Positions 1-64,000 of a DNA stretch of 64,000 nucleotides are shown one piece after another. Each line of letters opens with the position of its first letter. The stretch's first letter is position 1. The notes under the pieces are model-generated. The model searched no databases, was not told the origin of the DNA, and saw only the letters and a list, made by a program, of their open reading frames with translations. Source of the DNA: Pyramidobacter sp. YE332 (GTDB lineage: Bacteria; Synergistota; Synergistia; Synergistales; Dethiosulfovibrionaceae); contig NZ_CP133038.1 in NCBI RefSeq assembly GCF_033060595.1, forward strand, positions 620,001-684,000, given 5' to 3'. Position numbers and translations under genes: made by a program.

Positions 1-1104
1 CATCATCCTGCAGTCGATACGGACCAAGGAGCTGCGGCGCCGTCTGCTGTGAGCGTAAATATAGTGAGCGAAACGGTCTTTCCCGGTCCCGGGTTCGCCC
101 ACCAGAAGCACCGGCTGGTCGATGGCGGCGCAGCGGTTGATGCGGTGAATGACCTTTTGCATGATCGCGCTCTCGCCGAGAAAATTTTCGAAAGGCGCCG
201 TCTGAAGGGCTTCCTCCGGATCGTAACACCGCAGCGCCTTGTTGCCAAAGGGTTCCGCGTAAGGCTGCCGCGTCAGCGTGTAGACGCAGTAGTTCCGTTC
301 CCTCGAGACAAGGGCTTTGCCTTCGATGGAAACTCGCTGCGCGTCAAGGCGTCGGACGAGATGCAGGTTCTCTCCGGAAAGAATCGAGGGGACATTTTTT
401 TCCAAGGTGGAACGAAGTTTCTGCGGGATATCCTTCAGTGTGGAGAAGCAAAGTTCCCGGCGGTCGCCAAAGACGATCAGGTTGTCGTTGAGGCTGTTGA
501 GCAGGGAATCGAGAAGATTTTTGCTTTCCTGCAGGTCGCGGTAATAACTTTGCAGGTGCAGCGCCCTTTGGAACGCGTCTTCGATGCTTTCCATGCCTGA
601 GGTGACCAGGATTCCGTTCATATCGAGCTTTTGGGCGATGATGGCGGTGATCGTGTCGCCGACGACGATTCGGCGCCCTTCCTTTTTGAGTTTTTCGAGC
701 TGTTCTCGCGCTTCGTCGGCGCTGTGGATGGTGATCACGGGAGTCGTGTACTGAAGCAGGTCGCAGAGCGACGAGGCGTTTTTTGTGATGCTCGGGTAGC
801 CCATGATGGCAAAGTCGTCGGAGAAATTGCGGGCCAGCCGGATGGCCCGCAGGATGTCGCAGACCGAGAGATCGATCTCGCAGGCGGGAATGGAGAAATG
901 CCTGCGGATCTCTTCGGCCGTGCCTCCTCGTGAGATGATGGCGTCGATGCTGGATTCGAGGTGCTCCGAAACGGCTCTGACGCCGTCGGCCAGATCGCCG
1001 ACGCGGATCACGAGCTCCAGGTCGCTGCGGCGCGCGGCAATGTTCATCATGACGTCGCGCATTCCTTCGTAGGGGGCGATACAGAGCAGACGAACCTTTT
1101 TCAA
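1..1104 (-). CDS. PrpR-type sigma-54-dependent activator (3' end outside window)
   Basis: Transcription activator that would sense a metabolite and open sigma-54 promoters. The frame stays open from a TTG start at 1104 to the window edge (368 codons visible); a GGAGGTG ribosome site lies at 1112-1118, which decides the start. Residues about 5-170 fit the PrpR N-terminal sensor domain, with its typical SRGGT motif at 58-62. The central AAA+ domain begins near 325, with a Walker A GEPGTGKD at 336-343. The rest of the AAA+ domain and the DNA-binding domain are cut off. It is divergent from the acid-sugar kinase operon, so it is the likely regulator of that operon (inference). Confidence 0.85.
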   Translation of the reverse strand, partial: MKKVRLLCIAPYEGMRDVMMNIAARRSDLELVIRVGDLADGVRAVSEHLESSIDAIISRGGTAEEIRRHFSIPACEIDLSVCDILRAIRLARNFSDDFAIMGYPSITKNASSLCDLLQYTTPVITIHSADEAREQLEKLKKEGRRIVVGDTITAIIAQKLDMNGILVTSGMESIEDAFQRALHLQSYYRDLQESKNLLDSLLNSLNDNLIVFGDRRELCFSTLKDIPQKLRSTLEKNVPSILSGENLHLVRRLDAQRVSIEGKALVSRERNYCVYTLTRQPYAEPFGNKALRCYDPEEALQTAPFENFLGESAIMQKVIHRINRCAAIDQPVLLVGEPGTGKDRFAHYIYAHSRRRRSSLVRIDCRMM

Positions 1105-1267
1105 AATACGACACCTCCCAGGTCAGTATGTTTTATTCTAACACAAATTTCGGAAATGGACGAAAACGGAACGGTCCTGCGATTTTATGAGCATGGCTGA
1201 GCGGCGGCGCGGAACGCTCGAGCGAAAGCGCGCATTCCAGGCGAGGCCGTGATCGTTTTTCCTTCTT

Positions 1268-1349
1268 GTTTCAAAATAAAACACATCGTCGAAAAGAGTT
1301 TCATAATGAAACTGAAAAAAGAATATCCGCTCTTGTTTCCGAAATATTT
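1268..1349. promoter_or_regulatory. Three GTTTC-type repeats between activator and kinase genes
   Basis: Seen directly: GTTTCAAAATAAAAC at 1268-1282, the perfect palindrome GTTTCATAATGAAAC at 1298-1312, and the weaker GTTTCCGAAATATTT at 1335-1349. Their starts are 30 and 37 bp apart, about three helical turns. Such spacing fits upstream activating sites for the divergent sigma-54 activator. I could not find a convincing -24/-12 promoter (GG-N10-GC) downstream, so the assignment is inference. Confidence 0.45.
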
Positions 1350-1413
1350 TTTTCTTATGCTTTTGCGTAGGAAACGAAAACAAGAGAAAGAATCGTTGAA
1401 GGGAGCTGACGAT

Positions 1414-2655
1414 ATGCTTCGACTGCTGATACTGGCCGACGATTTTACGGGGGCGCTCGATTCGGGGGTACAGCTGGCTCAATGTGGAGCGCACACTCAC
1501 GTGACGACCAATCTGGATGTCTCCTTCGATGCTTGGAAGGACGACGCCAGGGAATCTGTCGTCGTTGTCGACACGGAATCGCGCCACATCGATCCGCGGC
1601 GGGCCTTCGAGATCGTCCGCGACATCGCCGGACGTGCCGTGAAAAGCGGCGTTCCCGTGATTTACAAGAAAACCGACTCGGCACTGCGCGGCAACATCGG
1701 GGCAGAGCTGGAAGGCGCTCTGGCCGGCAGCGGAGCGACGCGCCTTCTGTTCGTCCCTGCGTATCCGAAATTGAAGCGCCTGACCCTTGGAGGGATTCAG
1801 TACATTGACGGCGTCCCCGTGAGCGAGAGCGTTTTCGGCCGCGATCCCTTCGATCCCGTAAGGGAATCGTCGGTGGCGAAGATCATCGGACTTCAAAGTA
1901 CCCTTCCCGTGGTATCGGTGGCGGAGGGAGCGCCGATTTTGGCAGCGGAACGTCGGGAGATTCTCGTTTTCGACGCTTCGTCGGACGAAGCCTGCGTGGC
2001 CATCGCAAGACAGCTTGGAGAGATCAGGGAGACCACCGTTTTGGCTGGCTGCGCCGGGTTCGCGGGGCATCTGCCGCAGCTGCTTGGCCTGCGTCGTCCC
2101 CTTCCGCCGGTGACGCTTGAGGCGCAGGGACTTCTGGTGGTTTCGGGAAGCCTGAACCCGATCACGACGGCTCAGCTGGAATACGCGCGCAGTTCGGGTT
2201 TCGACGCCTATCGGCTCACCTCGTCGCAGATGCAGGAGGGGATTCCTGCAGGCCCCGAGGGCGACAGGATATTGGACGATATTGCGACGCTTTACGGGCG
2301 GAACAAGCGGCTTCTTTTGTACGGCGCGCCGCCGGAAGAGGGGGTGGGTTCCGTCGCTTTGGAAGAAAAGAGCCGCGCCGTGGCCGGTCACCTCGGCGAG
2401 CTGGTTCGGCGACTGTACCGCCGCGGTCTCAGGGGCGTTTTCGCCGTGACCGGCGGGGATATCCTGAGCGGCGTGCTGGCCCACATGGAATGTTCGCGTA
2501 TGCGCCCTCTTTGCGAGATCGAATCGGGCGTGGTGCTTTCCCGCGCCATCCTTCCCGAAGGCGACGTGATGATCGTTTCCAAATCGGGGGGAATGGGATC
2601 TCGCGAGGTCTTCGTGAACGTGGCCGACTTTATTGAGCGGCACCGCGCGTCCTAG
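1414..2655 (+). CDS. Four-carbon acid sugar kinase family protein (DUF1537)
   Basis: Kinase expected to phosphorylate a threonate- or erythronate-like acid sugar at O4 with ATP; 413 residues, normal for the family. The N-terminal substrate domain opens with LILADDFTGALDSG (residues 5-18). The C-terminal nucleotide domain shows TGGDILSG and SKSGGMGS. The frame is open further upstream, but ATG 1414 has a GGGAG site just before it and begins exactly at the family's N-terminus. The pdxA2-like gene follows after about 120 bp. In characterised systems this kinase plus PdxA2 turn D-threonate or a related acid into dihydroxyacetone phosphate. The exact substrate cannot be read from sequence. Confidence 0.88.
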   Translation: MLRLLILADDFTGALDSGVQLAQCGAHTHVTTNLDVSFDAWKDDARESVVVVDTESRHIDPRRAFEIVRDIAGRAVKSGVPVIYKKTDSALRGNIGAELEGALAGSGATRLLFVPAYPKLKRLTLGGIQYIDGVPVSESVFGRDPFDPVRESSVAKIIGLQSTLPVVSVAEGAPILAAERREILVFDASSDEACVAIARQLGEIRETTVLAGCAGFAGHLPQLLGLRRPLPPVTLEAQGLLVVSGSLNPITTAQLEYARSSGFDAYRLTSSQMQEGIPAGPEGDRILDDIATLYGRNKRLLLYGAPPEEGVGSVALEEKSRAVAGHLGELVRRLYRRGLRGVFAVTGGDILSGVLAHMECSRMRPLCEIESGVVLSRAILPEGDVMIVSKSGGMGSREVFVNVADFIERHRAS

Positions 2656-2776
2656 GACCTCGTGGCTTCGAGCATGAACCACCGGCGTCGGCGACAGAGG
2701 CGTCCGTGCCCCCAACGACATTCGGGAGGCCTGTCGGCAACCCTTCCGACAGCTTTGAAAAAAATGGAGTGAGATC

Positions 2777-3825
2777 ATGTATAGACCCCTGCTTGGCATT
2801 ACCATGGGCGATCCCGCCGGCTGCGGCCCGGAAATCGCCGTAAAGGCCCTGGCCGATTCCCGAGTTTACGAGCGGTGCCGCCCTTTGCTTATCGGCGACG
2901 TGAAAGTCATGAGCGACGCTCTGAGAATCGCCGGACACCCCGAGGTGAAGATCAACGCCGTCTCGTCGCCGCGCGACGGAAAATACGAGTTTGGAACGAT
3001 AGACGTTCATGCCTTGGATTTAGTCGATATGGACAGCCTCGTCTACGGCAAGGTCCAGTCTCAGGCGGGCGAAGCCGCTTTTCAGTGCGTGAAAAAAGCC
3101 ATCGAGCTGGCCATGAGTCGGGATATCGACGCGACCGTGACCAACCCGATCAGCAAGGAAGCGATCAACCTCGCGGGACATCATTATTCGGGACACACGG
3201 AGATCTACGCGGAATTCACCCGCACGAGAAAGTACACTATGATGCTGGCTCACGGCGACCTGCGCGTCGTTCATGTCTCCACTCACGTGTCGTTGCGCGA
3301 AGCCTGCGAGCGAGTCAAGAGAGAACGCGTCCTCGACGTGATCCGCATCGCGAACAAGGCATGCAAAGACCTTGGCATCGAGAAGCCTCGCGTAGGTGTG
3401 GCCGGACTGAACCCTCATGCCGGAGAAAACGGCATGTTTGGGCGCGAGGAGATCGAAGAGATCATCCCCGCGATCGAGTCGGCCCGGGCCGAGGGGATCG
3501 ACGCTATCGGCCCGGTACCGCCCGACACGGTTTTCTCGAAAGCGCTGGGCGGGTGGTACGACATGGTCGTTTGCATGTATCACGATCAGGGGCATATCCC
3601 CTGAAAGTGGTCGGCTTCGTCTACGACAGGGGAAAGAAGATGTGGAACGCTGTCGCCGGCGTGAACGTCACGCTGGGACTGCCGATCATCCGCGCCTCGG
3701 TGGATCACGGCGCCGCCTTCGGTCACGCGGGAACGGGCGTCGCCAACGAGCTGAGCCTTGTGAACGCCATTGACTACGCTGTCCGTTTGGCTCAGGCGAA
3801 AAGGCGCCGGGAAGAGCCGTCGTAA
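2777..3825 (+). pseudogene. PdxA2-like 4-phospho-acid-sugar dehydrogenase, frameshifted
   Basis: NAD-dependent oxidative decarboxylase family (PdxA and PdxA2). The kinase beside it suggests the catabolic PdxA2 role, oxidising the 4-phosphate product towards dihydroxyacetone phosphate. The first 275 codons run from ATG 2777 (site GGAGTGAG) and include the metal histidines in [16 protein letters not shown] and [13 protein letters not shown] at 3602-3604 then stops the frame. The missing family C-terminus ([26 protein letters not shown]) follows at once in the -1 frame to TAA 3825. The break lies in a run of four C (3598-3601) where five would restore the frame. It may be a real mutation, a phase-variable tract or a sequencing error. 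Confidence 0.88.
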
Positions 3826-4031
3826 GCGCGGACGAGGGAAGCGTCAACGCCGTAGGCTGCGAGCGGAAAAAAGTTCCGCGCACGGCGCGGAGATGGGCGA
3901 CGGCGGCAGATGCCGCGTGTGCCGCATCCTGCGGGATAAGGGGAGCGTGTGGTTTATCGGCGCGGAAACGTTCGAGCGCCGAGCGTGGAAGCGGCTTCGG
4001 CATTTCATTTTTCTACCAAGGAGAGAAGAGC

Positions 4032-5006
4032 ATGAAAATTTTGAAAACAGTGCAAAAGATCCCGGGGGGCTTGATGGTCGTTCCTCTGCTGCTGGGCGTC
4101 GTCGTCAACTCGGTGTTCCCCAGGTCGATTCAGATCGGCGGCTTTACCACGGCGCTGTTCAAGAGCGGCGCGACGGCCCTGATCGCTCTGTTCTGCCTGT
4201 GCAATGCGGCGCAGATCGACGTCAGGCAGGCAGGTAAGCCTTTGGCGAAGGGGATCCTTTTGACGGCTTCCAAATTTTTTATCGGCGCGTTCATCGGGTG
4301 GGGCGTAGGCAAATTCGCCGGGCCCGCGGGCGTTTTGGGCCTGACTCCGCTGGCCATCGTCGCCGCCGTCACGAATTCCAACGGCGGATTGTACGCCGCT
4401 TTGGCGGGGCAGTACGGAGACTCCACCGACGTTGGCGCTATTTCCATCCTCTCGCTGAACGACGGCCCCTTCTTCACGATGCTGGCCTTCGGGCTGACGG
4501 GCTTGGCGAACATCCCCTTCCTGACCTTCGTCGCCGCGTTGGTCCCCATCGTTCTGGGCTTTATCCTGGGCAACCTTGACGAAGATCTCCGCAAGTTTCT
4601 GGCCAGCGGTACGACGGTTCTGATCCCTTTCTTCGCTTTTCCGCTCGGTTCAAGTCTCAGCTTTAGCCAGCTGGTCCGCGGCGGTTTGCCGGGCATCGTC
4701 CTGGGCGTGATGTGCACCGCCCTGACCGGCATGGCGGGGTATTTCGTTATCCGCGCCATGGGCGAGCGCAAAGCCAGCGGTGCGGCGATCGGCACCACGG
4801 CCGGCAACGCCGTCGGCACGCCGGCTGTCCTTGCCGCCGCCGATCCTTCGCTGGGCGCTGTCGAGGCGATCTCCACCGTGCAGGTGGCGGCTGCCATCAT
4901 CGTGACGGCGATCCTTTGCCCGCTGTTGTGCAACCTGCTGGACCGGCGTTTGCGCAAAAGATACGGGACCAATCCCGACGGCACGATCCGTCAGGAAGAT
5001 CGGTAA
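4032..5006 (+). CDS. kdgT: 2-keto-3-deoxygluconate permease family transporter
   Basis: Inner-membrane secondary transporter of the KdgT family, 324 residues, usual length. It has about ten hydrophobic segments and the family-typical stretches KIPGGLMVVPLLLGV near the start and VTNSNGGLYAALAGQYGD in the middle. ATG 4032 has AAGGAGAG upstream. It lies in the acid-sugar cluster about 200 bp after the broken pdxA2, and the gap contains no recognisable gene. Family members carry 2-keto-3-deoxygluconate or similar sugar acids; here the cargo may be the substrate of the kinase or dehydratase (inference). Confidence 0.9.
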   Translation: MKILKTVQKIPGGLMVVPLLLGVVVNSVFPRSIQIGGFTTALFKSGATALIALFCLCNAAQIDVRQAGKPLAKGILLTASKFFIGAFIGWGVGKFAGPAGVLGLTPLAIVAAVTNSNGGLYAALAGQYGDSTDVGAISILSLNDGPFFTMLAFGLTGLANIPFLTFVAALVPIVLGFILGNLDEDLRKFLASGTTVLIPFFAFPLGSSLSFSQLVRGGLPGIVLGVMCTALTGMAGYFVIRAMGERKASGAAIGTTAGNAVGTPAVLAAADPSLGAVEAISTVQVAAAIIVTAILCPLLCNLLDRRLRKRYGTNPDGTIRQEDR

Positions 5007-5080
5007 ACGTTTTTCCCGGGCAGTCTTGGCATGGGAAAGAACGCGCAGCGCATCTCTGGAAGAAAGGCGGGAAAACATTC

Positions 5081-5377
5081 ATGAACGCAGTCATTCACGT
5101 GAATCCTCGGGACAATCTGGTGACGTGCCTGCGCCCGGTGGCAAAGGGCGAACGAATCGAATTTGAGGGCACAACCTACGTGGCCGCGGCCGACATTCCG
5201 CAGTTTCACAAGATGGCGGTAGCCGAGATCAAGAAGGGCGAACATTGCTACAAATATGGCGAGATCATCGGCACCGCGCTGACAGATCTGCATCCGGGCG
5301 ATTACGTGCACGTGCATAATCTGGAAAGCACCCGCGGCCGCGGCGACAGAAACGCCGAAGGGAGGAATGAACGATGA
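5081..5377 (+). CDS. UxaA-family dehydratase, small SAF-domain subunit
   Basis: Small subunit (98 residues) of a split altronate/galactarate-type dehydratase. It matches the SAF domain that forms the N-terminus of UxaA: VNPRDNLVTCLRPVAKGE at the start and KKGEHCYKYGEIIGTA in the centre. ATG 5081 is chosen because the protein begins at the domain and AGAAAGGCGGG lies upstream. Its stop overlaps the start of the large subunit by four bases (ATGA), indicating coupled translation and a two-chain enzyme. Substrate unknown, probably a sugar acid. Confidence 0.85.
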   Translation: MNAVIHVNPRDNLVTCLRPVAKGERIEFEGTTYVAAADIPQFHKMAVAEIKKGEHCYKYGEIIGTALTDLHPGDYVHVHNLESTRGRGDRNAEGRNER

Positions 5378-6537
5378 AGCTGATGGGATACAGGCGCGCA
5401 CAAGGACCGCACGGTATTCGCAATTATCTGCTGGTGCTGCCGACCTCGGTCTGCGCGGCGGATACGGCGGAGAAGATCGCCTGCCAGGTTCCCGGCGCCG
5501 TCAGCGTCCCCACCCAACATGGCTGCTGTCAGATCGGCAGCGATCTGGCCCTGACCGAACGCGCTCTGGCGGGCTTTGGCATGAACGCCAACGTCGGGGC
5601 GGTTCTTGTGGTGGGGCTGGGCTGCGATGGCATTCAGGCGCGCCATCTGGCCGGCATGATCGAGCCGATGGGCAAACCCGTACAGTCCATCGTCATTCAG
5701 GAAGAAGGCGGTACGCTGAAGACCATCGCCGAAGGCGGACGCATCGCGGCCGATATGGCGCGGGCCATTTCCGCGGACGTTCGCGAGGAGTTCGACATCA
5801 GCGAGATCATCTTGGGCATGGAGTGCGGAGGCAGCGATCCCACAAGCGGGCTCGCCTCCAACCCCTCTATCGGCTATGTCTCCGACAAGCTGGTGGACAT
5901 GGGCGGCAGCTCGATCCTCAGCGAGACGACCGAGGTTATCGGGGCCGAACATCTGCTGGCCGCGCGTTTCGCCGACGAAGAAGAGCGGCGCAAGTTCCTG
6001 CGTATGGTCAAGGATGTGGAAGACCGCGCCATCATGTTGGGGCAAGATCTTCGCAGCGGCCAGCCTACCCCGGGAAACAAGGAAGGCGGACTCTCCACCA
6101 TCGAGGAGAAGTCTTTGGGATGTATGTACAAGGCCGGTACCCGTCCTTTTGCCGGCGCTCTGGAATATGCCGAGCGGATTCCGGAGGGAAAGGGAGGCCT
6201 GTATTTCATGGATACGCCGGGGCAGGATATCGATTCCATCACCGGCATGGTTGCCGGCGGCGCGCAGGTCGTCGTTTTCTCCACAGGACGCGGCACGCCC
6301 ACGGGGAGCCCGATCGCTCCGGTCGTCAAAATCACCGGCAACGCCGAGACGTTCCGCAGCATGCGCGACAACATGGACATCAACGCCGGTCGCATCATCA
6401 CCGAGGGGGCCTCGCTGCCGCAGATCGGCGAAGAATTGTTCGAGATGATGGTGAAAGTCTGCAACGGCAGGCAAACCAAAGCGGAAGCGCTGGGACACCG
6501 GGAGTTTGGCATCTATAAACTGGCGGGCACGTTCTGA
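5374..6537 (+). CDS. UxaA-family dehydratase, large subunit
   Basis: Catalytic subunit of an altronate/galactarate/sulfolactate-type dehydratase or lyase, 387 residues, matching the C-terminal part of UxaA. Recognisable motifs are GYRRAQGPHGIRNYLLVLP at the N-terminus, QHGCCQIG, GLGCDGIQ and ECGGSDPTSGLASNPSIG. The conserved cysteines fit the Fe-dependent dehydratase family. ATG 5374 follows GGAGG and overlaps the small-subunit stop. With the KdgT-type permease this suggests a sugar acid is taken up and dehydrated to a 2-keto-3-deoxy acid (inference). Confidence 0.88.
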   Translation: MKLMGYRRAQGPHGIRNYLLVLPTSVCAADTAEKIACQVPGAVSVPTQHGCCQIGSDLALTERALAGFGMNANVGAVLVVGLGCDGIQARHLAGMIEPMGKPVQSIVIQEEGGTLKTIAEGGRIAADMARAISADVREEFDISEIILGMECGGSDPTSGLASNPSIGYVSDKLVDMGGSSILSETTEVIGAEHLLAARFADEEERRKFLRMVKDVEDRAIMLGQDLRSGQPTPGNKEGGLSTIEEKSLGCMYKAGTRPFAGALEYAERIPEGKGGLYFMDTPGQDIDSITGMVAGGAQVVVFSTGRGTPTGSPIAPVVKITGNAETFRSMRDNMDINAGRIITEGASLPQIGEELFEMMVKVCNGRQTKAEALGHREFGIYKLAGTF

Positions 6538-6639
6538 CGCCGATTTTCAATGGTGAAGCGTCGAACTGACCGAGATTCCGCGCTCCGAAACGCGGCAAAG
6601 GCGCCTGGCGCGCCGGTCATGAAGATGGGAGGCTGGAAG

Positions 6640-7554
6640 ATGAAAGTCGGCGTGTTCGGCATCGGCGGCGTCGGCGGTTTTGTGGGCGGCGCGCTGGCGC
6701 GCGTCCACGGGGAAACGTATTTTTGTGCTCGCGGCGAAAATCTCGAAACGATCCGCCGCGGCGGATTGAGAGTCGAGTCCGTCCAGCTGGGAAATTTCAC
6801 GGCGGTTCCGGCGGGGATCTCGGAGCGCGCGGCCGATCTCGGCGTCATGGACGTGTTGGTCGTCGCCTGCAAGGGCTACGATCTGGAGGCTTCCTGCGCG
6901 GCTATGCGTCCGATGGTCGGGGCGCGGACGCTGGTGGTCCCGCTGCTCAACGGTGTCGTCGTTTCCGAGCAGATGGAGCCGCTTCTGCCGTCGTGCCTGC
7001 TGGCCGACGGCACGATCCGCGTGTTCAGCCATCTGGAAGCTCCCGGCGTGGTGGTTCAGACGGCGGGCCAGTGCAGCGTCGTTCTGGGAATGAAAGACGG
7101 TTCGCGCCCGGCCGCGCTCGACGCGGCGGCGGAGCTGCTGAACCGCTCGGGCGTCGAGACGAAAGTGACCGATCGCATCGTGCGCGCCAGCTGGAACAAG
7201 TACGTGACCATGGGCAGCAACAGCTGCGTGTTCTGCTGGTACGACGGCCCGGCCGGCAAGGTCCTGGCCGACCCCGATCATGAAAAGGTGATCCGCGCCG
7301 TCATCGGCGAGATGACGGCGGTCGCGGCCGCCCAAGGCGTGGATTTGCCGGCGTCGCTGCCCGACAAGCTGGCCGACGCCTTCGAAAAAATGCCGGCCGA
7401 CACGGTCACGTCGCTGTACCGCGATCTGAGCGCCGGCAAAGATCCCGCCCGCACCGAACTGGATCACATCATCGGCCGCATGGTGCGGCTGGGGCGCGAA
7501 ACGGGCGTGCCCGTGCCCTACCACGAAGCGGCGTACGAAAAATGGCGCAAGTAA
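6640..7554 (+). CDS. 2-dehydropantoate 2-reductase family oxidoreductase
   Basis: NADPH-dependent ketoacid reductase of the ApbA/PanE family, 304 residues. The N-terminal Rossmann fold starts MKVGVFGIGGVGGFVGGALA. Family residues appear in CKGYDLE, PLLNGV and ASWNKYVTMGSNS, where the K and N fit the active site. A longer reading is possible, but ATG 6640 has GGGAGG seven bases upstream and begins at the nucleotide fold. As the last gene of the acid-sugar cluster, before a strong terminator, it may reduce a pathway ketoacid rather than ketopantoate (inference). Confidence 0.85.
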   Translation: MKVGVFGIGGVGGFVGGALARVHGETYFCARGENLETIRRGGLRVESVQLGNFTAVPAGISERAADLGVMDVLVVACKGYDLEASCAAMRPMVGARTLVVPLLNGVVVSEQMEPLLPSCLLADGTIRVFSHLEAPGVVVQTAGQCSVVLGMKDGSRPAALDAAAELLNRSGVETKVTDRIVRASWNKYVTMGSNSCVFCWYDGPAGKVLADPDHEKVIRAVIGEMTAVAAAQGVDLPASLPDKLADAFEKMPADTVTSLYRDLSAGKDPARTELDHIIGRMVRLGRETGVPVPYHEAAYEKWRK

Positions 7555-7592
7555 AACAAAAGAGACCGGCGCGAACCGGTCTCTTTTGTTTT
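7553..7592 (+). terminator. Rho-independent terminator after acid-sugar operon
   Basis: A perfect 17-bp stem (7553-7569 with 7576-7592), loop CGCGAA, whose right arm ends in CTCTTTTGTTTT. It starts in the stop codon of the reductase gene and would end the operon. Confidence 0.9.
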
Positions 7593-7725
7593 ATGGACGC
7601 CGGCGGCCGTCGCCGAAAAATTCGGCGGCGGGCGGGTGAATCGCTCGGCGGCGCTTGCCTTTTCGGCGCTTTTTGCTTATAAAGAGAGAAAGTTTTTCAT
7701 CTCATTGACGAACGAGGAGAGAGCC

Positions 7726-10700
7726 ATGGACGAACAAACGGCGGCAATCACACTGGACGTGCAGCTGACGCCCGTCGTCAACTACGCGCAGCAGCAGAAC
7801 GGCCTGCCCCTTGTGCGCCGCGTCGCCGTGAGCAATGACGGCGAGGCGGATTGGGAAGATCTGGAAGTGCGCCTTTTCGCGGCGGAGGATTTCGTCGAGC
7901 CGGCGAGATTCGGCGTCGCGCGGCTTCCGGCCGGCGAGACCGCGGAGATCGGCGACCTCAAACTCACGCTCAGGGCCGAGCGTCTCGCGCAGCTGACGGA
8001 GCGCGTCGTCACGACGCTGACGGCGGAAGTATGGCGGGGAGAGCGCCGTCTGGCTTCCGTCGTGAAAGAAGTGACCTTCCTGGCCTTCGACGAGTGGCAG
8101 GGAAGCGGCTACTATCCCGAGCTGCTGGCGGCCTTCGTCACGCCCAACCATCCCGAGATCGCCCGACTCATGAAGCGCGCTTCGAAGCTGCTGGAAGAAT
8201 GGACGGGCAGCCCTTCGTTTGACGCGTATCAGACGCAGAATCCCAACCGCGTGCTCCGGCAGGCGGCCGCTCTGTACGGCGCGATTCAGGAGCTGAACGT
8301 CGTCTACGCCGTGCCGCCGTCGAGTTTCGAAGCGACGGGACAGCGCGTGCGCCTCTGCGACGCGGTGACAGGAACGCGGATGGGCACCTGCCTTGACCTG
8401 ACGCTGCTCTACGCGGCCTGCCTCGAGGCGGCGGGATTGTATCCGCTGCTCCTGCTCAAGAACGATCATATTTTCGCTGGCGTCTGGCTGGAGGAGATGA
8501 CCTTCCAGGACGCGGTCAAGGACGATCCGTCGCTGGTGAGCAAGCGCATGGCCGACGGCATCGGCGAGATCGCCGTGGTGGAATGCACCGGCGCCGCCGC
8601 CGGGAAAGGCCTGACCTTCGACGAAGCCCGCGCCGCCGCCGCGTCGGAAATGGGCGGCGACGATCCCGTGCGTCTCGTCGTCGACGTGCACCGCGCCCGC
8701 CTGGCGGGGATCCGCCCGCTGCCGCTGCGCGTGCAGAGCGATCAGGGCTGGCGCGTGGAAGCCGAATCCCGTTCCGCCGCGGAGCTGACCGCCGCGCCGG
8801 AAGAGATGGTGGCGCGCGTCCCCGAAAGCGCCGGACAACCGGCGGCACGGCGGCCGCTGGACGCGCGCGGAAAGAAAATCTTGCAGTGGGAACGCAAGCT
8901 GCTCGATCTGGGGCTGCGCAACACGCTGCTCAACCTGCGCGCCTCCAGGAATCTGATCCCCGTGCTGGCCGCGTCGCTGCCGCAGCTCGAAGACGCGCTC
9001 GCCGACGGACGGCAGTTCACCGTCTCGCCGCGCCCGCAGGAGTGGCGTCTTCCCGAGGGGGCGGCGCGCAGCCTGGAACCGCTGCCGGAGCTGCCGCTTT
9101 CCCGGGATCTGCTGCATTCGGAATACCAGAACGGGCGGCTGCGCTCGCTGATGAACGAGACCGAGCTGCAGCACGCCGTCAAAGAACTGTACCGCGCCGC
9201 CAAAGTCTCGCTCGAGGAAAACGGCGCCAACAGCCTGTATTTATCGCTGGGGCTGCTGCGCTGGTACGAGACCGAGCGCAGCGAACGCCCGCGTTACGCG
9301 CCGCTGGTCCTGCTGCCGGCGGAGATCGTGCGCAAGGCCGCCAACAAGGGCTACGGCCTGCGTCTGCGCGACGAGGAGCCGGTCATGAACGTGACGCTGC
9401 TGGAGATGCTCAAGCAGAATTTCGGCATCGTCATCGACGGCCTCGACCCGCTGCCGGCCGACGGACACGGCGCCGACGTCGTGCGCGTCTTCACCGCCGT
9501 GCGCCGCGCCGTGATGCAGCAGAAACGCTGGGACGTGGTCGAGTCGGCCTTCGTGGGCATTTTCTCGTTCTCGCGCTTCGTGATGTGGAACGACATCCGC
9601 AACCGCATGGACGATCTCGAAAAGAACAAAGTCGTACGAAGCCTGATGGACGGCAAACTGAGCTGGGAAGCCGCGCCCATGGAGGCGCCGCGGGAGCTTG
9701 ACGAGGCCGGACTGCTGCTGCCGCTGCCGGTGGACTCGTCGCAGCTTTACGCCATCAAGTCGGCCGTCGCGGGCGAGACCTTCGTGCTGCACGGGCCGCC
9801 CGGCACCGGCAAGTCGCAGACCATCACGGGACTGATCGTCAACGCGCTGGCGCAGGGCAAGACCGTGCTCTTCGTCGCCGAGAAGATGGCGGCGCTGTCG
9901 GTCGTGCAGAAACGCCTGCGCAAATTGGGGCTCGATCCGTTCTGCCTCGAACTCCATTCCAACAAAGCCCGCAAAAAAGACGTGCTCGAACAGCTGCGCG
10001 CCGCGGCCGAAGCCGGACGCGCGCAGAAAACCCCGATCTACGCGCAAAAAGCCGAACAGGCCGCGCGGCTGCGCTCCGAACTGGCGGAGTATCCCCGCCG
10101 TCTGCACGAAAAGCGCGCTTCGGGCCTTTCCGTTTACGAGATGATCAACGCCTACGAGCCGCTGGCCGACGCCGACGACGCCGGCATCCGTCTCGAATAT
10201 TCGCGTACCTCCGCCTGGACGGCGAACGATCTGCAGCGCAACGAGTCGCTGCTTGGCCGCCTTGCCGCCGCGGCGCGCGCGGTCGGCCATCCCTGCGGCC
10301 ATCCGCTGCGCCTCGTCGGCGAGACGGAATATTCGCAGCGCCTGCGCAGCCAACTGCCGTCGCTGGCCGAAGATTATCGGGCGCGCCTCGATGCGTTGGA
10401 AGAATCGGCGCGGTCTTTCGCGGCGCGACTGGGGCGGGACGCGCCGCGTCTGAAAAAGGAATACGAACAACTCCGCGACGTCGCCGCCGAACTGTCGCAG
10501 TGGCGGGAATGGCCGCGCCGCTGGGCCGCGGACGGCGACGCCGGAGCGTATCTGCGCGGCGTGCAGGAAATGGCCCGGCACGCTCTTGCGGCGGGAGAAT
10601 GCGGCGGCGAACTGCTCAAGGCGTATCGCCCCGCCTTCCTCGAACAGGACGGCGAGGCCCTGCGCGGCGAGTGGAACGAAATCCAGCGGAAGTGGCTGCT

Positions 10701-13644
10701 GCCGCGCCTGCTGGCCGAATCGGGCTTTGTGAAAAAAATTTCGTCCTATGCGTTCCTCAAACGCGGCAAAGAAGATGTGCCCGGAGATCTCGACCGGCTG
10801 AACGCCTACCGCGCCGAAATGGCGAGCGCCGCCCGGCTTCGTCGGGAGTACGCCCCCGGCCTCGAATCGCTCGACCGCGGCGGGGACACGGACTGGCGGC
10901 GCGTGGCCGATATGGCTCGAAAGGCCGAGCAAAGCGCGCTCCGTCTCGACGGATTGAACGGCGGCGCGGCGCTGCGGCAGCGGCACGCCGCCGATCCCGA
11001 ATCGCAGCGGGCGGCCGCGGAACTGCTGGCGCTCTGGCGGGAACTGGAAACGTCGCGCGGCGCGCTCGACGAACTGCTGCGCACGGAAGATCCTCCCGAC
11101 GGCGGCGACTGGCTCGCGGCGCTGAAAGACCTCTGCGCCGCCCTGCTCAACAACGCCGACGCTCTGCGCGACTGGATCCTCTGGAACAGCCTGTGCGAAG
11201 AGGCCGAAGACGCCGGACTGGGGCCCGTCGTCTCGGCCTGCCGAAACGGGCTGGAACATGACAAGGCGTTGCCCGCCTACCGCAAAGCCTGCCTGCGCAA
11301 CCTCATCGAGGACGCCGTCGACGGCGATTCCGTGCTGAACCGCTTTTCCGGCGCGGTTTTCGGTGAAAAAATCGCCCAGATCAAGGGACTGATCGACGAG
11401 CTGTCGCGGCTGGCCAGCGCCGAAGCCTGCGCCGTTCTGGCCGCCCGAGTCCCCGACTTCGCGCGCGAAGCCTCGCAGAACTCCGAACTGGGCATCTTGC
11501 AGCGCGCCATCCGCTCCGGCGGGCGCAACCTCAGCATCCGACGCCTCTTCGAACAGCTGCCCAACCTGCTGCCGCGCCTGTGCCCCTGCATGCTCATGAG
11601 CCCGATCTCGGCCGCCCAGTATCTCGACCCGCGGCGCGAGATGTTCGACCTCGTCGTCTTCGACGAAGCGTCGCAGCTCACCACCAGCAAGGCCGTCGGC
11701 GCGCTGGCCCGCGGAAGGAACGCCGTGATCGTCGGCGATCCCAAGCAGATGCCGCCCACCAGTTTTTTCATGACCAATCTCGACGACCGCGAGGAAGACC
11801 CCGAAGTGGCCGACCTCACCAGCATCCTCGACGACTGTCTGGCGCTCGGCATGCCGGAAACGCACCTGCTCTGGCACTACCGCAGCCGCCACGAAAGCCT
11901 GATCGCCTTCAGCAACAATCGGTTCTACGAGAACAAACTCTGCACGTTCCCGTCGGCAAACGACCGCGTTTCGAAGGTGAGCTTCGTCAAGATCGGCGGC
12001 ACGTTCGACCGCGGCGGTTCCAGGACCAACCGCGCCGAGGCCGAAGCCGTCGTGGCCGAAGTGATCCGCCGCGCCAAGGACCCGGCGCGGCGCCGCGAAA
12101 GCGTCGGCGTCGTCACCTTCAACATCTCGCAGCAGAACCTCGTCGACGACCTGTTCGAAGAGGCCCGCGGCCAAGATCCCGAACTGGAAAAGTGGTATCA
12201 GGAGTCCGAAGAGCCGCTGTTCATCAAGAACCTCGAGAACGTGCAGGGCGACGAGCGCGACGTGATCCTGTTCTCGGTCGGCTTTGGCGCCGACCGCGAA
12301 GGGCGCGTGAGCATGAACTTCGGCCCCGTCAATCAGGCCGGCGGCTGGCGGCGGCTCAACGTCGCCGTGTCGCGCTCGCGCGCCGAGATGATGGTGTTCT
12401 CGTCGCTGGAACCGGAGCAGATCGACCTGACCCGCACTGCCTCGGAAGGCGTGGCGGCGCTGAAGGCGTTCCTCCAATACGCCCGCAGCGGTTATCTGCC
12501 GTTGAAAGCTTCCGCCGCTGGAACAGCCGCGCCGCACGAGCCCGACGGCGTCGCCGCCGAGATCTGCGCGCGGCTGAACGAATGCGGCTACGAGACGGCG
12601 CGCCAGGTCGGACATTCCAAATTCCGCGTCGACATCGGCGTCGTCGATCCCGATCAGCCCGGCGAATACCTGCTGGGCGTTCTGCTCGACGGCGGCGCGT
12701 ACCGCGACGCCCGCATGGTGCGCGAGCGCGAGATCTCCCAGATCGGCGTGCTGAAGGGCCTGGGCTGGACGATCGAGCGCCTCTGGACCATGGACTGGTG
12801 GGACAACAGGAAGCGCGAGCTCGATCGCCTGCTGCGCCGCATCGAAGCGTGCCGCGCCGCCCGCCGCGAAGAGCGCGAAGCCAAACGCCGCGCCGCGGAG
12901 GAAGCCGCGAAGGCCGAAGCCGAAGCGGCCGTGCGCCGCGCCGCTGAAAACGGAGAAGACGCGGCGATCCCCGCAGAATGTGCCGTCGCGGCCGATGGCG
13001 GCGGACCGGAGCGCACAGGAAAGGCGGATCCTTCGCCGCAGACAGATGCCGCTGCCGAAAAAACGACGACGGCTCCGCGAACGGCCGGCCGGCCGTACCG
13101 CCCCGCGCTGTTGCCCGAGAAAAAACTCACGACGGCCGAATTCGCCGAGCCGCGCAACGAAAAATTATTGCGCGGCCGCGTCGAGGCCATCGTGCGCACC
13201 GAAGCCCCTATCTCCGCAAAACTGCTGACACGACGCCTGCTGCAAAGCCTCGGCATGAGCCGCCTCGGGCCGCGCGCGCAGAAGCGCCTCGACGAACTGC
13301 TGACGTCGATGAAATTGCAAACGACCGAGCGCGAGGGCGTCGTCTGGTACTGGCACAGCGGGCAGGATCCCGATACATACGCGGGATTCCGCGTCAGCGG
13401 CGCCGGCCGCGCCAGGCGCGACGCCGCCGACGTGCCCGCGCAGGAGGCGGCCAACGCCCTTTGCGAAGTGCTGCGCGAACAGATCGCCCTGCCCGAGGAA
13501 GACCTGCTGCGCGAAACGGCGAAAAAACTCGGTTCCTCCCGCGCCGGCGCTTCCGCGCGAAACGCCGCGGCCGCCGGACTGCCCCTCGCCGTTTCCCGCG
13601 GGCTGACCGCGCCGGACCGCAACGGCTGCTGGACGCTGAAATAA
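7726..13644 (+). CDS. DUF4011 SF1 helicase with C-terminal Vsr-like nuclease domain
   Basis: Very large (1,972 residues) DNA/RNA helicase of the DUF4011 class. Domain order: an N-terminal region of about 390 residues with no domain I can name; DUF4011 from about 385 (KILQWERKLLDLGLRNTLLN); SF1 helicase motif I GPPGTGKSQT near 690; a long alpha-helical insert; motif II VVFDEASQ near 1310, then GDPKQMPPT; motifs V/VI VQGDERDVI and NVAVSRSR near 1505-1550; a Vsr/PD-(D/E)XK-type domain (VDIGVV, LLDGGAYRDARMVRERE, RLWTMDWW) near 1630-1700; an acidic/alanine-rich linker; and a DUF3320-like C-terminus near 1815. ATG 7726 has GAGGAGA. Relatives occur in defence and repair loci; the role here is unknown. 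Confidence 0.9.
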   Translation: MDEQTAAITLDVQLTPVVNYAQQQNGLPLVRRVAVSNDGEADWEDLEVRLFAAEDFVEPARFGVARLPAGETAEIGDLKLTLRAERLAQLTERVVTTLTAEVWRGERRLASVVKEVTFLAFDEWQGSGYYPELLAAFVTPNHPEIARLMKRASKLLEEWTGSPSFDAYQTQNPNRVLRQAAALYGAIQELNVVYAVPPSSFEATGQRVRLCDAVTGTRMGTCLDLTLLYAACLEAAGLYPLLLLKNDHIFAGVWLEEMTFQDAVKDDPSLVSKRMADGIGEIAVVECTGAAAGKGLTFDEARAAAASEMGGDDPVRLVVDVHRARLAGIRPLPLRVQSDQGWRVEAESRSAAELTAAPEEMVARVPESAGQPAARRPLDARGKKILQWERKLLDLGLRNTLLNLRASRNLIPVLAASLPQLEDALADGRQFTVSPRPQEWRLPEGAARSLEPLPELPLSRDLLHSEYQNGRLRSLMNETELQHAVKELYRAAKVSLEENGANSLYLSLGLLRWYETERSERPRYAPLVLLPAEIVRKAANKGYGLRLRDEEPVMNVTLLEMLKQNFGIVIDGLDPLPADGHGADVVRVFTAVRRAVMQQKRWDVVESAFVGIFSFSRFVMWNDIRNRMDDLEKNKVVRSLMDGKLSWEAAPMEAPRELDEAGLLLPLPVDSSQLYAIKSAVAGETFVLHGPPGTGKSQTITGLIVNALAQGKTVLFVAEKMAALSVVQKRLRKLGLDPFCLELHSNKARKKDVLEQLRAAAEAGRAQKTPIYAQKAEQAARLRSELAEYPRRLHEKRASGLSVYEMINAYEPLADADDAGIRLEYSRTSAWTANDLQRNESLLGRLAAAARAVGHPCGHPLRLVGETEYSQRLRSQLPSLAEDYRARLDALEESARSFAARLGRDAPRLKKEYEQLRDVAAELSQWREWPRRWAADGDAGAYLRGVQEMARHALAAGECGGELLKAYRPAFLEQDGEALRGEWNEIQRKWLLPRLLAESGFVKKISSYAFLKRGKEDVPGDLDRLNAYRAEMASAARLRREYAPGLESLDRGGDTDWRRVADMARKAEQSALRLDGLNGGAALRQRHAADPESQRAAAELLALWRELETSRGALDELLRTEDPPDGGDWLAALKDLCAALLNNADALRDWILWNSLCEEAEDAGLGPVVSACRNGLEHDKALPAYRKACLRNLIEDAVDGDSVLNRFSGAVFGEKIAQIKGLIDELSRLASAEACAVLAARVPDFAREASQNSELGILQRAIRSGGRNLSIRRLFEQLPNLLPRLCPCMLMSPISAAQYLDPRREMFDLVVFDEASQLTTSKAVGALARGRNAVIVGDPKQMPPTSFFMTNLDDREEDPEVADLTSILDDCLALGMPETHLLWHYRSRHESLIAFSNNRFYENKLCTFPSANDRVSKVSFVKIGGTFDRGGSRTNRAEAEAVVAEVIRRAKDPARRRESVGVVTFNISQQNLVDDLFEEARGQDPELEKWYQESEEPLFIKNLENVQGDERDVILFSVGFGADREGRVSMNFGPVNQAGGWRRLNVAVSRSRAEMMVFSSLEPEQIDLTRTASEGVAALKAFLQYARSGYLPLKASAAGTAAPHEPDGVAAEICARLNECGYETARQVGHSKFRVDIGVVDPDQPGEYLLGVLLDGGAYRDARMVREREISQIGVLKGLGWTIERLWTMDWWDNRKRELDRLLRRIEACRAARREEREAKRRAAEEAAKAEAEAAVRRAAENGEDAAIPAECAVAADGGGPERTGKADPSPQTDAAAEKTTTAPRTAGRPYRPALLPEKKLTTAEFAEPRNEKLLRGRVEAIVRTEAPISAKLLTRRLLQSLGMSRLGPRAQKRLDELLTSMKLQTTEREGVVWYWHSGQDPDTYAGFRVSGAGRARRDAADVPAQEAANALCEVLREQIALPEEDLLRETAKKLGSSRAGASARNAAAAGLPLAVSRGLTAPDRNGCWTLK

Positions 13645-13719
13645 GCGCGCCGGGGAGACGGCACGAAGCAGACGAAAAAAGCTGGAAGAACTCGCGGAAC
13701 TTCAAGCTGAACAATGCCG

Positions 13720-13753
13720 AAAGCCTGACGGTCGAACGATCGCCAGGCTTTTT
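13720..13753 (+). terminator. Terminator after helicase gene
   Basis: An 11-bp stem with one mismatch (13720-13730 with 13741-13751) followed by Ts, about 75 bp after the helicase stop. It lies directly before the left parS-containing repeat. Confidence 0.75.
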
Positions 13754-13755
13754 GC

Positions 13756-13807
13756 GTAAGCGATGTTCCACGTGGAACATCGCCGGCCGCTGAGCGTTTT
13801 CTTTTTT
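13756..13807. repeat. Left copy of 52-bp direct repeat flanking the IS
   Basis: Identical over 52 bases to 15806-15857. It begins GTAAGCGATGTTCC, contains the parS-like palindrome and ends in a T run. Position and identity fit a long target-site duplication made by IS insertion. One base at the junction can belong to repeat or IS, so the duplication is 51-52 bp. Confidence 0.88.
13764..13779. promoter_or_regulatory. parS-like ParB-binding palindrome 1
   Basis: TGTTCCACGTGGAACA, a perfect 16-bp palindrome, extended here to 24 bp (GCGA...TCGC). It matches the Pseudomonas form of the bacterial parS consensus. It lies between the helicase terminator and the IS. Confidence 0.8.
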
Positions 13808-15805
13808 CCCGACTTTTAGAAATCGAAGAAGCGCAAAGACTTGCAATAACTCTTTCGGCAGGGAGTTTTTATGACTTTTGAATATACGCTTAAGAATCGC
13901 TTAATATGTTATAATACTCCTTGAGGAATCGTCCTCCCGGAGGTCAGCATGAGTTTCCGAATCAAACTGATGAAAAACAAGGGCAGACTTTACGCGGCCA
14001 TCGTCGAGGAGACTTACAATCCTCTCATCAAACGCAGTTCCGGAAAAACGATCCGCACGTACGGCGACCTGAACAAACGCCGCCTCACAGAGCCGGACAT
14101 CGACGAAAGAATTCAGGCGGATCTTGCTGAGTTGAGGGCAAACGCAGATCTTGCAGAACGCCTCAAAGCGCAGACGCTTAAGGATCAGGTCGCAACATGT
14201 GCACCCAACAATAAACCGGACTGTGCGGGCATTTATAACTACGGCATCGCCCTTTACCGCAGATTATGGGAACGCCTTGGGCTGGACGTCTGGTTCAAAC
14301 AGTATCGACGCAATCACCGACTCAAGTTCGACTTCGACCTTGCCGCATTCTTCCTCGCCGCACTGCGCATTCTGGCGCCTTGTTCGAAAAAACGGACGCA
14401 CGAATACCGCGGGAACTTTGTCTTCGATTTCTCTTCCCTCACCCAGGCGGACCTTTACGAAACTCTCGGGCTCCTGAGCGGGAGCAAGGATGTCCTGATA
14501 CGTAACGTCAACAAGGGGATCGCGGATATCTACGAGCGAACGATGACTGTCGCGCTTTACGACTGCACCACGTTTTACTTCGAGAGTTTTGATTCCGACG
14601 AACTTCGCGCGCGCGGGATGTCCAAGGAGAACCGCACGAATGAGGTGCAGGTGGTGATGGGACTGCTCGTTGACGCCGACGGCATCCCTCTTGACTATGA
14701 GCTGTTCCGCGGTAACACGTCGGAGATCAAGACCCTGCTGCAGGTCGTCCGGAAGCACAAGGTAAATTCCGGACTGGGGAAAGTCACGGTCGTCGCGGAT
14801 CGCGGGCTCAACTGCAAGCTCAACTTGCAGCACCTTGCGGAAGAGGGTTTTGATTACATCGTGGCCCAGAGCATCAGTCGGCTGAAAAAGGACGTGAAGG
14901 AGCGGGTTCTTTCCGAGGAGAACTGGGAGCACAGCGAACGGTTCCACGAGGACGTGTTCAAGATGAAGCGTCTGGACGCCAGAGCGGATCCCGAACGTGA
15001 CGCAGGCATCATCGTCACTTGGTCGCTGAAACGGCACCACCATGACCTGGACGTTCTGGAGGAATTGTGGACGAAGGGGAAAGAACTGGTCGCGAAGGGA
15101 GCCTCAGCCGTCGAGACATCCATGAAACACGGCTCAAGACAGTTTCTGAAGAGCAAGAAAGGGAAGAAAGGCGAATACGAGGTGAACACCTCTCTCTACG
15201 AAAAGCGTAAAAAGCAGGCGGGTTTCTACGTCATCGCCACCTCCAACAAGGACGCCTCCCCGCAGGAGATCTTCGCGAACCTGCGCCGGCTTTGGCGCGT
15301 CGAGGAATGTTTTCGAGTACTCAAGAGCAACCTCGATGCCAGGCCGGTTTTCGTCTGGACGCCGGAACACATCCGCGGGCACTTCCTCGTCTGTTACCTT
15401 GCGCTGGTTCTGGAACGTCTTTCCTGTCACCTCATCCGCATGAAGGGCATCAGAGACATCTCGCCTCACAAGCTCGTTGAACTCATGCGCCAGCAGAACG
15501 TCACCGTCCTGAGCGGCAGAGCCAGGAGCACGCCCATCAGCCTTCGACTGGGACACGACGGCAGCACGCCGGAGAGAAAGAACGCGGACATCGCGTCGGC
15601 CGACGCCGTGATGCAGATATTTGGAATCGCACCCGTCAATATGATGGAAGCCTATCCCGATCTCAAGAACAAACTCGCTTGTCGACTGCCTTTTGCTGCA
15701 CGGGAGGCGACAGGAGGGATTATCCGTAGATCTCGCGGTTGAAAAAAATCGCGCTTACTCTTGATGCTGCTTGAGCTTGGCTTCGATTCCCCTTGGAAAA
15801 GTCGG
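13808..15805 (+). mobile_element. IS1634-family insertion sequence
   Basis: About 2.0 kb element with one transposase gene. Its ends carry a 10-bp inverted repeat, CCCGACTTTT at 13808-13817 and AAAAGTCGGG at 15797-15806, where the last base is shared with the flanking repeat. A second block, AATCGAAG, recurs inside both ends at slightly different offsets. The element has its own promoter-like TATAAT at 13910-13915. It is flanked by a 52-bp direct repeat. IS1549 of the same family is known for unusually long target duplications, which supports reading the repeat as insertion-made. Recent activity is suggested by the exact flank identity and intact transposase. Confidence 0.88.
13949..15742 (+). 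CDS. IS1634-family transposase
   Basis: DDE transposase of 597 residues, full length and uninterrupted. The likely catalytic residues lie in YDCTTFYF (D near 204), VVADRGLN (D near 282) and WRVEECFRVLKS (E near 453). The spacing, with a long insert before the glutamate, fits the IS4-superfamily RNase H fold. ATG 13949 has CGGAGGTC upstream. Only one copy is in this window. It likely mobilises the surrounding element by cut-and-paste. Confidence 0.92.
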   Translation: MSFRIKLMKNKGRLYAAIVEETYNPLIKRSSGKTIRTYGDLNKRRLTEPDIDERIQADLAELRANADLAERLKAQTLKDQVATCAPNNKPDCAGIYNYGIALYRRLWERLGLDVWFKQYRRNHRLKFDFDLAAFFLAALRILAPCSKKRTHEYRGNFVFDFSSLTQADLYETLGLLSGSKDVLIRNVNKGIADIYERTMTVALYDCTTFYFESFDSDELRARGMSKENRTNEVQVVMGLLVDADGIPLDYELFRGNTSEIKTLLQVVRKHKVNSGLGKVTVVADRGLNCKLNLQHLAEEGFDYIVAQSISRLKKDVKERVLSEENWEHSERFHEDVFKMKRLDARADPERDAGIIVTWSLKRHHHDLDVLEELWTKGKELVAKGASAVETSMKHGSRQFLKSKKGKKGEYEVNTSLYEKRKKQAGFYVIATSNKDASPQEIFANLRRLWRVEECFRVLKSNLDARPVFVWTPEHIRGHFLVCYLALVLERLSCHLIRMKGIRDISPHKLVELMRQQNVTVLSGRARSTPISLRLGHDGSTPERKNADIASADAVMQIFGIAPVNMMEAYPDLKNKLACRLPFAAREATGGIIRRSRG

Positions 15806-15857
15806 GTAAGCGATGTTCCACGTGGAACATCGCCGGCCGCTGAGCGTTTTCTTTTTT
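15806..15857. repeat. Right copy of 52-bp direct repeat flanking the IS
   Basis: Same 52 bases as 13756-13807, starting immediately after the right inverted repeat of the element. It carries the second parS-like palindrome. Beyond it, 15858-16030 has no gene; it holds a short hairpin-like GC stretch and the AT-rich upstream region of the ABC operon with TATAAT at 16011-16016. Confidence 0.88.
15814..15829. promoter_or_regulatory. parS-like ParB-binding palindrome 2
   Basis: TGTTCCACGTGGAACA inside the right 52-bp repeat. It is an exact duplicate of palindrome 1, 2,050 bp away, and was probably created by the IS insertion. Confidence 0.8.
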
Positions 15858-16052
15858 TCGCCGCGTCTTCGTGGCGGGAGACTTGCTTTTCCTCTGTCAG
15901 CGAAATTCGGCCTCGCTCCGTTGGCTTTTGCTCGATAAGGATGGATCGCTCGCACTTTTCGTGATAAAAATTATTCGTATCAACGGACACGCGTCATCAA
16001 AATTTTTCATATAATTTATGAACGATCACCGATGGAAAGGGAGGCGGCCGCC

Positions 16053-16787
16053 GTGGAAGACATCGTGCTGCAGGCGACGGGGCTGAAAAAGTCGTTCGGC
16101 CACGTGCGGGCGCTGACGGACGGCTCGTTGAAACTGCGCCGCGGCGAGATCATGGCGTTGGTGGGCGACAACGGCGCGGGAAAATCGACGCTGATCAAAT
16201 GCCTTTCCGGCGTGCTGACGCCCGACGCCGGCGCGATCGAAACCGGCGGCAAACGCTACGGACGCCTGACGGTGCCTCTGGCGCGCGCCCTCGGCGTGGC
16301 CGTGGTCTATCAGGATCTGGCGCTGGTCGACCATCTGGACGTAGCCGCCAACATCTGGCTGGGCGCGGAGCCGCTGAAATGGGGATTTTTTCTCGACCGT
16401 GCGCGCATGATCGCCGACGCGGAAAAACTGCTGGCGCGGCTGTCCGTCCGCCTCACCGCGCGCGGCGTGCCGGTGGGCGCCCTTTCCGGCGGTCAGCGCC
16501 AGGCCGTGGCCGTCGTGCGGGCCATCGCGCAGGGGGGGCGCGTCCTGATCATGGACGAGCCGACCGCCGCCATGGGGCTGCGCGAATCGTCCCATCTGCT
16601 GGAGGTCATGTCGCAGCTGCGCGAGCAGGGGCTGACGCTGTTGTGCATCAGTCATAACCTGCCGCAGATTTTGCAGATCGCCGACCGCGTCACGGTGCTC
16701 CGCCGCGGCGTGACGATTCGCGAGGAGCCGGCGCGCGGCCTGGATCCTCTGAAGCTGGCTGGGTGGATGTCGGGAGCGCTGTCATGA
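16053..16787 (+). CDS. Sugar ABC transporter ATP-binding protein (FrcA-like)
   Basis: ATPase of a carbohydrate importer, 244 residues, with a single nucleotide-binding domain as in FrcA rather than the double RbsA type. Walker A GDNGAGKST, signature LSGGQRQ, Walker B VLIMDEPTAAM and the switch histidine in CISHN are all present. I choose GTG 16053 because GGAGG lies eight bases upstream; an in-frame ATG at 16032 would add seven residues and lacks a site. The stop overlaps the permease start by four bases. Confidence 0.88.
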   Translation: MEDIVLQATGLKKSFGHVRALTDGSLKLRRGEIMALVGDNGAGKSTLIKCLSGVLTPDAGAIETGGKRYGRLTVPLARALGVAVVYQDLALVDHLDVAANIWLGAEPLKWGFFLDRARMIADAEKLLARLSVRLTARGVPVGALSGGQRQAVAVVRAIAQGGRVLIMDEPTAAMGLRESSHLLEVMSQLREQGLTLLCISHNLPQILQIADRVTVLRRGVTIREEPARGLDPLKLAGWMSGALS

Positions 16788-17713
16788 CCTTCATGAAAAG
16801 ACATCTGCAGCAGTTCGCGCTGGCCGGCGTGATCCTGCTTTTCGGCGCGCTGTTTTGCGCCACGTCGCCCTATTTCTGGGACGCCGACAATCTGCGCAAC
16901 ATCCTCGACCAGAGCACGGTGAACGTCGTCGCCGGTCTGGGCATGACACTGGTCCTCACGTCCGGCGTCACCGATCTGTCGGTCGGTTCCGCCGCGGCGC
17001 TGACGGGCGTGCTGACGGCGCTGGCGATGAAGGCGGGAGCGCCCGCGTGGGCGGGCTGCGCGCTGGCGCTGCTGTGCGGCCTCGGCGTCGGCCTGTGGAA
17101 CTCGCTGATCATCGTGCGCGTGGGCGTCAATCCCTTCATGGGCACGCTGACGTCGATGTCAGTCTTTTCCGGACTGGCGCTGGTGATCACGCAGGCGTCG
17201 CCGGTGTACGGCCTGCCGCCGGCATTCACGTGGATCGGCCGCGGGCGGATCGGCGGCATGCCGGCGTCGGTGCTGATTGCCGCGGCGCTGTTCGCGCTGA
17301 TCTTCATCCTCTATTACGGCACGCGGTGCGGCGTGTACGTCAGCACGCTGGGCGTCAACGCCGAGGCGCTGCGTCGTTGCGGTGTGAACGACCGGCGCTG
17401 GCGGACCGGGACGTTCTGCGCGTGCAGTCTCTGCGCCGCCGTGGCGTCGATCCTGATCACGGCGCGGCTGAACTGCGCCGAGCCGCTGGCGGGCGCGGCC
17501 ATGAACCTCGACGCCATCGCCACGTCGGTGTTGGGAGGAACGGCCCCGCGGGGCGGACGGGCGGCGCTTTTCGGCACGGCGCTGGCGGGCGTGCTGCTGG
17601 CGCTCGTCAAAAACGGGCTGACGATGTGGAGCGTCTCTTCGTATTATCAGGAGCTGGCGGTGGGCGTGATCATCCTCGTCTCGATCGTGCTTTCCGAGGC
17701 GCGCCGCGGCTGA
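16784..17713 (+). CDS. Sugar ABC transporter permease (RbsC/FrcC-like)
   Basis: Inner-membrane permease of a ribose/fructose-type importer, 309 residues with about eight to ten hydrophobic segments. The family motifs LTSGVTDLSVGS and VNPFMGTLTSMS are clear, as is ATSVLGGTAPRGG near the C-terminus (usually GGTSLXGG). It starts at ATG 16784 within the ATGA overlap with the ATPase stop. It works with the ATPase and the binding protein encoded on either side. Confidence 0.9.
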   Translation: MTFMKRHLQQFALAGVILLFGALFCATSPYFWDADNLRNILDQSTVNVVAGLGMTLVLTSGVTDLSVGSAAALTGVLTALAMKAGAPAWAGCALALLCGLGVGLWNSLIIVRVGVNPFMGTLTSMSVFSGLALVITQASPVYGLPPAFTWIGRGRIGGMPASVLIAAALFALIFILYYGTRCGVYVSTLGVNAEALRRCGVNDRRWRTGTFCACSLCAAVASILITARLNCAEPLAGAAMNLDAIATSVLGGTAPRGGRAALFGTALAGVLLALVKNGLTMWSVSSYYQELAVGVIILVSIVLSEARRG

Positions 17714-17774
17714 TTTTGGACGGTGTTTTACCGGCGTTTGGCGCCGTGATATTTTTTTCGAAGGATGTGCCGTT

Positions 17775-18779
17775 ATGAAAAAGTTTTTCGTTCTGTTCCT
17801 GTGTCTGTGCGCTTTCGCCGCGTCTCTGAACGCGGCGGAGAACCCGATGGTGCTGTCTTCCATCGCCAAACTGGAAGAGCAGCTCGCGCCGCTGCCCGAA
17901 CTGACGGGCAAGGAGCGCGTCGGCGTGCTGGTGACGTCGCTTTCCAACCCCTACTGGGTGACGATGAAGGAACGCTACGGCGAGTGGGCTGAAAAGATGG
18001 GCGTCGCCGTCGAGGTGATGGCGCCCGCGACCGACAAGGACCCGCGCGCGCAGCTCGATCTGTTCGAGGCGATGATCGCCCGCCAGTACGACGCCATTAT
18101 CGTCACGCCGCTGGACGGCATGAATCTGGTACCGGGTGTGCTCAAGGCCAACGAGAAGAAGGTCCCCGTAGTCTGCTCCGGTCCTGCCGTGAGCGCCGAG
18201 GGGCTGGCCCAGGCCGGCGCGAAGATGGACGGCTGGATCTCCGCCGCCTTCCTCGAGCAGGGACGCCTCTGCGCCGAAGACATGGCCAAAAAACTGCCGG
18301 CCGGTTCTTCCGTGGCGGTGATCGAGGGCAAACCGGGCGCCATGCAGAGCCGCCTGCGCCGCGAGGGCGCGATTGCGGCTTTCGAAGCCGCGGGCATGAA
18401 GGTCGTCGCCGTGCAGGCCGGCAACTGGGACCGCAACGAAGCTTACAACATCGCCACGAATATGGTCAAGGCGCATCCCGAATTGAAGGGGCTGTACTGC
18501 GCTAACGACGTGATGGCGCTCGCTGCCGTCGACGCGTTCGAAGTGGCCGGAATCAAGGGCGTGATGGTCTACGGCACAGACTTCATCCCGCAGGCAAAAG
18601 AAGCGATTGCCGCCGGACGTCTGACGGGCTCGACGACGTTCTCGCAGGCGGCCTGGACGCGCGGCGCGCTGATCTACACGCTGAAGCTGAGCAAGGGGCT
18701 GTCCGTGCCGGAACGCCTCGGCATTCCCATCACGCTGGTCACGTCGGAGAACATCAATAATTTCGAAAGCTGGAAATAG
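17775..18779 (+). CDS. Periplasmic sugar-binding protein of the ABC importer
   Basis: Substrate-binding protein of the Peripla_BP_4 family, 334 residues. It has a typical signal peptide (MKKFFVLFLCLCAFAASLNA, cleavage likely after residue 20) and the type-I fold signatures VGVLVTSLSNPYWVTMKE, YDAIIVTPLDG and GLYCANDVMALAAVDA. ATG 17775 follows AAGGATG. It should deliver a monosaccharide to the membrane complex. The neighbouring 18781-19635 gene encodes a shorter relative without a signal. Confidence 0.9.
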   Translation: MKKFFVLFLCLCAFAASLNAAENPMVLSSIAKLEEQLAPLPELTGKERVGVLVTSLSNPYWVTMKERYGEWAEKMGVAVEVMAPATDKDPRAQLDLFEAMIARQYDAIIVTPLDGMNLVPGVLKANEKKVPVVCSGPAVSAEGLAQAGAKMDGWISAAFLEQGRLCAEDMAKKLPAGSSVAVIEGKPGAMQSRLRREGAIAAFEAAGMKVVAVQAGNWDRNEAYNIATNMVKAHPELKGLYCANDVMALAAVDAFEVAGIKGVMVYGTDFIPQAKEAIAAGRLTGSTTFSQAAWTRGALIYTLKLSKGLSVPERLGIPITLVTSENINNFESWK

Positions 18780-18780
18780 C

Positions 18781-19635
18781 GTGTCCCGCCGCGTCGGCAT
18801 CCTCTTCGGCGATCAGGACAATCCCTTCTGGCAGGAACAGATTCGTTGGTATCGGATGTTTCTGCCCGAATTTCCCTTCGAAACGCAGATTTTCTTTCCC
18901 GATCCGCCGCGCGACGCGAACGCGCAGGCGCGCCTGTGCGCAACTTTGATGGGACGCGGTTTCGACGCGCTGATCGTCAATCCTCTTGACGGCGCGGCGC
19001 TGGCAACCGCGGCGGCGGAAGCCGGCGACACGCCGCTGTTCGACGTCGGGCCGAAGAGCGACCCCGTCCTGGCGTCGCGCGTCGCCTGTTATCGGCCCCT
19101 GACCGTCTGCGACTTCGAGGAACAGGGACGGCTCTGCGCGCGCGAACTGACGCGCGCCGCAAAAAAACGGCGGCGCTTTGCCTGCGTGTCCGGTCCCGCC
19201 GCGGCGCGTCAGAGTGCCGGCCGCGTCGCCGGAGCGCTGGCCGAAGCGCGAGCCGGAGGAGCTGAAGAGGTGCGCGTGGAGCAAAGCGATTTTACCCGCG
19301 CCGGCGGACGCGCCGCGATGGAGCGCCTGCTGCCGTGGCAGCCGGACGCCGTGTTCTGCGCCAACGACCTGATGGCGCTCGGCGCCTGTGACGTTTTGGC
19401 GCCGCGCGGGCTGGAACTTCCCGTCGGCGGCGTCGATCTGATCCCCGAAGCGCTCCGCGCCGTCGCGGACGGGCGCATGACCGCCAGCGTCGGGCCGCTG
19501 GGACGCGAGATCGTCCGCGGCGTGCTGGAAGCGGTGCGGTCATATTTTGAAACTGGATGCATCCCGTCGGGTTTCATTGCCAAAAATCATCTGGTCACGC
19601 GGACTTCGTTGTTGCCCGAGCAGCAGACAAGCTGA
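18781..19635 (+). CDS. Leaderless Peripla_BP_4-like protein (paralogue of neighbour)
   Basis: Protein of 284 residues with the same type-I periplasmic-binding fold as the gene just upstream: VGILFGDQDNPFWQEQIR, FDALIVNPLDG and AVFCANDLMALGACD parallel its motifs. It starts directly at the fold, from GTG 18781 one base after the previous stop, and has no signal peptide or helix-turn-helix domain. It therefore probably stays in the cytoplasm. Possible roles are a sugar sensor, a carrier or a non-functional copy; sequence does not decide. A related 3' fragment lies at 55758-55961. Confidence 0.8.
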   Translation: MSRRVGILFGDQDNPFWQEQIRWYRMFLPEFPFETQIFFPDPPRDANAQARLCATLMGRGFDALIVNPLDGAALATAAAEAGDTPLFDVGPKSDPVLASRVACYRPLTVCDFEEQGRLCARELTRAAKKRRRFACVSGPAAARQSAGRVAGALAEARAGGAEEVRVEQSDFTRAGGRAAMERLLPWQPDAVFCANDLMALGACDVLAPRGLELPVGGVDLIPEALRAVADGRMTASVGPLGREIVRGVLEAVRSYFETGCIPSGFIAKNHLVTRTSLLPEQQTS

Positions 19636-19730
19636 CCGCAAAAGAAAAACGCGGGATACCTCCGTTTCCCGTTGAGAAGTTGTGAGGCGGTATGGCCAGC
19701 GTGTCCGAAAGCGCTTTATTCCAAGCGGCA

Positions 19731-19777
19731 AAAAGAGCGGGCTCCGGCTGATTTTTCAGTCGAAGCCCGCTCTTTTT
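19731..19777. terminator. Bidirectional terminator between convergent genes
   Basis: A 13-bp stem (AAAAGAGCGGGCT at 19731-19743 with 19764-19776), A-rich on the left and T-rich on the right. It can serve both the sugar ABC operon and the amidase gene on the other strand. The rest of 19636-19859 holds no gene. Confidence 0.85.
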
Positions 19778-19859
19778 GTCCATGCGTACTACAGAGTGAT
19801 TGAAATCCCGTCTGGCCTTTCGATGCGCTTCGTGCGAAGGAGCACATGCGGGAGTCGCT

Positions 19860-21314
19860 TTACAATGCCGGCGGCTTGCGGAAATGCGAATGCTGTTCGA
19901 AGGCATAGGCGATGGCGATGAGCAGAGCTTCGCTCCATGGGCGGCCGATGATCTCCATGCCGACGGGAACGCCGACCGGCGCGTTTTCGTCGGGAGCGAA
20001 TCCCGCCGGCACGCAGACCGAAGGGAACCCCGTGGACGAGCAGAGCACGCCGTTGCGCTGCCGCTGGCTGGCGCCGCATTTGCAGACCAGCTGCTGCTGG
20101 TGGGGGTAGATCATCGCGTCAAGCCGCAGATCGGCCATGATCTTCAGCACGCGAGTGCGGAGCCCGATCTTGTTGTACATCTTTTCAAGGTAACGCGGAG
20201 TACCGACTTCGAGTTTCATCGCGTCACGCATGTTGCTTTCCGAGAAAGGGTGGAACAGCCCTTTGTCGAGGATTTCCTTCATGCTGTGAACGGGCCAGTC
20301 GGCGGGCAGTTCCCTGAGATAGCTGTCCAGATCGCGGCGAAAATCGTCGAGGTGGACGGACGTCTCGCTGGTCAGCCATGACTGGTCGATGTCGTCCCTG
20401 ACGGGAACCAGCGTGGCTCCGTTGGCCTCGAATACCTTCATCGCTTCGCTCATGACGGCGTTGGTGGAGCGGTTGACGGCTTCCTTGCCGAAAAGACTTT
20501 CCAACACGCCGATACGTTTGCCCGGCAGCGCGTTTTCGTCGAGATACTTGGTGTAGTCTTCCACGACGTGGCCGACGCCCCACGCCGTTTCCGCGTCGTC
20601 GGGGTCGTAGCCGGCGATGACGCTGAGGCACCGCGCCGCGTCCTCCACGGTGCGGCAGATCGGTCCGGCCGTGTCCTGCGTCAGCGAGTAAGGCACGATG
20701 CCGGCCCGCGAAACCAGGCCGATCGTGGGACGGATGCCTACAAGGCTGTTGGCCGAGGCGGGCGAACGCACCGAGTTGATCGTGTCGGTGCCCAGGCCGA
20801 CGATGCCGATGTTGGCGGCGATCGTCGCGCCGGTACCGCCGGAAGAGCCGCCGGGCGTGCGTGTCGGATCGTACGGATTGACCGACTGGCCGAGGATGGA
20901 GCTGACCGTTTCGCCCCAGATGGCGAACTCGTGCAAGTTGGTCTTGGCGAGGATCAGCGCGCCGCTTTCGCGCAGCCTTTTGGTGACGAGGGCGTCTTTT
21001 TGCGGCACCCAGCCCTTCAGCGCGACGCTTCCCGCCGTCGTGGGCATGTCGGTCGTGTTGAAGTTGTCTTTCAGCATCACGGGGATGCCATGAAGCGCTC
21101 CGCAAAGCCGGCGTCTTTCTTTTACATACGCGTCGAAGCGGTCGGCTTCTTCCAGCGCCTTGGGATTGACGCAGATGATGGAATTGATCCGCGGCTCCAG
21201 CTGTTCAATGCGCTTCAGATAATATTCACACAGCGCGCGGCAGGTCAGCGAATCGTCCAAATAGGCGGCGTGGACTTTGGCGACGGTCGCTTCCATAAAA
21301 TCGAAAGGTTCCAT
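19860..21314 (-). CDS. Amidase signature family hydrolase
   Basis: Ser-cisSer-Lys amidase of 484 residues that would hydrolyse a C-N amide bond. The catalytic lysine is in GIPVMLKDNFNT. The glycine/serine loop TPGGSSGGTGA and the nucleophile block GTDTINSVRSPA are present; in most relatives the latter reads GTDTGGSIRXPA, but the serine is kept. ATG 21314 is used; an ATG six codons later is an alternative, as the upstream site is weak. It is last in the hutP-amidohydrolase-transporter gene row, behind a hairpin at 21362-21401. Confidence 0.87.
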   Translation of the reverse strand: MEPFDFMEATVAKVHAAYLDDSLTCRALCEYYLKRIEQLEPRINSIICVNPKALEEADRFDAYVKERRRLCGALHGIPVMLKDNFNTTDMPTTAGSVALKGWVPQKDALVTKRLRESGALILAKTNLHEFAIWGETVSSILGQSVNPYDPTRTPGGSSGGTGATIAANIGIVGLGTDTINSVRSPASANSLVGIRPTIGLVSRAGIVPYSLTQDTAGPICRTVEDAARCLSVIAGYDPDDAETAWGVGHVVEDYTKYLDENALPGKRIGVLESLFGKEAVNRSTNAVMSEAMKVFEANGATLVPVRDDIDQSWLTSETSVHLDDFRRDLDSYLRELPADWPVHSMKEILDKGLFHPFSESNMRDAMKLEVGTPRYLEKMYNKIGLRTRVLKIMADLRLDAMIYPHQQQLVCKCGASQRQRNGVLCSSTGFPSVCVPAGFAPDENAPVGVPVGMEIIGRPWSEALLIAIAYAFEQHSHFRKPPAL

Positions 21315-21361
21315 AATAATCTCTCTCTCTTACGGGGTAAGAAAATATCCCGTTTCTTGGC

Positions 21362-21401
21362 ACAAAGCTGCGCTTCTACATAAACAGAGGCGCAGCTTTG
21401 T
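21362..21401. terminator. Hairpin between membrane protein and amidase genes
   Basis: Perfect 12-bp stem ACAAAGCTGCGC / GCGCAGCTTTGT. On the minus strand no T run follows, so it may be a processing or partial termination structure rather than a strong terminator. Confidence 0.5.
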
Positions 21402-21431
21402 CTTTAAGAAGCGTCTTATTTGAGTATCTGG

Positions 21432-22619
21432 CTAAAACCACGGTAAGATTTGCATCGTAACAGCTACAATAATAGTGGTGATTGCCATCGACGTTACATT
21501 TGCTACCGTACCTGGCACATAATCGGGTATTTTGTTGGCGAAAAATTCAGCCAGAGGTGCTCCTAGGATTGCTCCTAACACTGCGGAGAAAAGCGCTACA
21601 GGTATTGTGGCGCCGAACATCAGAACACAGGCCGGTGCTGTACTTACGACGGGGACGTAGGTGGCATACCAGCCTTTTTTCTTCCACTTGCCGGCATAAA
21701 GAAACACACCCACGCTACCCGCAATTATTTCAGACAAGACAATGGCACCGATGCATTTTCCACCGTAGACTGAAAGTCCTGGATTCAGCATTGTATCGAG
21801 GAATACGCCGATTAATAGAAGAAATCCAGCCAGATCATTGCCATAAAAGAGAGGTTCCGTAAAGTCGGCCAGAGTACGGCGGATCAACCAAGTTGCGCTC
21901 TGCGTATCGTTATGGATCGGGATAGGAACGGTAATTGGTCTGATATCCTTTTTCTTCATCCACGGCAGTGCCTGGCAGGCAGAAGCCGCAATAGTACCTG
22001 CTATGGCCATTGCTCCAACGTTGGAAACGACGCCAGGAACGTTCCATGGAGCAAATACTTTACTTAACCAAACAGCAACAGGGGTGCAGATAAGAGCTCC
22101 CAATACAGAAGTTGTAAGTAAGCTCACAATGCCAGGACCGTATATAAGGGTTAGAGCTGGAGGAACATTGACGATGGCTATAAAGGTTGGAATCCAGGTG
22201 ACGTCTTCCTTGAACAACGACATGTAGTTGAATCCAAACATGACGAGCGAAAGCGTCAAAACCTGTGAAGCAAAAACCCATGGCCAAATTCGTGCGTTGC
22301 CATAACAGATCTCAAAGCCAGCCAAGGCAGAGCCTCTAAGAGCCGCTCCCCAGGCAATCGCTGCTCCGATGATGATAAGGAGCGATGAACAGAAGCCTGC
22401 GAAAAAATTAGCTTCTGTAAAGTTCATGAAGAACCAGTACAGTTCCCCCTTGCCATGGATATTTTTAATAACGGTGTCATAGTCAGGAAGCGTTGTTCCT
22501 CCTTGAATTGAGTTCAGCCCATAATAAAGTGCAAAACCGAGCAGGACGACAATGATCAGCCCCAGTGGAGAACCGCATCTCGGCTGATGTTCAACTTGCG
22601 GAGCATCAGGCATCTGCAC
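21432..22619 (-). CDS. Multi-pass membrane protein, probable transporter, family not recognised
   Basis: Integral membrane protein of 395 residues with about ten hydrophobic segments, such as GLIIVVLLGFALYYGL, FCSSLLIIIGAAIAWGAAL and VLFGATIP-like stretches. Two halves share related endings (VPGVVSNVGAMAIAGTI and VPGTVANVTSMAITTIIV), suggesting an internal duplication. The base composition is visibly AT-richer than most of the window, as is the amidohydrolase gene beside it. Position between amidohydrolase and amidase genes suggests uptake of their substrate (inference). I cannot assign a named family. Confidence 0.7.
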   Translation of the reverse strand: MQMPDAPQVEHQPRCGSPLGLIIVVLLGFALYYGLNSIQGGTTLPDYDTVIKNIHGKGELYWFFMNFTEANFFAGFCSSLLIIIGAAIAWGAALRGSALAGFEICYGNARIWPWVFASQVLTLSLVMFGFNYMSLFKEDVTWIPTFIAIVNVPPALTLIYGPGIVSLLTTSVLGALICTPVAVWLSKVFAPWNVPGVVSNVGAMAIAGTIAASACQALPWMKKKDIRPITVPIPIHNDTQSATWLIRRTLADFTEPLFYGNDLAGFLLLIGVFLDTMLNPGLSVYGGKCIGAIVLSEIIAGSVGVFLYAGKWKKKGWYATYVPVVSTAPACVLMFGATIPVALFSAVLGAILGAPLAEFFANKIPDYVPGTVANVTSMAITTIIVAVTMQILPWF

Positions 22620-22644
22620 TCCCTCCTTTCCGTTTTCTTTCAGT

Positions 22645-24006
22645 TCACTTGCCGTATCCCTTGAGGAGGCACATATCGCCTACGCCTGTGTTGCGCAGCA
22701 TGCCGAACTTAGTCATCCAGCCGCCGGCTCCGTTACCGCGGCGCACGATACGATGTTCAAAGGAAGTGATAGTTCCATTGACGATCGTGTACACGGGAAG
22801 TTTGTTTTCTCTGCTAATGACGGTAACGTTCGCTAACGCACCAACGCCAAGATTGCCGATCTTTGTGTTCCACCACGGATTGGCGGTCAATTTGGCAATC
22901 TGGTCGGCCGGATTGGCTGTCATGGTTGCAACAGAATCCATAAGGGAAAGGACGCCCATCTCTGCGAGTTCAAGGATAGCTGGCACATCGTCGCGAGTAT
23001 CGCCGAATCCCTTCATAGAACCATCGCCTTGTCCATCGGAGATCAAAATTTTCACGATACCCTTCTCAAGAGCTTCATAACAGACTTTTTGAGCTTGGGG
23101 TTGGATAAGCAAGCCTTCACGATGACCACGTGACGGGCGCATCATGGAAGTGACGAATTCGCCGGAAACATGTTCATTCTCTTTGATGAGGCCGACAATA
23201 ATGTCCATAGCTTCCTTTCCATCCATATGCGTACCACAGCCGGGGGCGCTGGCGTGCCCGAGATGAAGCGGGCGTCCCTTGGACAACTTGACCATGCGCA
23301 GAGTATGTTCAGGATCTTGAGTGTGAGACATGTAGATCATGTGCGCCTGAGAAGTGACTTCAAAGAGCTTGTCGATGTTTTCGTCAGACATAATGAAGTG
23401 TCCCATATGATCTTTGATGCCCATGACCAGATTGCCTGTCGTCCCTGAGACGGCATTACGGGTGAACTTACTGTAAACAGTTGCCTCATCGCACTCACCC
23501 TTAAAATAACGGATCAAATCTTCCGTAGACATCATGGTTCCAGCGACGTTCGCACCTCCAAGATAGAGCCCAAGGTTCATCGGAAGACCTCTGTCGATCT
23601 CAGCACCGAGTAGAGACGGCGACATCGAAGTGTTTCCGGCTCCCGGCGAAAGGCCGATAGCAACGCCATCACAGGCCGCATTAAAGATAGGTGCGGTTGA
23701 GACTTCGAACAAGTCTCCAAGGTGGACATGCATATCGATCAAACCAGGAACGACTAACAAGCCTTCGCAGTCAAGTACCATATCCCCTTTTTCGACTGGA
23801 ATATCTACGTTGATGTTGACAACCTCTCCACCCTCAATGACAATATCACGAATATCTTGGATTCTGTTCTTGGGATCGACCACATAGCCATCTTTGAGCA
23901 CAAGGCGACCGCTTTTTGGAATATCACCAATCGTATCCTTAATAGCCGAATTGCGCACCGTAGCAAGCTGCTCCGACATAAAGTGGACATTATTGCTATA
24001 GTACAT
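22645..24006 (-). CDS. Amidohydrolase-superfamily protein (dihydroorotase/hydantoinase-like)
   Basis: Metal-dependent hydrolase of 453 residues. The small beta-sandwich domain (LVLKDGYVVDPKNRIQDIRD) leads into the barrel, with metal motif LIDMHVHLGD. Further candidate ligands are in KDHMGHF, YMSHTQDPEH and LHLGHAS, and a late acidic residue in ILISDGQGD. ATG 24006 has AGGGGGGAAC upstream. The coding sequence is AT-richer than its neighbours. Downstream membrane protein and amidase genes suggest a pathway for a cyclic amide or acylated amino acid; linkage to HutP hints at histidine-type chemistry, not proven. Confidence 0.83.
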   Translation of the reverse strand: MYYSNNVHFMSEQLATVRNSAIKDTIGDIPKSGRLVLKDGYVVDPKNRIQDIRDIVIEGGEVVNINVDIPVEKGDMVLDCEGLLVVPGLIDMHVHLGDLFEVSTAPIFNAACDGVAIGLSPGAGNTSMSPSLLGAEIDRGLPMNLGLYLGGANVAGTMMSTEDLIRYFKGECDEATVYSKFTRNAVSGTTGNLVMGIKDHMGHFIMSDENIDKLFEVTSQAHMIYMSHTQDPEHTLRMVKLSKGRPLHLGHASAPGCGTHMDGKEAMDIIVGLIKENEHVSGEFVTSMMRPSRGHREGLLIQPQAQKVCYEALEKGIVKILISDGQGDGSMKGFGDTRDDVPAILELAEMGVLSLMDSVATMTANPADQIAKLTANPWWNTKIGNLGVGALANVTVISRENKLPVYTIVNGTITSFEHRIVRRGNGAGGWMTKFGMLRNTGVGDMCLLKGYGK

Positions 24007-24129
24007 AAAAAGTTCCCCCCTACTCTAGAAAGATTGATGTTACATAAAGAGACTACCGATCGCTCGGAAAGAGCCATTTGAAAAGAAACATTTGCGTATT
24101 AAATGTATTCATTTGTCTGTGTGCAAAAA

Positions 24130-24576
24130 TCAATTGCCGAGAATCTGATAGCCGACGCCGATGGATTTGTGTCCCGACAGCTCATGCATGGCCAGGTTTC
24201 CGTAGAAGCACAGCGTGAACTCTTCCCTGCGCCGCACGACGGCCGCTTTGAAACAGAAGTTCTGGCCGATGGCGTCGGAAGCGCGGGTACTCTGCGCCGT
24301 TTCGAGGACGCAGTGGCAGACCGGATGAACATGGGACCTCTTGCGTTCGATCACGTTCGTATTCAGACAGAGATTGACCACGCTTCGCACGATGCTCGTC
24401 TGGCTGTCGATGCCGAACCCCGAAATCATCGTCGCGGCGCTGCGCAGGCCAAGTTTTTGATACTGCGTGATGATTTCCTTCTCGACGTCCTGATTCGGCG
24501 TCATGGCAAGGAGAATCACCAAACGGCAAAGATCGGTTTCGTTGTCGGGGATCATGAAATTCTCCCACGTTACCAT
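24130..24576 (-). CDS. hutP: HutP-family RNA-binding antiterminator
   Basis: Protein of 148 residues, the usual HutP length. In Bacillus HutP binds NAG-triplet RNA when L-histidine and a metal ion are present and prevents termination. The C-terminal half aligns by eye: HVHPVCHCVLE corresponds to the HALYHATME metal-binding segment, and FYGNLAMHELSGHKSIGVG to the LYGTIGAPIKGLEHETFGVG segment, keeping the three metal histidines. Start ATG 24576 has GAGGAGA eight bases upstream; a longer frame to 24624 would run into the leader terminator. It heads the amidohydrolase operon and may regulate itself through its leader. Confidence 0.85.
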   Translation of the reverse strand: MVTWENFMIPDNETDLCRLVILLAMTPNQDVEKEIITQYQKLGLRSAATMISGFGIDSQTSIVRSVVNLCLNTNVIERKRSHVHPVCHCVLETAQSTRASDAIGQNFCFKAAVVRRREEFTLCFYGNLAMHELSGHKSIGVGYQILGN

Positions 24577-24602
24577 GGCATCACTCTCCTCATCCGATGA
24601 AA

Positions 24603-24651
24603 AAATAAAAGCAAGTGAAAGCAAGCCCTCGCGGCCTGTTTTTACTTGCTT
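24603..24651 (-). terminator. Intrinsic terminator/attenuator in the hutP leader
   Basis: On the minus strand AAGCAAGT (24651-24644) pairs perfectly with ACTTGCTT (24616-24609); the stem extends inward to 14 positions with two mismatches. TTATTTTTT follows. It ends about 12 bp before the hutP ribosome site. Upstream RNA (about 24680-24640) has six AG steps in NAG context, the triplet HutP recognises in Bacillus. This fits a conditional terminator. Confidence 0.7.
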
Positions 24652-24734
24652 ACTCAGATACTTTTACTGGCGCAAAAAACTTTGGATTTTTACTTAGTAT
24701 GCTATGGATTCATATACTTTTCTTACGTCGAAAG

Positions 24735-24762
24735 TATATAACAGAATTCTTCCCCTCGTCAA
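24735..24762 (-). promoter_or_regulatory. Promoter of hutP operon
   Basis: Sigma-70 type: -35 TTGACG (24762-24757), 16-bp spacer, -10 TATATA (24740-24735); the overlapping TATACT with an 18-bp spacer also fits. Transcription would start near 24728, giving a leader of about 150 nt. Confidence 0.75.
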
Positions 24763-24821
24763 GTGTTTTTGTTCGATCGATTTTCATTCGAAGGCACTGA
24801 AGCGGCATGGATATTTCCGCG

Positions 24822-26264
24822 TCAGCGGCGCGGCATTTTCTCCATCGCCAGAGCGATGAGGGCGAGGAAGGGGTCGTCCACGGAGTTATGCGCGGGGGAG
24901 TGGATGAAATAATGTCCGAAAAGGTCCTGTACGGTCTCGCGCCGCGCGACGATGTCCACGAAGCGTTCGGCGAGGTGGACGGGGCTGTCGCCTGCCGAGA
25001 CGATCTGGAAGCCGAGGATCTGGCCGGGCTTGAATCCCTCGTCTTCGCCCGTGGAGAGAACGACCTTCCAAACGGCGTCCTTGCCCGAGGGCATGAAGGG
25101 ATCTCGGCTGCGCACCGGCAGGGAAAGCGGGATCACATTGAATCCGGCGCGGCGGGCCGCTTCTTCGCTCCAGCCCACGGCGCCCCAGTGCAGGCCGAAG
25201 ATCTCGCTCACGCCCCAGAGCGTCGCAGGCGGAAGCTGCGCGGGCAGTCCGGCGATGTCCATAACGGCCGTCATGGCCTGGCGCATCGCCAGCGTGCCGA
25301 TCAGCGGCAGAACGGAGCGCCCCGACGCCGCGTCGGCGACCTGCGCGGCGTCTCCCACGGCCCATACCGAAGGCAGCGAGGTGCGCTGCGCGGCGTCGAC
25401 GACGATGCCGCGCTCGATTTTCAGCCCCATGGCGCGCGCCAAATCGAGGCGCGGGCGCACGCCCGAAGCGAAGACGACCGCGTCGGCGGCGAGTTCTCCG
25501 CTGCGCAGCGTCAGCGTGCCGGGCGTCCAGCTCAGCACGGCGTCGTTCAGATGGAGTTCGACGCCCCGTTCGCGCAGGCGGCGTTCTACCGCCGCGGCCA
25601 TGTCGGCGTCCAGCGCCGAAACGGCGTGCGGCAGAGCTTCTACGGCGACGACGCCGACGCCGCGGTCGGAAAGGGCTTCGATGATCTCCAGGCCGACGGC
25701 TCCCGTGCCGACGACGGCCACTTTTTGGACGCGCGCGGCCAGTTCGTCCAAAGCGCGAGCGTCCTGAGCGCCTCTGAGGACGTAAACGCCGTCGGCGAGG
25801 AACGAACGCTCGACGAGCCGGTCGCCGACGGCGACCATCAGGCCGGAAGCGCCCCCCTTTTCTTTTAAGATCCCTTCCGCCGGCGGCAGCCAGGGGACGG
25901 CGCCGGGAGCGAGGATCAGGTTCTCGTAGGCGATCTGCGTCTCGCCCGCGGGGCCTGCGACCGTCGCGGTCTTCGCCGCCGCGTCGATTGTCGTCACGGA
26001 GCCGAAAACGACGTCTTTCGCGGCGTTGGGCGGCAGGCGTTTCTCGCGCGACAGATCGACGACCGTCGCTTCGGGGCCGTCGGGGATCAGGCGGCGTCCC
26101 ACGCCGTAGGGCAGGCTGCAGATGACGGTGGGTTCTTCGTTCATCACCATGACGGCCGGTTCCACGCCGAAACGGCGGGCTGTGATGTACGACACGCGGC
26201 CGCCGGGACCTCCCCCGACGATCAAGAGTTTTGCTGCGCGCACGGCTTCTTTTTTCTCAGACAT
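24822..26264 (-). CDS. FAD/NAD(P)-dependent disulfide-reductase family oxidoreductase
   Basis: Flavoprotein of 480 residues resembling NADH oxidase and CoA-disulfide reductase. The FAD fold starts KLLIVGGGPGGRVSYITARR; the NAD(P) fold is KVAVVGTGAVGLEIIEAL; the second FAD motif is PSVWAVGDAAQVAD. The region where relatives carry a redox cysteine reads EEPTVICSLPYGVG, so a single cysteine is present. ATG 26264 has GAGGAGG; an in-frame extension to 26396 lacks a site. It is divergent from the exporter operon. Substrate not predictable: oxygen, CoA disulfide or another acceptor. Confidence 0.85.
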   Translation of the reverse strand: MSEKKEAVRAAKLLIVGGGPGGRVSYITARRFGVEPAVMVMNEEPTVICSLPYGVGRRLIPDGPEATVVDLSREKRLPPNAAKDVVFGSVTTIDAAAKTATVAGPAGETQIAYENLILAPGAVPWLPPAEGILKEKGGASGLMVAVGDRLVERSFLADGVYVLRGAQDARALDELAARVQKVAVVGTGAVGLEIIEALSDRGVGVVAVEALPHAVSALDADMAAAVERRLRERGVELHLNDAVLSWTPGTLTLRSGELAADAVVFASGVRPRLDLARAMGLKIERGIVVDAAQRTSLPSVWAVGDAAQVADAASGRSVLPLIGTLAMRQAMTAVMDIAGLPAQLPPATLWGVSEIFGLHWGAVGWSEEAARRAGFNVIPLSLPVRSRDPFMPSGKDAVWKVVLSTGEDEGFKPGQILGFQIVSAGDSPVHLAERFVDIVARRETVQDLFGHYFIHSPAHNSVDDPFLALIALAMEKMPRR

Positions 26265-26383
26265 GTTTTCGTTCCTCCTCCGGAAATGTCCCCGCATCCG
26301 CCGCGCCGCTGCCGGCGCGTTCTTTGGATGCAAGGCGTTTTTGCGCTGTGGTTCCACTTTAACCGTTCGCCGGATTTCTTTCA

Positions 26384-26396
26384 GTGATAACGTCAC
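26384..26396. promoter_or_regulatory. Inverted repeat upstream of flavoprotein gene
   Basis: GTGATAACGTCAC: four-base arms around a five-base centre, about 120 bp before the flavoprotein start. A second inverted repeat, AATAAC-N7-GTTATT, lies at 26413-26431 and overlaps the -35 of a plus-strand promoter. Both look like operators; the regulators are unknown. Confidence 0.35.
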
Positions 26397-26423
26397 AGTT
26401 CTCTGATATTGAAATAACGGCAG

Positions 26424-26452
26424 TTGTTATTCATGTTTATTTTTGTTATACT
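26424..26452 (+). promoter_or_regulatory. Plus-strand promoter candidate P1
   Basis: TTGTTA (26424-26429), 17-bp spacer, TATACT (26447-26452). It lies in the AT-rich part of the divergent gap and reads towards the exporter operon. Confidence 0.55.
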
Positions 26453-26517
26453 TTATTCACGTTAAGCTTCGAATAGGCGCGGTTATAGGATTCGGGAAAA
26501 TATATGACGCTGAGGGG

Positions 26518-26546
26518 TTGACAACGATGTCCGAGGCCACTATGCT
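26518..26546 (+). promoter_or_regulatory. Plus-strand promoter P2 in front of CACAG repeat
   Basis: Consensus -35 TTGACA (26518-26523), 17-bp spacer, -10 TATGCT (26541-26546). Start would fall near 26553, at the beginning of the tandem repeat. Confidence 0.7.
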
Positions 26547-26548
26547 GT

Positions 26549-26609
26549 CACAGCACAGCACAGCACAGCACAGCACAGCACAGCACAGCACAGCACAGCA
26601 CAGCACAGC
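26549..26609. repeat. CACAG pentanucleotide tandem repeat, about 12 units
   Basis: 61 bases of uninterrupted CACAG units. Five-base units of this purity are prone to slipped-strand changes in copy number. Read from ATG 26527 they encode a short SQHSTA-type repeat ending at TAA 26616 (29 codons), with no good sign that it is translated. Confidence 0.95.
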
Positions 26610-26709
26610 TAACTAAAACTGTTTCCTTCGATAGAGTGAAAAAGCCTCCGGAAGGCGGCGGAACGACCAGGTTTTGTGGTCGTTCCGCCGCCTTCCGGAG
26701 GCTTTTTTT
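26553..26709 (+). ncRNA. Candidate small RNA: CACAG repeat plus terminator hairpin
   Basis: Promoter P2 would produce a transcript of about 155 nt: a (CACAG)n tract, a short AU-rich linker and a 31-bp terminator hairpin. The hairpin stands between two divergent genes, so it is not needed to end either of them, which implies a transcript of its own. Alternatively it is an attenuated leader of the exporter operon. No similarity to a known RNA family recognised. Confidence 0.45.
26639..26709. terminator. Perfect 31-bp terminator hairpin
   Basis: Left arm 26639-26669 and right arm 26677-26707 are exact reverse complements with loop GGTTTTG. The left arm starts with five A and the right arm ends in seven T, so it can terminate from both sides. 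Longest perfect stem noticed in the window. Confidence 0.9.
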
Positions 26710-26828
26710 GTAAATGTACGTTTGTGTGACAAGTTGAACGTTCTATGATGTAAAAGCTAACGTAAGGATTATGTCGTGCGCTTTTTCGCTCATGGGACCA
26801 AACGATTTTCCGGATTAGGAACTGTTCC

Positions 26829-26871
26829 GATCCTGATTTTCAATTAAAAAGCACAATTGAAAATCAGGATC
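26829..26871. repeat. 17-bp inverted repeat just before exporter operon start
   Basis: Perfect arms 26829-26845 and 26855-26871 (starting GATCCTGATTTTC) around AAAAAGCAC. Only nine bases separate it from the AAAGGGG ribosome site of the permease gene. It could be an operator or an RNA structure controlling translation. Confidence 0.75.
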
Positions 26872-26896
26872 AGTTTACGGAAAGGGGCTTCCTCAT

Positions 26897-27682
26897 TTGA
26901 GAATCCTAGCCAGAGCCAAAGAGATCTACGCTTACCGCGAGATGGTCTACAACCTCGTGCGGCGGGATCTTCACGGACGCTACAAACGTTCTTTCTTCGG
27001 TTTTGCCTGGACGTTTTTGAATCCTCTTTTACAGCTCATCGTCTATACGATCGTCTTTTCAACCATCATGCGCGCGGGGATCGACAAGTTTTATTTATTC
27101 CTTTTCGTCGCCCTGATCCCGTGGACTTTCTTCAGCGCCTCGCTCACCGGCGGCTGCGGTTCCGTCCTGGCCCAGGGCGGCATGGTCAAGAAAATCTACT
27201 TCCCGCGCGAAGTCCTGCCCATCGCCTTTGTCACGACAAGCTTCGTCAACATGCTCTACTGTTTCGTCGTCGTGTTTGCCGTCGTCGCCGTATCGGGCGT
27301 CGGCTTCAACCTGCGCGCGCTCCTGTGCCTCCCGTTCGTCATGCTCGTCGAGTACGTCATCTGCCTGGGCGTCGCCCTGCTGACGTCGGCCGTCACCGTT
27401 TACTGCCGCGACCTGGAGTACATGCTCGGCATCGTTTCCATGCTGTGGATGTACCTCACTCCGGTCCTCTACCCGATCTCCATGGTGCCGCGGCGGTACC
27501 TGCCGCTTTTCATGCTCAACCCGATGACTCCGGTCATCACGGCCTATCGCGACATCCTTTACGCCGCCAAAGCGCCGGAACTCTCCACGCTGCTGCACTC
27601 GCTCGCGATGGGCGTTCTCGTTTTGGGCGTCGGCTGGTACGTCTTTGAAAAACTGCAGCGCGGTTTTGCGGAGGAACTGTAA
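26897..27682 (+). CDS. ABC-2 polysaccharide exporter permease (Wzm/TagG-like)
   Basis: Inner-membrane permease of 261 residues with six hydrophobic segments. The family pattern is clear: cytoplasmic N-terminus with RRDLHGRYKRSFFGFAWTFLNPLLQL, then VKKIYFPREVLP and MLNPMTPVITAYRDILY. Start is TTG 26897, after AAAGGGG at 26881-26887; no ATG lies near the family N-terminus. With the next gene it forms a two-component exporter for O-antigen, capsule or teichoic-type chains across the inner membrane. The upstream hairpin may affect its translation. Confidence 0.88.
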   Translation: MRILARAKEIYAYREMVYNLVRRDLHGRYKRSFFGFAWTFLNPLLQLIVYTIVFSTIMRAGIDKFYLFLFVALIPWTFFSASLTGGCGSVLAQGGMVKKIYFPREVLPIAFVTTSFVNMLYCFVVVFAVVAVSGVGFNLRALLCLPFVMLVEYVICLGVALLTSAVTVYCRDLEYMLGIVSMLWMYLTPVLYPISMVPRRYLPLFMLNPMTPVITAYRDILYAAKAPELSTLLHSLAMGVLVLGVGWYVFEKLQRGFAEEL

Positions 27683-27684
27683 CG

Positions 27685-28428
27685 ATGAAAGCCATTCAGG
27701 TCCATGACGTCGCCAAACGATTCAAGATCTATTACGACCGAAATCGAACGTTGAAAGAACGCCTGCTCTTTCGCAAAAGGAACCGCTACGACGAGCGCTG
27801 GGTCCTCAAAGACGTTTCGTTCGACATCGAGCAGGGGGAAGCCGTCGGCCTCGTCGGCGAAAACGGCTGCGGCAAAAGCACCACGCTCAAGCTGCTCTCC
27901 CGCATCCTCTTTCCCGACCGCGGCACGATCGCCGTCAACGGCCGCGTCTCCTGCCTGATCGAGCTGGGCGCCGGCTTTCATCCCGACATGAACGGCATCG
28001 AGAACATCTACCTCAACGCCGCCATGTTCGGCGTCGGCCGCAAGGAAACCGGCAAACGCCTCGACCGGATCATCGCCTTTTCGGAACTGGAACCCTTCAT
28101 CGAAAACCCCATACGCACCTATTCTTCGGGCATGTACATGCGCCTCGCCTTTTCCGTGGCGATCAACGTCGATGCCGACGTGCTGTTGATCGACGAGATC
28201 CTTGCCGTCGGCGACATGAACTTTCAGGAGAAATGTCTCGCCCGCCTGCGCGAGATCAAGGAGCGCGGCGCCACCATCGTCATCGTCTCCCACTCGCTGG
28301 GACAGATCGAAGCCTTCTGCGACCGCTCCATCTGGATTGACGGCGGACGCGTCCAGGCCGACGGCACCCCCGCGGAGACCCACGCCCGGTACGCCGCGTT
28401 CATGAACGGAAAGAAGGCTCAGCCATGA
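27685..28428 (+). CDS. ABC exporter ATP-binding protein (Wzt/TagH-like)
   Basis: ATPase partner of the preceding permease, 247 residues. Motifs: Walker A GENGCGKST, the exporter-subfamily signature YSSGMYMRLAFSVA, Walker B VLLIDEILAVGD and IVSHS. The stretch LIELGAGFHPDMNGIENIYLN is typical of polysaccharide exporters. It lacks the C-terminal carbohydrate-binding domain of some Wzt proteins. It starts two bases after the permease stop and overlaps the next gene by four bases. Confidence 0.9.
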   Translation: MKAIQVHDVAKRFKIYYDRNRTLKERLLFRKRNRYDERWVLKDVSFDIEQGEAVGLVGENGCGKSTTLKLLSRILFPDRGTIAVNGRVSCLIELGAGFHPDMNGIENIYLNAAMFGVGRKETGKRLDRIIAFSELEPFIENPIRTYSSGMYMRLAFSVAINVDADVLLIDEILAVGDMNFQEKCLARLREIKERGATIVIVSHSLGQIEAFCDRSIWIDGGRVQADGTPAETHARYAAFMNGKKAQP

Positions 28429-29627
28429 TTCCCGCTTTATTGGGTATGAAAAACGCCATGGGAGAAATGCGCGCGCGGCCGCTGCGGATCCTTCAGGTCG
28501 TCGACAAGCTCACGCCCGACAGCGGCGTTGCCGGCGTTGTCCTGCGCTATCACGACGCAATAGACAAAAAACGAATCGTCTTCGATTTTCTCGCGCATGA
28601 AGAGCCCGACCTCTGGATCAGACGCAGACTCGAAAAAGACGGCTCGAAGATCTTTGTCGCCCCGCCGCTGCGTCTCGCCGCGCTTGTTCCCTATCTTCGC
28701 TTCCTGAGACGCTTCTACGCGGAGCATCCCGAGTACGCGATCGTCCACGGTCACCTGCCCAACGCCGCGCCGTTTTATCTGGGCATGGCCCGGGCGGCCG
28801 GCGTGCCCGTGCGCATCGTTCACTGCCACAACACCCGCAGCGGCGACACCGTCCCGAAGAGGATCAGGAACAGCCTGCTCTTCAAGCTGATCCCCTTGTG
28901 CGCCAACGTGCGCTGCGCCTGCTCGGAGGCCGCGGCCAGGTTCCTTTTCGGCGCGCGCAACGGGCGCGTCAAACGTCCTTATCATTTGGTCCGCAACGCT
29001 TTGCCGCTGGGACCGTACCGTTTCCGCCCCGAGGTGCGGGAACGGGCCCGCGGCGAACTTGGCCTCGGTACGGACTGCCTTGTGGTCGGCCACATCGGCC
29101 GCATGTGCCCGCAAAAAAATCAGGCCTTTCTGCTGAAAATCTTTGCCGCGTTTTACGCCAAACACAAGAACGCCGTGTTGATGCTGATCGGCGACGGCGA
29201 ACTGCATGAAACCCTTCGCCGCCAGGCCCGCGAACTCGTCCCCGAAGGAGCCGTCCTCTGGCTGGGCGTGCGAAACGACGTCCCCGCGCTCCTTCAGGCG
29301 ATGGACGTTTTCGTCCTGCCCTCGCTTTACGAAGGTTTGCCCCTTGCCGCGCTCGAGGCTCAGGCGTCGGGCTTGCCCTGTCTTTTGTCGGCGAACATCA
29401 CAGAAGAAGCCCGCATCGTCCCCGGCTTGGCGCAGTATATCAGCCTGCAAGAAACGCCCGCCGAGTGGGCCGCCCTGATCCAGCCCCGGCACGAAAGAAC
29501 GTCCGACACCGGACGCTTCTTTGCCGCCGCCGGCTACGACATTTCCACTGAAGCGGCAAAACTAGCAACACTGTACGAAAAACTTCACGAAGAACATTGC
29601 CGGCAACGCCCGGCGGAGGAGCCTTGA
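28425..29627 (+). CDS. GT4-type glycosyltransferase
   Basis: Retaining glycosyltransferase of the GT-B fold, 400 residues. The N-terminal domain begins PLRILQVVDKLTPDSGVAGVV; the C-terminal nucleotide-sugar domain has GHIGRMCPQKNQAFLLKIF and the EX7E motif in PSLYEGLPLAALEAQASGLP. ATG 28425 overlaps the exporter ATPase stop (ATGA), so it belongs to the same operon and probably builds the exported polysaccharide. Donor and acceptor unknown. A start at MKNAMG, about seven codons later, is possible. Confidence 0.87.
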   Translation: MIPALLGMKNAMGEMRARPLRILQVVDKLTPDSGVAGVVLRYHDAIDKKRIVFDFLAHEEPDLWIRRRLEKDGSKIFVAPPLRLAALVPYLRFLRRFYAEHPEYAIVHGHLPNAAPFYLGMARAAGVPVRIVHCHNTRSGDTVPKRIRNSLLFKLIPLCANVRCACSEAAARFLFGARNGRVKRPYHLVRNALPLGPYRFRPEVRERARGELGLGTDCLVVGHIGRMCPQKNQAFLLKIFAAFYAKHKNAVLMLIGDGELHETLRRQARELVPEGAVLWLGVRNDVPALLQAMDVFVLPSLYEGLPLAALEAQASGLPCLLSANITEEARIVPGLAQYISLQETPAEWAALIQPRHERTSDTGRFFAAAGYDISTEAAKLATLYEKLHEEHCRQRPAEEP

Positions 29628-29629
29628 CG

Positions 29630-31563
29630 ATGAATGAAACGACAAAACAAACACGGCCGCAGAATCGCTACGACGTCAGCTGCCTCGTGACCTTTCACAG
29701 CGAGGGCTATCTGGCGCACCGTACGCTGACTTCGATCGGCATGTGCCGGGACTACGCCGAAAAGCGCGGACTCCATGTCGAGCTGGTGCTCGTTCTCGAC
29801 AACGCCGATGCCGTGACCGAAGCGGTCGTCGCCGGGCACTTCGCCGTACGCAAGGACGATCAGATCCTACGCGTACATGAACGCAGCGCCCCTATGTCAC
29901 GGAATAAGGGAATACAGGCTGCCAAGGGAGAATTCATATCCATTCACGATGGAGATGATTATTATTCTGAAAATCTCGTCTATGAAGGAGTGGCGCAGTG
30001 CAAAGCACAGCCGCGCCTGATCACGCATGCCGAGATAAATATCGGATTCGAATCCGAGTATTACATGTATAGAGTTGGAAATATCCGACACGGCGATTAC
30101 ACAAAATACGATCTGCTCACTCAGAATCCTCTCAGCGTGCAAACCATAGCACCTCGACACGTATTTATACAGATCCCTTACCAGCCAACTGGAAACGGTT
30201 TTGGTTACGAGGATTGGCATTGGAATGCCGAGACGATAGCCGCCGGATTCGAACACGTTACAGTTCCGCATACATTCATGTTCTATCGGCGCAAAAGACA
30301 AGGATCAGTACTTGCAAGAGAATCTGCCAGCAAGTCTTTGATTCGTCCGAGCCGTTTGTTCGATCAGCTGGAATCGCCAATGCATGAACTGTCCTCCTCC
30401 ATTTTGCGAGACAACCTGTCGGAAAACACCTCTCGAAAGCCGGTCGTTTCTGCCGATCTTGCCGATGTCGTAAAAACTGCCCGAAGAAAATCACGGCTCT
30501 ACGCTTTTCTTAAGCCGCCGGCTAAAAAACTGATTTCCAAATTGCCCGACGACCTGCAGCCGCCGGCAAAGGCTTTTGCGTGGTCTTTTCTGGCACTGGC
30601 CCGTTCGGTCAGAGAACATGTCAGAAACAAACGGCCGACGCCGGCTGTCCAGACGTCGCCAGCCGTCCCGCAGACAGAAAAGCCGGCGCCAGAAATTTTC
30701 CCCACCGTCAGCATGGCCGAATGCGTTGCGGCGCTCAAGAGAATCTCGCGCCTCGACTCGTCGCTTCATCCTGACGTGAACCCGCCGCTTTATGAATACC
30801 GTTTTGTTTCGGACGACCGTCTCGGCCGACTCTTCGCTCTTTTGTACAATCCCATAAAGGGGCAACGTTACGATGCAGTGTACCTCGTGCCGTGGCTTGT
30901 GCCCGGCGGCGCCGATCTGATGACGATCAACTTCGCCAACACTTTGGCGGGACAAGGCAAAAAGGTCCTTGTGATCAGCACTTTGCCCTGCCCGTCACCA
31001 TGGCGAAACCAGTTGGCCGAGGGCGTGGATTTTGTCGACCTCGGCAACGCGGCCGACGGATTTTTCAACGAGGACAAGAAGCTTCTTCTGGCGCGCATCC
31101 TTTTGCTGGAAATCGTCAAAAAATGCCCGAGACTCATTTCTTCGTTTATGGTGAACCGTATGCGGAAGAGGACAGACACCTGTACAGTTCTTTCAAATCT
31201 CTGCCGAACGTCACTCTTGGCGGAAAATATAGTGGTTTTGTCTCTCTGCCGGTCAAAGAGTGCTTCTGCTTTCTCTACACCAGCGCGTATGACGGCCTGC
31301 CCAATGTTCTCCTCGAAGCTGCTGCAGCCGGCTTGCCCACAATTGCGCCCGACATCGGTGGCATCAGCGATTTTATCAACGATCAAACCGGTTGGCTCGT
31401 GGGACAGGATGCATCGGCCGATGATTATGCGAGAGCAATGGAAGAGATGCGCAGCGCGCCGGAACTGCGCCGGACAAAAGTCCTTGCGGCGCAGAATCTG
31501 TTGCATGTACGCCACAATGAAACGGCTTTTAAAAACAGTATATTAAAGTTCTATGGATTCTAG
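29630..31563 (+). pseudogene. GT2-GT4 two-domain glycosyltransferase, internally deleted and frameshifted
   Basis: Starts at ATG 29630 after CGGAGGA. Residues about 10-240 form a GT2 (GT-A) domain (VSCLVTFHSEGYLAHRTL, ISIHDGDDYY, GFGYEDWHW). After a linker comes the start of a GT-B domain (YLVPWLVPGGADLMTINFAN). Near 31115 the frame passes from LLLARILLLE straight to EIVKKCP, which in relatives belongs to the far side of the domain, so roughly 150 codons seem missing. At 31129-31130 one base is also lost: the true ending (THFFVYGEP, YDGLPNVLLEAAAAGLP, DIGGISDF) continues in another frame to TAG 31563. The central part is AT-richer than the ends. Confidence 0.8.
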
Positions 31564-31614
31564 GTGTTGTAAAAAAACATCATATCATCCCATAGAACGT
31601 GACCTGTCATAACA

Positions 31615-31662
31615 ACAACGGCTGTCTCATCTTCTCAAATGGGAAGATGAGACAGCCGTTGT
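31615..31662. terminator. 20-bp hairpin between convergent operons
   Basis: Perfect 20-bp arms (31615-31634 and 31643-31662), starting ACAACGGCTGTCTC. It lies between the glycosyltransferase end and the alpha-glucan operon end. No T run follows on either strand, so termination strength is uncertain. Confidence 0.6.
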
Positions 31663-31684
31663 ACTTCTGTGGCAAGAGAGATCG

Positions 31685-34600
31685 TTAGCCCCACTGGATC
31701 AGGCCCGTGTCGAACAGGTTGTCAAGATCGGGGCTGTAGGCGAGGACGCGCAGGCCGTAGAGGTAGCGGCCGTTGTGGGTGGGGGTGTAGGCGCCTTGAT
31801 AGACGAGGCGCCCCTGGTCGTCGCTGCCGGTGCAGGAGAGCGCGAGCACGTCGGGTTTTTCGATGAAGTTGCGCTCGTCGCTGCGTCCGGCCACGAATTG
31901 GAGCTGCAGTTCTTCGGGTTTCATGGCGCCGGGCACCACGTACGCGGTGACGCTGAGCGGATCGGTGCAGGCCACGGCGTTCTGCACGAGGCCCTGAACC
32001 TGGATCTGATCGATGCGCACGCCGGCGAAGCGCGCTCCGACGTCGGCTTTCCAGGCCGCGAGCGTGCGGGGCAGCAGGCGGTTTTGGGCGCGCATTTTCA
32101 CGTGGCGCTGCGCGGCCGGCCGGTAGCATTCTTCGAAGTACTGGCGCACCATGCGGGCGCTGCTGTACTGCGGACTCAGCGTAGCGACGCTGTTTTTCAT
32201 GCGCGCGATCCAGCCGTGGGGGAGGCCGTCGCCGGCGCGTTCGAAGTAGAGCGGCGCCACTTCGTCTTCCAGCAGCGCGTAGAGGCTTTCGGCGTCGGCG
32301 TAGTCGCTTTGTTCGGCGGGCGCGTCGTGAATGGAGGTGACGCGGGGGCCGATGGTCCAGCCGTTGAGGCCGTTGTCGCCTTCGCACCACCAGCCGTCGG
32401 ACACGCTCAGGTTGAGCGTGCCGTTGGGGGCCGCTTTCTGGCCGCTGGTGCCGCTGGCTTCGTAGGGGCGGCGCGGCGTGTTCAGCCACACGTCGCAGCC
32501 CTGCACCATGATTCTGGCGATGTCGAGGTTGTAGTTGGGGATGAAAAAGAGTTTGCCGAAGAGTTCGTTTCGGCTGGCGAGCACGACTTTCTGGATCAGG
32601 TCGTTGCCCTGCGTGTCGGCCGGATGGGCTTTGCCGGAAAAAACGAGGATCACGGGACGCCGGGCATCCGAGAGGATCTTCGTCAGCCGCGCCAGATCGG
32701 CGAGGACGAGCGTGGCGCGTTTGTAGGGCGCGAAACGGCGCGCGAAGCCGATCACCAGCGGCTGCTGCTGCCATTCGGAAGAGGCCTTGTGGAACGCCTT
32801 GGGCGACGTCTTCTTGAGCAGCTCCAACAGGGCTTTTTTCTGCTCCTGCTTGGCCTGCCAGAAATCGGCGTCGGCGATCTGTTCCACTTTTTGCCATTGC
32901 GGCGACTGCGGCGGCAACGCGCTCCAGTCCGCGCCCACCGCCGTTGCGAGCAGCGCCGCCGCGGGGCGCCCCGCAAAGCTGTTCAGGTGCACTCCGTTTG
33001 TGATGTAGCCGATGGGGATTTCTTCCGTGGGCACGCCTTTCCAGTTGAACTGCCACATGGCGCGCGACACGCCGCCATGGAGGCGGCTGACGCCGTTGCT
33101 GCGCATGGCGTGGTTCAGCGCCAGCAGCGTCAGCTCGAAATCGCCGGACGTTCCCGGACGGGTGCCCAGGTTCATCAGCTCGTCGCGGCTGACGCCGATG
33201 CGCCGCGCCAGCTCGTCGAAATAGCGGTGCATGAGTTCGGCGGAGAAACGTTCGTTGCCGGCGTCCACGGGCGTGTGAGTGGTGAAGACGCTGTCGCCGC
33301 GCACCACCTCGCGGGCGGCGGCGAAGCTGAGGCCGCGGGTCAGACAGAGGTGGCGGATGCGTTCCAGGATCATGAAGGCCGAGTGCCCTTCGTTCATGTG
33401 GTAGGCGCGCGGATGATAGCCCAGCGCCGCCAGCGCGCGCGGACCGCCCATGCCGAGCAGGATCTCCTGGCGGATGCGTGTGTCGCGGTCGGCCACGTAG
33501 AGGCGCTCGGTGATGCGGCGGTCTTCCTCGGTGTTCTTGGGCGTGTCGGTGTCGAGCAGATAGAGCGGCACGCGCCCGACCTGGACTTTCCAGACGCGGG
33601 CGAAAAGCGTGCGCCCCGGCAGGTCAAGCGACACGTAAAGGTGTTCGCCGGTCTTTTCGTTTTTGACGCGGCCGATGGGCAGCAGCCGGAAATTGTTCTC
33701 CGGATAAAGCGCCGTCTGGTGGCCGTCGGCAGCGATTTTCTGCTGGAAGTAACCGCATTTGTAAAGCAGCCCCACGGCGACCAGCGGGATGCGCAGGTCG
33801 CTGGCCGATTTGAGGTGATCGCCGGAAAGCACGCCGAGCCCCCCGGAGTAAATGGGCAGACTTTCGTGAATGCCGTACTCGGTCGAAAAGTAGGCGACGG
33901 GCGTCGTGGCCGTCAATTCGGGGACCGACGTGTCGAAAGGCGCCTTCATGTCGGCGTCGAATCGTTCCAGAGCGCGGCCGTAAAGCTGCACGTATCCTTC
34001 GTTCTGCGCCAGCTCGACAAAGCGGCTGTGATCAGTTTTCCCCAGCAGTTCGACGGCATTGTGACCGATTTTGTCCCACAGCGCCGGATCGACGCGGCGG
34101 AACAGCGGCTCGTATTCGGGATGCCACGTCCACCAGAGATTGTGGGCCAGTTCGCCGAGGCGGCTCAGCTTGTCCGGCAGCTTGACCGAGCTGGTGAAAC
34201 CGTGCAGCAGCGGCGTCACCGACGGCGTGCCGGTGAAAACGCGCGTCAGGATCTCGTCGTCCATGCGCGAAACCGGCCGCGTGGCCACGCGCTGGCGGGC
34301 CTGATTCGCGGCGAGAGCGTAGGCGTCGTCGTAATGCTGATAAAAGGTGGACCAGTCGGTCTTTTCGGCCAGCGCGCGGGCGGCGGCGCGGCGCTTCAGC
34401 AGCGCTTCCTCCGGCAGCGAAGCCAGCTCGCCCATCAAAAAGGTCAGTTTTTTCACCGTCGCCTCGTAAGGCGCGTGACTGCGTTCGATGACGGCGATGC
34501 CCTCGTTCTCGCCCTGTTCGCGCGCCCACAGGCCGAAGCCCGCCAGATCGCTGGTGACGGTCGGCACGGAATTGGCCGCGGCCTCCTGAGGCGTATAGCC

Positions 34601-35941
34601 CCACGGCTCGTACCACGAGGGGAAGATCCCTGCGTCGCAAGCCGACAGCACCTCGTCGTAGGTCATGCCGAAGAGGCCGTCCTGCCCGTCCAGCAAGGCG
34701 GGATTGAGGACGACCTGCACGGCGTTTTCGGGACGGTTGTCCAGCCCGAGGCGGGCGCAGGCGTTCAGGATCGGGTCGTGAACCTTGTCGAACACCCGAT
34801 GGGCCGTGATCCAGAAGGGCGCGTCGTCGGGTTTCTGGGCGGGATTGCCCGAGAGCGCCCGTTCGTCGGTGCCGTTGTGTCCGTTCATGACGGCGCACAA
34901 GGCGACGATGGGCGGTTCGCCCGCGGAACGCGAGCGGTTCAGCGCCGCGGCGGCGTCGAGAAACAGGTCGATGCCTTTGTTGCGGAACTCGTAACGCCCG
35001 GAGATAAGGAACAGGCGGCTGTTTTCCGGCAGCGGGCGGCGCAGCAGCCGGGCGACGGCGGCGAGAATTTTCTTCTTGTTGGCGGCGGGCGCGGAACGGT
35101 CGCCGCTGTAATCGGGAATGGCGCTCAGGCTCAGGCCGTTCGGCGTCACCAGGTCGGGGCGGCGGCCGAGAAACGCCGCCGCCTCGTGAGCCGTGAGGGC
35201 GCTGACCGTCGTGAAACAGTCGGCTTCGCGCGCGGCGGCCGTTTCCATGGAACATTTGGCGGTGACGTTGAAGTTGGCGGCTTCGCGCGCTGCGTTGATC
35301 TGGTCCATCTCGGCGTAGATGTCGCGCCCCGCCCCCGCCATGGAGCGTCCCAGCACGGTGGCGTGGGTGGTGAATACCGTGGAAATGGAGGGCGCGTGCT
35401 TTTTCAGATAGAGCAGGCCGGCGCCGCACATCCACTCGTGAAAATGGGCGGTGACGGCGCGTTCGCCTTCGTTCTCGTCGGAGATGACCTGCGAGAACGC
35501 CGCGATCGCCTCGCCGCAGGCCATGCTGAACATCACCGGCTCCACGTAGTCCCACGCGCCCGTCAGCGAATCGACGCCGAAGTCGCGCCACAGGTCGTAA
35601 AGGATCTGATTCTGATTGTAGCGGTCCTTCCAATCCACCAGGACCGCTTTGGGCGAACCGGGGATGTCCCAGCGCCCGAAGCGGCATTTCAGATTGTGAA
35701 GCGCCGCGGCGCGTCGGAACGTCTCCCACAGGCGGCCTTCCTCGCCTTCGGCGGAAGCCTCGATGAATCCCGGGTTCTTGTCGCGCGCCGGACCGAGCAG
35801 AAAATAGTTCTGTCCGAAGCGATCCACGGCCTGCCGGGCCTTGGTGGCGACCACGGTGTAAATGCCGCCGACTTTGTTGCACACTTCCCATGAGACTTCG
35901 AAGAGCGTGGCGGGAAGCTGGGCTGAATCCTTATGCGTCAT
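31685..35941 (-). CDS. GT3 glycogen-synthase-like / GT35 alpha-glucan phosphorylase fusion
   Basis: One 1,418-residue protein carrying two glucan enzymes. Residues about 10-560 match eukaryote-type (GT3) glycogen synthase: LFEVSWEVCNKVGGIYTVVA at the start and the EX7E-like SWYEPWGYTPQEAAA near 440. Residues about 600-1400 form an alpha-glucan phosphorylase (GT35): DUF3417 segment LAHNLWWTWHPEYEPLFRR, then STEYGIHESLPIYSGGLGVL, HMNEGHSAF and the PLP-lysine block EASGTSGQKAAPNGTLNLS. It could link synthesis and phosphorolysis of glycogen. The gene lies about 30 bp after the GH57 gene in a four-gene minus-strand operon. Confidence 0.88.
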   Translation of the reverse strand: MTHKDSAQLPATLFEVSWEVCNKVGGIYTVVATKARQAVDRFGQNYFLLGPARDKNPGFIEASAEGEEGRLWETFRRAAALHNLKCRFGRWDIPGSPKAVLVDWKDRYNQNQILYDLWRDFGVDSLTGAWDYVEPVMFSMACGEAIAAFSQVISDENEGERAVTAHFHEWMCGAGLLYLKKHAPSISTVFTTHATVLGRSMAGAGRDIYAEMDQINAAREAANFNVTAKCSMETAAAREADCFTTVSALTAHEAAAFLGRRPDLVTPNGLSLSAIPDYSGDRSAPAANKKKILAAVARLLRRPLPENSRLFLISGRYEFRNKGIDLFLDAAAALNRSRSAGEPPIVALCAVMNGHNGTDERALSGNPAQKPDDAPFWITAHRVFDKVHDPILNACARLGLDNRPENAVQVVLNPALLDGQDGLFGMTYDEVLSACDAGIFPSWYEPWGYTPQEAAANSVPTVTSDLAGFGLWAREQGENEGIAVIERSHAPYEATVKKLTFLMGELASLPEEALLKRRAAARALAEKTDWSTFYQHYDDAYALAANQARQRVATRPVSRMDDEILTRVFTGTPSVTPLLHGFTSSVKLPDKLSRLGELAHNLWWTWHPEYEPLFRRVDPALWDKIGHNAVELLGKTDHSRFVELAQNEGYVQLYGRALERFDADMKAPFDTSVPELTATTPVAYFSTEYGIHESLPIYSGGLGVLSGDHLKSASDLRIPLVAVGLLYKCGYFQQKIAADGHQTALYPENNFRLLPIGRVKNEKTGEHLYVSLDLPGRTLFARVWKVQVGRVPLYLLDTDTPKNTEEDRRITERLYVADRDTRIRQEILLGMGGPRALAALGYHPRAYHMNEGHSAFMILERIRHLCLTRGLSFAAAREVVRGDSVFTTHTPVDAGNERFSAELMHRYFDELARRIGVSRDELMNLGTRPGTSGDFELTLLALNHAMRSNGVSRLHGGVSRAMWQFNWKGVPTEEIPIGYITNGVHLNSFAGRPAAALLATAVGADWSALPPQSPQWQKVEQIADADFWQAKQEQKKALLELLKKTSPKAFHKASSEWQQQPLVIGFARRFAPYKRATLVLADLARLTKILSDARRPVILVFSGKAHPADTQGNDLIQKVVLASRNELFGKLFFIPNYNLDIARIMVQGCDVWLNTPRRPYEASGTSGQKAAPNGTLNLSVSDGWWCEGDNGLNGWTIGPRVTSIHDAPAEQSDYADAESLYALLEDEVAPLYFERAGDGLPHGWIARMKNSVATLSPQYSSARMVRQYFEECYRPAAQRHVKMRAQNRLLPRTLAAWKADVGARFAGVRIDQIQVQGLVQNAVACTDPLSVTAYVVPGAMKPEELQLQFVAGRSDERNFIEKPDVLALSCTGSDDQGRLVYQGAYTPTHNGRYLYGLRVLAYSPDLDNLFDTGLIQWG

Positions 35942-35974
35942 AAAATACCCCTTTACTCGGATCTCTCGTGATTT

Positions 35975-37156
35975 TTAGCTGTCCAGCGTCATTTTGAAGT
36001 CGGACAGCACGTTCATGTAATTGATGTAGGCGTCGTAGGGCGTGCCGTAGGGATTGAAATACTTGTGCACGTCGCCGTCGGAGAACCATTTGGTGCACAT
36101 GTAGTAGAAATGGTCCGACGTCTGCAGCCGCCGCCAGGTGCGCACGATGCCTTCGCCGCCGTCGGCCAGGACTTTTTCCTTGAGCGAGTAAACGGTCTCG
36201 ATGGCGTCGCGCTCCATGTCGTTGCCGATCCAGGCGGTGAGGTCGCGTTCCACGTCGGCCCAGGAGATGGCGTTGGGCACGTCGATGCGGGCGATGGGCG
36301 AGTAACGCTCGGCCGCCTGCGAGGGCGTGACGAAGTCGAAGTTTGGATCGGCGAAAACGGCTGCCGGCAGCGCCTCCATGAAGTCGAAGATGCCCGTTTC
36401 GGCCCATTGGTGTTCGCCGAACGTCTCGTAGTCCATGAAGAGATTGATCAGCTCGCCGGCTCCGTTGACGGCGTGCGCCCAGTCCGCGAACTTTTCGGCG
36501 GTGAGCGGCCACTGGTCCCAGCCGCGGTTGGAGAAGCGGAAGGCGATGTCGTCGGACAGCCGGTAGTTCTTGAGCAGCAGCTTCAGCTTCGTGCAGCTTG
36601 ACGGCTGGTACATGTAGTTGGGACTGCGCCAGCCGAGGATGTGGTCGGCGCCTTCGGTGAGGATCGCCTCGTAGCCCATGTCCTCGACCATGCGCGCGAT
36701 GTCGTTGCGGTAGATCAGCTCGGTGTTGCGGAACACGCGCGGCGTCACGCCGAAGTGCTTTTTGATCAGCTCGTCGTGCAGCGCGACCTGCGCGCGGAAC
36801 TCGTCGGCGTCGTACAGCGCGGCCAGAGAGTGGGCGTAGGTCTCCGAGATCAGTTCGACGCAGCCCGTGTCGACAAGAGCGCGGAAGCTGTCGAGAATCT
36901 CCGGCTGGTACTCCTCGAACTGATCCATGGCCACGCCGGAGAGCGAAAACGCGACGCGGAAGCGCCCTTCCCAGCGGCGGATCATTTTCAGCAGCAGTTC
37001 GTTCATGGGCAGATAACATTTCTGCGCCACCTTGTCGAGGATCGTGCGGTTGGCTTCGGCGTCCTCGTAGAAATGATCCTGCCCGATGTCGAAGAAGCTG
37101 TAGTGTCGCAGCCGGTACGGCTGATGAACCTGGAAATAGAAACAGATCGATGGCAT
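35975..37156 (-). CDS. Glycoside hydrolase family 57 amylase-like enzyme
   Basis: Cytoplasmic alpha-glucan hydrolase or transferase of GH57, 393 residues. The N-terminal motif is FQVHQPYR; the nucleophile glutamate lies in FRNTELIYRND and the acid/base aspartate in FMDYETFGEHQW. Start ATG 37156 has GGAGGA about ten bases upstream; a TTG nine bases earlier is too close to that site. It overlaps nothing downstream but follows the GT5-like gene by only a few bases. Expected to cut or remodel glycogen made by the same operon. Confidence 0.88.
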   Translation of the reverse strand: MPSICFYFQVHQPYRLRHYSFFDIGQDHFYEDAEANRTILDKVAQKCYLPMNELLLKMIRRWEGRFRVAFSLSGVAMDQFEEYQPEILDSFRALVDTGCVELISETYAHSLAALYDADEFRAQVALHDELIKKHFGVTPRVFRNTELIYRNDIARMVEDMGYEAILTEGADHILGWRSPNYMYQPSSCTKLKLLLKNYRLSDDIAFRFSNRGWDQWPLTAEKFADWAHAVNGAGELINLFMDYETFGEHQWAETGIFDFMEALPAAVFADPNFDFVTPSQAAERYSPIARIDVPNAISWADVERDLTAWIGNDMERDAIETVYSLKEKVLADGGEGIVRTWRRLQTSDHFYYMCTKWFSDGDVHKYFNPYGTPYDAYINYMNVLSDFKMTLDS

Positions 37157-37161
37157 AGCGC

Positions 37162-38646
37162 TCAACTCCTCCGGATGCAGTCACGATACATTGCGTTCAG
37201 GCGATCGGCGGCGGCAGACCAGCGGATGCGGCGCAGATCCTCGCGGCTGTTCTTCACCATCGCTTCGGCCAGTTTCGGGTAGGCAAGCACGGCGCAGATT
37301 TTGTTGGCCATTTCCTGAACGTCCCAAAAGTCCACCTTCAGCGCGTTGCGCACCACTTCGGCGACGCCGGACTGACGCGAAAGGATCACCGGCGTGTCGC
37401 AGATCATGGCCTCCAGCGGGGCGATGCCGAAAGGTTCGGAGACGCTGGGCATGACGTAGAGGTCGCAGCTGGCATACATCCGTTCCACGTTCACGCCGGA
37501 CTGGAAGCCGGGAAAGTGGAATGCGGTCCCCATCCCCAGCTGGGCGATGCGGCGCACCATGCGGTGGAACATGTCGCCGCTGCCGGCCATGACGAAGTGC
37601 ACGTCGGGCATGCGCTCGTGCACGAGCCGCGCGGCTTCGACGAAGTAGTCGGGCCCTTTCTGATAGGTGATGCGGCCCATGAAGAGCACGCGCTTCTCCC
37701 GGTGCGGCGGGATGCTTCGCCAGCCCAACTGCGATTCGTTGCGGTTGACGGCGTTGTGGACGACGTCGATTTTTTCGTCGGGGATCCGGTAAAGGCGCAT
37801 CACTTTGTTCTTGGTGTAATAGCTTACGGCGACCACACGATCGGCGGCGGTCATGCCGGCCCACTCGATGTGGGCGATCTCGGGATTGACGTTTTCGCCG
37901 CTGCGGTCGTGCTCCAGCGCGTGGATGTGAGTGATCAGCGGCTTGCCGGTGATCTGCTTGATGAGGATCCCCGCCGGGTAAGTCATCCAGTCGTGCACGT
38001 GGATCACGTCGAATTTTTCTTCGCGCGCGATCTGCGCGGCCGCGAGACTGTAGCGGTACACTTCGGACATCAGGTCCTGCCCGTAGCCGCCGTGGATTTC
38101 GACCGGCTTCCAGCGGACGGCCGCGTCCTGCGGCTGTGAAGCCGCCGCTGCGGCGTCGGCGGGCCAAACGCTCCCGCCAAGCTGCGGCAGCCCGAGGCGG
38201 CGGAAGATCTCATTTTTCCCGCCGGCGGCGCTTGAGGTTCGGCGGCCTTTGCCGTGCCGGGCGAGTCGTTGTTCGTAACTTGCCGCGCTGTCGTAGGGAC
38301 GAAGGCTCGACCTGATGCCGCGCACGACCATCCGCGCGGCAAACTGCTGAAGCTCCGCGATGCCGCAGTTTTGCCGCGGCCTTGCAGCGTTTTGAGAATG
38401 GCTGTCCGGTGCGGCCGTGGCGCCCCCCGCTTCCGGTTCGCTCCGCGAGACGACGGGGATCAGGGTTCCCGAGGCGGAACGCAGTTTGACGTGCGACTCG
38501 GGGTGCTCGGTCAGGCGAGTCTGCGGCATGACGAAAAGCACGTCGGTGCCTTTCCGCAGCAGCGCCTGCGTGATGCCGTAACAGGCGGTGCCAAGGCCTC
38601 CGCTCTTGTCGGGCGGAAATTCCCAGCCAAGCATGAGCACGCGCAT
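37162..38646 (-). CDS. GT5/GT4-type glycogen-synthase-like glycosyltransferase
   Basis: GT-B glycosyltransferase of 494 residues, probably making alpha-1,4-glucan. N-terminus MRVLMLGWEFPPDKSGGLGTA carries the KSGGL glycine loop. DVIHVHDWMTYPAG, VLFMGRITYQKGPDYFVEAA and the EX7E block SEPFGIAPLEAM are intact. Residues about 68-190 form an alanine/glutamine-rich, low-complexity insert not expected in the fold. It starts at ATG 38646, immediately after the debranching-enzyme stop. It is the second synthase-like domain of the operon besides the GT3 domain. Confidence 0.86.
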   Translation of the reverse strand: MRVLMLGWEFPPDKSGGLGTACYGITQALLRKGTDVLFVMPQTRLTEHPESHVKLRSASGTLIPVVSRSEPEAGGATAAPDSHSQNAARPRQNCGIAELQQFAARMVVRGIRSSLRPYDSAASYEQRLARHGKGRRTSSAAGGKNEIFRRLGLPQLGGSVWPADAAAAASQPQDAAVRWKPVEIHGGYGQDLMSEVYRYSLAAAQIAREEKFDVIHVHDWMTYPAGILIKQITGKPLITHIHALEHDRSGENVNPEIAHIEWAGMTAADRVVAVSYYTKNKVMRLYRIPDEKIDVVHNAVNRNESQLGWRSIPPHREKRVLFMGRITYQKGPDYFVEAARLVHERMPDVHFVMAGSGDMFHRMVRRIAQLGMGTAFHFPGFQSGVNVERMYASCDLYVMPSVSEPFGIAPLEAMICDTPVILSRQSGVAEVVRNALKVDFWDVQEMANKICAVLAYPKLAEAMVKNSREDLRRIRWSAAADRLNAMYRDCIRRS

Positions 38647-40656
38647 TTACCTCGCCTCCTCTCGCAGGTTCGTCTCCCAGCGACGATACACGCCCGGAGC
38701 GGCGCGCTGCATCTTTTTCAGGACGCGCAGCAGTTCCGCCACGCTCCAGGCCTGGGCGACGGCGCCGTTGGGGCGATACGGCGGCGCGGCGTCGAAAATT
38801 TCGGCCACTGAACCGACGCCGTACTCGCGCAGATGGGCGGTGCACAGCGGCGTGATCGTCCCCAGCAGATGCCGGGCGGCCGCCGGCCGATCCCATAAAG
38901 CGAAGAGCAGGGTATCGCCGTAGGCTCCCAGCAGCCACGGCCAGACGGTGCCCTGATGGTAGGCGGAATCGCGTTCCTCCGGCGACCCTTCATAAAGCGA
39001 TCGGTAGTTGGCGTCGGCGGGCGACAGGGTGCGCAGTCCATACGGCGTGAGCAGCAGCGTGCGTACCCGCCCCAGCATCTCCGCCGCCAGCGGCCGGTCG
39101 AGCACCGGTTCGGGCAGCGAGGCGGCAAAAAGCTGGTTGGGACGGAAGCTCCAATCGGCGCCGTCCGCGCGCCACACGTCGGCCAGGTAGCCGCGCTCCT
39201 CGCTCCAGAAGCGGCGCTGGAATTCCTTTTTCAGCGCCGCAAGACGCTTTTTGTCCCACGGCGGCGTTTCGCCCAGGGCGGCGGCGGTCTTGCCGGCAAA
39301 AACGAGGGCGTTGTACCACAGCGCGTTGATCTCCACCGGGCAGCCCCAGCGCGGCGTCACCGGCCGCCCGCCGACCGACGCGTCCATCCAGGTGAGCTGG
39401 GTGTCGGGGGCGCCGACATGGAGCAGTCCCGCTTCATCCATGTGCGTGTGGGGAGCGCGTCCGTCCGCGTACGCGGCAATGATCTCTTTGATGGGCTGCC
39501 AGCACAGCTTTTTGACGAGCTGCAGCCCATTGGCGGCCTGCTCGGCCATCTGTTGGACGGCCCAGACGTACCAGAGCGAGGCGTCGGCGGAATTGTAACT
39601 GTGATGGACGCCGTCGGCGCCGTAACAGTTGGGGATCAGACCGTCCTTTATGGCTCCTCCCGCGCCCGCAAGAATGTCCACGCCCTCCTGGCTGCGTCCG
39701 GCGCAGAACGTCAGCCCCGGCAGAGCGATGAAAGTGTCGCGCCCCCAGGCGTCGAACCATGGATAGCCGGCGATCACGGTTTTTCCGTTGCGCGGGCTGT
39801 CGATGAGGAATTTTTCGCCCTCCCGCTCGAGATGGGCGGTCAGGCTCCTGTCCTCGCCGCGGCTGAGGCGGCGCCGCGTTTCGTCGTTCCAGAGTCGCGC
39901 CAGCCGTGCGGCTTTGCCGGTTGGCTGCAGCGCGGCGCTGAGGATCACAGGACGCTGCGGCGCGAGTTCGATCTCGAACAGGCCGGGCTGAAACAGGTCT
40001 TCCGCGTAGGGGAAGCCGCGCTCGCGCTCGATCAGGTATTCGGCGTTGTAGTACCAATCGGGCGACGGCAAAAACGTGAAACGTCCGTCGGTCTGCATGA
40101 ACAGCGGCGGCATCCCGTCATAAGGCTCAACCTTGAAGCCCGCTGTCTCCGGCCAGGTACGCACGTGCAGATTCATGTTGGCGTGCGTGAGCGCGTGAAA
40201 ATTCCGGTAGGCGAGCAGCGGCTTGATTCTCAGCTTGGCCTGCGCGGCGCCGCCTTCCAGCGAATAGCGGATCAGCACGCGGTGTTCGCCGTGCGGCATG
40301 ACGATCTCGCGCGTCAGCACGACATCGCCGATGCGGTAGCGGAACAACGGCCAGGCGCCGATCTCGGCCTCGCGCAAATATTCGTGCCCCTTGGGGAAAA
40401 AGTTGCCGGGATGCTGGCGGCAGGAGAAGAAGAACTCGTGCCCGCCAAGCAGCAGCGATTCTTCCAGCGCCGACAGCAGCACGTGACGCCCTGCCGGACG
40501 GTCGAGATTGGCGACAAAAAGCCCGTGATAACGGCGCGTGTTGCACGAAACGATAGAGCTGGAGGCGTAATCTCCCAGACCGTTGGTTTCCAGCCACTCC
40601 AGGCGCAGCGATTCACGCAGGTTCTGGCATATCGCTTTGTTGTATTTGAAGTTCAT
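38647..40656 (-). CDS. Glycogen debranching enzyme (amylo-alpha-1,6-glucosidase type)
   Basis: Bacterial/archaeal-type debranching enzyme, 669 residues. The N-terminal domain starts with EWLETNGLGDYASSSIVSCN and NTRRYHGLFVA, typical of the GDE_N family. The (alpha/alpha)6 catalytic part shows YPWFDAWGRDTFIALPGL, NSADASLWYVWAV, YLADVW and YHQGTVWPWLLGAY. Start ATG 40656 has GGAGGAGG; a frame extension to 40728 lacks a site. It is the first gene of the alpha-glucan operon; its upstream region has TATAAT on the minus strand at about 40718-40713. It removes branch stubs so the phosphorylase and GH57 enzyme can act. Confidence 0.9.
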   Translation of the reverse strand: MNFKYNKAICQNLRESLRLEWLETNGLGDYASSSIVSCNTRRYHGLFVANLDRPAGRHVLLSALEESLLLGGHEFFFSCRQHPGNFFPKGHEYLREAEIGAWPLFRYRIGDVVLTREIVMPHGEHRVLIRYSLEGGAAQAKLRIKPLLAYRNFHALTHANMNLHVRTWPETAGFKVEPYDGMPPLFMQTDGRFTFLPSPDWYYNAEYLIERERGFPYAEDLFQPGLFEIELAPQRPVILSAALQPTGKAARLARLWNDETRRRLSRGEDRSLTAHLEREGEKFLIDSPRNGKTVIAGYPWFDAWGRDTFIALPGLTFCAGRSQEGVDILAGAGGAIKDGLIPNCYGADGVHHSYNSADASLWYVWAVQQMAEQAANGLQLVKKLCWQPIKEIIAAYADGRAPHTHMDEAGLLHVGAPDTQLTWMDASVGGRPVTPRWGCPVEINALWYNALVFAGKTAAALGETPPWDKKRLAALKKEFQRRFWSEERGYLADVWRADGADWSFRPNQLFAASLPEPVLDRPLAAEMLGRVRTLLLTPYGLRTLSPADANYRSLYEGSPEERDSAYHQGTVWPWLLGAYGDTLLFALWDRPAAARHLLGTITPLCTAHLREYGVGSVAEIFDAAPPYRPNGAVAQAWSVAELLRVLKKMQRAAPGVYRRWETNLREEAR

Positions 40657-40852
40657 GTCTGTTCCCTCCTCCGAGCCCTGAAGTGCGGCATTGATATTAT
40701 TTCCCACTTGTATTATAAACACTTGCACGAGTGATTGTAAATCAAATCTGTGTTAAAATCTCAGCGATTTCTCGAACGGGACGGAAAGGGCGCAGGCGCG
40801 TTCTCGCGGCGGCCTTGGCAAACCCGGAACGAGAAGGACGGGAGGATTGACC

Positions 40853-41737
40853 GTGCCTGAACTGCCAGAGGTCGAAACGGTAAAGAACGTGACGGCGCCG
40901 CAAATTTGCGGACGCCGCATCGAAAGAGTGGCGCTGAACCGTGGCGACGTGATCGCCCATCCGGCGCCGGACGATTTCGTCAGACTCGCGACGGGGCGCG
41001 CGGTGACGGGGATGGGACGGCGCGGCAAATTCCTGCGCTTCTTCCTCGACGACGGCGCCGAGATGGTGTTGCACCTGCGCATGACGGGGCGGCTGCTGGC
41101 CGTGCCGCCGGAATTTCCCGCGGAGAAGCACACGCATGTCGTTTTTTCGCTGAGCGGACGTCTGCAGCTGCGCTTTGCCGACGTGCGCCGTTTCGGCCGC
41201 TTCTGGCTGCTGCGAAAGGGCGAGAAAGACTGTACCGGCATGAACGATCTCGGCCTGGAGCCCTTCGACGCCGCTTTGACGCCCGTCTGGCTGAAAGAGC
41301 GGCTGGGCGCCTCGCGCCGCGCCGTCAAGACCTGTTTGCTCGATCAGAGCATCGTCGCCGGCATCGGCAACATTTACAGCGACGAAATCCTTTTCGCCGC
41401 GCGGATCCGGCCGACGCGCGCCGCGTCCTCGCTGAGCCGTCCCGAATGGGAACGCCTGGCGCGGGCGGTCCGAGAGGTGATGCGTTTTCACGTGGAGCAG
41501 ACCGCCGTTTCGGCGGAAGAGTTTCTGCGCGGACGCGGCACGGAATACCGCAACACGCCGTTGCTGAAAGTTTACGGACACGACGGCGATCCCTGCCCCG
41601 CCTGCGGCGCGGCGTTGCAGCGCGCCGTCGTCGGCGGCCGTTCCAGCGTGTTTTGTCCGCGCTGCCAGAAGCGGAGGGAAACAAAAGTGCCTTCGCTGCG
41701 GCAGGAAGCGGCGGAAAAAGTGAAGGACATTCGATGA
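40853..41737 (+). CDS. mutM: Formamidopyrimidine-DNA glycosylase
   Basis: Base-excision repair enzyme removing 8-oxoguanine and opening the abasic site; 294 residues. The mature N-terminus PELPEVETV supplies the catalytic proline and glutamate, which fixes the start at GTG 40853 (GGAGG at 40841) rather than the TTG six bases upstream. The beta-elimination lysine lies in GRRGKFL. The helix-two-turn-helix region is DQSIVAGIGNIYSDE, and a CX2C-X16-CX2C zinc finger (CPAC, CPRC) ends the protein. Single gene between divergent glucan operon and the parS/terminator at its 3' end. Confidence 0.95.
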   Translation: MPELPEVETVKNVTAPQICGRRIERVALNRGDVIAHPAPDDFVRLATGRAVTGMGRRGKFLRFFLDDGAEMVLHLRMTGRLLAVPPEFPAEKHTHVVFSLSGRLQLRFADVRRFGRFWLLRKGEKDCTGMNDLGLEPFDAALTPVWLKERLGASRRAVKTCLLDQSIVAGIGNIYSDEILFAARIRPTRAASSLSRPEWERLARAVREVMRFHVEQTAVSAEEFLRGRGTEYRNTPLLKVYGHDGDPCPACGAALQRAVVGGRSSVFCPRCQKRRETKVPSLRQEAAEKVKDIR

Positions 41738-41744
41738 ACGACGC

Positions 41745-41760
41745 TGTTCCACGTGGAACA
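41745..41760. promoter_or_regulatory. parS-like ParB-binding palindrome 3
   Basis: TGTTCCACGTGGAACA, eight bases after the mutM stop and just before its terminator; extended to an 18-bp palindrome by flanking C and G. Confidence 0.8.
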
Positions 41761-41772
41761 GTGTCCCACGAA

Positions 41773-41804
41773 AAACGCCGGCGGTCGTCTGACCGCCGGC
41801 GTTT
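41773..41804. terminator. Terminator between mutM and his operon ends
   Basis: Perfect 14-bp stem AAACGCCGGCGGTC / GACCGCCGGCGTTT with loop GTCT. It can end both convergent units. Confidence 0.85.
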
Positions 41805-41855
41805 GCGTACGGAGCGCCCAGGAGCCGTTTCCGGCCGATGCCGACTTTTCCCCGT

Positions 41856-42647
41856 TCACCGCCGAAGACGGAATCGCTCCGGTTTCAGTCCCACGGATTC
41901 GCAGAGCCGTTCGCACTCGTCGAACTTGTAGCACAGCGTGGCGGCGCGGTGGCTGTCGCTGGACAGAACGACGCGGCCGCCTTTGGCGGCGATGCGTTTC
42001 AGCAGCGGCGGCGACGGATAAGGCGTCGTACGCCAGCCGCGGGAGATGGCGCCGCTGTTGACCTCGAAAGGACGTCCCGTTTCCAGCAGGGCGTCCAGCG
42101 CAGCGTAGGCGGCTTTTATATAGCGCGGATGATTTTCGTCGAAAAATCTTCCGCCCTCGTTGAACTTGCCGATCAGGTCGAAATGGCCGATCAAATCGGC
42201 GTGAGTGCGGCTGACCACGTCGGCTTCCTGCCGATAGTACAGTTCGGCCATCGCGTAAAAGTCGCCGTCGAAATATTTTTGGACGGCCTTCTGAAAAATT
42301 TCGGGATTCTCGTCAACGGGCACATAATCGCCGCCGATCTTCAGATAATGCACCGAGCCGATGACATAGTCGTAGTCGCCGGCGGGCAGATCGGCGAAAT
42401 AATCCTGCTCGATGCCGCAGCAAATGGCCAGCCGCTGCCGGTACTTTTCGCGCAATGACGCGATCTCGCTTTTATAGGCGGCGGTCCCCGCCACGGACAT
42501 GCAGTACGATTCGTCGCAGGGCGTGTGCGCGTGGCCGGAAAAGCCCAGCCGCGTCATGCCCATGGCGATGGCGGCTTGAACGACGGCCTCGGCGCGGTCT
42601 TCGCCGTCGCAGAAAACCGTATGAACGTGAAAGTCCTCGCGGATCAT
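41856..42647 (-). CDS. hisK: Histidinol-phosphatase, PHP type
   Basis: Metal-dependent phosphatase (PHP family, HisJ/HisK type) giving L-histidinol, 263 residues. Ligand motifs: FHVHTVFCDGED at the N-terminus, GFSGHAH, CGIEQDY, GSVHYL, HADLIGHFD and SSDSHRA. Its ATG overlaps the hisIE stop by four bases. As the last gene of the his operon it supplies the phosphatase step that hisB here, a dehydratase only, lacks. Confidence 0.92.
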   Translation of the reverse strand: MIREDFHVHTVFCDGEDRAEAVVQAAIAMGMTRLGFSGHAHTPCDESYCMSVAGTAAYKSEIASLREKYRQRLAICCGIEQDYFADLPAGDYDYVIGSVHYLKIGGDYVPVDENPEIFQKAVQKYFDGDFYAMAELYYRQEADVVSRTHADLIGHFDLIGKFNEGGRFFDENHPRYIKAAYAALDALLETGRPFEVNSGAISRGWRTTPYPSPPLLKRIAAKGGRVVLSSDSHRAATLCYKFDECERLCESVGLKPERFRLRR

Positions 42648-43294
42648 GAGGTCATTTTCTCCTGCTTTACCTTGCGGTCGATGACATGCCGCGAGGCGAG
42701 CTCATGCATGACGTCGTCGAGCGAGATCCCGGCCTGGATCATCAGCACCAGCACGTGGTAGGCGAGGTCGGCGATCTCGTAGACGGTATCTTTCGTGTCC
42801 TCCGCTTTGGCGGCGATGATCACCTCGGTGGATTCCTCGCCGACTTTCTTGAGGATCTTGTCGAGCCCTTTCTCGAACAGATACGTGGTGTAGGAATTTT
42901 CCTTCTTCTCGGTTTTGCGGGCGGCAATGAGCCGCATCAGCTCTTCCAGCGAGAATTCGCCGCGGCTCTCGCTCCGCCAGAGGGGATTGGCGAAACACGA
43001 CGTCGTGCCGAGATGGCACGCCGGCCCGTCGGGATCGACCATGACGAGCAGCGCGTCCTTGTCGCAGTCGGCCGTGATGGAGACGATGTGCTGGTAGTTG
43101 CCGCTGCTTTCGCCCTTGAGCCACAGACGCCGGCGCGAACGGCTCCAGAAACAGGTCAGCCCCCTGGCCATGCTGATCGTCAGGCTCTCGCGGTTCATGT
43201 AGGCCAGCGTGAGCACGCGCTTTGTGGCCGCATCGACCACGATGGCGGGGATCAATCCCTTTTCGTCGAATTTCAGTTCGTCGATGGAAATCAT
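42644..43294 (-). CDS. hisIE: Bifunctional PR-AMP cyclohydrolase / PR-ATP pyrophosphatase
   Basis: Fused HisI-HisE, 216 residues, catalysing steps 2 and 3 of histidine synthesis. HisI domain (1-110): FWSRSRRRLWLKGESSGN and the zinc-type DCDKDALLVMVDPDGPACH. HisE domain (about 115-216): GLDKILKKVGEESTEVIIAAK and DLAYHVLVLM. ATG 43294 lies 19 bp after hisF. Confidence 0.95.
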   Translation of the reverse strand: MISIDELKFDEKGLIPAIVVDAATKRVLTLAYMNRESLTISMARGLTCFWSRSRRRLWLKGESSGNYQHIVSITADCDKDALLVMVDPDGPACHLGTTSCFANPLWRSESRGEFSLEELMRLIAARKTEKKENSYTTYLFEKGLDKILKKVGEESTEVIIAAKAEDTKDTVYEIADLAYHVLVLMIQAGISLDDVMHELASRHVIDRKVKQEKMTS

Positions 43295-43313
43295 GCAATC
43301 GTCCTTTTCTCAG

Positions 43314-44072
43314 TCAAAGCCTGACGGGAATGCGGTTTCGGGCCATTTCCGCCTTGAGGTCGGCGATCTTCACCTCGCCGAAATGGAAGATGGACGCCGC
43401 CAGCCCGGCGTCGACCTGGGGCAACGTTTTGAACAGCGTGATGAAGTCGCCGATGCTGCCGGCGCCGCCGGAAGCGATCACGGGCACCGATACGGCTTCG
43501 CAGACGGCGGCGAGCATTTCCAGATCGAATCCCTTTTTCACGCCGTCGGTGTCGATGGAGTTGACCACCACTTCGCCGGCGCCGTCGCCGACGCAGCGCT
43601 TGATCCATGCGATGGCGTCCATGCCGGTATCGTCGCGCCCGCCGCGGGCGAACACGTGAAAAGCGCCGTCCACGCGTTTGACGTCGACGGAGAGCACGAC
43701 GCACTGGTCGCCGTACAGTGCCGCCGCTTCGCGGATCAGTTGCGGGCGCGCGATGGCGCCGCTGTTGACGCTGACTTTGTCGGCGCCGCAGGAGAGCACG
43801 CGTTCGAAGTCAGCCACGTCACTGATGCCGCCGCCGACGGTGAGCGGGATGAAAACGCGGCGCGCCGTCTCGCGCAGGATTTCCGTGAAAAGCCTGCGCC
43901 CCTCCGACGACGCGGTGATGTCGTAAAACACCAGCTCGTCGGCACCGCAGGAACTGTAGAATTGCGCCAGATCGGGCGGCGACGACACGTCGTGAAGGCC
44001 CGCAAAGTTGACGCCCTTGACGACGCGCCCGTCCTTGACGTCGAGACAAGGGATGATCCGTTTGGTAATCAT
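43314..44072 (-). CDS. hisF: Imidazole glycerol phosphate synthase, cyclase subunit
   Basis: TIM-barrel subunit of the HisF-HisH synthase, 252 residues. Catalytic aspartates lie in IPCLDVKDGRVVKGVNF and in GTDKVSVN-like SCGADKVSVNS/SIDTDGVKKGFD; phosphate loops are VGGGISD and ASGGAGS. It uses ammonia from HisH to form imidazole glycerol phosphate and AICAR. Start overlaps the hisA stop by four bases. Confidence 0.95.
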   Translation of the reverse strand: MITKRIIPCLDVKDGRVVKGVNFAGLHDVSSPPDLAQFYSSCGADELVFYDITASSEGRRLFTEILRETARRVFIPLTVGGGISDVADFERVLSCGADKVSVNSGAIARPQLIREAAALYGDQCVVLSVDVKRVDGAFHVFARGGRDDTGMDAIAWIKRCVGDGAGEVVVNSIDTDGVKKGFDLEMLAAVCEAVSVPVIASGGAGSIGDFITLFKTLPQVDAGLAASIFHFGEVKIADLKAEMARNRIPVRL

Positions 44073-44782
44073 TGGGCCACCTCGATCGCTGCCGCGATGG
44101 AAATCGCTCTCGTGTAACAGGCCTTGCCGATGATCGCGCCGTACAGCCCCAGCGCGGCCAGCCGCTTGACGTCGTCCAGCGACGAGACGCCGCCGGAGGC
44201 GATGATCCGCATTTTCAGTTCGGTCGAAAGAGTTTTGTACAGCGCCACGTTCGTCCCCTGCATCATGCCGTCCCGGGAGATGTCGGTGCAGATCAGCGTG
44301 GAAACGCCGTCGGACTGCATGCGCCGACAGAACTCGAAGGCTTTCAGCGGCGATTTTTCCGTCCAGCCTTTGACGGCTGCGAAGCCGTCTTTGATGTCCA
44401 CGCCCACGGCGATGCGCTCGCTGTATCGTGCGACGGCCCGGGGCGCGAAATGCGCCTGCGTCGCCGCGGCCGTGCCGAGGATGACGCGGTCGACGCCGGC
44501 GTCCAGATACGCGGCGATCGCGTCCATGCTGCGGATGCCGCCGCCCACCTGACAGAAGAGGCCGGAAGCGTTTTTGACGGCGACGATCGTCTCGAGGTTG
44601 GGCGTGCCGCCGCTTCGGGCGCCTTCGAGGTCGACCAGATGGATCTGTCTCGCCCCCTGGGCGGCGAAGTCGGTAGCGACGGCTTCGGGGCGGTCGCTGT
44701 AGACGGTCATTCGCGCGTAATCGCCGCGCTGCAGCCGCACCGCTTTGCCGGCGTAAAGGTCGATGGCCGGATAGATCAGCAT
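44069..44782 (-). CDS. hisA: ProFAR isomerase
   Basis: TIM-barrel isomerase of 237 residues. It begins MLIYPAIDLYAGKAVRLQRGD with the catalytic aspartate in AIDLYAG; the second aspartate is in CTDISRDGMMQG; phosphate loops GGGIRSMD and ASGGVSS are kept. It overlaps hisH and hisF at its ends. Confidence 0.95.
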   Translation of the reverse strand: MLIYPAIDLYAGKAVRLQRGDYARMTVYSDRPEAVATDFAAQGARQIHLVDLEGARSGGTPNLETIVAVKNASGLFCQVGGGIRSMDAIAAYLDAGVDRVILGTAAATQAHFAPRAVARYSERIAVGVDIKDGFAAVKGWTEKSPLKAFEFCRRMQSDGVSTLICTDISRDGMMQGTNVALYKTLSTELKMRIIASGGVSSLDDVKRLAALGLYGAIIGKACYTRAISIAAAIEVAQ

Positions 44783-45399
44783 GAGGGGCCTCCCAGCTCG
44801 CAGAAAGCGCGCAGGATGCCGAGGCCGACGGAGCCGCTCTTTTCGGGGTGGAACTGGCAGCCGAACACGTTGTCCCGCGCGACCGCCGCTGTCAGCCAGG
44901 CGCCGTATTCGGTCTCGGCCGTGACGTAATCGTCGCAGCCCCGCGCGGCGAACGAGTGTACGAAGTAGACGCAGTCGCCTTCCGTGACGTACTTGAACAG
45001 CGGCGTCGGTTTTCTGAACCTCAGCGCGTTCCAGCCGATGTGGGGGATCTTCAGTCCCGGCGGGACCGCTTCGGCGATGGCGCGTACTTCGCCGGGGATC
45101 AGGCCGAGCCCGGCGTGTTTGCCGTACTCGAAACCTGTGTCGAACAACAGCTGCATGCCCAGACAGATGCCCAAAAGCGGCTTGCCGGCCGCGGCCTCGT
45201 CCCGCAGAGGGCGGTCGAGCCCCGAGGCGCGCAGTTTTTCGGCCGCGTCGCCGAAAGCGCCGACGCCGGGCAGGATGATCTTCTCCGCGCGGCGCAGTTC
45301 AGCCGCGTCGGAGGTGACGGTCACCGCTGCGCCGAGAGCCGCGAAGGAACTGCGCAGCGAAAAGAGGTTGCCCACGCCGTAATCGACGATGGCGATCAC
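44776..45399 (-). CDS. hisH: Imidazole glycerol phosphate synthase, glutaminase subunit
   Basis: Class I glutamine amidotransferase feeding ammonia to HisF, 207 residues. Nucleophile motif PLLGICLGMQLLF, histidine/glutamate pair in FGCQFHPEKSG and the N-terminus VIAIVDYGVGNLFSL. The start is GTG 45399; the longer open frame upstream runs backwards through hisB in another reading and is not coding. Seven-base overlap with hisA. Confidence 0.93.
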   Translation of the reverse strand: MIAIVDYGVGNLFSLRSSFAALGAAVTVTSDAAELRRAEKIILPGVGAFGDAAEKLRASGLDRPLRDEAAAGKPLLGICLGMQLLFDTGFEYGKHAGLGLIPGEVRAIAEAVPPGLKIPHIGWNALRFRKPTPLFKYVTEGDCVYFVHSFAARGCDDYVTAETEYGAWLTAAVARDNVFGCQFHPEKSGSVGLGILRAFCELGGPSC

Positions 45400-45400
45400 T

Positions 45401-45988
45401 TCAGAGCACCCCCTTGGTGGACGGGATCTCGTCGGCGCAATCGGCTTCGATGGCGACGGCCTGACGCAGGCTGCGGGCCGCCGCCTTGAAGGCGCCCTCG
45501 ATGATGTGGTGCGAGTTGCCGCCGGCCAGCCGGCGCAGATGCAGGGAACAGCCGGCGCAGCGCGCGAAAGCCTGCCAGAATTCCTGCACCAGCTCGGTGT
45601 CGAAGGTGCCGACCTTTTGCGCACGGATCGGCAGGTCGTAACCGAGGCACGCACGCCCGGAAAAATCCACGGCGGCGAGGATCAGAGCTTCGTCCATGGG
45701 CAGGATACAGAACCCGTAGCGCGAGATGCCGCGCTTTTCGCCAAGCGCCTGCGCGAAGGCCCGACCGAGACAGATGCCGATGTCCTCGACGCTGTGATGG
45801 TCGTCTACGCTCGTGTCGCCGCGGCAGGTCAGCTTCAGATCGAAACGGCCGTGCCGCGCCAGCAGCGTCAGCATGTGGTCCAGAAAGCCCACGCCGCTGT
45901 CGATCTCGCTTTGCCCCGTGCCGTCGAGTTCCAGCCTCAGGACGATGTCGGTCTCGGCTGTCTGGCGGATGATTTCGGCCTGACGCAT
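45401..45988 (-). CDS. hisB: Imidazoleglycerol-phosphate dehydratase
   Basis: Monofunctional dehydratase of 195 residues using metal-binding motifs SGVGFLDHMLTLLARHG, DDHHSVEDIGI and the matching C-terminal GGNSHHIIEGAFKA. There is no histidinol-phosphatase domain, consistent with the separate PHP phosphatase gene. Starts right after the hisC stop. Confidence 0.95.
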   Translation of the reverse strand: MRQAEIIRQTAETDIVLRLELDGTGQSEIDSGVGFLDHMLTLLARHGRFDLKLTCRGDTSVDDHHSVEDIGICLGRAFAQALGEKRGISRYGFCILPMDEALILAAVDFSGRACLGYDLPIRAQKVGTFDTELVQEFWQAFARCAGCSLHLRRLAGGNSHHIIEGAFKAAARSLRQAVAIEADCADEIPSTKGVL

Positions 45989-47050
45989 TCAGCATTCCTC
46001 CAAAATGGTCCCAAGAGTGTCCAGCAGACGGTTCATCTGCTCGCGGCTGCCGATGGTGATGCGGTTGTGCCGGGCCAGCAGCGGCGCGTCGAAATGGCGC
46101 ACGAGGATGCCGCGGGCGCGCAGTTCCTCGTAGAGCTTGCGACCGTCGATTTTGGGGTGGCGGGGAAACACGAAATTGGCCTTCGAGTCGCCGAGTTCAA
46201 AACCCATTTCGCGCAGCGCGGCGGTGACGATTTCGCGTGTCTCCATGACGGCGCGGCAGTTGGCGCGCGTGTATTCCTCGTCTTCCAGCGCGCCGATGCC
46301 GGCGGCCATGGTCATGCCGTTGACGTTGTAGGGATTGGTGGCGTATTTGACCGCGTTCAGGTCGGCGATCAGCGCCTTGCACGCGGCGCCGAAGCCGAGG
46401 CGGGCTCCGGCCATGGAGCGCGACTTGGAAAACGTCATGGTCACGAGCAGATTGTCGTACTTGTGGATCAGCGGCAGCGCGCTTTCGCCGCCGAAGTCGA
46501 CATAGGCCTCGTCGACGACGACGACGCTGTCGGGATTGCCCTTGACGAGGCGCTCGACGTCGGCGAGCGGCAGGGCCAGCCCCGTGGGAGCGTTGGGATT
46601 GGCGATGAAGATGGTTTTGTTCAGACCGACGTAGTTGTTCACGTTCACGGAAAAGTCTTCGCGCAGCGGGATCTCCTCGTACGGCACGCCGTTCAGCGCT
46701 GCGAAGACCTTGTAAAAACCGTAGGTGACGTTGGGGAAGGCGGCGGGATGGTCAGCGTCGCAGAAGGCCATGAAGGCAAAGTTGAGGATCTCGTCGGAAC
46801 CGTTGGTGCACAGGATCTCTTCGGGCGCGAGATGGTAGACCTCGGCCAGTTTCGCGTTCAAGGCGCGGCACTCGGGGTCGGAGTAGAGGTTCAGCCGGCG
46901 CGCGGCCTCCGCGGCGGCGCGGAGGGCCTGCGAAGAGGGCGGGAAAGGCGATTCGTTCGTGTTCAGCTTGATGAACTCCTGGCTGCGCGGCTGTTCGCCC
47001 GGCACATAGGGAACCAGCCCGGCGTATTTGCTGCTGAAAAAGCGGCTCAT
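45989..47050 (-). CDS. hisC: Histidinol-phosphate aminotransferase
   Basis: PLP aminotransferase (class I/II), 353 residues. KLNTNESPFPPS is the N-terminal substrate loop; NPNAPTG, VVVDEAYVDFG and the PLP-lysine block TFSKSRSMAGARLGF are intact. I use ATG 47050 (ACGGAGGAAAAAC upstream, ATGA overlap with hisD) instead of the frame's earlier start, which lies inside hisD. Confidence 0.94.
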   Translation of the reverse strand: MSRFFSSKYAGLVPYVPGEQPRSQEFIKLNTNESPFPPSSQALRAAAEAARRLNLYSDPECRALNAKLAEVYHLAPEEILCTNGSDEILNFAFMAFCDADHPAAFPNVTYGFYKVFAALNGVPYEEIPLREDFSVNVNNYVGLNKTIFIANPNAPTGLALPLADVERLVKGNPDSVVVVDEAYVDFGGESALPLIHKYDNLLVTMTFSKSRSMAGARLGFGAACKALIADLNAVKYATNPYNVNGMTMAAGIGALEDEEYTRANCRAVMETREIVTAALREMGFELGDSKANFVFPRHPKIDGRKLYEELRARGILVRHFDAPLLARHNRITIGSREQMNRLLDTLGTILEEC

Positions 47051-48327
47051 TGTTTTTCCTCCGTTCTGCACAGGACGCTGCGGGCGTGCCCCGTCAGCCC
47101 CTCCTGGCGCGCGAAGCCGGCAACGTCCGGCGCCGCTTTGCGCAGAGCGTCGCGCGTGTAATAGATGTACTGCGATTTCTTCACAAAGTCGTCCACCGAC
47201 AGCGGGCTTGAAAAACGCGCCGTGCCGCTCGTGGGCAGGGTGTGGTTGGGGCCGGCGAAATAATCGCCCAGCGCCTCGGGACAGTGGCGGCCGAGAAACA
47301 CCGAACCGGCGTGACGGATGCCGTCAAGATAGTCGAACGGAGCGTCGACGCACAGCTCCAGGTGTTCCGGCGCGATCGCGTTGGCGATCTCGACGGCTTT
47401 CGCCAGCGTGTCGGCGACGATGATCTTGCCGTTGTTCTCGATGGCGGCGCGGGCGATCTCGCTCCGCTCCAGTTTGGGGAGCTGACGCTCGATCTCGGCC
47501 TGAACGGCCCGGGCCAGCGCCATGGAATCCGTGATCAGCACGGCGCTGGCCATTGTGTCGTGCTCGGCCTGCGCGAGCAGATCGGCGGCGCACCAGCGCG
47601 GATTGGTTTGGCCGTCGGCGATGACGAGAATCTCGCTGGGGCCGGCGATCATGTCGATGGAGACGGCGCCGAAGACCTGTTTCTTCGCTTCGGCGACGAA
47701 CGCGTTGCCGGGACCGACGATCTTGTCCACGCGCGGCACGCTTTCCGTGCCGTAAGCCAAAGCGGCGATGGCCTGAGCGCCGCCGCTCTTGAAGATTCGG
47801 TCGGCTCCGGCGACGCGGGCGGCGGCGAGGATGGCGGGATCGACCGAACCGTCCCGGCGCGGCGGCGTCGTCATGATGATCTCGCGCACGCCGGCGATCT
47901 TGGCGGGAATGAGATCCATCAGCACCGTCGAAGGGTAGGCGGCCGTGCCGCCGGGCACGTAAACGCCGGCGCGGTCCATGGGAATAACCTTCTGGCCGAC
48001 GACGACGCCTGGCTCGTCGTTGATGATAAAGCCGTTCCTGAGCTGGCGCGAATGAAAGGCGCGGATGTTGCCTGCCGCCTTCTCGAGGATGCCGATAAAC
48101 TCCGGCGCGACCTGCGCCACGGCGGCCTCGATCTCCGCCGGCGTCACCGCCAACGCCTCGAGTCTGGCGCCGTCGAATTTCTCGGCGTATTTCTTCAGCG
48201 CCGCGTCGCCGTTTTCCCGCACGTCGGCGATGATCTCGGCCACGACGTCCCCGACGTCCGCGGCGGGGATGGCGCGCGCGAGGATATCCCCGTCGGCGAC
48301 CTCGCCGCATTTCAATATTCTGATCAT
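47047..48327 (-). CDS. hisD: Histidinol dehydrogenase
   Basis: Zinc enzyme oxidising L-histidinol to histidine in two NAD steps, 426 residues. Motifs: VYVPGGTAAYPSTVLMDLIPA, GGAQAIAALAYGTE, VDKIVGPGNAFVAEAKK, DMIAGPSEILVIAD, AEHDTMAS and PEHLEL with the catalytic Glu/His. Start ATG 48327 overlaps the hisG stop by four bases; the open frame upstream of it is not coding. Confidence 0.95.
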   Translation of the reverse strand: MIRILKCGEVADGDILARAIPAADVGDVVAEIIADVRENGDAALKKYAEKFDGARLEALAVTPAEIEAAVAQVAPEFIGILEKAAGNIRAFHSRQLRNGFIINDEPGVVVGQKVIPMDRAGVYVPGGTAAYPSTVLMDLIPAKIAGVREIIMTTPPRRDGSVDPAILAAARVAGADRIFKSGGAQAIAALAYGTESVPRVDKIVGPGNAFVAEAKKQVFGAVSIDMIAGPSEILVIADGQTNPRWCAADLLAQAEHDTMASAVLITDSMALARAVQAEIERQLPKLERSEIARAAIENNGKIIVADTLAKAVEIANAIAPEHLELCVDAPFDYLDGIRHAGSVFLGRHCPEALGDYFAGPNHTLPTSGTARFSSPLSVDDFVKKSQYIYYTRDALRKAAPDVAGFARQEGLTGHARSVLCRTEEKQ

Positions 48328-48953
48328 TGTTCTGCCTCCGTCATGGCGGTCATGGCCCGCATGATCTCCAAGATCTGTCCGTTTTTGAATTTGAAGCTCG
48401 CCTTGTTGGCGATAAGCCGCGCGCTGATGGGCACGACCGTGTCGAGCACGCGCAGATGGTTTTCCTTCAGCGTCGTGCCCGTTTCGACGATGTCGACGAT
48501 CACGTCGGAAAGACCGAGGATCGGCGCCAGCTCCACCGAGCCGTTGATGCGGATGATGTCGATGTCGCGCCCTTTGGCGGCGTAATAGTTCTGGGCGATG
48601 TGCACGAACTTGCTGGCGACGCGCAGCGTGCGGTCGGGGTTGTCGCGGAAGTCCGCCCGCGCGGCGACGGCCATGCGGCAGACGCCGGTATGGAGGTCGA
48701 GCAGCTCGTAAACGTCGGGCTCGTTTTCGAGCAGGATGTCCTTGCCTGCCGCGCCGAGGTCGGCTGCTCCCCGCTCCACGTAAATGGCGACGTCGGAGGG
48801 CTTGACCCAGAAGTAGCGCACGCCCTTGTGCGGGTTTTCGAAAATCAGACGGCGCCCCGGCTCGAGCACGCCGCCGCATTCCAGCCCGGCCCGCGCGAAC
48901 ATGGCGTAGACCCGCTCGCCCAGGCGTCCCTTGGGCAGTGCCACGTTAAGCAT
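48324..48953 (-). CDS. hisG: ATP phosphoribosyltransferase, short form
   Basis: First committed enzyme of histidine synthesis, 209 residues, the short HisG_S type that lacks the regulatory C-terminal domain and needs HisZ. Motifs: LNVALPKGRLGERVY at the N-terminus, GAAGKDILLE, and the PRPP-binding VDIVETGTTLKENHL. ATG 48953 is chosen at the family N-terminus; it overlaps the end of hisZ by eight bases and has only a weak ribosome site, so translation is probably coupled to hisZ. Confidence 0.94.
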   Translation of the reverse strand: MLNVALPKGRLGERVYAMFARAGLECGGVLEPGRRLIFENPHKGVRYFWVKPSDVAIYVERGAADLGAAGKDILLENEPDVYELLDLHTGVCRMAVAARADFRDNPDRTLRVASKFVHIAQNYYAAKGRDIDIIRINGSVELAPILGLSDVIVDIVETGTTLKENHLRVLDTVVPISARLIANKASFKFKNGQILEIMRAMTAMTEAEQ

Positions 48954-50079
48954 GTTCAAGGAGCTTCGCCTCGTTCCCTTCAAGTCTCATCAGCTGCCTG
49001 AACTTGATGCCCTCGGGCAGTTCCTTTTGGGCCATGACGCTGTGTCCGCCGGACGTCAGCTTGGCCGCGGCGGCGCGCAGCGCGCGGGGATCGTCGCGGC
49101 GGTCGTAGAGAAGGAGCGTGTCCACGTCGTAGGCGCGTTCGGCGTGGTCGAGCCGTTCGAGCAGGTCCAGATAAATGGCGAAACCGATAGCGCCCGACTG
49201 GTGCTTCATCTTGCGCATGAGTCGATCGTACTGGCCGCCGGAAAGGACGCCCGTCGGCACGCCTTCGACGAAGCCGCGGAAGACGATGCCGTTGTAGTAA
49301 TTGAGGTCGTTGGCGACGGAGAAGTCCACGCGCAGCATGTCCTCGAGGTCAGTCCCTTTGAACTGTACGACGATGCGTTCCAGCTCGTCCAGCTGTTCGG
49401 CAAGCCGCGCGCTGCCGGAACGGCTCAGCAGGGCGCGCAGCTTCGGCATGGCCGCGGCCGGACGGTCGCAGAGCGACACCAGCCGGCGGAGGGCGGCGGC
49501 CTTGTTCTCCTCGACGCCGGACTGAGCGCAGATCAGGCTCAGCTCGTGCACGTTTTTTTCGTTGATGCACTTGAGGACGGCGCGGCGGACGTTTTCGGAA
49601 AAGGAGAAGTCGTCGATGATGGCGGCGATGATGCCAAGATGAGCGACATCGAGCACGCAGCGCGGCGAGATGCAGCGCAGACTTTCGGCGGCGAGCGTCA
49701 GCACTTCGCCGATACAGTACGCGTCGATGGCGCCCACGCACTCCAGACCGACCTGCATGATCTCTTTGAACGTGCGGGTCTTCTGCGAGACGCGGTAGAC
49801 GTTCTCGTTGTAGAAGAGTTTCTGGACGACGCCGGGCTCGTCTTTGATGTGGCGGATGATGGAGAGCGTCACGTCGGGTTTGAGAGCCATCAGGCGCCCG
49901 TTCGTGTCCGTAAAGGTGATGACGCTGTCGCTGACGAGGAAATCCTTGTTGCGCACGTACAGATCGTACTCCTCGAACTTGCTCATTTTGTAATAGGAGT
50001 AGCCGTATTTCGAGTAAAGCGAGCGCAGCGCGAAAATGGCGCGCTCGTCGTACTTGAGGGAATTCGAGTCGATGTTCAT
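48946..50079 (-). CDS. hisZ: ATP phosphoribosyltransferase regulatory subunit
   Basis: Paralogue of histidyl-tRNA synthetase that forms the octameric, histidine-inhibited enzyme with short HisG; 377 residues. Class II synthetase motif 2-like regions are seen in LMALKPDVTLSIIRHI and FYNENVYRVSQKT, and YYNGIVFRGFVEG with GGQYDRLM as the HisA-motif equivalents. First gene of the his operon, about 100 nt after the predicted transcription start. Confidence 0.92.
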   Translation of the reverse strand: MNIDSNSLKYDERAIFALRSLYSKYGYSYYKMSKFEEYDLYVRNKDFLVSDSVITFTDTNGRLMALKPDVTLSIIRHIKDEPGVVQKLFYNENVYRVSQKTRTFKEIMQVGLECVGAIDAYCIGEVLTLAAESLRCISPRCVLDVAHLGIIAAIIDDFSFSENVRRAVLKCINEKNVHELSLICAQSGVEENKAAALRRLVSLCDRPAAAMPKLRALLSRSGSARLAEQLDELERIVVQFKGTDLEDMLRVDFSVANDLNYYNGIVFRGFVEGVPTGVLSGGQYDRLMRKMKHQSGAIGFAIYLDLLERLDHAERAYDVDTLLLYDRRDDPRALRAAAAKLTSGGHSVMAQKELPEGIKFRQLMRLEGNEAKLLEHA

Positions 50080-50187
50080 TCTTTCACCGCTTTTCCCGCC
50101 CGAGCCGCGCCAAGTCGGTCGGTAAGTTCTGAGCTGAGGTAAGTCATGGGGAACCGTTCCGTCCTTCCGGGAAAATTTACGAATGGC

Positions 50188-50216
50188 ATGTTATCACTTT
50201 ACCATGATAAAGTCAA
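50188..50216 (-). promoter_or_regulatory. Promoter of his operon with overlapping operator
   Basis: -35 TTGACT (50216-50211), 17-bp spacer, -10 TAACAT (50193-50188) reading into hisZ. The spacer is almost filled by ACTTTACCATGATAAAGT (50196-50213), an 18-bp palindrome with 16 matching positions. A repressor bound there would block RNA polymerase. The repressor is not identified. Confidence 0.65.
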
Positions 50217-50232
50217 GAAGCCTCGGCGGATT

Positions 50233-50270
50233 AAAAAAAGCAGCCTGCCCGAAAGCAGACTGCGAAAAAA
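50233..50270 (-). terminator. Terminator after cupin remnant
   Basis: Nine-bp stem with one G-U pair (50255-50263 with 50240-50248) followed on the minus strand by seven T. It separates the cupin remnant from the his promoter. Confidence 0.7.
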
Positions 50271-50487
50271 TCACCGCGAGCGGTACAGTTCCGACTCGAC
50301 CGGTTCGAGCCATTCGGTGGCTGTCTCCTCGCCGGGGACTTCCACGGAAACGTGCGAGAACCAGCCGTCCCGCGCCGTGCCGGTGCTTGACGTTTGGGGG
50401 GATGACGACGACCTGGCCGGGCGTCAGTTCGGCGGGGTCTTTGCCTTCCTCCTGGTACCAGCCGCGCCCGGCGGTTTGTTTTTTCAT
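50271..50487 (-). pseudogene. Truncated, frameshifted cupin fragment
   Basis: Remnant of a small single-domain cupin of about 130 residues. From ATG 50487 (AGGAGG upstream) the frame reads AGRGWYQEEGKDPAELTPGQ and VVVIPPNVKHRHGAG, the second half of the barrel. Near 50375 the frame is lost; the expected ending (DGWFSHVSVEVPGEETATE) continues in another frame to TGA 50271. The first half, with the metal histidines WHIHHG of relatives, is absent. Confidence 0.75.
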
Positions 50488-50683
50488 TGGTGCCTCCTGT
50501 GCCGACTGAATTCGAGCCTTGCCGACCCGTGAGTCGATCATACGCTTCCATTCGAAGAAGTCGAATGTCTTTGTTCAATAGGCCGCTATGCCCGCGGCAC
50601 ATGGCGGCGAAAATTTTTTCGGCGCCGATCCGCGTTTTCTCCGGATCTTGTCCCCCGCGCCCGGCGGCAATGGCCCCGGAACG

Positions 50684-51901
50684 CTACAGACGGCCCTGTT
50701 CGCGCAGCGCCTGCACCTTCACGGGCAGTCCCCAGAGGTTGATGAAGCCGGCCGCCTGTGCCTGATCGTAATCGCTCTCGCCGAAGGTGACCAGCTTTTC
50801 GGAATACAGCGAATACGGCGAGGTCGTTCCGGCCGGGATGATGTTGCCCTTGTACAGCTTGAGTTTGACCGAGCCGGTCACGTATTTGTTCGCTTCGTCG
50901 GCGAACGCCGTCAGCGCCTCCTGCAGCGGCGTGTACCACTTGCCGTTGTAAATGAGGTCGGCGAAATCGACGGCCAGCTTCTGCTTGACGTGCAGCGTGT
51001 CCTTGTCCACCGTGATCATTTCCAGCTGCTCGTGCGCAAAATAAAGGATGCTCCCGCCCGGCGTCTCGTAAATGCCGCGATCCTTCATGCCGACCAGGCG
51101 GTTCTCGACGATGTCGGTAATGCCGATGCCGTTCTTGCCTCCGGCCTCGTTCAGCTTCCTGATGATGTCCGACGCCTTCATCTTCTCGCCGTTGAACGCC
51201 GTCGGCGCGCCGGCCTCGAAGTCGACGCTGACGTATTCCGGCGCGTCCGGGGCCTGCATCGGCGAAACGCTCATCTCGAGGAACCCCGGCTTGTCGTATT
51301 GCGGCTCGTTGGCGGGATCTTCGAGGTCGAGGCCCTCGTGGCTCAGGTGCCACAGGTTCTTGTCCTTCGAGTAGTTCGTCTCGCGCGAGATCCGCAGCGG
51401 CACGTGATGCGCCTCGGCGTAGTCGATCTCCTCGTCGCGGGATTTGATGTCCCACTCGCGCCAGGGCGCGATGATCGGCATGTCCGGCGCGAAACGTTTG
51501 ATGGCGAGCTCGAAGCGGACCTGGTCGTTCCCTTTGCCCGTCGCGCCGTGGCAGATCGCGTCGGCTCCTTCCGCCAGCGCGATCTCGGCGAGCTTCTTGC
51601 CGATCACCGGGCGCGCGAAGGCGGTGCCGAGCAGATACTTTTCGTATTTTGCCCCCATCTTCAGCGCCGGGATGATGATCCCGTCCACCATTTCGTCGAC
51701 GAGGTCGGCCACGATCAACTTGGCGGCGCCGGTTTTGATGGCTTTTTCCTCCAACCCTTCCAGCTCGTCGCCCTGTCCGACGTCGCCCGAAACGGCAATG
51801 ATCTCGGGATTGTCGTAGTTCTCCTTCAGCCAGGGGATGATGATCGAGGTGTCGAGGCCGCCTGAGTACGCCAATACGATTTTTCTGATGCTCTTCTTCA
51901 T
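50684..51901 (-). CDS. argG: Argininosuccinate synthase
   Basis: Joins citrulline and aspartate with ATP in arginine synthesis; 405 residues, normal length. The PP-loop is [17 protein letters not shown]; further family motifs are [63 protein letters not shown] and YETPGG. ATG 51901 has GGGAGGAAC. It is a single gene; no argH lies beside it. The stretch 50488-50683 after its stop has no gene. Confidence 0.96.
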
Positions 51902-52125
51902 GGATCGTTCCTCCCTATCTGTGTGGTTTTTGGGGCGGCGCGCAAATGTGCCGTCCTGCACGGGAACCAGCCGCCCAGTTTTCTTCGTTCGTTCGATTCG
52001 CCGTCGGGACGACGTTCTGCGTCGCGGCCGACGCGTCATCCCGTTTTGCCTCCTTCCTTTGCCGAGCATGGGCCACCGCGTGCGACCCGCAGGTCTTAAA
52101 ATATGAGTTGATATTGTCGTGTGTT

Positions 52126-52153
52126 ACTATACCATAATTTATTTTCTGGTCAA
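52126..52153 (-). promoter_or_regulatory. Promoter of argG
   Basis: -35 TTGACC (52153-52148), 16-bp spacer, -10 TATAGT (52131-52126). Start near 52119 gives a leader of about 220 nt. The leader and 52160-52320 contain no gene; no T-box or riboswitch was recognised. Confidence 0.65.
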
Positions 52154-52328
52154 TATCGAATTTTCATCGAGATGTAATAAATGAACTTATATTTATTATC
52201 GTCCGCCGTTTCATGCGCAATGAGCGCGGGACGCCAACGCCGCATCGTTTTTTTCAGCGAACGGATACGCCTTTCATGCCGAAGATTTCAACGTTTTGCT
52301 CCGGAATCTCCGAGACTCGAAACGGAAG

Positions 52329-52342
52329 TAAATAATTATTCA
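52329..52342. promoter_or_regulatory. ARG-box-like site beside binding-protein promoter
   Basis: TAAATAATTATTCA differs from the ArgR half-box pair TGAAT-N4-ATTCA by one base. It lies eight bases upstream of the -35 of the amino-acid binding-protein gene and about 175 bp from the argG promoter. Confidence 0.4.
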
Positions 52343-52349
52343 TTATCTA

Positions 52350-52378
52350 TTGACAAATAAACTTTGATGGATTATGAT
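52350..52378 (+). promoter_or_regulatory. Promoter of amino-acid binding-protein gene
   Basis: TTGACA (52350-52355), 17-bp spacer, TATGAT (52373-52378), close to consensus. AAATAAACT occurs at 52355-52363 and again at 52410-52418, with an inverted AGTTTAT at 52392-52398, possibly regulator sites. Confidence 0.75.
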
Positions 52379-52438
52379 CTGATTCAAGGTTAGTTTATAA
52401 CCTGTGATAAAATAAACTGTATTTTAGGAGGTAACAGC

Positions 52439-53188
52439 ATGTGGAAACGTATTCTTGGAGGGGCCGCTTTGTCCGTTCTGGCCGCCACGGCGGCTTTCGC
52501 CGCTTCGGCAATGGACAAGGAGACGCTGATCGTCGGCACGTCCGGCGCCTATCCGCCGTATGAGTTTCATGGGCAGTCCGGCGACTTGGTCGGATTTGAT
52601 ATCGACATGACCGAAGCCATCGCCAAAAAGCTGGGCAAAAAATTGCAGTGGCTCGATATGCCCTTTGATTCGCTGCTTCCGTCGCTGATGGCCGACAAGA
52701 TCGACCTGGTCTCGGCCGGCCTTTCGGCGACGCCGGAGCGCGCCAAGCGCGTCAGCTTTTCGTCGCCTTACGAGATTTCCTACAGTGCTTTCATCACTCG
52801 CGTCGACTATCAGCCCAAGAGCACCGACGATCTGGCCGGCAAGACCGTAGCCGTACAGATCGGCACTGTGCAGGAGACCTTTGCGCGCGCTCTCGGCAAC
52901 GTCGAAGTCAAGACGTATCAGAAATTCGACGAGTGCGTGCGCGAAGTGGCGCTGGGGCGTGTCGACGCGACCTTCATGGACATTCCCGCCGCCAAGGCCT
53001 ACGTCAAGGCCAAGGATTTCGACGGCAAGATCACCATCGCCTTCAACAAGCAGATTACCGGCGCCGACAAGGCGATCGCCATCTCCAAGGAAAATGTGGA
53101 ACTGACGGCCGCCGTGAGCCGGATCATTGAGGAAATGGACAAAAACGGCGAACTTCAGGCCCTGCGCGACAAGTGGTTCAACGAGTGA
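52439..53188 (+). CDS. Polar amino-acid ABC transporter substrate-binding protein
   Basis: Periplasmic binding protein (SBP_bac_3), 249 residues. Signal peptide MWKRILGGAALSVLAATAAFA, then LIVGTSGAYPPYEFHGQSGDLVGFDIDM with the arginine/aspartate pocket region, and AGLSATPERAKRVSFSSPYE. ATG 52439 has TAGGAGGTAACAG. No permease or ATPase gene is next to it, so it must share a complex encoded elsewhere. The ARG-box-like site and divergent argG suggest arginine or another basic amino acid (inference). Confidence 0.9.
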   Translation: MWKRILGGAALSVLAATAAFAASAMDKETLIVGTSGAYPPYEFHGQSGDLVGFDIDMTEAIAKKLGKKLQWLDMPFDSLLPSLMADKIDLVSAGLSATPERAKRVSFSSPYEISYSAFITRVDYQPKSTDDLAGKTVAVQIGTVQETFARALGNVEVKTYQKFDECVREVALGRVDATFMDIPAAKAYVKAKDFDGKITIAFNKQITGADKAIAISKENVELTAAVSRIIEEMDKNGELQALRDKWFNE

Positions 53189-53198
53189 ACGAACGGGA

Positions 53199-53214
53199 TG
53201 TTCCACGTGGAACA
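53199..53214. promoter_or_regulatory. parS-like ParB-binding palindrome 4
   Basis: TGTTCCACGTGGAACA, ten bases after the binding-protein stop; extended to a perfect 24-bp palindrome (53195-53218) by GGGA/TCCC. Confidence 0.8.
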
Positions 53215-53224
53215 TCCCGCGGAC

Positions 53225-53280
53225 AAAAAGACATCGGGGTGTCCGCACGGTCATCGTGCGGGACACCCCGATGTCTTTTT
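53225..53280. terminator. Terminator after binding-protein gene
   Basis: About 24-bp stem with one bulged base (AAAAAGACATCGGGGTGTCC... pairing with ...GGACACCCCGATGTCTTTTT), loop around GGTCATC, then T run. Usable in both directions. Confidence 0.85.
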
Positions 53281-53808
53281 GGGCGGGTTCCTCGCGGTTC
53301 AGAGTGGGGAACAGAAGAAAGCGAGAAGGACGTTTCCTGCGACAAGAGACTGCTTTTTTGAGAAATCCACGCGTCGCGCCAGTCGAAACAGAGCGGCGCA
53401 GTTCGGCTGCAATTTGCCGCAGACAAGGTAGATCATGGTCTTGAAATATTCAAGGTTACCGAATCCCCCTCGCGCAGCGCTTGATATCCTGGATGACGCT
53501 GTTCAAGTCTCCAATCATCGCGTTGGTGCGGCGGATGTCAAAGGAGTCGAGGATCTCGTCCGCAGAGGCGTCGATAGTATATAGATTGTATTGAAGAGGG
53601 ATTCCGGCTCGAGGCAGCGCATTACGCGGGCCGGTAGATTGTCGCCAGGTTCGAGCGATCGACCTGATGAATTGCTCCGCGGCGCCGCGCTGGATATTAC
53701 CAGACGGGGAACTGGGGGATGTTTTTCGCGCAGGAGGTTGGGCCGAGGGCAGGTGCAGGTCAGGCCGCCGTCCGCGCTGTTTTTGCCGCGGACGGCGGCC
53801 CTTCGTCG
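53281..53808. other. Gene-poor stretch with possible coding remnant
   Basis: No convincing gene. The minus frame ending at 53456 closes with a protein-like tail of about 48 residues (IPLQYNLYTIDASADEILD, RRTNAMIGDLNSVIQDIKR) that is less GC-rich than the surroundings and not interpretable as a shadow of another gene. It could be the 3' end of a decayed gene. Family not recognised. Confidence 0.4.
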
Positions 53809-54441
53809 TTACCGCCGGCCGGTCATCGCTCCGACGTCTTCGAGCCAGGCGTCGATGGAGCTTGGCACGTTGCAGAGATGACCGTCGCGGATGTCGGCTT
53901 TGGGGGCTGACGCCCGCAGGCTCTCGACGCTCTTCTGGATCGAACTGCCGCCGCTGGTGGCAAAGGGCAGGATGGTTTTGCCATCGAGGTTGTGGGCGTC
54001 GAGGAAGGAGCGGATGGGCATCGGCTCCACGAACCACCAGATCGGATAGCCCAGCAGGATCAGGTCGTAGTCTCCGATGTCGGGGACGGAGGCGGTCAAT
54101 TTGGGACGGATGTTTTCGGCTTTTTCCTTTTTGGCCTGAGCCACGGTGTCGCTGTAACCGGCGGGGTAGGGCGTTTCGGTGCGGATCTCGAAGATATCGC
54201 CGCCGATTTTTTCATGAATGGCGCGGGCTGCCGTGCGCGTGTTGCCGCCCCAGGAGAAATACGCGACGAGAATTTTCTTGCCGTTTTTGGCGGTTGAACC
54301 GAGCACGTCTTTTTCCGCGGCGGTGGCGTCTACGCGCGCGCGGCTCGTGTTCAGCCAGCCGACGACGGACTCCCATTTCCACGCGGCGCCGCCGGCGGCA
54401 ACGAGCAGCAACGCCAGCAGGGCCATCATCAGTTTTCTCAT
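53809..54441 (-). CDS. Exported or membrane-anchored flavodoxin
   Basis: Flavodoxin-fold electron carrier, 210 residues. An N-terminal hydrophobic segment (MRKLMMALLALLLVAAGGAA) can act as signal or anchor. The FMN phosphate loop is KILVAYFSWGGNTRTAARAI, and YDLILLGYPIWWFVEPMPI and ILPFATSGGSSIQKS complete the fold. ATG 54441 follows GAGGTG. The external location is unusual for flavodoxins and suggests a role in periplasmic redox reactions (inference). Confidence 0.85.
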   Translation of the reverse strand: MRKLMMALLALLLVAAGGAAWKWESVVGWLNTSRARVDATAAEKDVLGSTAKNGKKILVAYFSWGGNTRTAARAIHEKIGGDIFEIRTETPYPAGYSDTVAQAKKEKAENIRPKLTASVPDIGDYDLILLGYPIWWFVEPMPIRSFLDAHNLDGKTILPFATSGGSSIQKSVESLRASAPKADIRDGHLCNVPSSIDAWLEDVGAMTGRR

Positions 54442-54483
54442 CGGGATCACCTCGTTCGCAGGATCGCGGCCTTATGGACCGCT

Positions 54484-54503
54484 GTGATGATGTCATCACT
54501 ATA
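54484..54503 (-). promoter_or_regulatory. Promoter/operator of flavodoxin gene
   Basis: -10 TATAGT on the minus strand (54503-54498) overlaps the end of GTGATGATGTCATCAC (54484-54499), seven-base arms around TG. A bound regulator would cover the start point. The -35 is not clear. Confidence 0.45.
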
Positions 54504-54701
54504 ACACATGGACTGGGCTTTATGGCGAGGGGAATTTTGCATGCTGCCGTCTTTTGAGCGGCGCTTCTTTTTGCGGGGCGCTCCTGCTAAAATGATCTTG
54601 GAACGTCGGCAGGCGTTTTCGGCGTGCGGAAGGAAAGCCGCTGCCGCAGCGGCCTCAACAAAGTGAAAAAACGGCACGCACACATCAAGGGAGTGACCAA
54701 A

Positions 54702-55676
54702 ATGAGCAAGACAACGAAAAAGATCCTCGTCACCGTGATGCCCGTCACGGAAGAACACAAGATGTGGCTGGAGGAGCGGGCCGGGGGCGGAAATTTCGAC
54801 TGCCGGTTCGTCTATCAGGAAGGCGGTCTGAGCGCCACCGATCTGGAAGACGTGAACGTCGTCATCGGCAACCTGCCGCCGGAACTGGCCAAAGGCGCGC
54901 CGAAGCTCGAATGGCTGCAGCTCAATTCCGCCGGCGCCGATCCCTACGCGCAGCCCGGCGCGCTTCCCCCGGGCTGCCGGCTCACCAGCGCTTCGGGCGC
55001 TTACGGGCTGACCGTGTCGGAGCACATGCTGGCGCTGACGTTCGCGCTGGTGCGCCGCCTCGAGCAGTACGCCCTCAATCAGACGCGGCGCGAATGGAGC
55101 GCGCGCGGCAGCATCATCTCCGTGGAGGGGGCGACGATCCTCGTCCTCGGTCTGGGCGACATCGGCGGCTCTTACGCGCGCAAGGTGCACGCGCTGGGCG
55201 CTCACGTCCTCGGCGTGCGCCGCCGCGTCGGCGAGAAGCCGGATTATCTCGACGAACTGCACGCCATCGACGAGCTCGATCGGCTGCTGCCCCGCGCCGA
55301 TATCGTCGCCATGGTCCTGCCCGGCGGCGCCGCGACGGAACACCTGATGGACGAGCGCCGCCTCGGCCTGATGAAAAAAGGCGCTTTCCTCATCAACGTC
55401 GGCCGCGGCAGCGCCGTCGACCCGGAAGCGCTGAAAAAGGCGCTGCGCGCCAAGCATCTCGGCGGCGCGGCCTTGGACGTGACGGAGCCGGAGCCGCTGC
55501 CCGCCGGCGACGAGCTGTGGGGGTTCGACAACGTCATCATCACGCCGCACGTGGCCGGATTCTTTTATCTGCCCGAAACGCTGAACCGCATCGTGCGCAT
55601 CGCCGGGGACAACCTGCGCGCCTGGACGCGCGGCAGACCTCTGAGCCATGTTGTCGACGTGAAAAAAGACGCTTGA
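54702..55676 (+). CDS. D-isomer 2-hydroxyacid dehydrogenase
   Basis: NAD(P)-dependent dehydrogenase, 324 residues. The Rossmann motif is ILVLGLGDIGGSYARKV. Catalytic residues fit NVGRGSAVD (Arg), DVTEPEPLPAGDELW (Glu) and TPHVAGFFYLP (His). ATG 54702 has AAGGGAGTG; the frame is open upstream without a site. It stands alone before a strong terminator. Substrate unknown; relatives reduce glyoxylate, hydroxypyruvate or branched ketoacids. Confidence 0.9.
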   Translation: MSKTTKKILVTVMPVTEEHKMWLEERAGGGNFDCRFVYQEGGLSATDLEDVNVVIGNLPPELAKGAPKLEWLQLNSAGADPYAQPGALPPGCRLTSASGAYGLTVSEHMLALTFALVRRLEQYALNQTRREWSARGSIISVEGATILVLGLGDIGGSYARKVHALGAHVLGVRRRVGEKPDYLDELHAIDELDRLLPRADIVAMVLPGGAATEHLMDERRLGLMKKGAFLINVGRGSAVDPEALKKALRAKHLGGAALDVTEPEPLPAGDELWGFDNVIITPHVAGFFYLPETLNRIVRIAGDNLRAWTRGRPLSHVVDVKKDA

Positions 55677-55684
55677 ACGCAGAA

Positions 55685-55736
55685 CGGCTCGGCCGTTCAT
55701 GAAATTTTCTTCATGAGCGGCCGAGCCGTCCGTTTT
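55685..55736 (+). terminator. Terminator after dehydrogenase gene
   Basis: Stem of 19 bp with one G-U pair (55685-55703 with 55710-55728), loop ATTTTC, then CGTTTTT. Confidence 0.9.
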
Positions 55737-55757
55737 TGCGATCGCGCGGAAAAAGGA

Positions 55758-55961
55758 CTACAGATACGGCATATAACGCCGTCGTCCGTGCCGCTCGCGC
55801 CGCAGCGATTCCCTCGTGACCACGTGATTTTCGGCGAGGAATCCGCTGGAGACGGCGCCGGCCGTCAGAAAGTCGTCCATGGTGCGGATGACGCCGAGCG
55901 CGACGTCGTCCCCGCGAGGGCCGACGGTGGCCGTCATGTCGCCGGTTCCGACGGCGAACTT
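55758..55961 (-). pseudogene. 3' fragment of a Peripla_BP_4-like gene
   Basis: The last 68 codons of an open frame read GDMTATVGPRGDDVALGV and SGFLAENHVVTRESL, clearly related to the end of the leaderless binding protein at 18781-19635 (GRMTASVGPLG, SGFIAKNHLVTRTSL). The rest of the gene is missing; the region upstream (55962-56037) instead carries the promoter-like TTGAAG-N18-TATACT of the next gene. It is a relic of a second sugar-binding locus. Confidence 0.75.
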
Positions 55962-56037
55962 CGCTCCCGGTCGTTGAAGTCGGAGCGCGTAAGATGTTAT
56001 ACTGACCTGCACAAGATAAGTGCAAGGAGAATGAAGC

Positions 56038-56583
56038 ATGAGCTATATAACGACGTACGGCGGCATCCATTTCGATCCGCTGGCGCCGCGGCCGGAGCAG
56101 ATCCTGGCGGAAGACATCGCCCACGCCCTGTCGCTGATTTGCCGCGGCAACGGACACGTGCGGCGCTTTTACTCGGTGGCGCAGCACAGTCTGGCTTGTT
56201 CATACGAAGCGGAAGCCCGCGGACTTTCGGCGCGCGTCCGGCTGGCCTGCCTGCTTCACGATGCGGCCGAAGCTTATCTGTCGGACGTGACGCGCCCCGT
56301 GAAGACGCTGATGCCGCAGCTTCGCGCCGCTGAAGACCGATTGCTCGACGTCATCTGGCGCAAATTTCTCGACGAGGCGCCGGACGAGAGCGAACAGGCG
56401 TTGGTTTTTGAAATCGACGACGACATGCTCAGCTACGAGTTTCACGTTCTCATGCCCGAGGATATTTCCGATCGCTGGCGCAAAATCCGCTGTGCCGTCG
56501 ATACCCGCTGGGAAGAACCGGCCCGCGCGGCGGCCCGCTTCGAGAAGCGGTTGCGCGAGCTGTGGGCGATGATTTTGGAATAG
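56038..56583 (+). CDS. HD-domain phosphohydrolase (YfbR-like)
   Basis: Predicted metal-dependent phosphohydrolase, 181 residues. The HD signature is spread over RRFYSVAQHSLAC, ACLLHDAAEAYLSDVTRPVK and FEIDDDMLSYEF. Such proteins often act on nucleotides, for example 5'-deoxynucleotidases. ATG 56038 has AAGGAG. It stands alone with its own promoter; the following 56584-56905 holds no convincing gene, only a TATAAT at about 56844. Confidence 0.85.
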   Translation: MSYITTYGGIHFDPLAPRPEQILAEDIAHALSLICRGNGHVRRFYSVAQHSLACSYEAEARGLSARVRLACLLHDAAEAYLSDVTRPVKTLMPQLRAAEDRLLDVIWRKFLDEAPDESEQALVFEIDDDMLSYEFHVLMPEDISDRWRKIRCAVDTRWEEPARAAARFEKRLRELWAMILE

Positions 56584-56905
56584 AATGGGTATCTTTCGAG
56601 AGGCGTTTGCGCGGAACGGAAACTGACGCGGCAGAGCGCGGAGAAAGGCGCACGGCATTTTCAATTTGTTTTCGAGCGCCTGTGCCGTCTCTTGCCGAGG
56701 ACCGCCCCCGAAGCGGTCGAAAAGTTTTCACGGTGGCTGTTTCAAGAAGGCGGGAGACGTGCGCCGGAAACGATTTCTCCGGCAATGCCGAGAACGCTTC
56801 TGCACCGTGGACGCCTCTCCCTTTGGGGGCTTGCCTCGTGATGTATAATGACGGCGGGGAAACGGATTTTTGTTCAATATCTTATGGATTGCGGGGGGAT
56901 TTGTG

Positions 56906-57934
56906 ATGGATTACAAAGAAGTGCTGGAAACGGCGCGCAAAGTTCTGGCGGCCAAGTGCCGCGTCTGTCCGGTGTGCGACGGGCGCGCCTGCCGCGGCGA
57001 GGTGCCCGGCGTGGGCGGCAAGGGAACCGGCGCCACGTTCGTGCGCAACGTCGCCGCCCTTGCGGAAGTGAAGCTCGTGCTCGACACGCTCTACGCCGAC
57101 CGCGGTCAGGACACGAGCTGCGAGTTCTTCGGACGCACGTTCGCCATGCCCGTGTTCGCCGCGCCGATCGGCGGCATGAAACTCAACTACGGCTCCGACA
57201 TTGGCGAAGCCGCCAACGGCGAACGCGTCGTCAGAGGGGCGCACGCCGCCGGCAGCGCCGCCTTCACCGGCGATTCGCCCGACGAGGCCTTTTACGGTCC
57301 GCTGGAGGCGATCAAGGCGCTGGACGGCTGGGGCGTGCCCACCATCAAACCCTGGGCCATGAAGCAGGCGCTTGCGCGCATGGCCGACGCCGTCGCCGCC
57401 GGCGTGATGGCCGTGGCCATGGATGTGGACGCCGCCGGCCTGGTCAACGTGAAGCTGCGCGGCGAATCCGTCTATCCCAAGAGCGTCGCCGATCTTCACG
57501 CTCTCGTCGAGGCCGCGGGGAAAACGCCGTTCATCGTCAAGGGCATCATGTCCGTCAAGGGCGCGCTGAAAGCGCTCGAAGCCGGCTGCTACGGCATCGT
57601 CGTCTCCAACCACGGCGGCCGCGTGCTCGATCACGGCCAGTCCACCGTGGAAGTGCTGCCCGAGATCGCGCAAGCCGTGAACGGCCGCATGAAGGTCTTC
57701 GTCGACGGCGGCGTCAGAAGCGGCGTCGACGTCTTCAAAATGCTGGCGCTGGGCGCCGACGCCGTGCTGATCGGACGCCCCGTCACCATGTCGGCCTTCG
57801 GCGGCGGAGCCGAGGGCGTGGAGATCTATTTGAAAAAAATCCAGTCCGAGCTGACGGGAACCATGCTCATGACCGGCGCGGCGACGCTTGCCGAGATCGG
57901 CCGCGACATGGTGAGCGTGCCCGCGTATTTTTAG
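56906..57934 (+). CDS. FMN-dependent alpha-hydroxyacid dehydrogenase/oxidase family protein
   Basis: TIM-barrel flavoprotein of the lactate/glycolate oxidase family, 342 residues. Family motifs: FAAPIGGMKLNYG, KPWAMKQAL, FIVKGIMSVKGALKALEAG (FMN lysine), VVSNHGGRVLDHG (catalytic His/Arg region), VFVDGGVRSGVDVFKML and ADAVLIGRP. The N-terminus carries a cysteine cluster CRVCPVCDGRAC seen in anaerobe relatives, possibly metal binding. ATG 56906 follows GGGGGG; an earlier in-frame start is less well placed. Electron acceptor and substrate are unknown. Confidence 0.88.
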   Translation: MDYKEVLETARKVLAAKCRVCPVCDGRACRGEVPGVGGKGTGATFVRNVAALAEVKLVLDTLYADRGQDTSCEFFGRTFAMPVFAAPIGGMKLNYGSDIGEAANGERVVRGAHAAGSAAFTGDSPDEAFYGPLEAIKALDGWGVPTIKPWAMKQALARMADAVAAGVMAVAMDVDAAGLVNVKLRGESVYPKSVADLHALVEAAGKTPFIVKGIMSVKGALKALEAGCYGIVVSNHGGRVLDHGQSTVEVLPEIAQAVNGRMKVFVDGGVRSGVDVFKMLALGADAVLIGRPVTMSAFGGGAEGVEIYLKKIQSELTGTMLMTGAATLAEIGRDMVSVPAYF

Positions 57935-58004
57935 GCGAAGCGCGCCGAAGACGGCCGCCGGAAAAAGGCGAAAACGAAAAAAACGAGACAAGGCGATCAT
58001 AACG

Positions 58005-58040
58005 AAACGCCCGACGGTTCAGCAGCCGTCGGGCGTTTTT
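58005..58040. terminator. Bidirectional terminator between convergent genes
   Basis: Perfect 13-bp stem AAACGCCCGACGG / CCGTCGGGCGTTT, T run on the plus side and A run on the other. Ends the FMN-enzyme gene and possibly the opposite lyase gene. Confidence 0.88.
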
Positions 58041-58049
58041 CATGCGGAG

Positions 58050-58065
58050 TGTTCCGCGTGGAACA
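58050..58065. promoter_or_regulatory. parS-like ParB-binding site 5 (one base changed)
   Basis: TGTTCCGCGTGGAACA differs from the other four sites at one central position; one half-site GTTCCAC (minus strand) is intact. It lies between the terminator and the end of the lyase gene. Confidence 0.6.
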
Positions 58066-58079
58066 TTGGCGAACGATCG

Positions 58080-58976
58080 CTACTCTTCGACTGTGAAGGA
58101 GCTGTTTCTCTCGATCCGCGCCTGAAAATCGCTGAAATCGCCGATATGGGTGTAGAGCCCGCGCTCTTTCTGCGTGGCGATGCGGTCGCGGTAGGCTTTG
58201 GTGCCGCCGGTCTCGCGCAGGCTCGCGAGCGCGTCGTGCATGGCTTTCATGGAAGCGCGGATCAGCGTCTGCGGGAACTTGACGAGCTTGAACCCCATGT
58301 CCGCCAGCTGGTCGACGGTGAAGTCCTCGTTGACGGTGCCTTCGACGATGCTCGTGCAGACGGGAAAGGGCAGGGCGGCGATGCGCTTCATGTCCTCGGC
58401 CTTGGGCGGCACGGTGATGAAGATCATGTCCGCTCCGGCGTTACGATAGATCTGGGCGCGGCGCAGCGCCTCGTCGAAGCCGAGCGATTTGGCCGCGTCG
58501 GTGCGGGCGATCACGAAGAAATCGGGATTGAGGCGCGCGGCGAACACGGCGCGCAGACGTTCCACCATTTCCTCGGCGCTGACCACGGCCGTGTTGCTGT
58601 AATAGGCGCACATCTTCGGGAAAACCTGATCCTCGATCTGGATGCCGGCGATGTCCATGGCCTCGTACTCGCGCACCATGCGGCGGATGGGCAGCGTGCC
58701 GCCGTACCCCGTGTCGGCGTCGACGATCATCGGGATCGTCGTAGCGCCGAGGATGTTGAGAAAGTTGTTGCGCAGTTCGCCGTAGGAGAGGATGCCCACG
58801 TCGGCGCTGCCCAGCTCGAGGTTGGACATGGACGACCCGCTGACGACCACGGCCTCGAAGCCGGCGTCCTCCACCATGCGGGCGCCAAGCGCGTCGCCTG
58901 CGGCCGGTGCGACGACGACCCGATTGTTTCTGAAGAGATCGCGCAAGACCGCGGCTCGTGATTTTTTACTGTACAT
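58080..58976 (-). CDS. Isocitrate lyase/PEP mutase superfamily lyase
   Basis: TIM-barrel C-C bond lyase or decarboxylase, 298 residues. Metal and substrate residues appear in VVVSGSSMSN, IVDADTGYGG (D87, D89) and IQIEDQ. The catalytic loop reads FPKMCAYYSNT: the cysteine (C123) is present, but the CGH of 2-methylisocitrate and isocitrate lyases is CAY. The reaction may therefore differ. ATG 58976 has AAGGAGG. It is the last gene of the Tct-amidohydrolase row, separated by a hairpin at 59027-59062. Confidence 0.85.
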   Translation of the reverse strand: MYSKKSRAAVLRDLFRNNRVVVAPAAGDALGARMVEDAGFEAVVVSGSSMSNLELGSADVGILSYGELRNNFLNILGATTIPMIVDADTGYGGTLPIRRMVREYEAMDIAGIQIEDQVFPKMCAYYSNTAVVSAEEMVERLRAVFAARLNPDFFVIARTDAAKSLGFDEALRRAQIYRNAGADMIFITVPPKAEDMKRIAALPFPVCTSIVEGTVNEDFTVDQLADMGFKLVKFPQTLIRASMKAMHDALASLRETGGTKAYRDRIATQKERGLYTHIGDFSDFQARIERNSSFTVEE

Positions 58977-59026
58977 AGAGGGATTCCTCCTTGGACGATC
59001 AGATGTGATGCATGTGAAATAAAATC

Positions 59027-59074
59027 GGCCCTTTCAGGCTCCGTCGCGAATCTGAAAGGGCCTTTTGTTTTTTT
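59027..59074. terminator. Hairpin between amidohydrolase and lyase genes
   Basis: Perfect 11-bp stem GGCCCTTTCAG / CTGAAAGGGCC. The T tract is stronger on the plus side (TTTTGTTTTTTT) than on the minus side (GATTTTATTT), so partial termination before the lyase gene is possible. Confidence 0.65.
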
Positions 59075-59097
59075 CGCCGCGTGCGGCAAAGCGCGGA

Positions 59098-60264
59098 TCA
59101 GTCCCTCTGCCCGTAGAGTTTCAGCGCGTTCTCGCTCAGCACCATGCGGGCGCTTTCTTTTGCCTGACGTTCGGAGAGCAGACCGTCTTCCGTGAACTGC
59201 CTCATGACGCGCGTCAGCGCTTTCTTGGCGATGAAAGCGGCGATCCAGACCATTTCGGCGTACCAGTGCTGTCCCGTGCCGAGCATGATCTTGTCGTGCG
59301 GCGTGATCGAAAGCGCGTCTTCGAGGCAGCGCGCAAACAACAGCGGCTGCCAGGGCAGCGTCTGGCTCAGGTCGAGGTACACGTTGGGGAAGTTGCAGGC
59401 CATGATGGCGGCGTTGCGCGTGAAGGGAAAACTCTGATGCAGGAAAACGATTTTTGCGTGGAAGAAACGTTTTTCCTTGAGGAACGGCGCCATCAGGATC
59501 GGATCAACCTGATAGAAGTCAGTACGATTTTTGAATCCCGTGCTGCCGGAATGAAGATGCAGCGGCACGTTCAAATCCTGACAGATCGTGAGAATATGAG
59601 GGAACATAGCGTGATAAACCGTGTCGACGGCTTCCTTTTTGCCGGATTTCGCGGCGTCGAAGGATTTTTCCGCATCCTGCGCTGTTATGTCGCGCACGGC
59701 CATGCCGCCGAACTTTTCGCCGATATGCCCTTTGAGTCCGGCAAACCCCTGCCGAGCCGCGTCGTTGATGCTCTGCAGCACTTGATCCAACAGCGCTTTG
59801 TAAGAATCCGCCGTTTGAAGTTGTTCGCTGAAGACATTTTCGTACTGAAACAGGCGGTTCACGCGGCAGGGAAAGCACATCGTGTCGTGGTGCCCCATGG
59901 GCAGCTCGCAGTCGAGCGTGCAGCCGCAGACCTTTTGGTCGGCGTAGAGCATGCGCGTGTAGCGGCGCAGGTCCTCCGGCGTTTTCGTGCGGCTGTTGCG
60001 GAAGGCTACGACGCCTTGCAGCGACTCCTCGCAGCCGAAGCGGTGCGACATGGCGTGAACCAGCGTCCGTACGACGCTCTGGTACGGCATGTGACTGAAC
60101 GCCGCGGCGGACGGGCAGGGACGCCCCGCGTCGTCTTCGGCATCACGCACGCCGTGATAGTAATTGAGCGCGAACTCTTCGGCCGTGACGGATGTCCTGT
60201 CCATAAACAGACGGTGCGTGTGATTGTCATAAAAAGCTTCGTGGCTGAAGTCGAAATCTGCCAT
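59098..60264 (-). CDS. Amidohydrolase 2-type metal-dependent hydrolase/decarboxylase
   Basis: Protein of 388 residues with an amidohydrolase-like barrel: N-terminal HXH in YDNHTHRLF, later histidines in PLHLHSG and IVFLHQSFPF, and an acidic/glycine end segment DKIMLGTGQHWYAE where relatives show GSD. A cysteine-rich middle (ADQKVCGCTLDCELPMG) is unusual. It follows tctA by 16 bp and so likely acts on the imported carboxylate. Possible reactions are hydrolysis, isomerisation or decarboxylation. Confidence 0.75.
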   Translation of the reverse strand: MADFDFSHEAFYDNHTHRLFMDRTSVTAEEFALNYYHGVRDAEDDAGRPCPSAAAFSHMPYQSVVRTLVHAMSHRFGCEESLQGVVAFRNSRTKTPEDLRRYTRMLYADQKVCGCTLDCELPMGHHDTMCFPCRVNRLFQYENVFSEQLQTADSYKALLDQVLQSINDAARQGFAGLKGHIGEKFGGMAVRDITAQDAEKSFDAAKSGKKEAVDTVYHAMFPHILTICQDLNVPLHLHSGSTGFKNRTDFYQVDPILMAPFLKEKRFFHAKIVFLHQSFPFTRNAAIMACNFPNVYLDLSQTLPWQPLLFARCLEDALSITPHDKIMLGTGQHWYAEMVWIAAFIAKKALTRVMRQFTEDGLLSERQAKESARMVLSENALKLYGQRD

Positions 60265-60280
60265 CGTAGAAGCCTCCGCT

Positions 60281-61771
60281 TTAAGCCGCGGCCTTGCGGC
60301 GAGAGCTGATCCACTTGGAGATGTAGGGGAACAGCACGCCGAGGATCGTCAGAGCGATGAAGAACTTGTTCAGACCGCCGGCGAAGAAAATATCCATGGA
60401 GCCGCGGGACATCTGCATGGTGCGGCGCAGGTTGCCCTCCACCAGTTCGCCGAGAACGAATCCGAGCACCGTGGCCGCCGGCGCGAACCCCAGTTCCTTC
60501 ATGACGAAACCGATCAGGCCGAAGACCAGCACGAGAATTACGGAGTAAATGTCGTTGGTCGTGGAGAACGCGCCGATGAAGGCGAACAACATGATAGCCG
60601 AAGTGAGGTAAATTTTCTTGATGGAGGTGATGTACACGCAGGGACGGAGCATCATCAGCCCCACGAAGAGCAGCACGATCTGCGCCACGAACATGCTGGC
60701 CATCAGACCATAGGGAACCTGCGGCTGATTGATGAACAGCATCGGGCCGCAGGAGATGCCCGCCAGGCTGAATCCCACCATGAGAATAGCCGTCGAGTTC
60801 GAGCCGGGAATGCCGAGCGCCAGCAGCGGAATCAGGCCGCCGGCGGGAACGGCGTTGTTGGCCGATTCGGGAGCGGCGACGCCGCGGATGTCGCCAGTGC
60901 CGAACGTCTCATTGTTCTTGCAGAACATCTTCGTCTCGGAATACCCGATCCACGAGGCGATCGTGGCCCCTGCGCCGGGCAGAGCGCCGACCACGGATCC
61001 CATGGCGCCGCAGGCCAGAACGATGGGAGTGACGGCGGCGAGCTCCTTCTTGCTGGGGTAGGTCATCTTGATCCTGTCCTTGATGACGTTGAAAATCTCG
61101 CCCGAAAAAATTTGGCGGAACACCTCGCTGAGGGCGAACAGCCCGACCAGCACGGGAATCAGGTCAAGCCCCTCGGAAAGCCGGAACACGCCAAACGTGA
61201 AACGCTGCGTCGACGTGAACTTATCCATGCCGATGATGGCGAGGAACAGGCCGAACGCGGCGGAGATGATGCCTTTCATGGGATCCTTGCCGGACACGGC
61301 GCCGACGATGGAAAGCCCCATCATGGCCATCCAGAAGTACTGGCTGGGTCCGAACTTCAGAGCGAAACGCGCCAGCGGCAGCGTGGAAAACACCAGGATG
61401 ATGACGGAAACCAGGCCGCCAAGCACACCGGCATACAGCGAAATGCACAGCGCCTTGCCGCCCAGCCCCTTGCGCTGCATCTCGTAACCGTCGAGCACTG
61501 TGGCCGCCGCGGCGCCCGTGCCGGGCGTCTTGATCAGAATGGCGGGGATCGAGCCGCCGTACTCCGCTCCCACGTAAACAGCCGCCAGCATGGGCAGCGA
61601 ATGCGCGGGGTCCATGCCGAACGTAAGCGGCAGCAGCAGCGACATAGCCACCGAAGCGGAAATGCCGGGGATGGCGCCGCCGATGATGCCCCAGATGACG
61701 CCGAAAGCGATGTACATGATGTTGAGAGGCGTCGCGGCCTGCATCAGGCCCTGACCGAAAAGAGCCAACAT
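60281..61771 (-). CDS. tctA: Tripartite tricarboxylate transporter, large membrane subunit
   Basis: TctA permease of 496 residues with about twelve hydrophobic segments. The two family repeats are GGAIPGISASVAMSLLLPLTFG and VGALPGAGATIASWIGYSE; AEYGGSIPAILIKTPGTGAAAAT and LALGIPGSNSTAIL are also typical. ATG 61771 has AAGGAGG; the longer frame enters the tctB region. Works with TctB and the periplasmic TctC in sodium- or proton-driven uptake of a carboxylate. Confidence 0.93.
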   Translation of the reverse strand: MLALFGQGLMQAATPLNIMYIAFGVIWGIIGGAIPGISASVAMSLLLPLTFGMDPAHSLPMLAAVYVGAEYGGSIPAILIKTPGTGAAAATVLDGYEMQRKGLGGKALCISLYAGVLGGLVSVIILVFSTLPLARFALKFGPSQYFWMAMMGLSIVGAVSGKDPMKGIISAAFGLFLAIIGMDKFTSTQRFTFGVFRLSEGLDLIPVLVGLFALSEVFRQIFSGEIFNVIKDRIKMTYPSKKELAAVTPIVLACGAMGSVVGALPGAGATIASWIGYSETKMFCKNNETFGTGDIRGVAAPESANNAVPAGGLIPLLALGIPGSNSTAILMVGFSLAGISCGPMLFINQPQVPYGLMASMFVAQIVLLFVGLMMLRPCVYITSIKKIYLTSAIMLFAFIGAFSTTNDIYSVILVLVFGLIGFVMKELGFAPAATVLGFVLGELVEGNLRRTMQMSRGSMDIFFAGGLNKFFIALTILGVLFPYISKWISSRRKAAA

Positions 61772-61790
61772 GAGAAAAACCTCCTTGAAA

Positions 61791-62261
61791 TCAGCCGAGC
61801 AGACCGTGAAGTACGCCGCCGGGCAAAAGTACGCCCAGCAGTTTGGCGAAGAAGAGATACAGGAAAACGCTGAACAGCACCGCATAAAGCGCGGCGTTGC
61901 GCAGCCGGACCTTCATCTCGCTGGGGTCGAAGTAAATCACCATGCACAGCAGGAACAGAATCGTCGTAGGGATAAAACCGAGCGGATTCAGCAGGGTAGC
62001 GTAGGCGGCGGAAAGCAGGATCACGTACAGGAACGATCCGTACTTGGGGCGCGAAGCGCCGGCGGCGTTTTCGGGCTTTGCCTTCAGGAAAATGATCAGC
62101 GCCGCCAGACCGATGACCGTGGCGAGAAAACGCGGATACAGCGTGGGACCGACCGCGTCGAAGTCGGATGTGGGGAACGTCCCCGCTTCGTACCAGACGT
62201 AACCGGCAAAGGCGAAGCAAAAGAGGCCGATCAGGCGATCCTTGCTGAGAAAACTGCTCAA
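61791..62261 (-). CDS. tctB: Tripartite tricarboxylate transporter, small membrane subunit
   Basis: Small subunit of 156 residues with four hydrophobic segments (RLIGLFCFAFAGYVWYEAG, FLATVIGLAALIIFL, LNPLGFIPTTILFLLCMVIY, LYAVLFSVFLYLFFAKLLGV). LGFIPTTILF matches the TctB core. ATG 62261 follows AAGGAGG. Lies between tctC and tctA as in other TTT operons. Confidence 0.9.
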   Translation of the reverse strand: MSSFLSKDRLIGLFCFAFAGYVWYEAGTFPTSDFDAVGPTLYPRFLATVIGLAALIIFLKAKPENAAGASRPKYGSFLYVILLSAAYATLLNPLGFIPTTILFLLCMVIYFDPSEMKVRLRNAALYAVLFSVFLYLFFAKLLGVLLPGGVLHGLLG

Positions 62262-62384
62262 AGGGATTCCTCCTTGAACGAAAAATAAAAATCAGTTCCC
62301 AAAATCGCGGCGAACCGTCGATTTCGATACGAAAGAGCAGACTCGCCGCGCCGCGGCGGCGAATCTGCCAGAATTTCGACAAGA

Positions 62385-63362
62385 CTAATTTTTCTTGCCG
62401 CGCAGAGCCGCTTCGTTGTCTTTGATGGTTGCGGCCACGCCGTCATAGGAGGCGAGGAACGCGGCGCCATCGACGAACTTGCCCTCGATAGCCTCGTCGG
62501 CCAGATACTTTTTGAACTTCTCGTCGTCAAGGGCGGCCTTGAAAACTTCGGCCATACGGGCCACCAGTTCGGGATCGGTGCCGGCGGGAGCGGCGAGACC
62601 GCGCAGACGCTCGAAGACGATGTTGAAACCATTCTCGACGGTGGTAGTAGGCACGTTGAGGCTGTTGCGGTCTCTGGCAAGCAACGCAATCAGCTTGAGG
62701 TTGCCGGCTTCGACCTGCGGACGCATGTCGACGTATTCGCCGACGCCCACGTCGCAGAAACCGCCGAGAATATTGACCAGCGTGTCGCCGCCGGTGTCGA
62801 AAACGATCCGGTTCACGTCGATCCCCGTCGTGCGGATGATCTCGGCGGAGCAGATCGTGCTGGCGCTGGTTGGTGCCGCGGTGCCCCAGTTAAGCTTGCC
62901 GGGATTCTTTTTCGCGTAGTCGATCAGCTCGGGCAACGTGTCGAACTGCATGTCCTTACGGGTGAAGACGTACTGAGGATCGTTGCCCAGCGCGCAAACA
63001 TAGGCGAAGTCGGGATATTTGACGGGCGAATGACCGATCAGATCGGCGGTGACCACCGTGGTGCTCAGGCAGGCCAGCGTGTAGCCGTCCTGGGGCGCTC
63101 TCTGCACACGCCCCCAAGGCACGGCGCCGGAAGGATCGATGAGATTCTCGATCACGATGTTGTGCCCGTTCAGCTTGTTCTTGACGGCGACGGCCATGTT
63201 GCGAAGGAACGTGTCGCCGCCCGAACCGGGGCGGGTGTAGTAGACGATGTGAATATCCTTTTCCGGCCAGTTGTCGTATTTGCCGGCGGCGAAGGCCGCA
63301 CCGCATGTGATGAACAGCGCGGCGACAGACACAACTTTTGCTAAGATGCTCTTTTTCATCAT
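62385..63362 (-). CDS. tctC: Tripartite tricarboxylate transporter substrate-binding protein
   Basis: Periplasmic binding protein (TctC/Bug family), 325 residues. Signal peptide MMKKSILAKVVSVAALFITCGAAFA, then WPEKDIHIVYYTRPGSGGDTFLR (phosphate-like loop for carboxylates), IENLIDPSGAVPWGRV and LNWGTAAPTSAS. Start is ATG 63362 or the adjacent ATG 63359; GGGGG lies just upstream. First gene of the transport operon, divergent from a LysR regulator. Confidence 0.92.
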   Translation of the reverse strand: MMKKSILAKVVSVAALFITCGAAFAAGKYDNWPEKDIHIVYYTRPGSGGDTFLRNMAVAVKNKLNGHNIVIENLIDPSGAVPWGRVQRAPQDGYTLACLSTTVVTADLIGHSPVKYPDFAYVCALGNDPQYVFTRKDMQFDTLPELIDYAKKNPGKLNWGTAAPTSASTICSAEIIRTTGIDVNRIVFDTGGDTLVNILGGFCDVGVGEYVDMRPQVEAGNLKLIALLARDRNSLNVPTTTVENGFNIVFERLRGLAAPAGTDPELVARMAEVFKAALDDEKFKKYLADEAIEGKFVDGAAFLASYDGVAATIKDNEAALRGKKN

Positions 63363-63419
63363 GATCGTCCCCCTGTTGAATAATTTCGTATGTGTGAACG
63401 CCATTTCGTTCACGGTCTC

Positions 63420-63448
63420 AATATATCAGCCCGGTCCAGTAAAATCAA
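63420..63448 (-). promoter_or_regulatory. Promoter of tct operon
   Basis: -35 TTGATT (63448-63443), 17-bp spacer, -10 TATATT (63425-63420). Start near 63413. The region between the divergent starts is AT-rich and fits LysR-type control. Confidence 0.7.
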
Positions 63449-63523
63449 AGACTTGCTAGGTATCTGTTTTTTGCGTTTTGCGAATGACCTATCGAAAAAA
63501 TATATATTTAATTTTTCTGAAGG

Positions 63524-63552
63524 CTGGCAAAATCGTCCCGTGCGTGTATACT
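63524..63552 (+). promoter_or_regulatory. Promoter candidate of lysR-type gene
   Basis: CTGGCA (63524-63529), 17-bp spacer, TATACT (63547-63552), about 60 bp before the regulator start. Confidence 0.5.
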
Positions 63553-63612
63553 TGATTTTAGAAGTTATAAGTTTTTTCAATAAGAAATTTTCGAGAGAAG
63601 AGAGGCCGACAG

Positions 63613-64000
63613 ATGCGATTCGAACAGCTTCACCTTTTTGCGACGATTTTGAGCTGCGGTTCTTTTGCTGCCGCCGGCCGTCTGCTGCACCTGAGCCAGC
63701 CGAGCATCACGGCTTCGCTGAACGTGCTGGAGGCGGAAGTGGGGCAGAGGCTGTTGGAACGCACGCCTGGGCAGCGGCGTCCCGTTCGTCCGACGGCGGC
63801 CGGCGAAATCTTTGCCACGTTCGCTCGAAAGGCGCTGGCCGATTATCGGGGCATGCTGTCGGCCGTCACGCTGTCGTCGGATGCGCCGCAGACGCCCGTC
63901 AGAATCGGCGTCACGCCGACGCCGGGCAGCTCGCTCCTGCCTGTGCTGACCAATAAATTCCGCGAGGAGAACCCTACGCTTACGGTACAGGTCAAAACGT
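63613..64000 (+). CDS. LysR-family transcriptional regulator (3' end outside window)
   Basis: First 129 codons of a LysR-type regulator. Residues 1-60 form the winged helix-turn-helix: RFEQLHLFATILSCGSFAAA, then LLHLSQPSITASLNVLE and LLERTPGQRRPVRPTAAG. The effector domain begins at VRIGVTPTPGSS. ATG 63613 follows a purine-rich GAGAGAAGAGAGG. Divergent from tctC, so it probably activates the transport operon in response to its substrate (inference). Confidence 0.88.
   Translation, partial: MRFEQLHLFATILSCGSFAAAGRLLHLSQPSITASLNVLEAEVGQRLLERTPGQRRPVRPTAAGEIFATFARKALADYRGMLSAVTLSSDAPQTPVRIGVTPTPGSSLLPVLTNKFREENPTLTVQVKT

Follow-up and report, generated by a model that had tools for sequence, protein, structure and literature searches.

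The window, by which we mean the whole 64,000-nt stretch of Pyramidobacter sp. YE332 DNA that was analysed, contains genes for an ABC exporter and a glycosyltransferase, preceded by a leader in which a pentanucleotide array is followed by a strong hairpin (Table 1). The initial annotation had listed a promoter (P2), the repeat and the hairpin. All of these elements were found in their places and far beyond chance, whereas the upstream promoter P1, the Shine-Dalgarno (SD) sequence and ATG before the array, and the pattern of stops in the three frames had been missed. P1 scored 11 with its TG extension, and an equally good site occurred in 0 of 40 shuffles. The array was the only CACAG array of at least four units in the 2.8-Mb genome, and the reversed control pattern gave none. 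The RNA folding z-score of the hairpin was -10.9, and none of 200 shuffles was equally stable.

Table 1. Leader and exporter features (positions in the window)
Feature	Position	Strand	Description
Upstream promoter P1	26424..26452	+	TTGTTA-N17-TATACT, extended -10 (TGTTATACT); predicted to transcribe SD, leader ORF and array
SD-like GAGGGG	26512..26517	+	9 nt 5' of ATG; purine-rich SD at equivalent position in most Synergistota/Bacillota homologues
Promoter-like pair P2	26518..26546	+	TTGACA (26518-26523)-N17-TATGCT (26541-26546), 10/12 matches; adjoins array; same geometry recurs across phyla
Putative leader ORF, present frame	26527..26616	+	MSEATMLSQHSTAQ...HSTAN; ATG 26527; TAA 7 nt past array; predicted OFF/low state
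(CACAG)12.2 array, slippage element	26549..26609	+	61-bp perfect tract, 100% matches
TAACTAA right behind array	26610..26616	+	Stops in two of three frames
Hairpin and T7, predicted intrinsic terminator/attenuator	26639..26709	+	Arms 26639-26669 and 26677-26707, perfect 31-bp inverted repeat, 7-nt loop; from inverted repeat and RNA folding
TAA closing read-through frame	26711..26713	+	Just past terminator; stop ends 104 nt behind array
Second palindrome	26829..26871	.	17-bp arms, TGATTTTCAATT-AATTGAAAATCA; past terminator, ahead of exporter
ABC-2 type exporter permease (Wzm-like), operon gene 1	26897..27682	+	TTG start, SD AAAGGGG at 26881
ABC exporter ATPase (Wzt-like)	27685..28428	+	
Glycosyltransferase (group 1)	28425..29627	+	

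The array, whose unit length is not a multiple of three, lies inside a short putative leader ORF with its own SD and ATG. If the unit number were changed by one or two, the stop would come 3 nt behind the array, or the frame would stay open through the entire hairpin to 26713. The three frames are thus closed 3, 7 and 104 nt past the array, and the hairpin begins 30 nt after it, so that one frame stops well short of the hairpin and another passes it. The hairpin itself follows the array and precedes the first structural gene, and is placed as attenuator terminators are in homologous leaders. Beyond this frame logic, the leader peptide showed no coding signature. The idea that the array forms the N-terminus of a real protein in the window was rejected, since the read-through frame, which closes at 26713, yields no protein-like product.

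When the DNA between the terminator and the exporter start was scanned for promoters, no conserved promoter-like site was found. The stretch is 88.5% identical to that of another Pyramidobacter species, and a separate exporter promoter behind the terminator was rejected because the sole TATGAT there carries substitutions. Since such a site is lacking past the terminator, the exporter probably depends on read-through from the leader. The palindrome in this stretch is probably a regulator site or a second RNA hairpin, and taken alone the reading as a regulator site is possible. Its exact sequence is unique within the species, and degenerate copies or half-sites are numerous in other Pyramidobacter genomes.

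Further downstream, a glycosyltransferase gene (29597-31563) is frameshifted in the window genome, with a junction near 31100. At this junction, another strain of the species has about 376 bp of additional sequence and apparently a longer copy of the glycosyltransferase; it thus seems that the window strain has suffered a deletion in this gene.

Array length and leader conservation in Pyramidobacter

The repeat number is not fixed. It is 12.2 in the window, 8.2 in the same-species strain and 5.4 in another Pyramidobacter species. When the two strains of the same species were compared, 600 of 600 bases were identical on each side of the array, and the repeat number was the sole difference in 1.2 kb of flanks. 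The three Pyramidobacter genomes represent three different frames, with stops 7, 3 and 104 nt past the array, indicating that the frame shifts with the unit number between isolates.

Between species, the identity was 98.3% from 26431 to 26548, a block that starts at the position of P1, 96.6% in the linker and 98.6% in the hairpin. Outside the leader, the flanking non-coding DNA was 85.0% and 88.5% identical, and the coding regions compared were 93.5% and 95.6% identical. The conservation thus begins at P1 and ends past the hairpin. A single substitution in the linker, from TAACTAA to TAACTAG, preserves both stops. Since the leader retains 97-99% identity against the lower identity of the flanking non-coding DNA, it is under strong purifying selection, with the array length free to change. 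A variable leader of the exporter operon, one of the two possibilities raised in the initial annotation, in which slippage changes the repeat number and tunes the surface-polysaccharide genes, is therefore well supported by the variation of the copy number within the species, the conservation of the leader and equivalent leaders elsewhere.

Leaders of the same layout in other genomes

CACAG arrays were detected in 18 genomes of two genera when 183 genomes of the order were searched. These sites were picked regardless of promoter, and TTGAC was present at equal distance in 15 of the 17 readable ones. When about 85,000 species genomes were scanned with a TTGAC-spaced pattern, 94 loci emerged, belonging to Synergistota, Treponema, Lachnospiraceae, Ruminococcus, Selenomonas and a small number of other groups; in 78 of these loci, TTGAC and the array were 29-32 nt apart. 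When the required distance was made 26 nt longer, 188 genomes yielded no independent loci, only the same loci with long arrays. Among 71 loci chosen without regard to a -10, 55 had a -10-like hexamer (at least 4/6 matches, spacing 16-18), compared with 15.4 in the shuffle null (maximum 28 in 500 shuffles). In most loci the array begins 1-3 nt behind this hexamer. Across loci, TTGACA keeps a constant distance to the array, and the position of the ATG varies. P1-like promoters further upstream are enriched in Synergistota; in Bacillota the value was 8.6 versus 8.1 in shuffles, which is no clear enrichment. The Treponema leaders have no obvious SD and ATG.

It was also observed that a consensus -35/-10 pair adjoins arrays at a near-constant distance in several phyla (26518-26549 in the window; loci L076-L169, L242-L256 and L262-L264), and that this holds even where the start codon precedes the predicted transcription start.

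The letters of the unit are variable. AGAGC, ACAAG, CTCGG, CCACA and four heptamers fill the same slot, for which reason CACAG was rejected as a sequence-specific RNA or DNA motif, and paralogous leaders, some within one genome, carry (ACAAG)n, (AGAGC)n or (CTCGG)n. The nine unit types are all of 5 or 7 bp, none is a multiple of three, and all are stop-free in every forward frame. Across these genomes, conservation concerns the position of the array and a unit length not divisible by three, and does not extend to the letters. In 400-kb samples that took in places already known to hold arrays, six of the seven 5- or 7-bp arrays of one Synergistaceae genome, including four heptamers, and the only two arrays of a Butyrivibrio genome lay directly behind a promoter pair. 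Two further ideas were set aside: CACAG lacks a YC dinucleotide, which disfavors a rut site for Rho, and there was no evidence of a mobile element, with only two matches in 2.9 million viral contigs. A literature search by the letters of the repeat returned primers only.

In one genome (G115, loci L242-L256), the heptamers GTTCGCA, ATCGCCT, GACTCAG and GCCCAAC occupy the array slot before different genes, and a near-identical promoter-SD module is common to two of the heptamer arrays. This combination of one module with different heptamers suggests that arrays are born anew at one place.

In the leaders of Bacillota and Treponema, the array is separated from the SD of the following gene by a strong hairpin with a T-run. 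The products of the genes behind the leaders are secreted or surface proteins (Big_2, Flg_new, LRR, choline-binding repeats) or have polysaccharide functions (ABC-2 exporter, Wzz, UbiA, MBOAT, acyltransferase). In two Lachnospiraceae loci, a Clostridiales-1 RNA (RF01699), a family without assigned function, lies directly behind the array-terminator leader (L104, 1638-1794, minus strand; L113, 1993-2204, plus strand).

To read the stop statistics, only dissimilar leaders were kept, which reduces kinship and leaves the remaining leaders not fully independent, and expectations came from mononucleotide shuffles: of 32 leaders from several phyla, 23 had a stop within 10 nt past the array (13.4 expected, 0 of 2000 shuffles), and 13 had a second one within 20 nt (6.0 expected). 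On the same basis, 17 of 19 leaders with a terminator had one frame ending at least 20 nt short of the hairpin and another reaching it (10.4 expected, 0 of 2000 shuffles). For many leaders the source is a metagenome assembly, in which the arrays may have been collapsed to a shorter length. Several Synergistaceae have the array joined in frame to a protein without its own start, or have a long frame that ends at the next start codon; because of this, arrays in the leader position are translated in at least part of the class. In four Synergistaceae loci (L012, L041, L048, L075), the long frame that leaves the array closes at the start codon of the following gene or overlaps it, which suggests frame-dependent translational coupling, replacing or besides attenuation.

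Attenuation model and alternative readings

Taken together, the sequences lead us to give a probability of roughly 0.6 to the reading that the leader is a phase-variable transcription attenuator of the Wzm/Wzt exporter operon, of the kind known from the pil1 locus of Streptococcus gallolyticus. The array, its variation among strains, the frame arithmetic, the terminator, the conservation of the leader and the layout elsewhere are observed. Transcription from P1, starting at about 26459, would produce a leader with the SD GAGGGG and a short ORF running from the ATG into (CACAG)n. Replication slippage would add or remove 5-bp units, and ribosomes would accordingly emerge from the array in a different frame. 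Two of the frames would bring them to a TAA within 3 or 7 nt, where they would leave the RNA about 25 nt before the hairpin; the 31-bp terminator would then form, and the exporter operon would be off or low, with a short terminated RNA still made. In the third frame, ribosomes would translate the whole hairpin to the TAA at 26713 and keep it open, and RNA polymerase would proceed into the exporter and glycosyltransferase genes, which would be on. It is from the observed layout that we infer the use of P1 and of the ATG, the translation, the efficiency of termination, the rate of switching and the effect on the polysaccharide.

In favor of this attenuator model we count the strain and frame variation, the leader conservation, the excess of stops behind arrays, the stop-free 5/7-bp units, the terminators elsewhere, the translated arrays of other Synergistaceae and the experimental proof for pil1. 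Against it stand the P2 hexamers next to the array, which are conserved across phyla, and it is mainly for this reason that the probability is not put higher. The lack of clear P1 enrichment in Bacillota, the Treponema leaders and the leader peptide also count against it. P2 would start transcription inside the array, downstream of the SD and ATG, yet it is conserved across phyla with fixed spacing; if it is the working promoter, its transcript would lack both signals. P2 could be the actual promoter, with the frame pattern arising from something else, or it could play a further role. As for the initial annotation, which named P2 as the promoter, P2 may be real, but the best model starts the transcript about 95 nt further upstream. 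The comparison has exposed a conserved promoter-array geometry.

One alternative, which we regard as unlikely although it is the best placed of the alternatives, is an untranslated variable leader. The P2 transcript would start inside the array, and the repeat number would change only the length of an unstructured 5' end; this length would act as a rheostat on read-through of the terminator, on RNA stability or on early elongation, with no translation involved. The -35/-10 pairs at a spacing of 16-18 in 55/71 loci, with the array 1-3 nt behind the -10 in most, the constancy of the TTGACA-array distance as opposed to the ATG position, and the failure of the shifted distance to give independent loci in 188 genomes all speak for such a leader. 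It leaves unexplained, however, the stop-free 5/7-bp units, the clustering of stops right after the arrays, the differing relation of the frames to the terminator and the in-frame fusions in Synergistaceae. Moreover, identical units keep the first transcribed bases constant, and there is therefore no obvious length sensor.

A more doubtful proposal is that P2, which could not produce the mRNA bearing the SD and ATG, serves something other than ordinary expression, for example raising array mutability through initiation at the array edge, or making a decoy transcript; this would be a dedicated promoter-driven mutability module of phase-variable attenuators.

The initial annotation had also offered a free small-RNA gene, in which P2 would drive an RNA of about 155 nt that ends at the 31-bp terminator and acts in trans. 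The promoter-like pair, the strong terminator and the high conservation of the leader would fit such a gene, but the homologous units are leaders, each lying immediately ahead of a surface gene, with its terminator right before the SD of that gene, and the exporter has no conserved promoter-like site of its own past the terminator. One unit can stand in for another between paralogous leaders, which speaks against base pairing through the repeat, and no Rfam family covers the leader (cmscan gave 0 matches at the gathering score for the whole window). We thus consider a free small RNA improbable and did not retain this claim. Least probable, by a little, is a neutral microsatellite kept by chance beside an ordinary terminator: pentanucleotide slippage escapes mismatch repair, and variation is possible without function, but the flanks are under strong purifying selection, the layout recurs upstream of surface genes in at least three phyla, and both Butyrivibrio arrays and 6/7 Synergistaceae arrays (400-kb samples, known array places included) lie at a promoter pair.

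Comparison with known systems

The 7-bp repeats of Haemophilus influenzae hmw1A and the tetranucleotide repeats of Moraxella catarrhalis uspA2 are simple-sequence-repeat loci in the promoter or 5' leader. There, as proposed for the window, a surface gene changes its expression through slippage repeats close to the point where its transcription begins. Their effect is graded by length, not by frame, and we know of no leader ORF or terminator logic described for them. The frame-specific stop pattern across the leaders argues for frame over length as the effective variable.

Coding contingency arrays, such as those of type III mod genes (MSTAQHST... in Streptococcus), share the units GCACA/GCAGA and the frame switching by slippage. 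They differ in that the array lies inside a protein gene, whereas the frame effect in the window would act on the transcription of a separate operon. Among the loci detected here, Streptococcus mod-like genes starting MSTAQHSTAQHST... (L090, L099, L100, L108, L126, L138, L146, L149, L152) have coding GCACA arrays right behind the start codon, the classical arrangement of phase-variable DNA methyltransferases. The Streptococcus genomes searched also contained a leader (L263) in which (GCAGA)14 is followed by a terminator, and TTGAC lay exactly 31 nt upstream in three of seven Streptococcus GCAGA arrays that had been found without requiring TTGAC.

The closest system is S. gallolyticus pil1, in which (GCAGA)22 lies in a leader peptide gene whose stop is 49 bp before the terminator, and frame variants ending in or at the hairpin give high expression (PMC3894217). 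Mutation of the RBS or ATG causes loss of expression, deletion of the terminator causes a gain, and the effect is sensitive to chloramphenicol (PMC3894217). The window leader resembles pil1 (and pil3) in having a pentanucleotide array in a short leader ORF with its own RBS, one frame that stops shortly past the array and others that end in or beyond an intrinsic terminator, the location of this terminator upstream of a surface-structure operon, and a repeat number that varies between isolates (PMC3894217). The differences are the unit (CACAG instead of GCAGA), the phylum (Synergistota), the target (a polysaccharide ABC exporter instead of a pilus) and the terminator, which is a 31-bp perfect stem of about -64 kcal/mol in the window against the -18.7 reported for pil1 (PMC3894217). 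The pil1 mechanism was proven by experiment, whereas the window leader is known from its sequence.

No report of the mechanism outside Streptococcus was found in the open-access literature, which is weak as evidence of absence; as far as could be found, it has been demonstrated only for the pili of one Streptococcus. The window leader is probably a new member of the pil1 kind, which it would extend to another phylum and to a polysaccharide exporter as target. If this is true, the exporter of a surface polysaccharide would be stochastic in this genome, and the repeat number modulo 3 would be a simple rule for predicting the on or off state from sequence reads. Commensals of at least three phyla, uncultured as well as cultured, appear to rely on the same mechanism for switching their surface proteins and polysaccharides.
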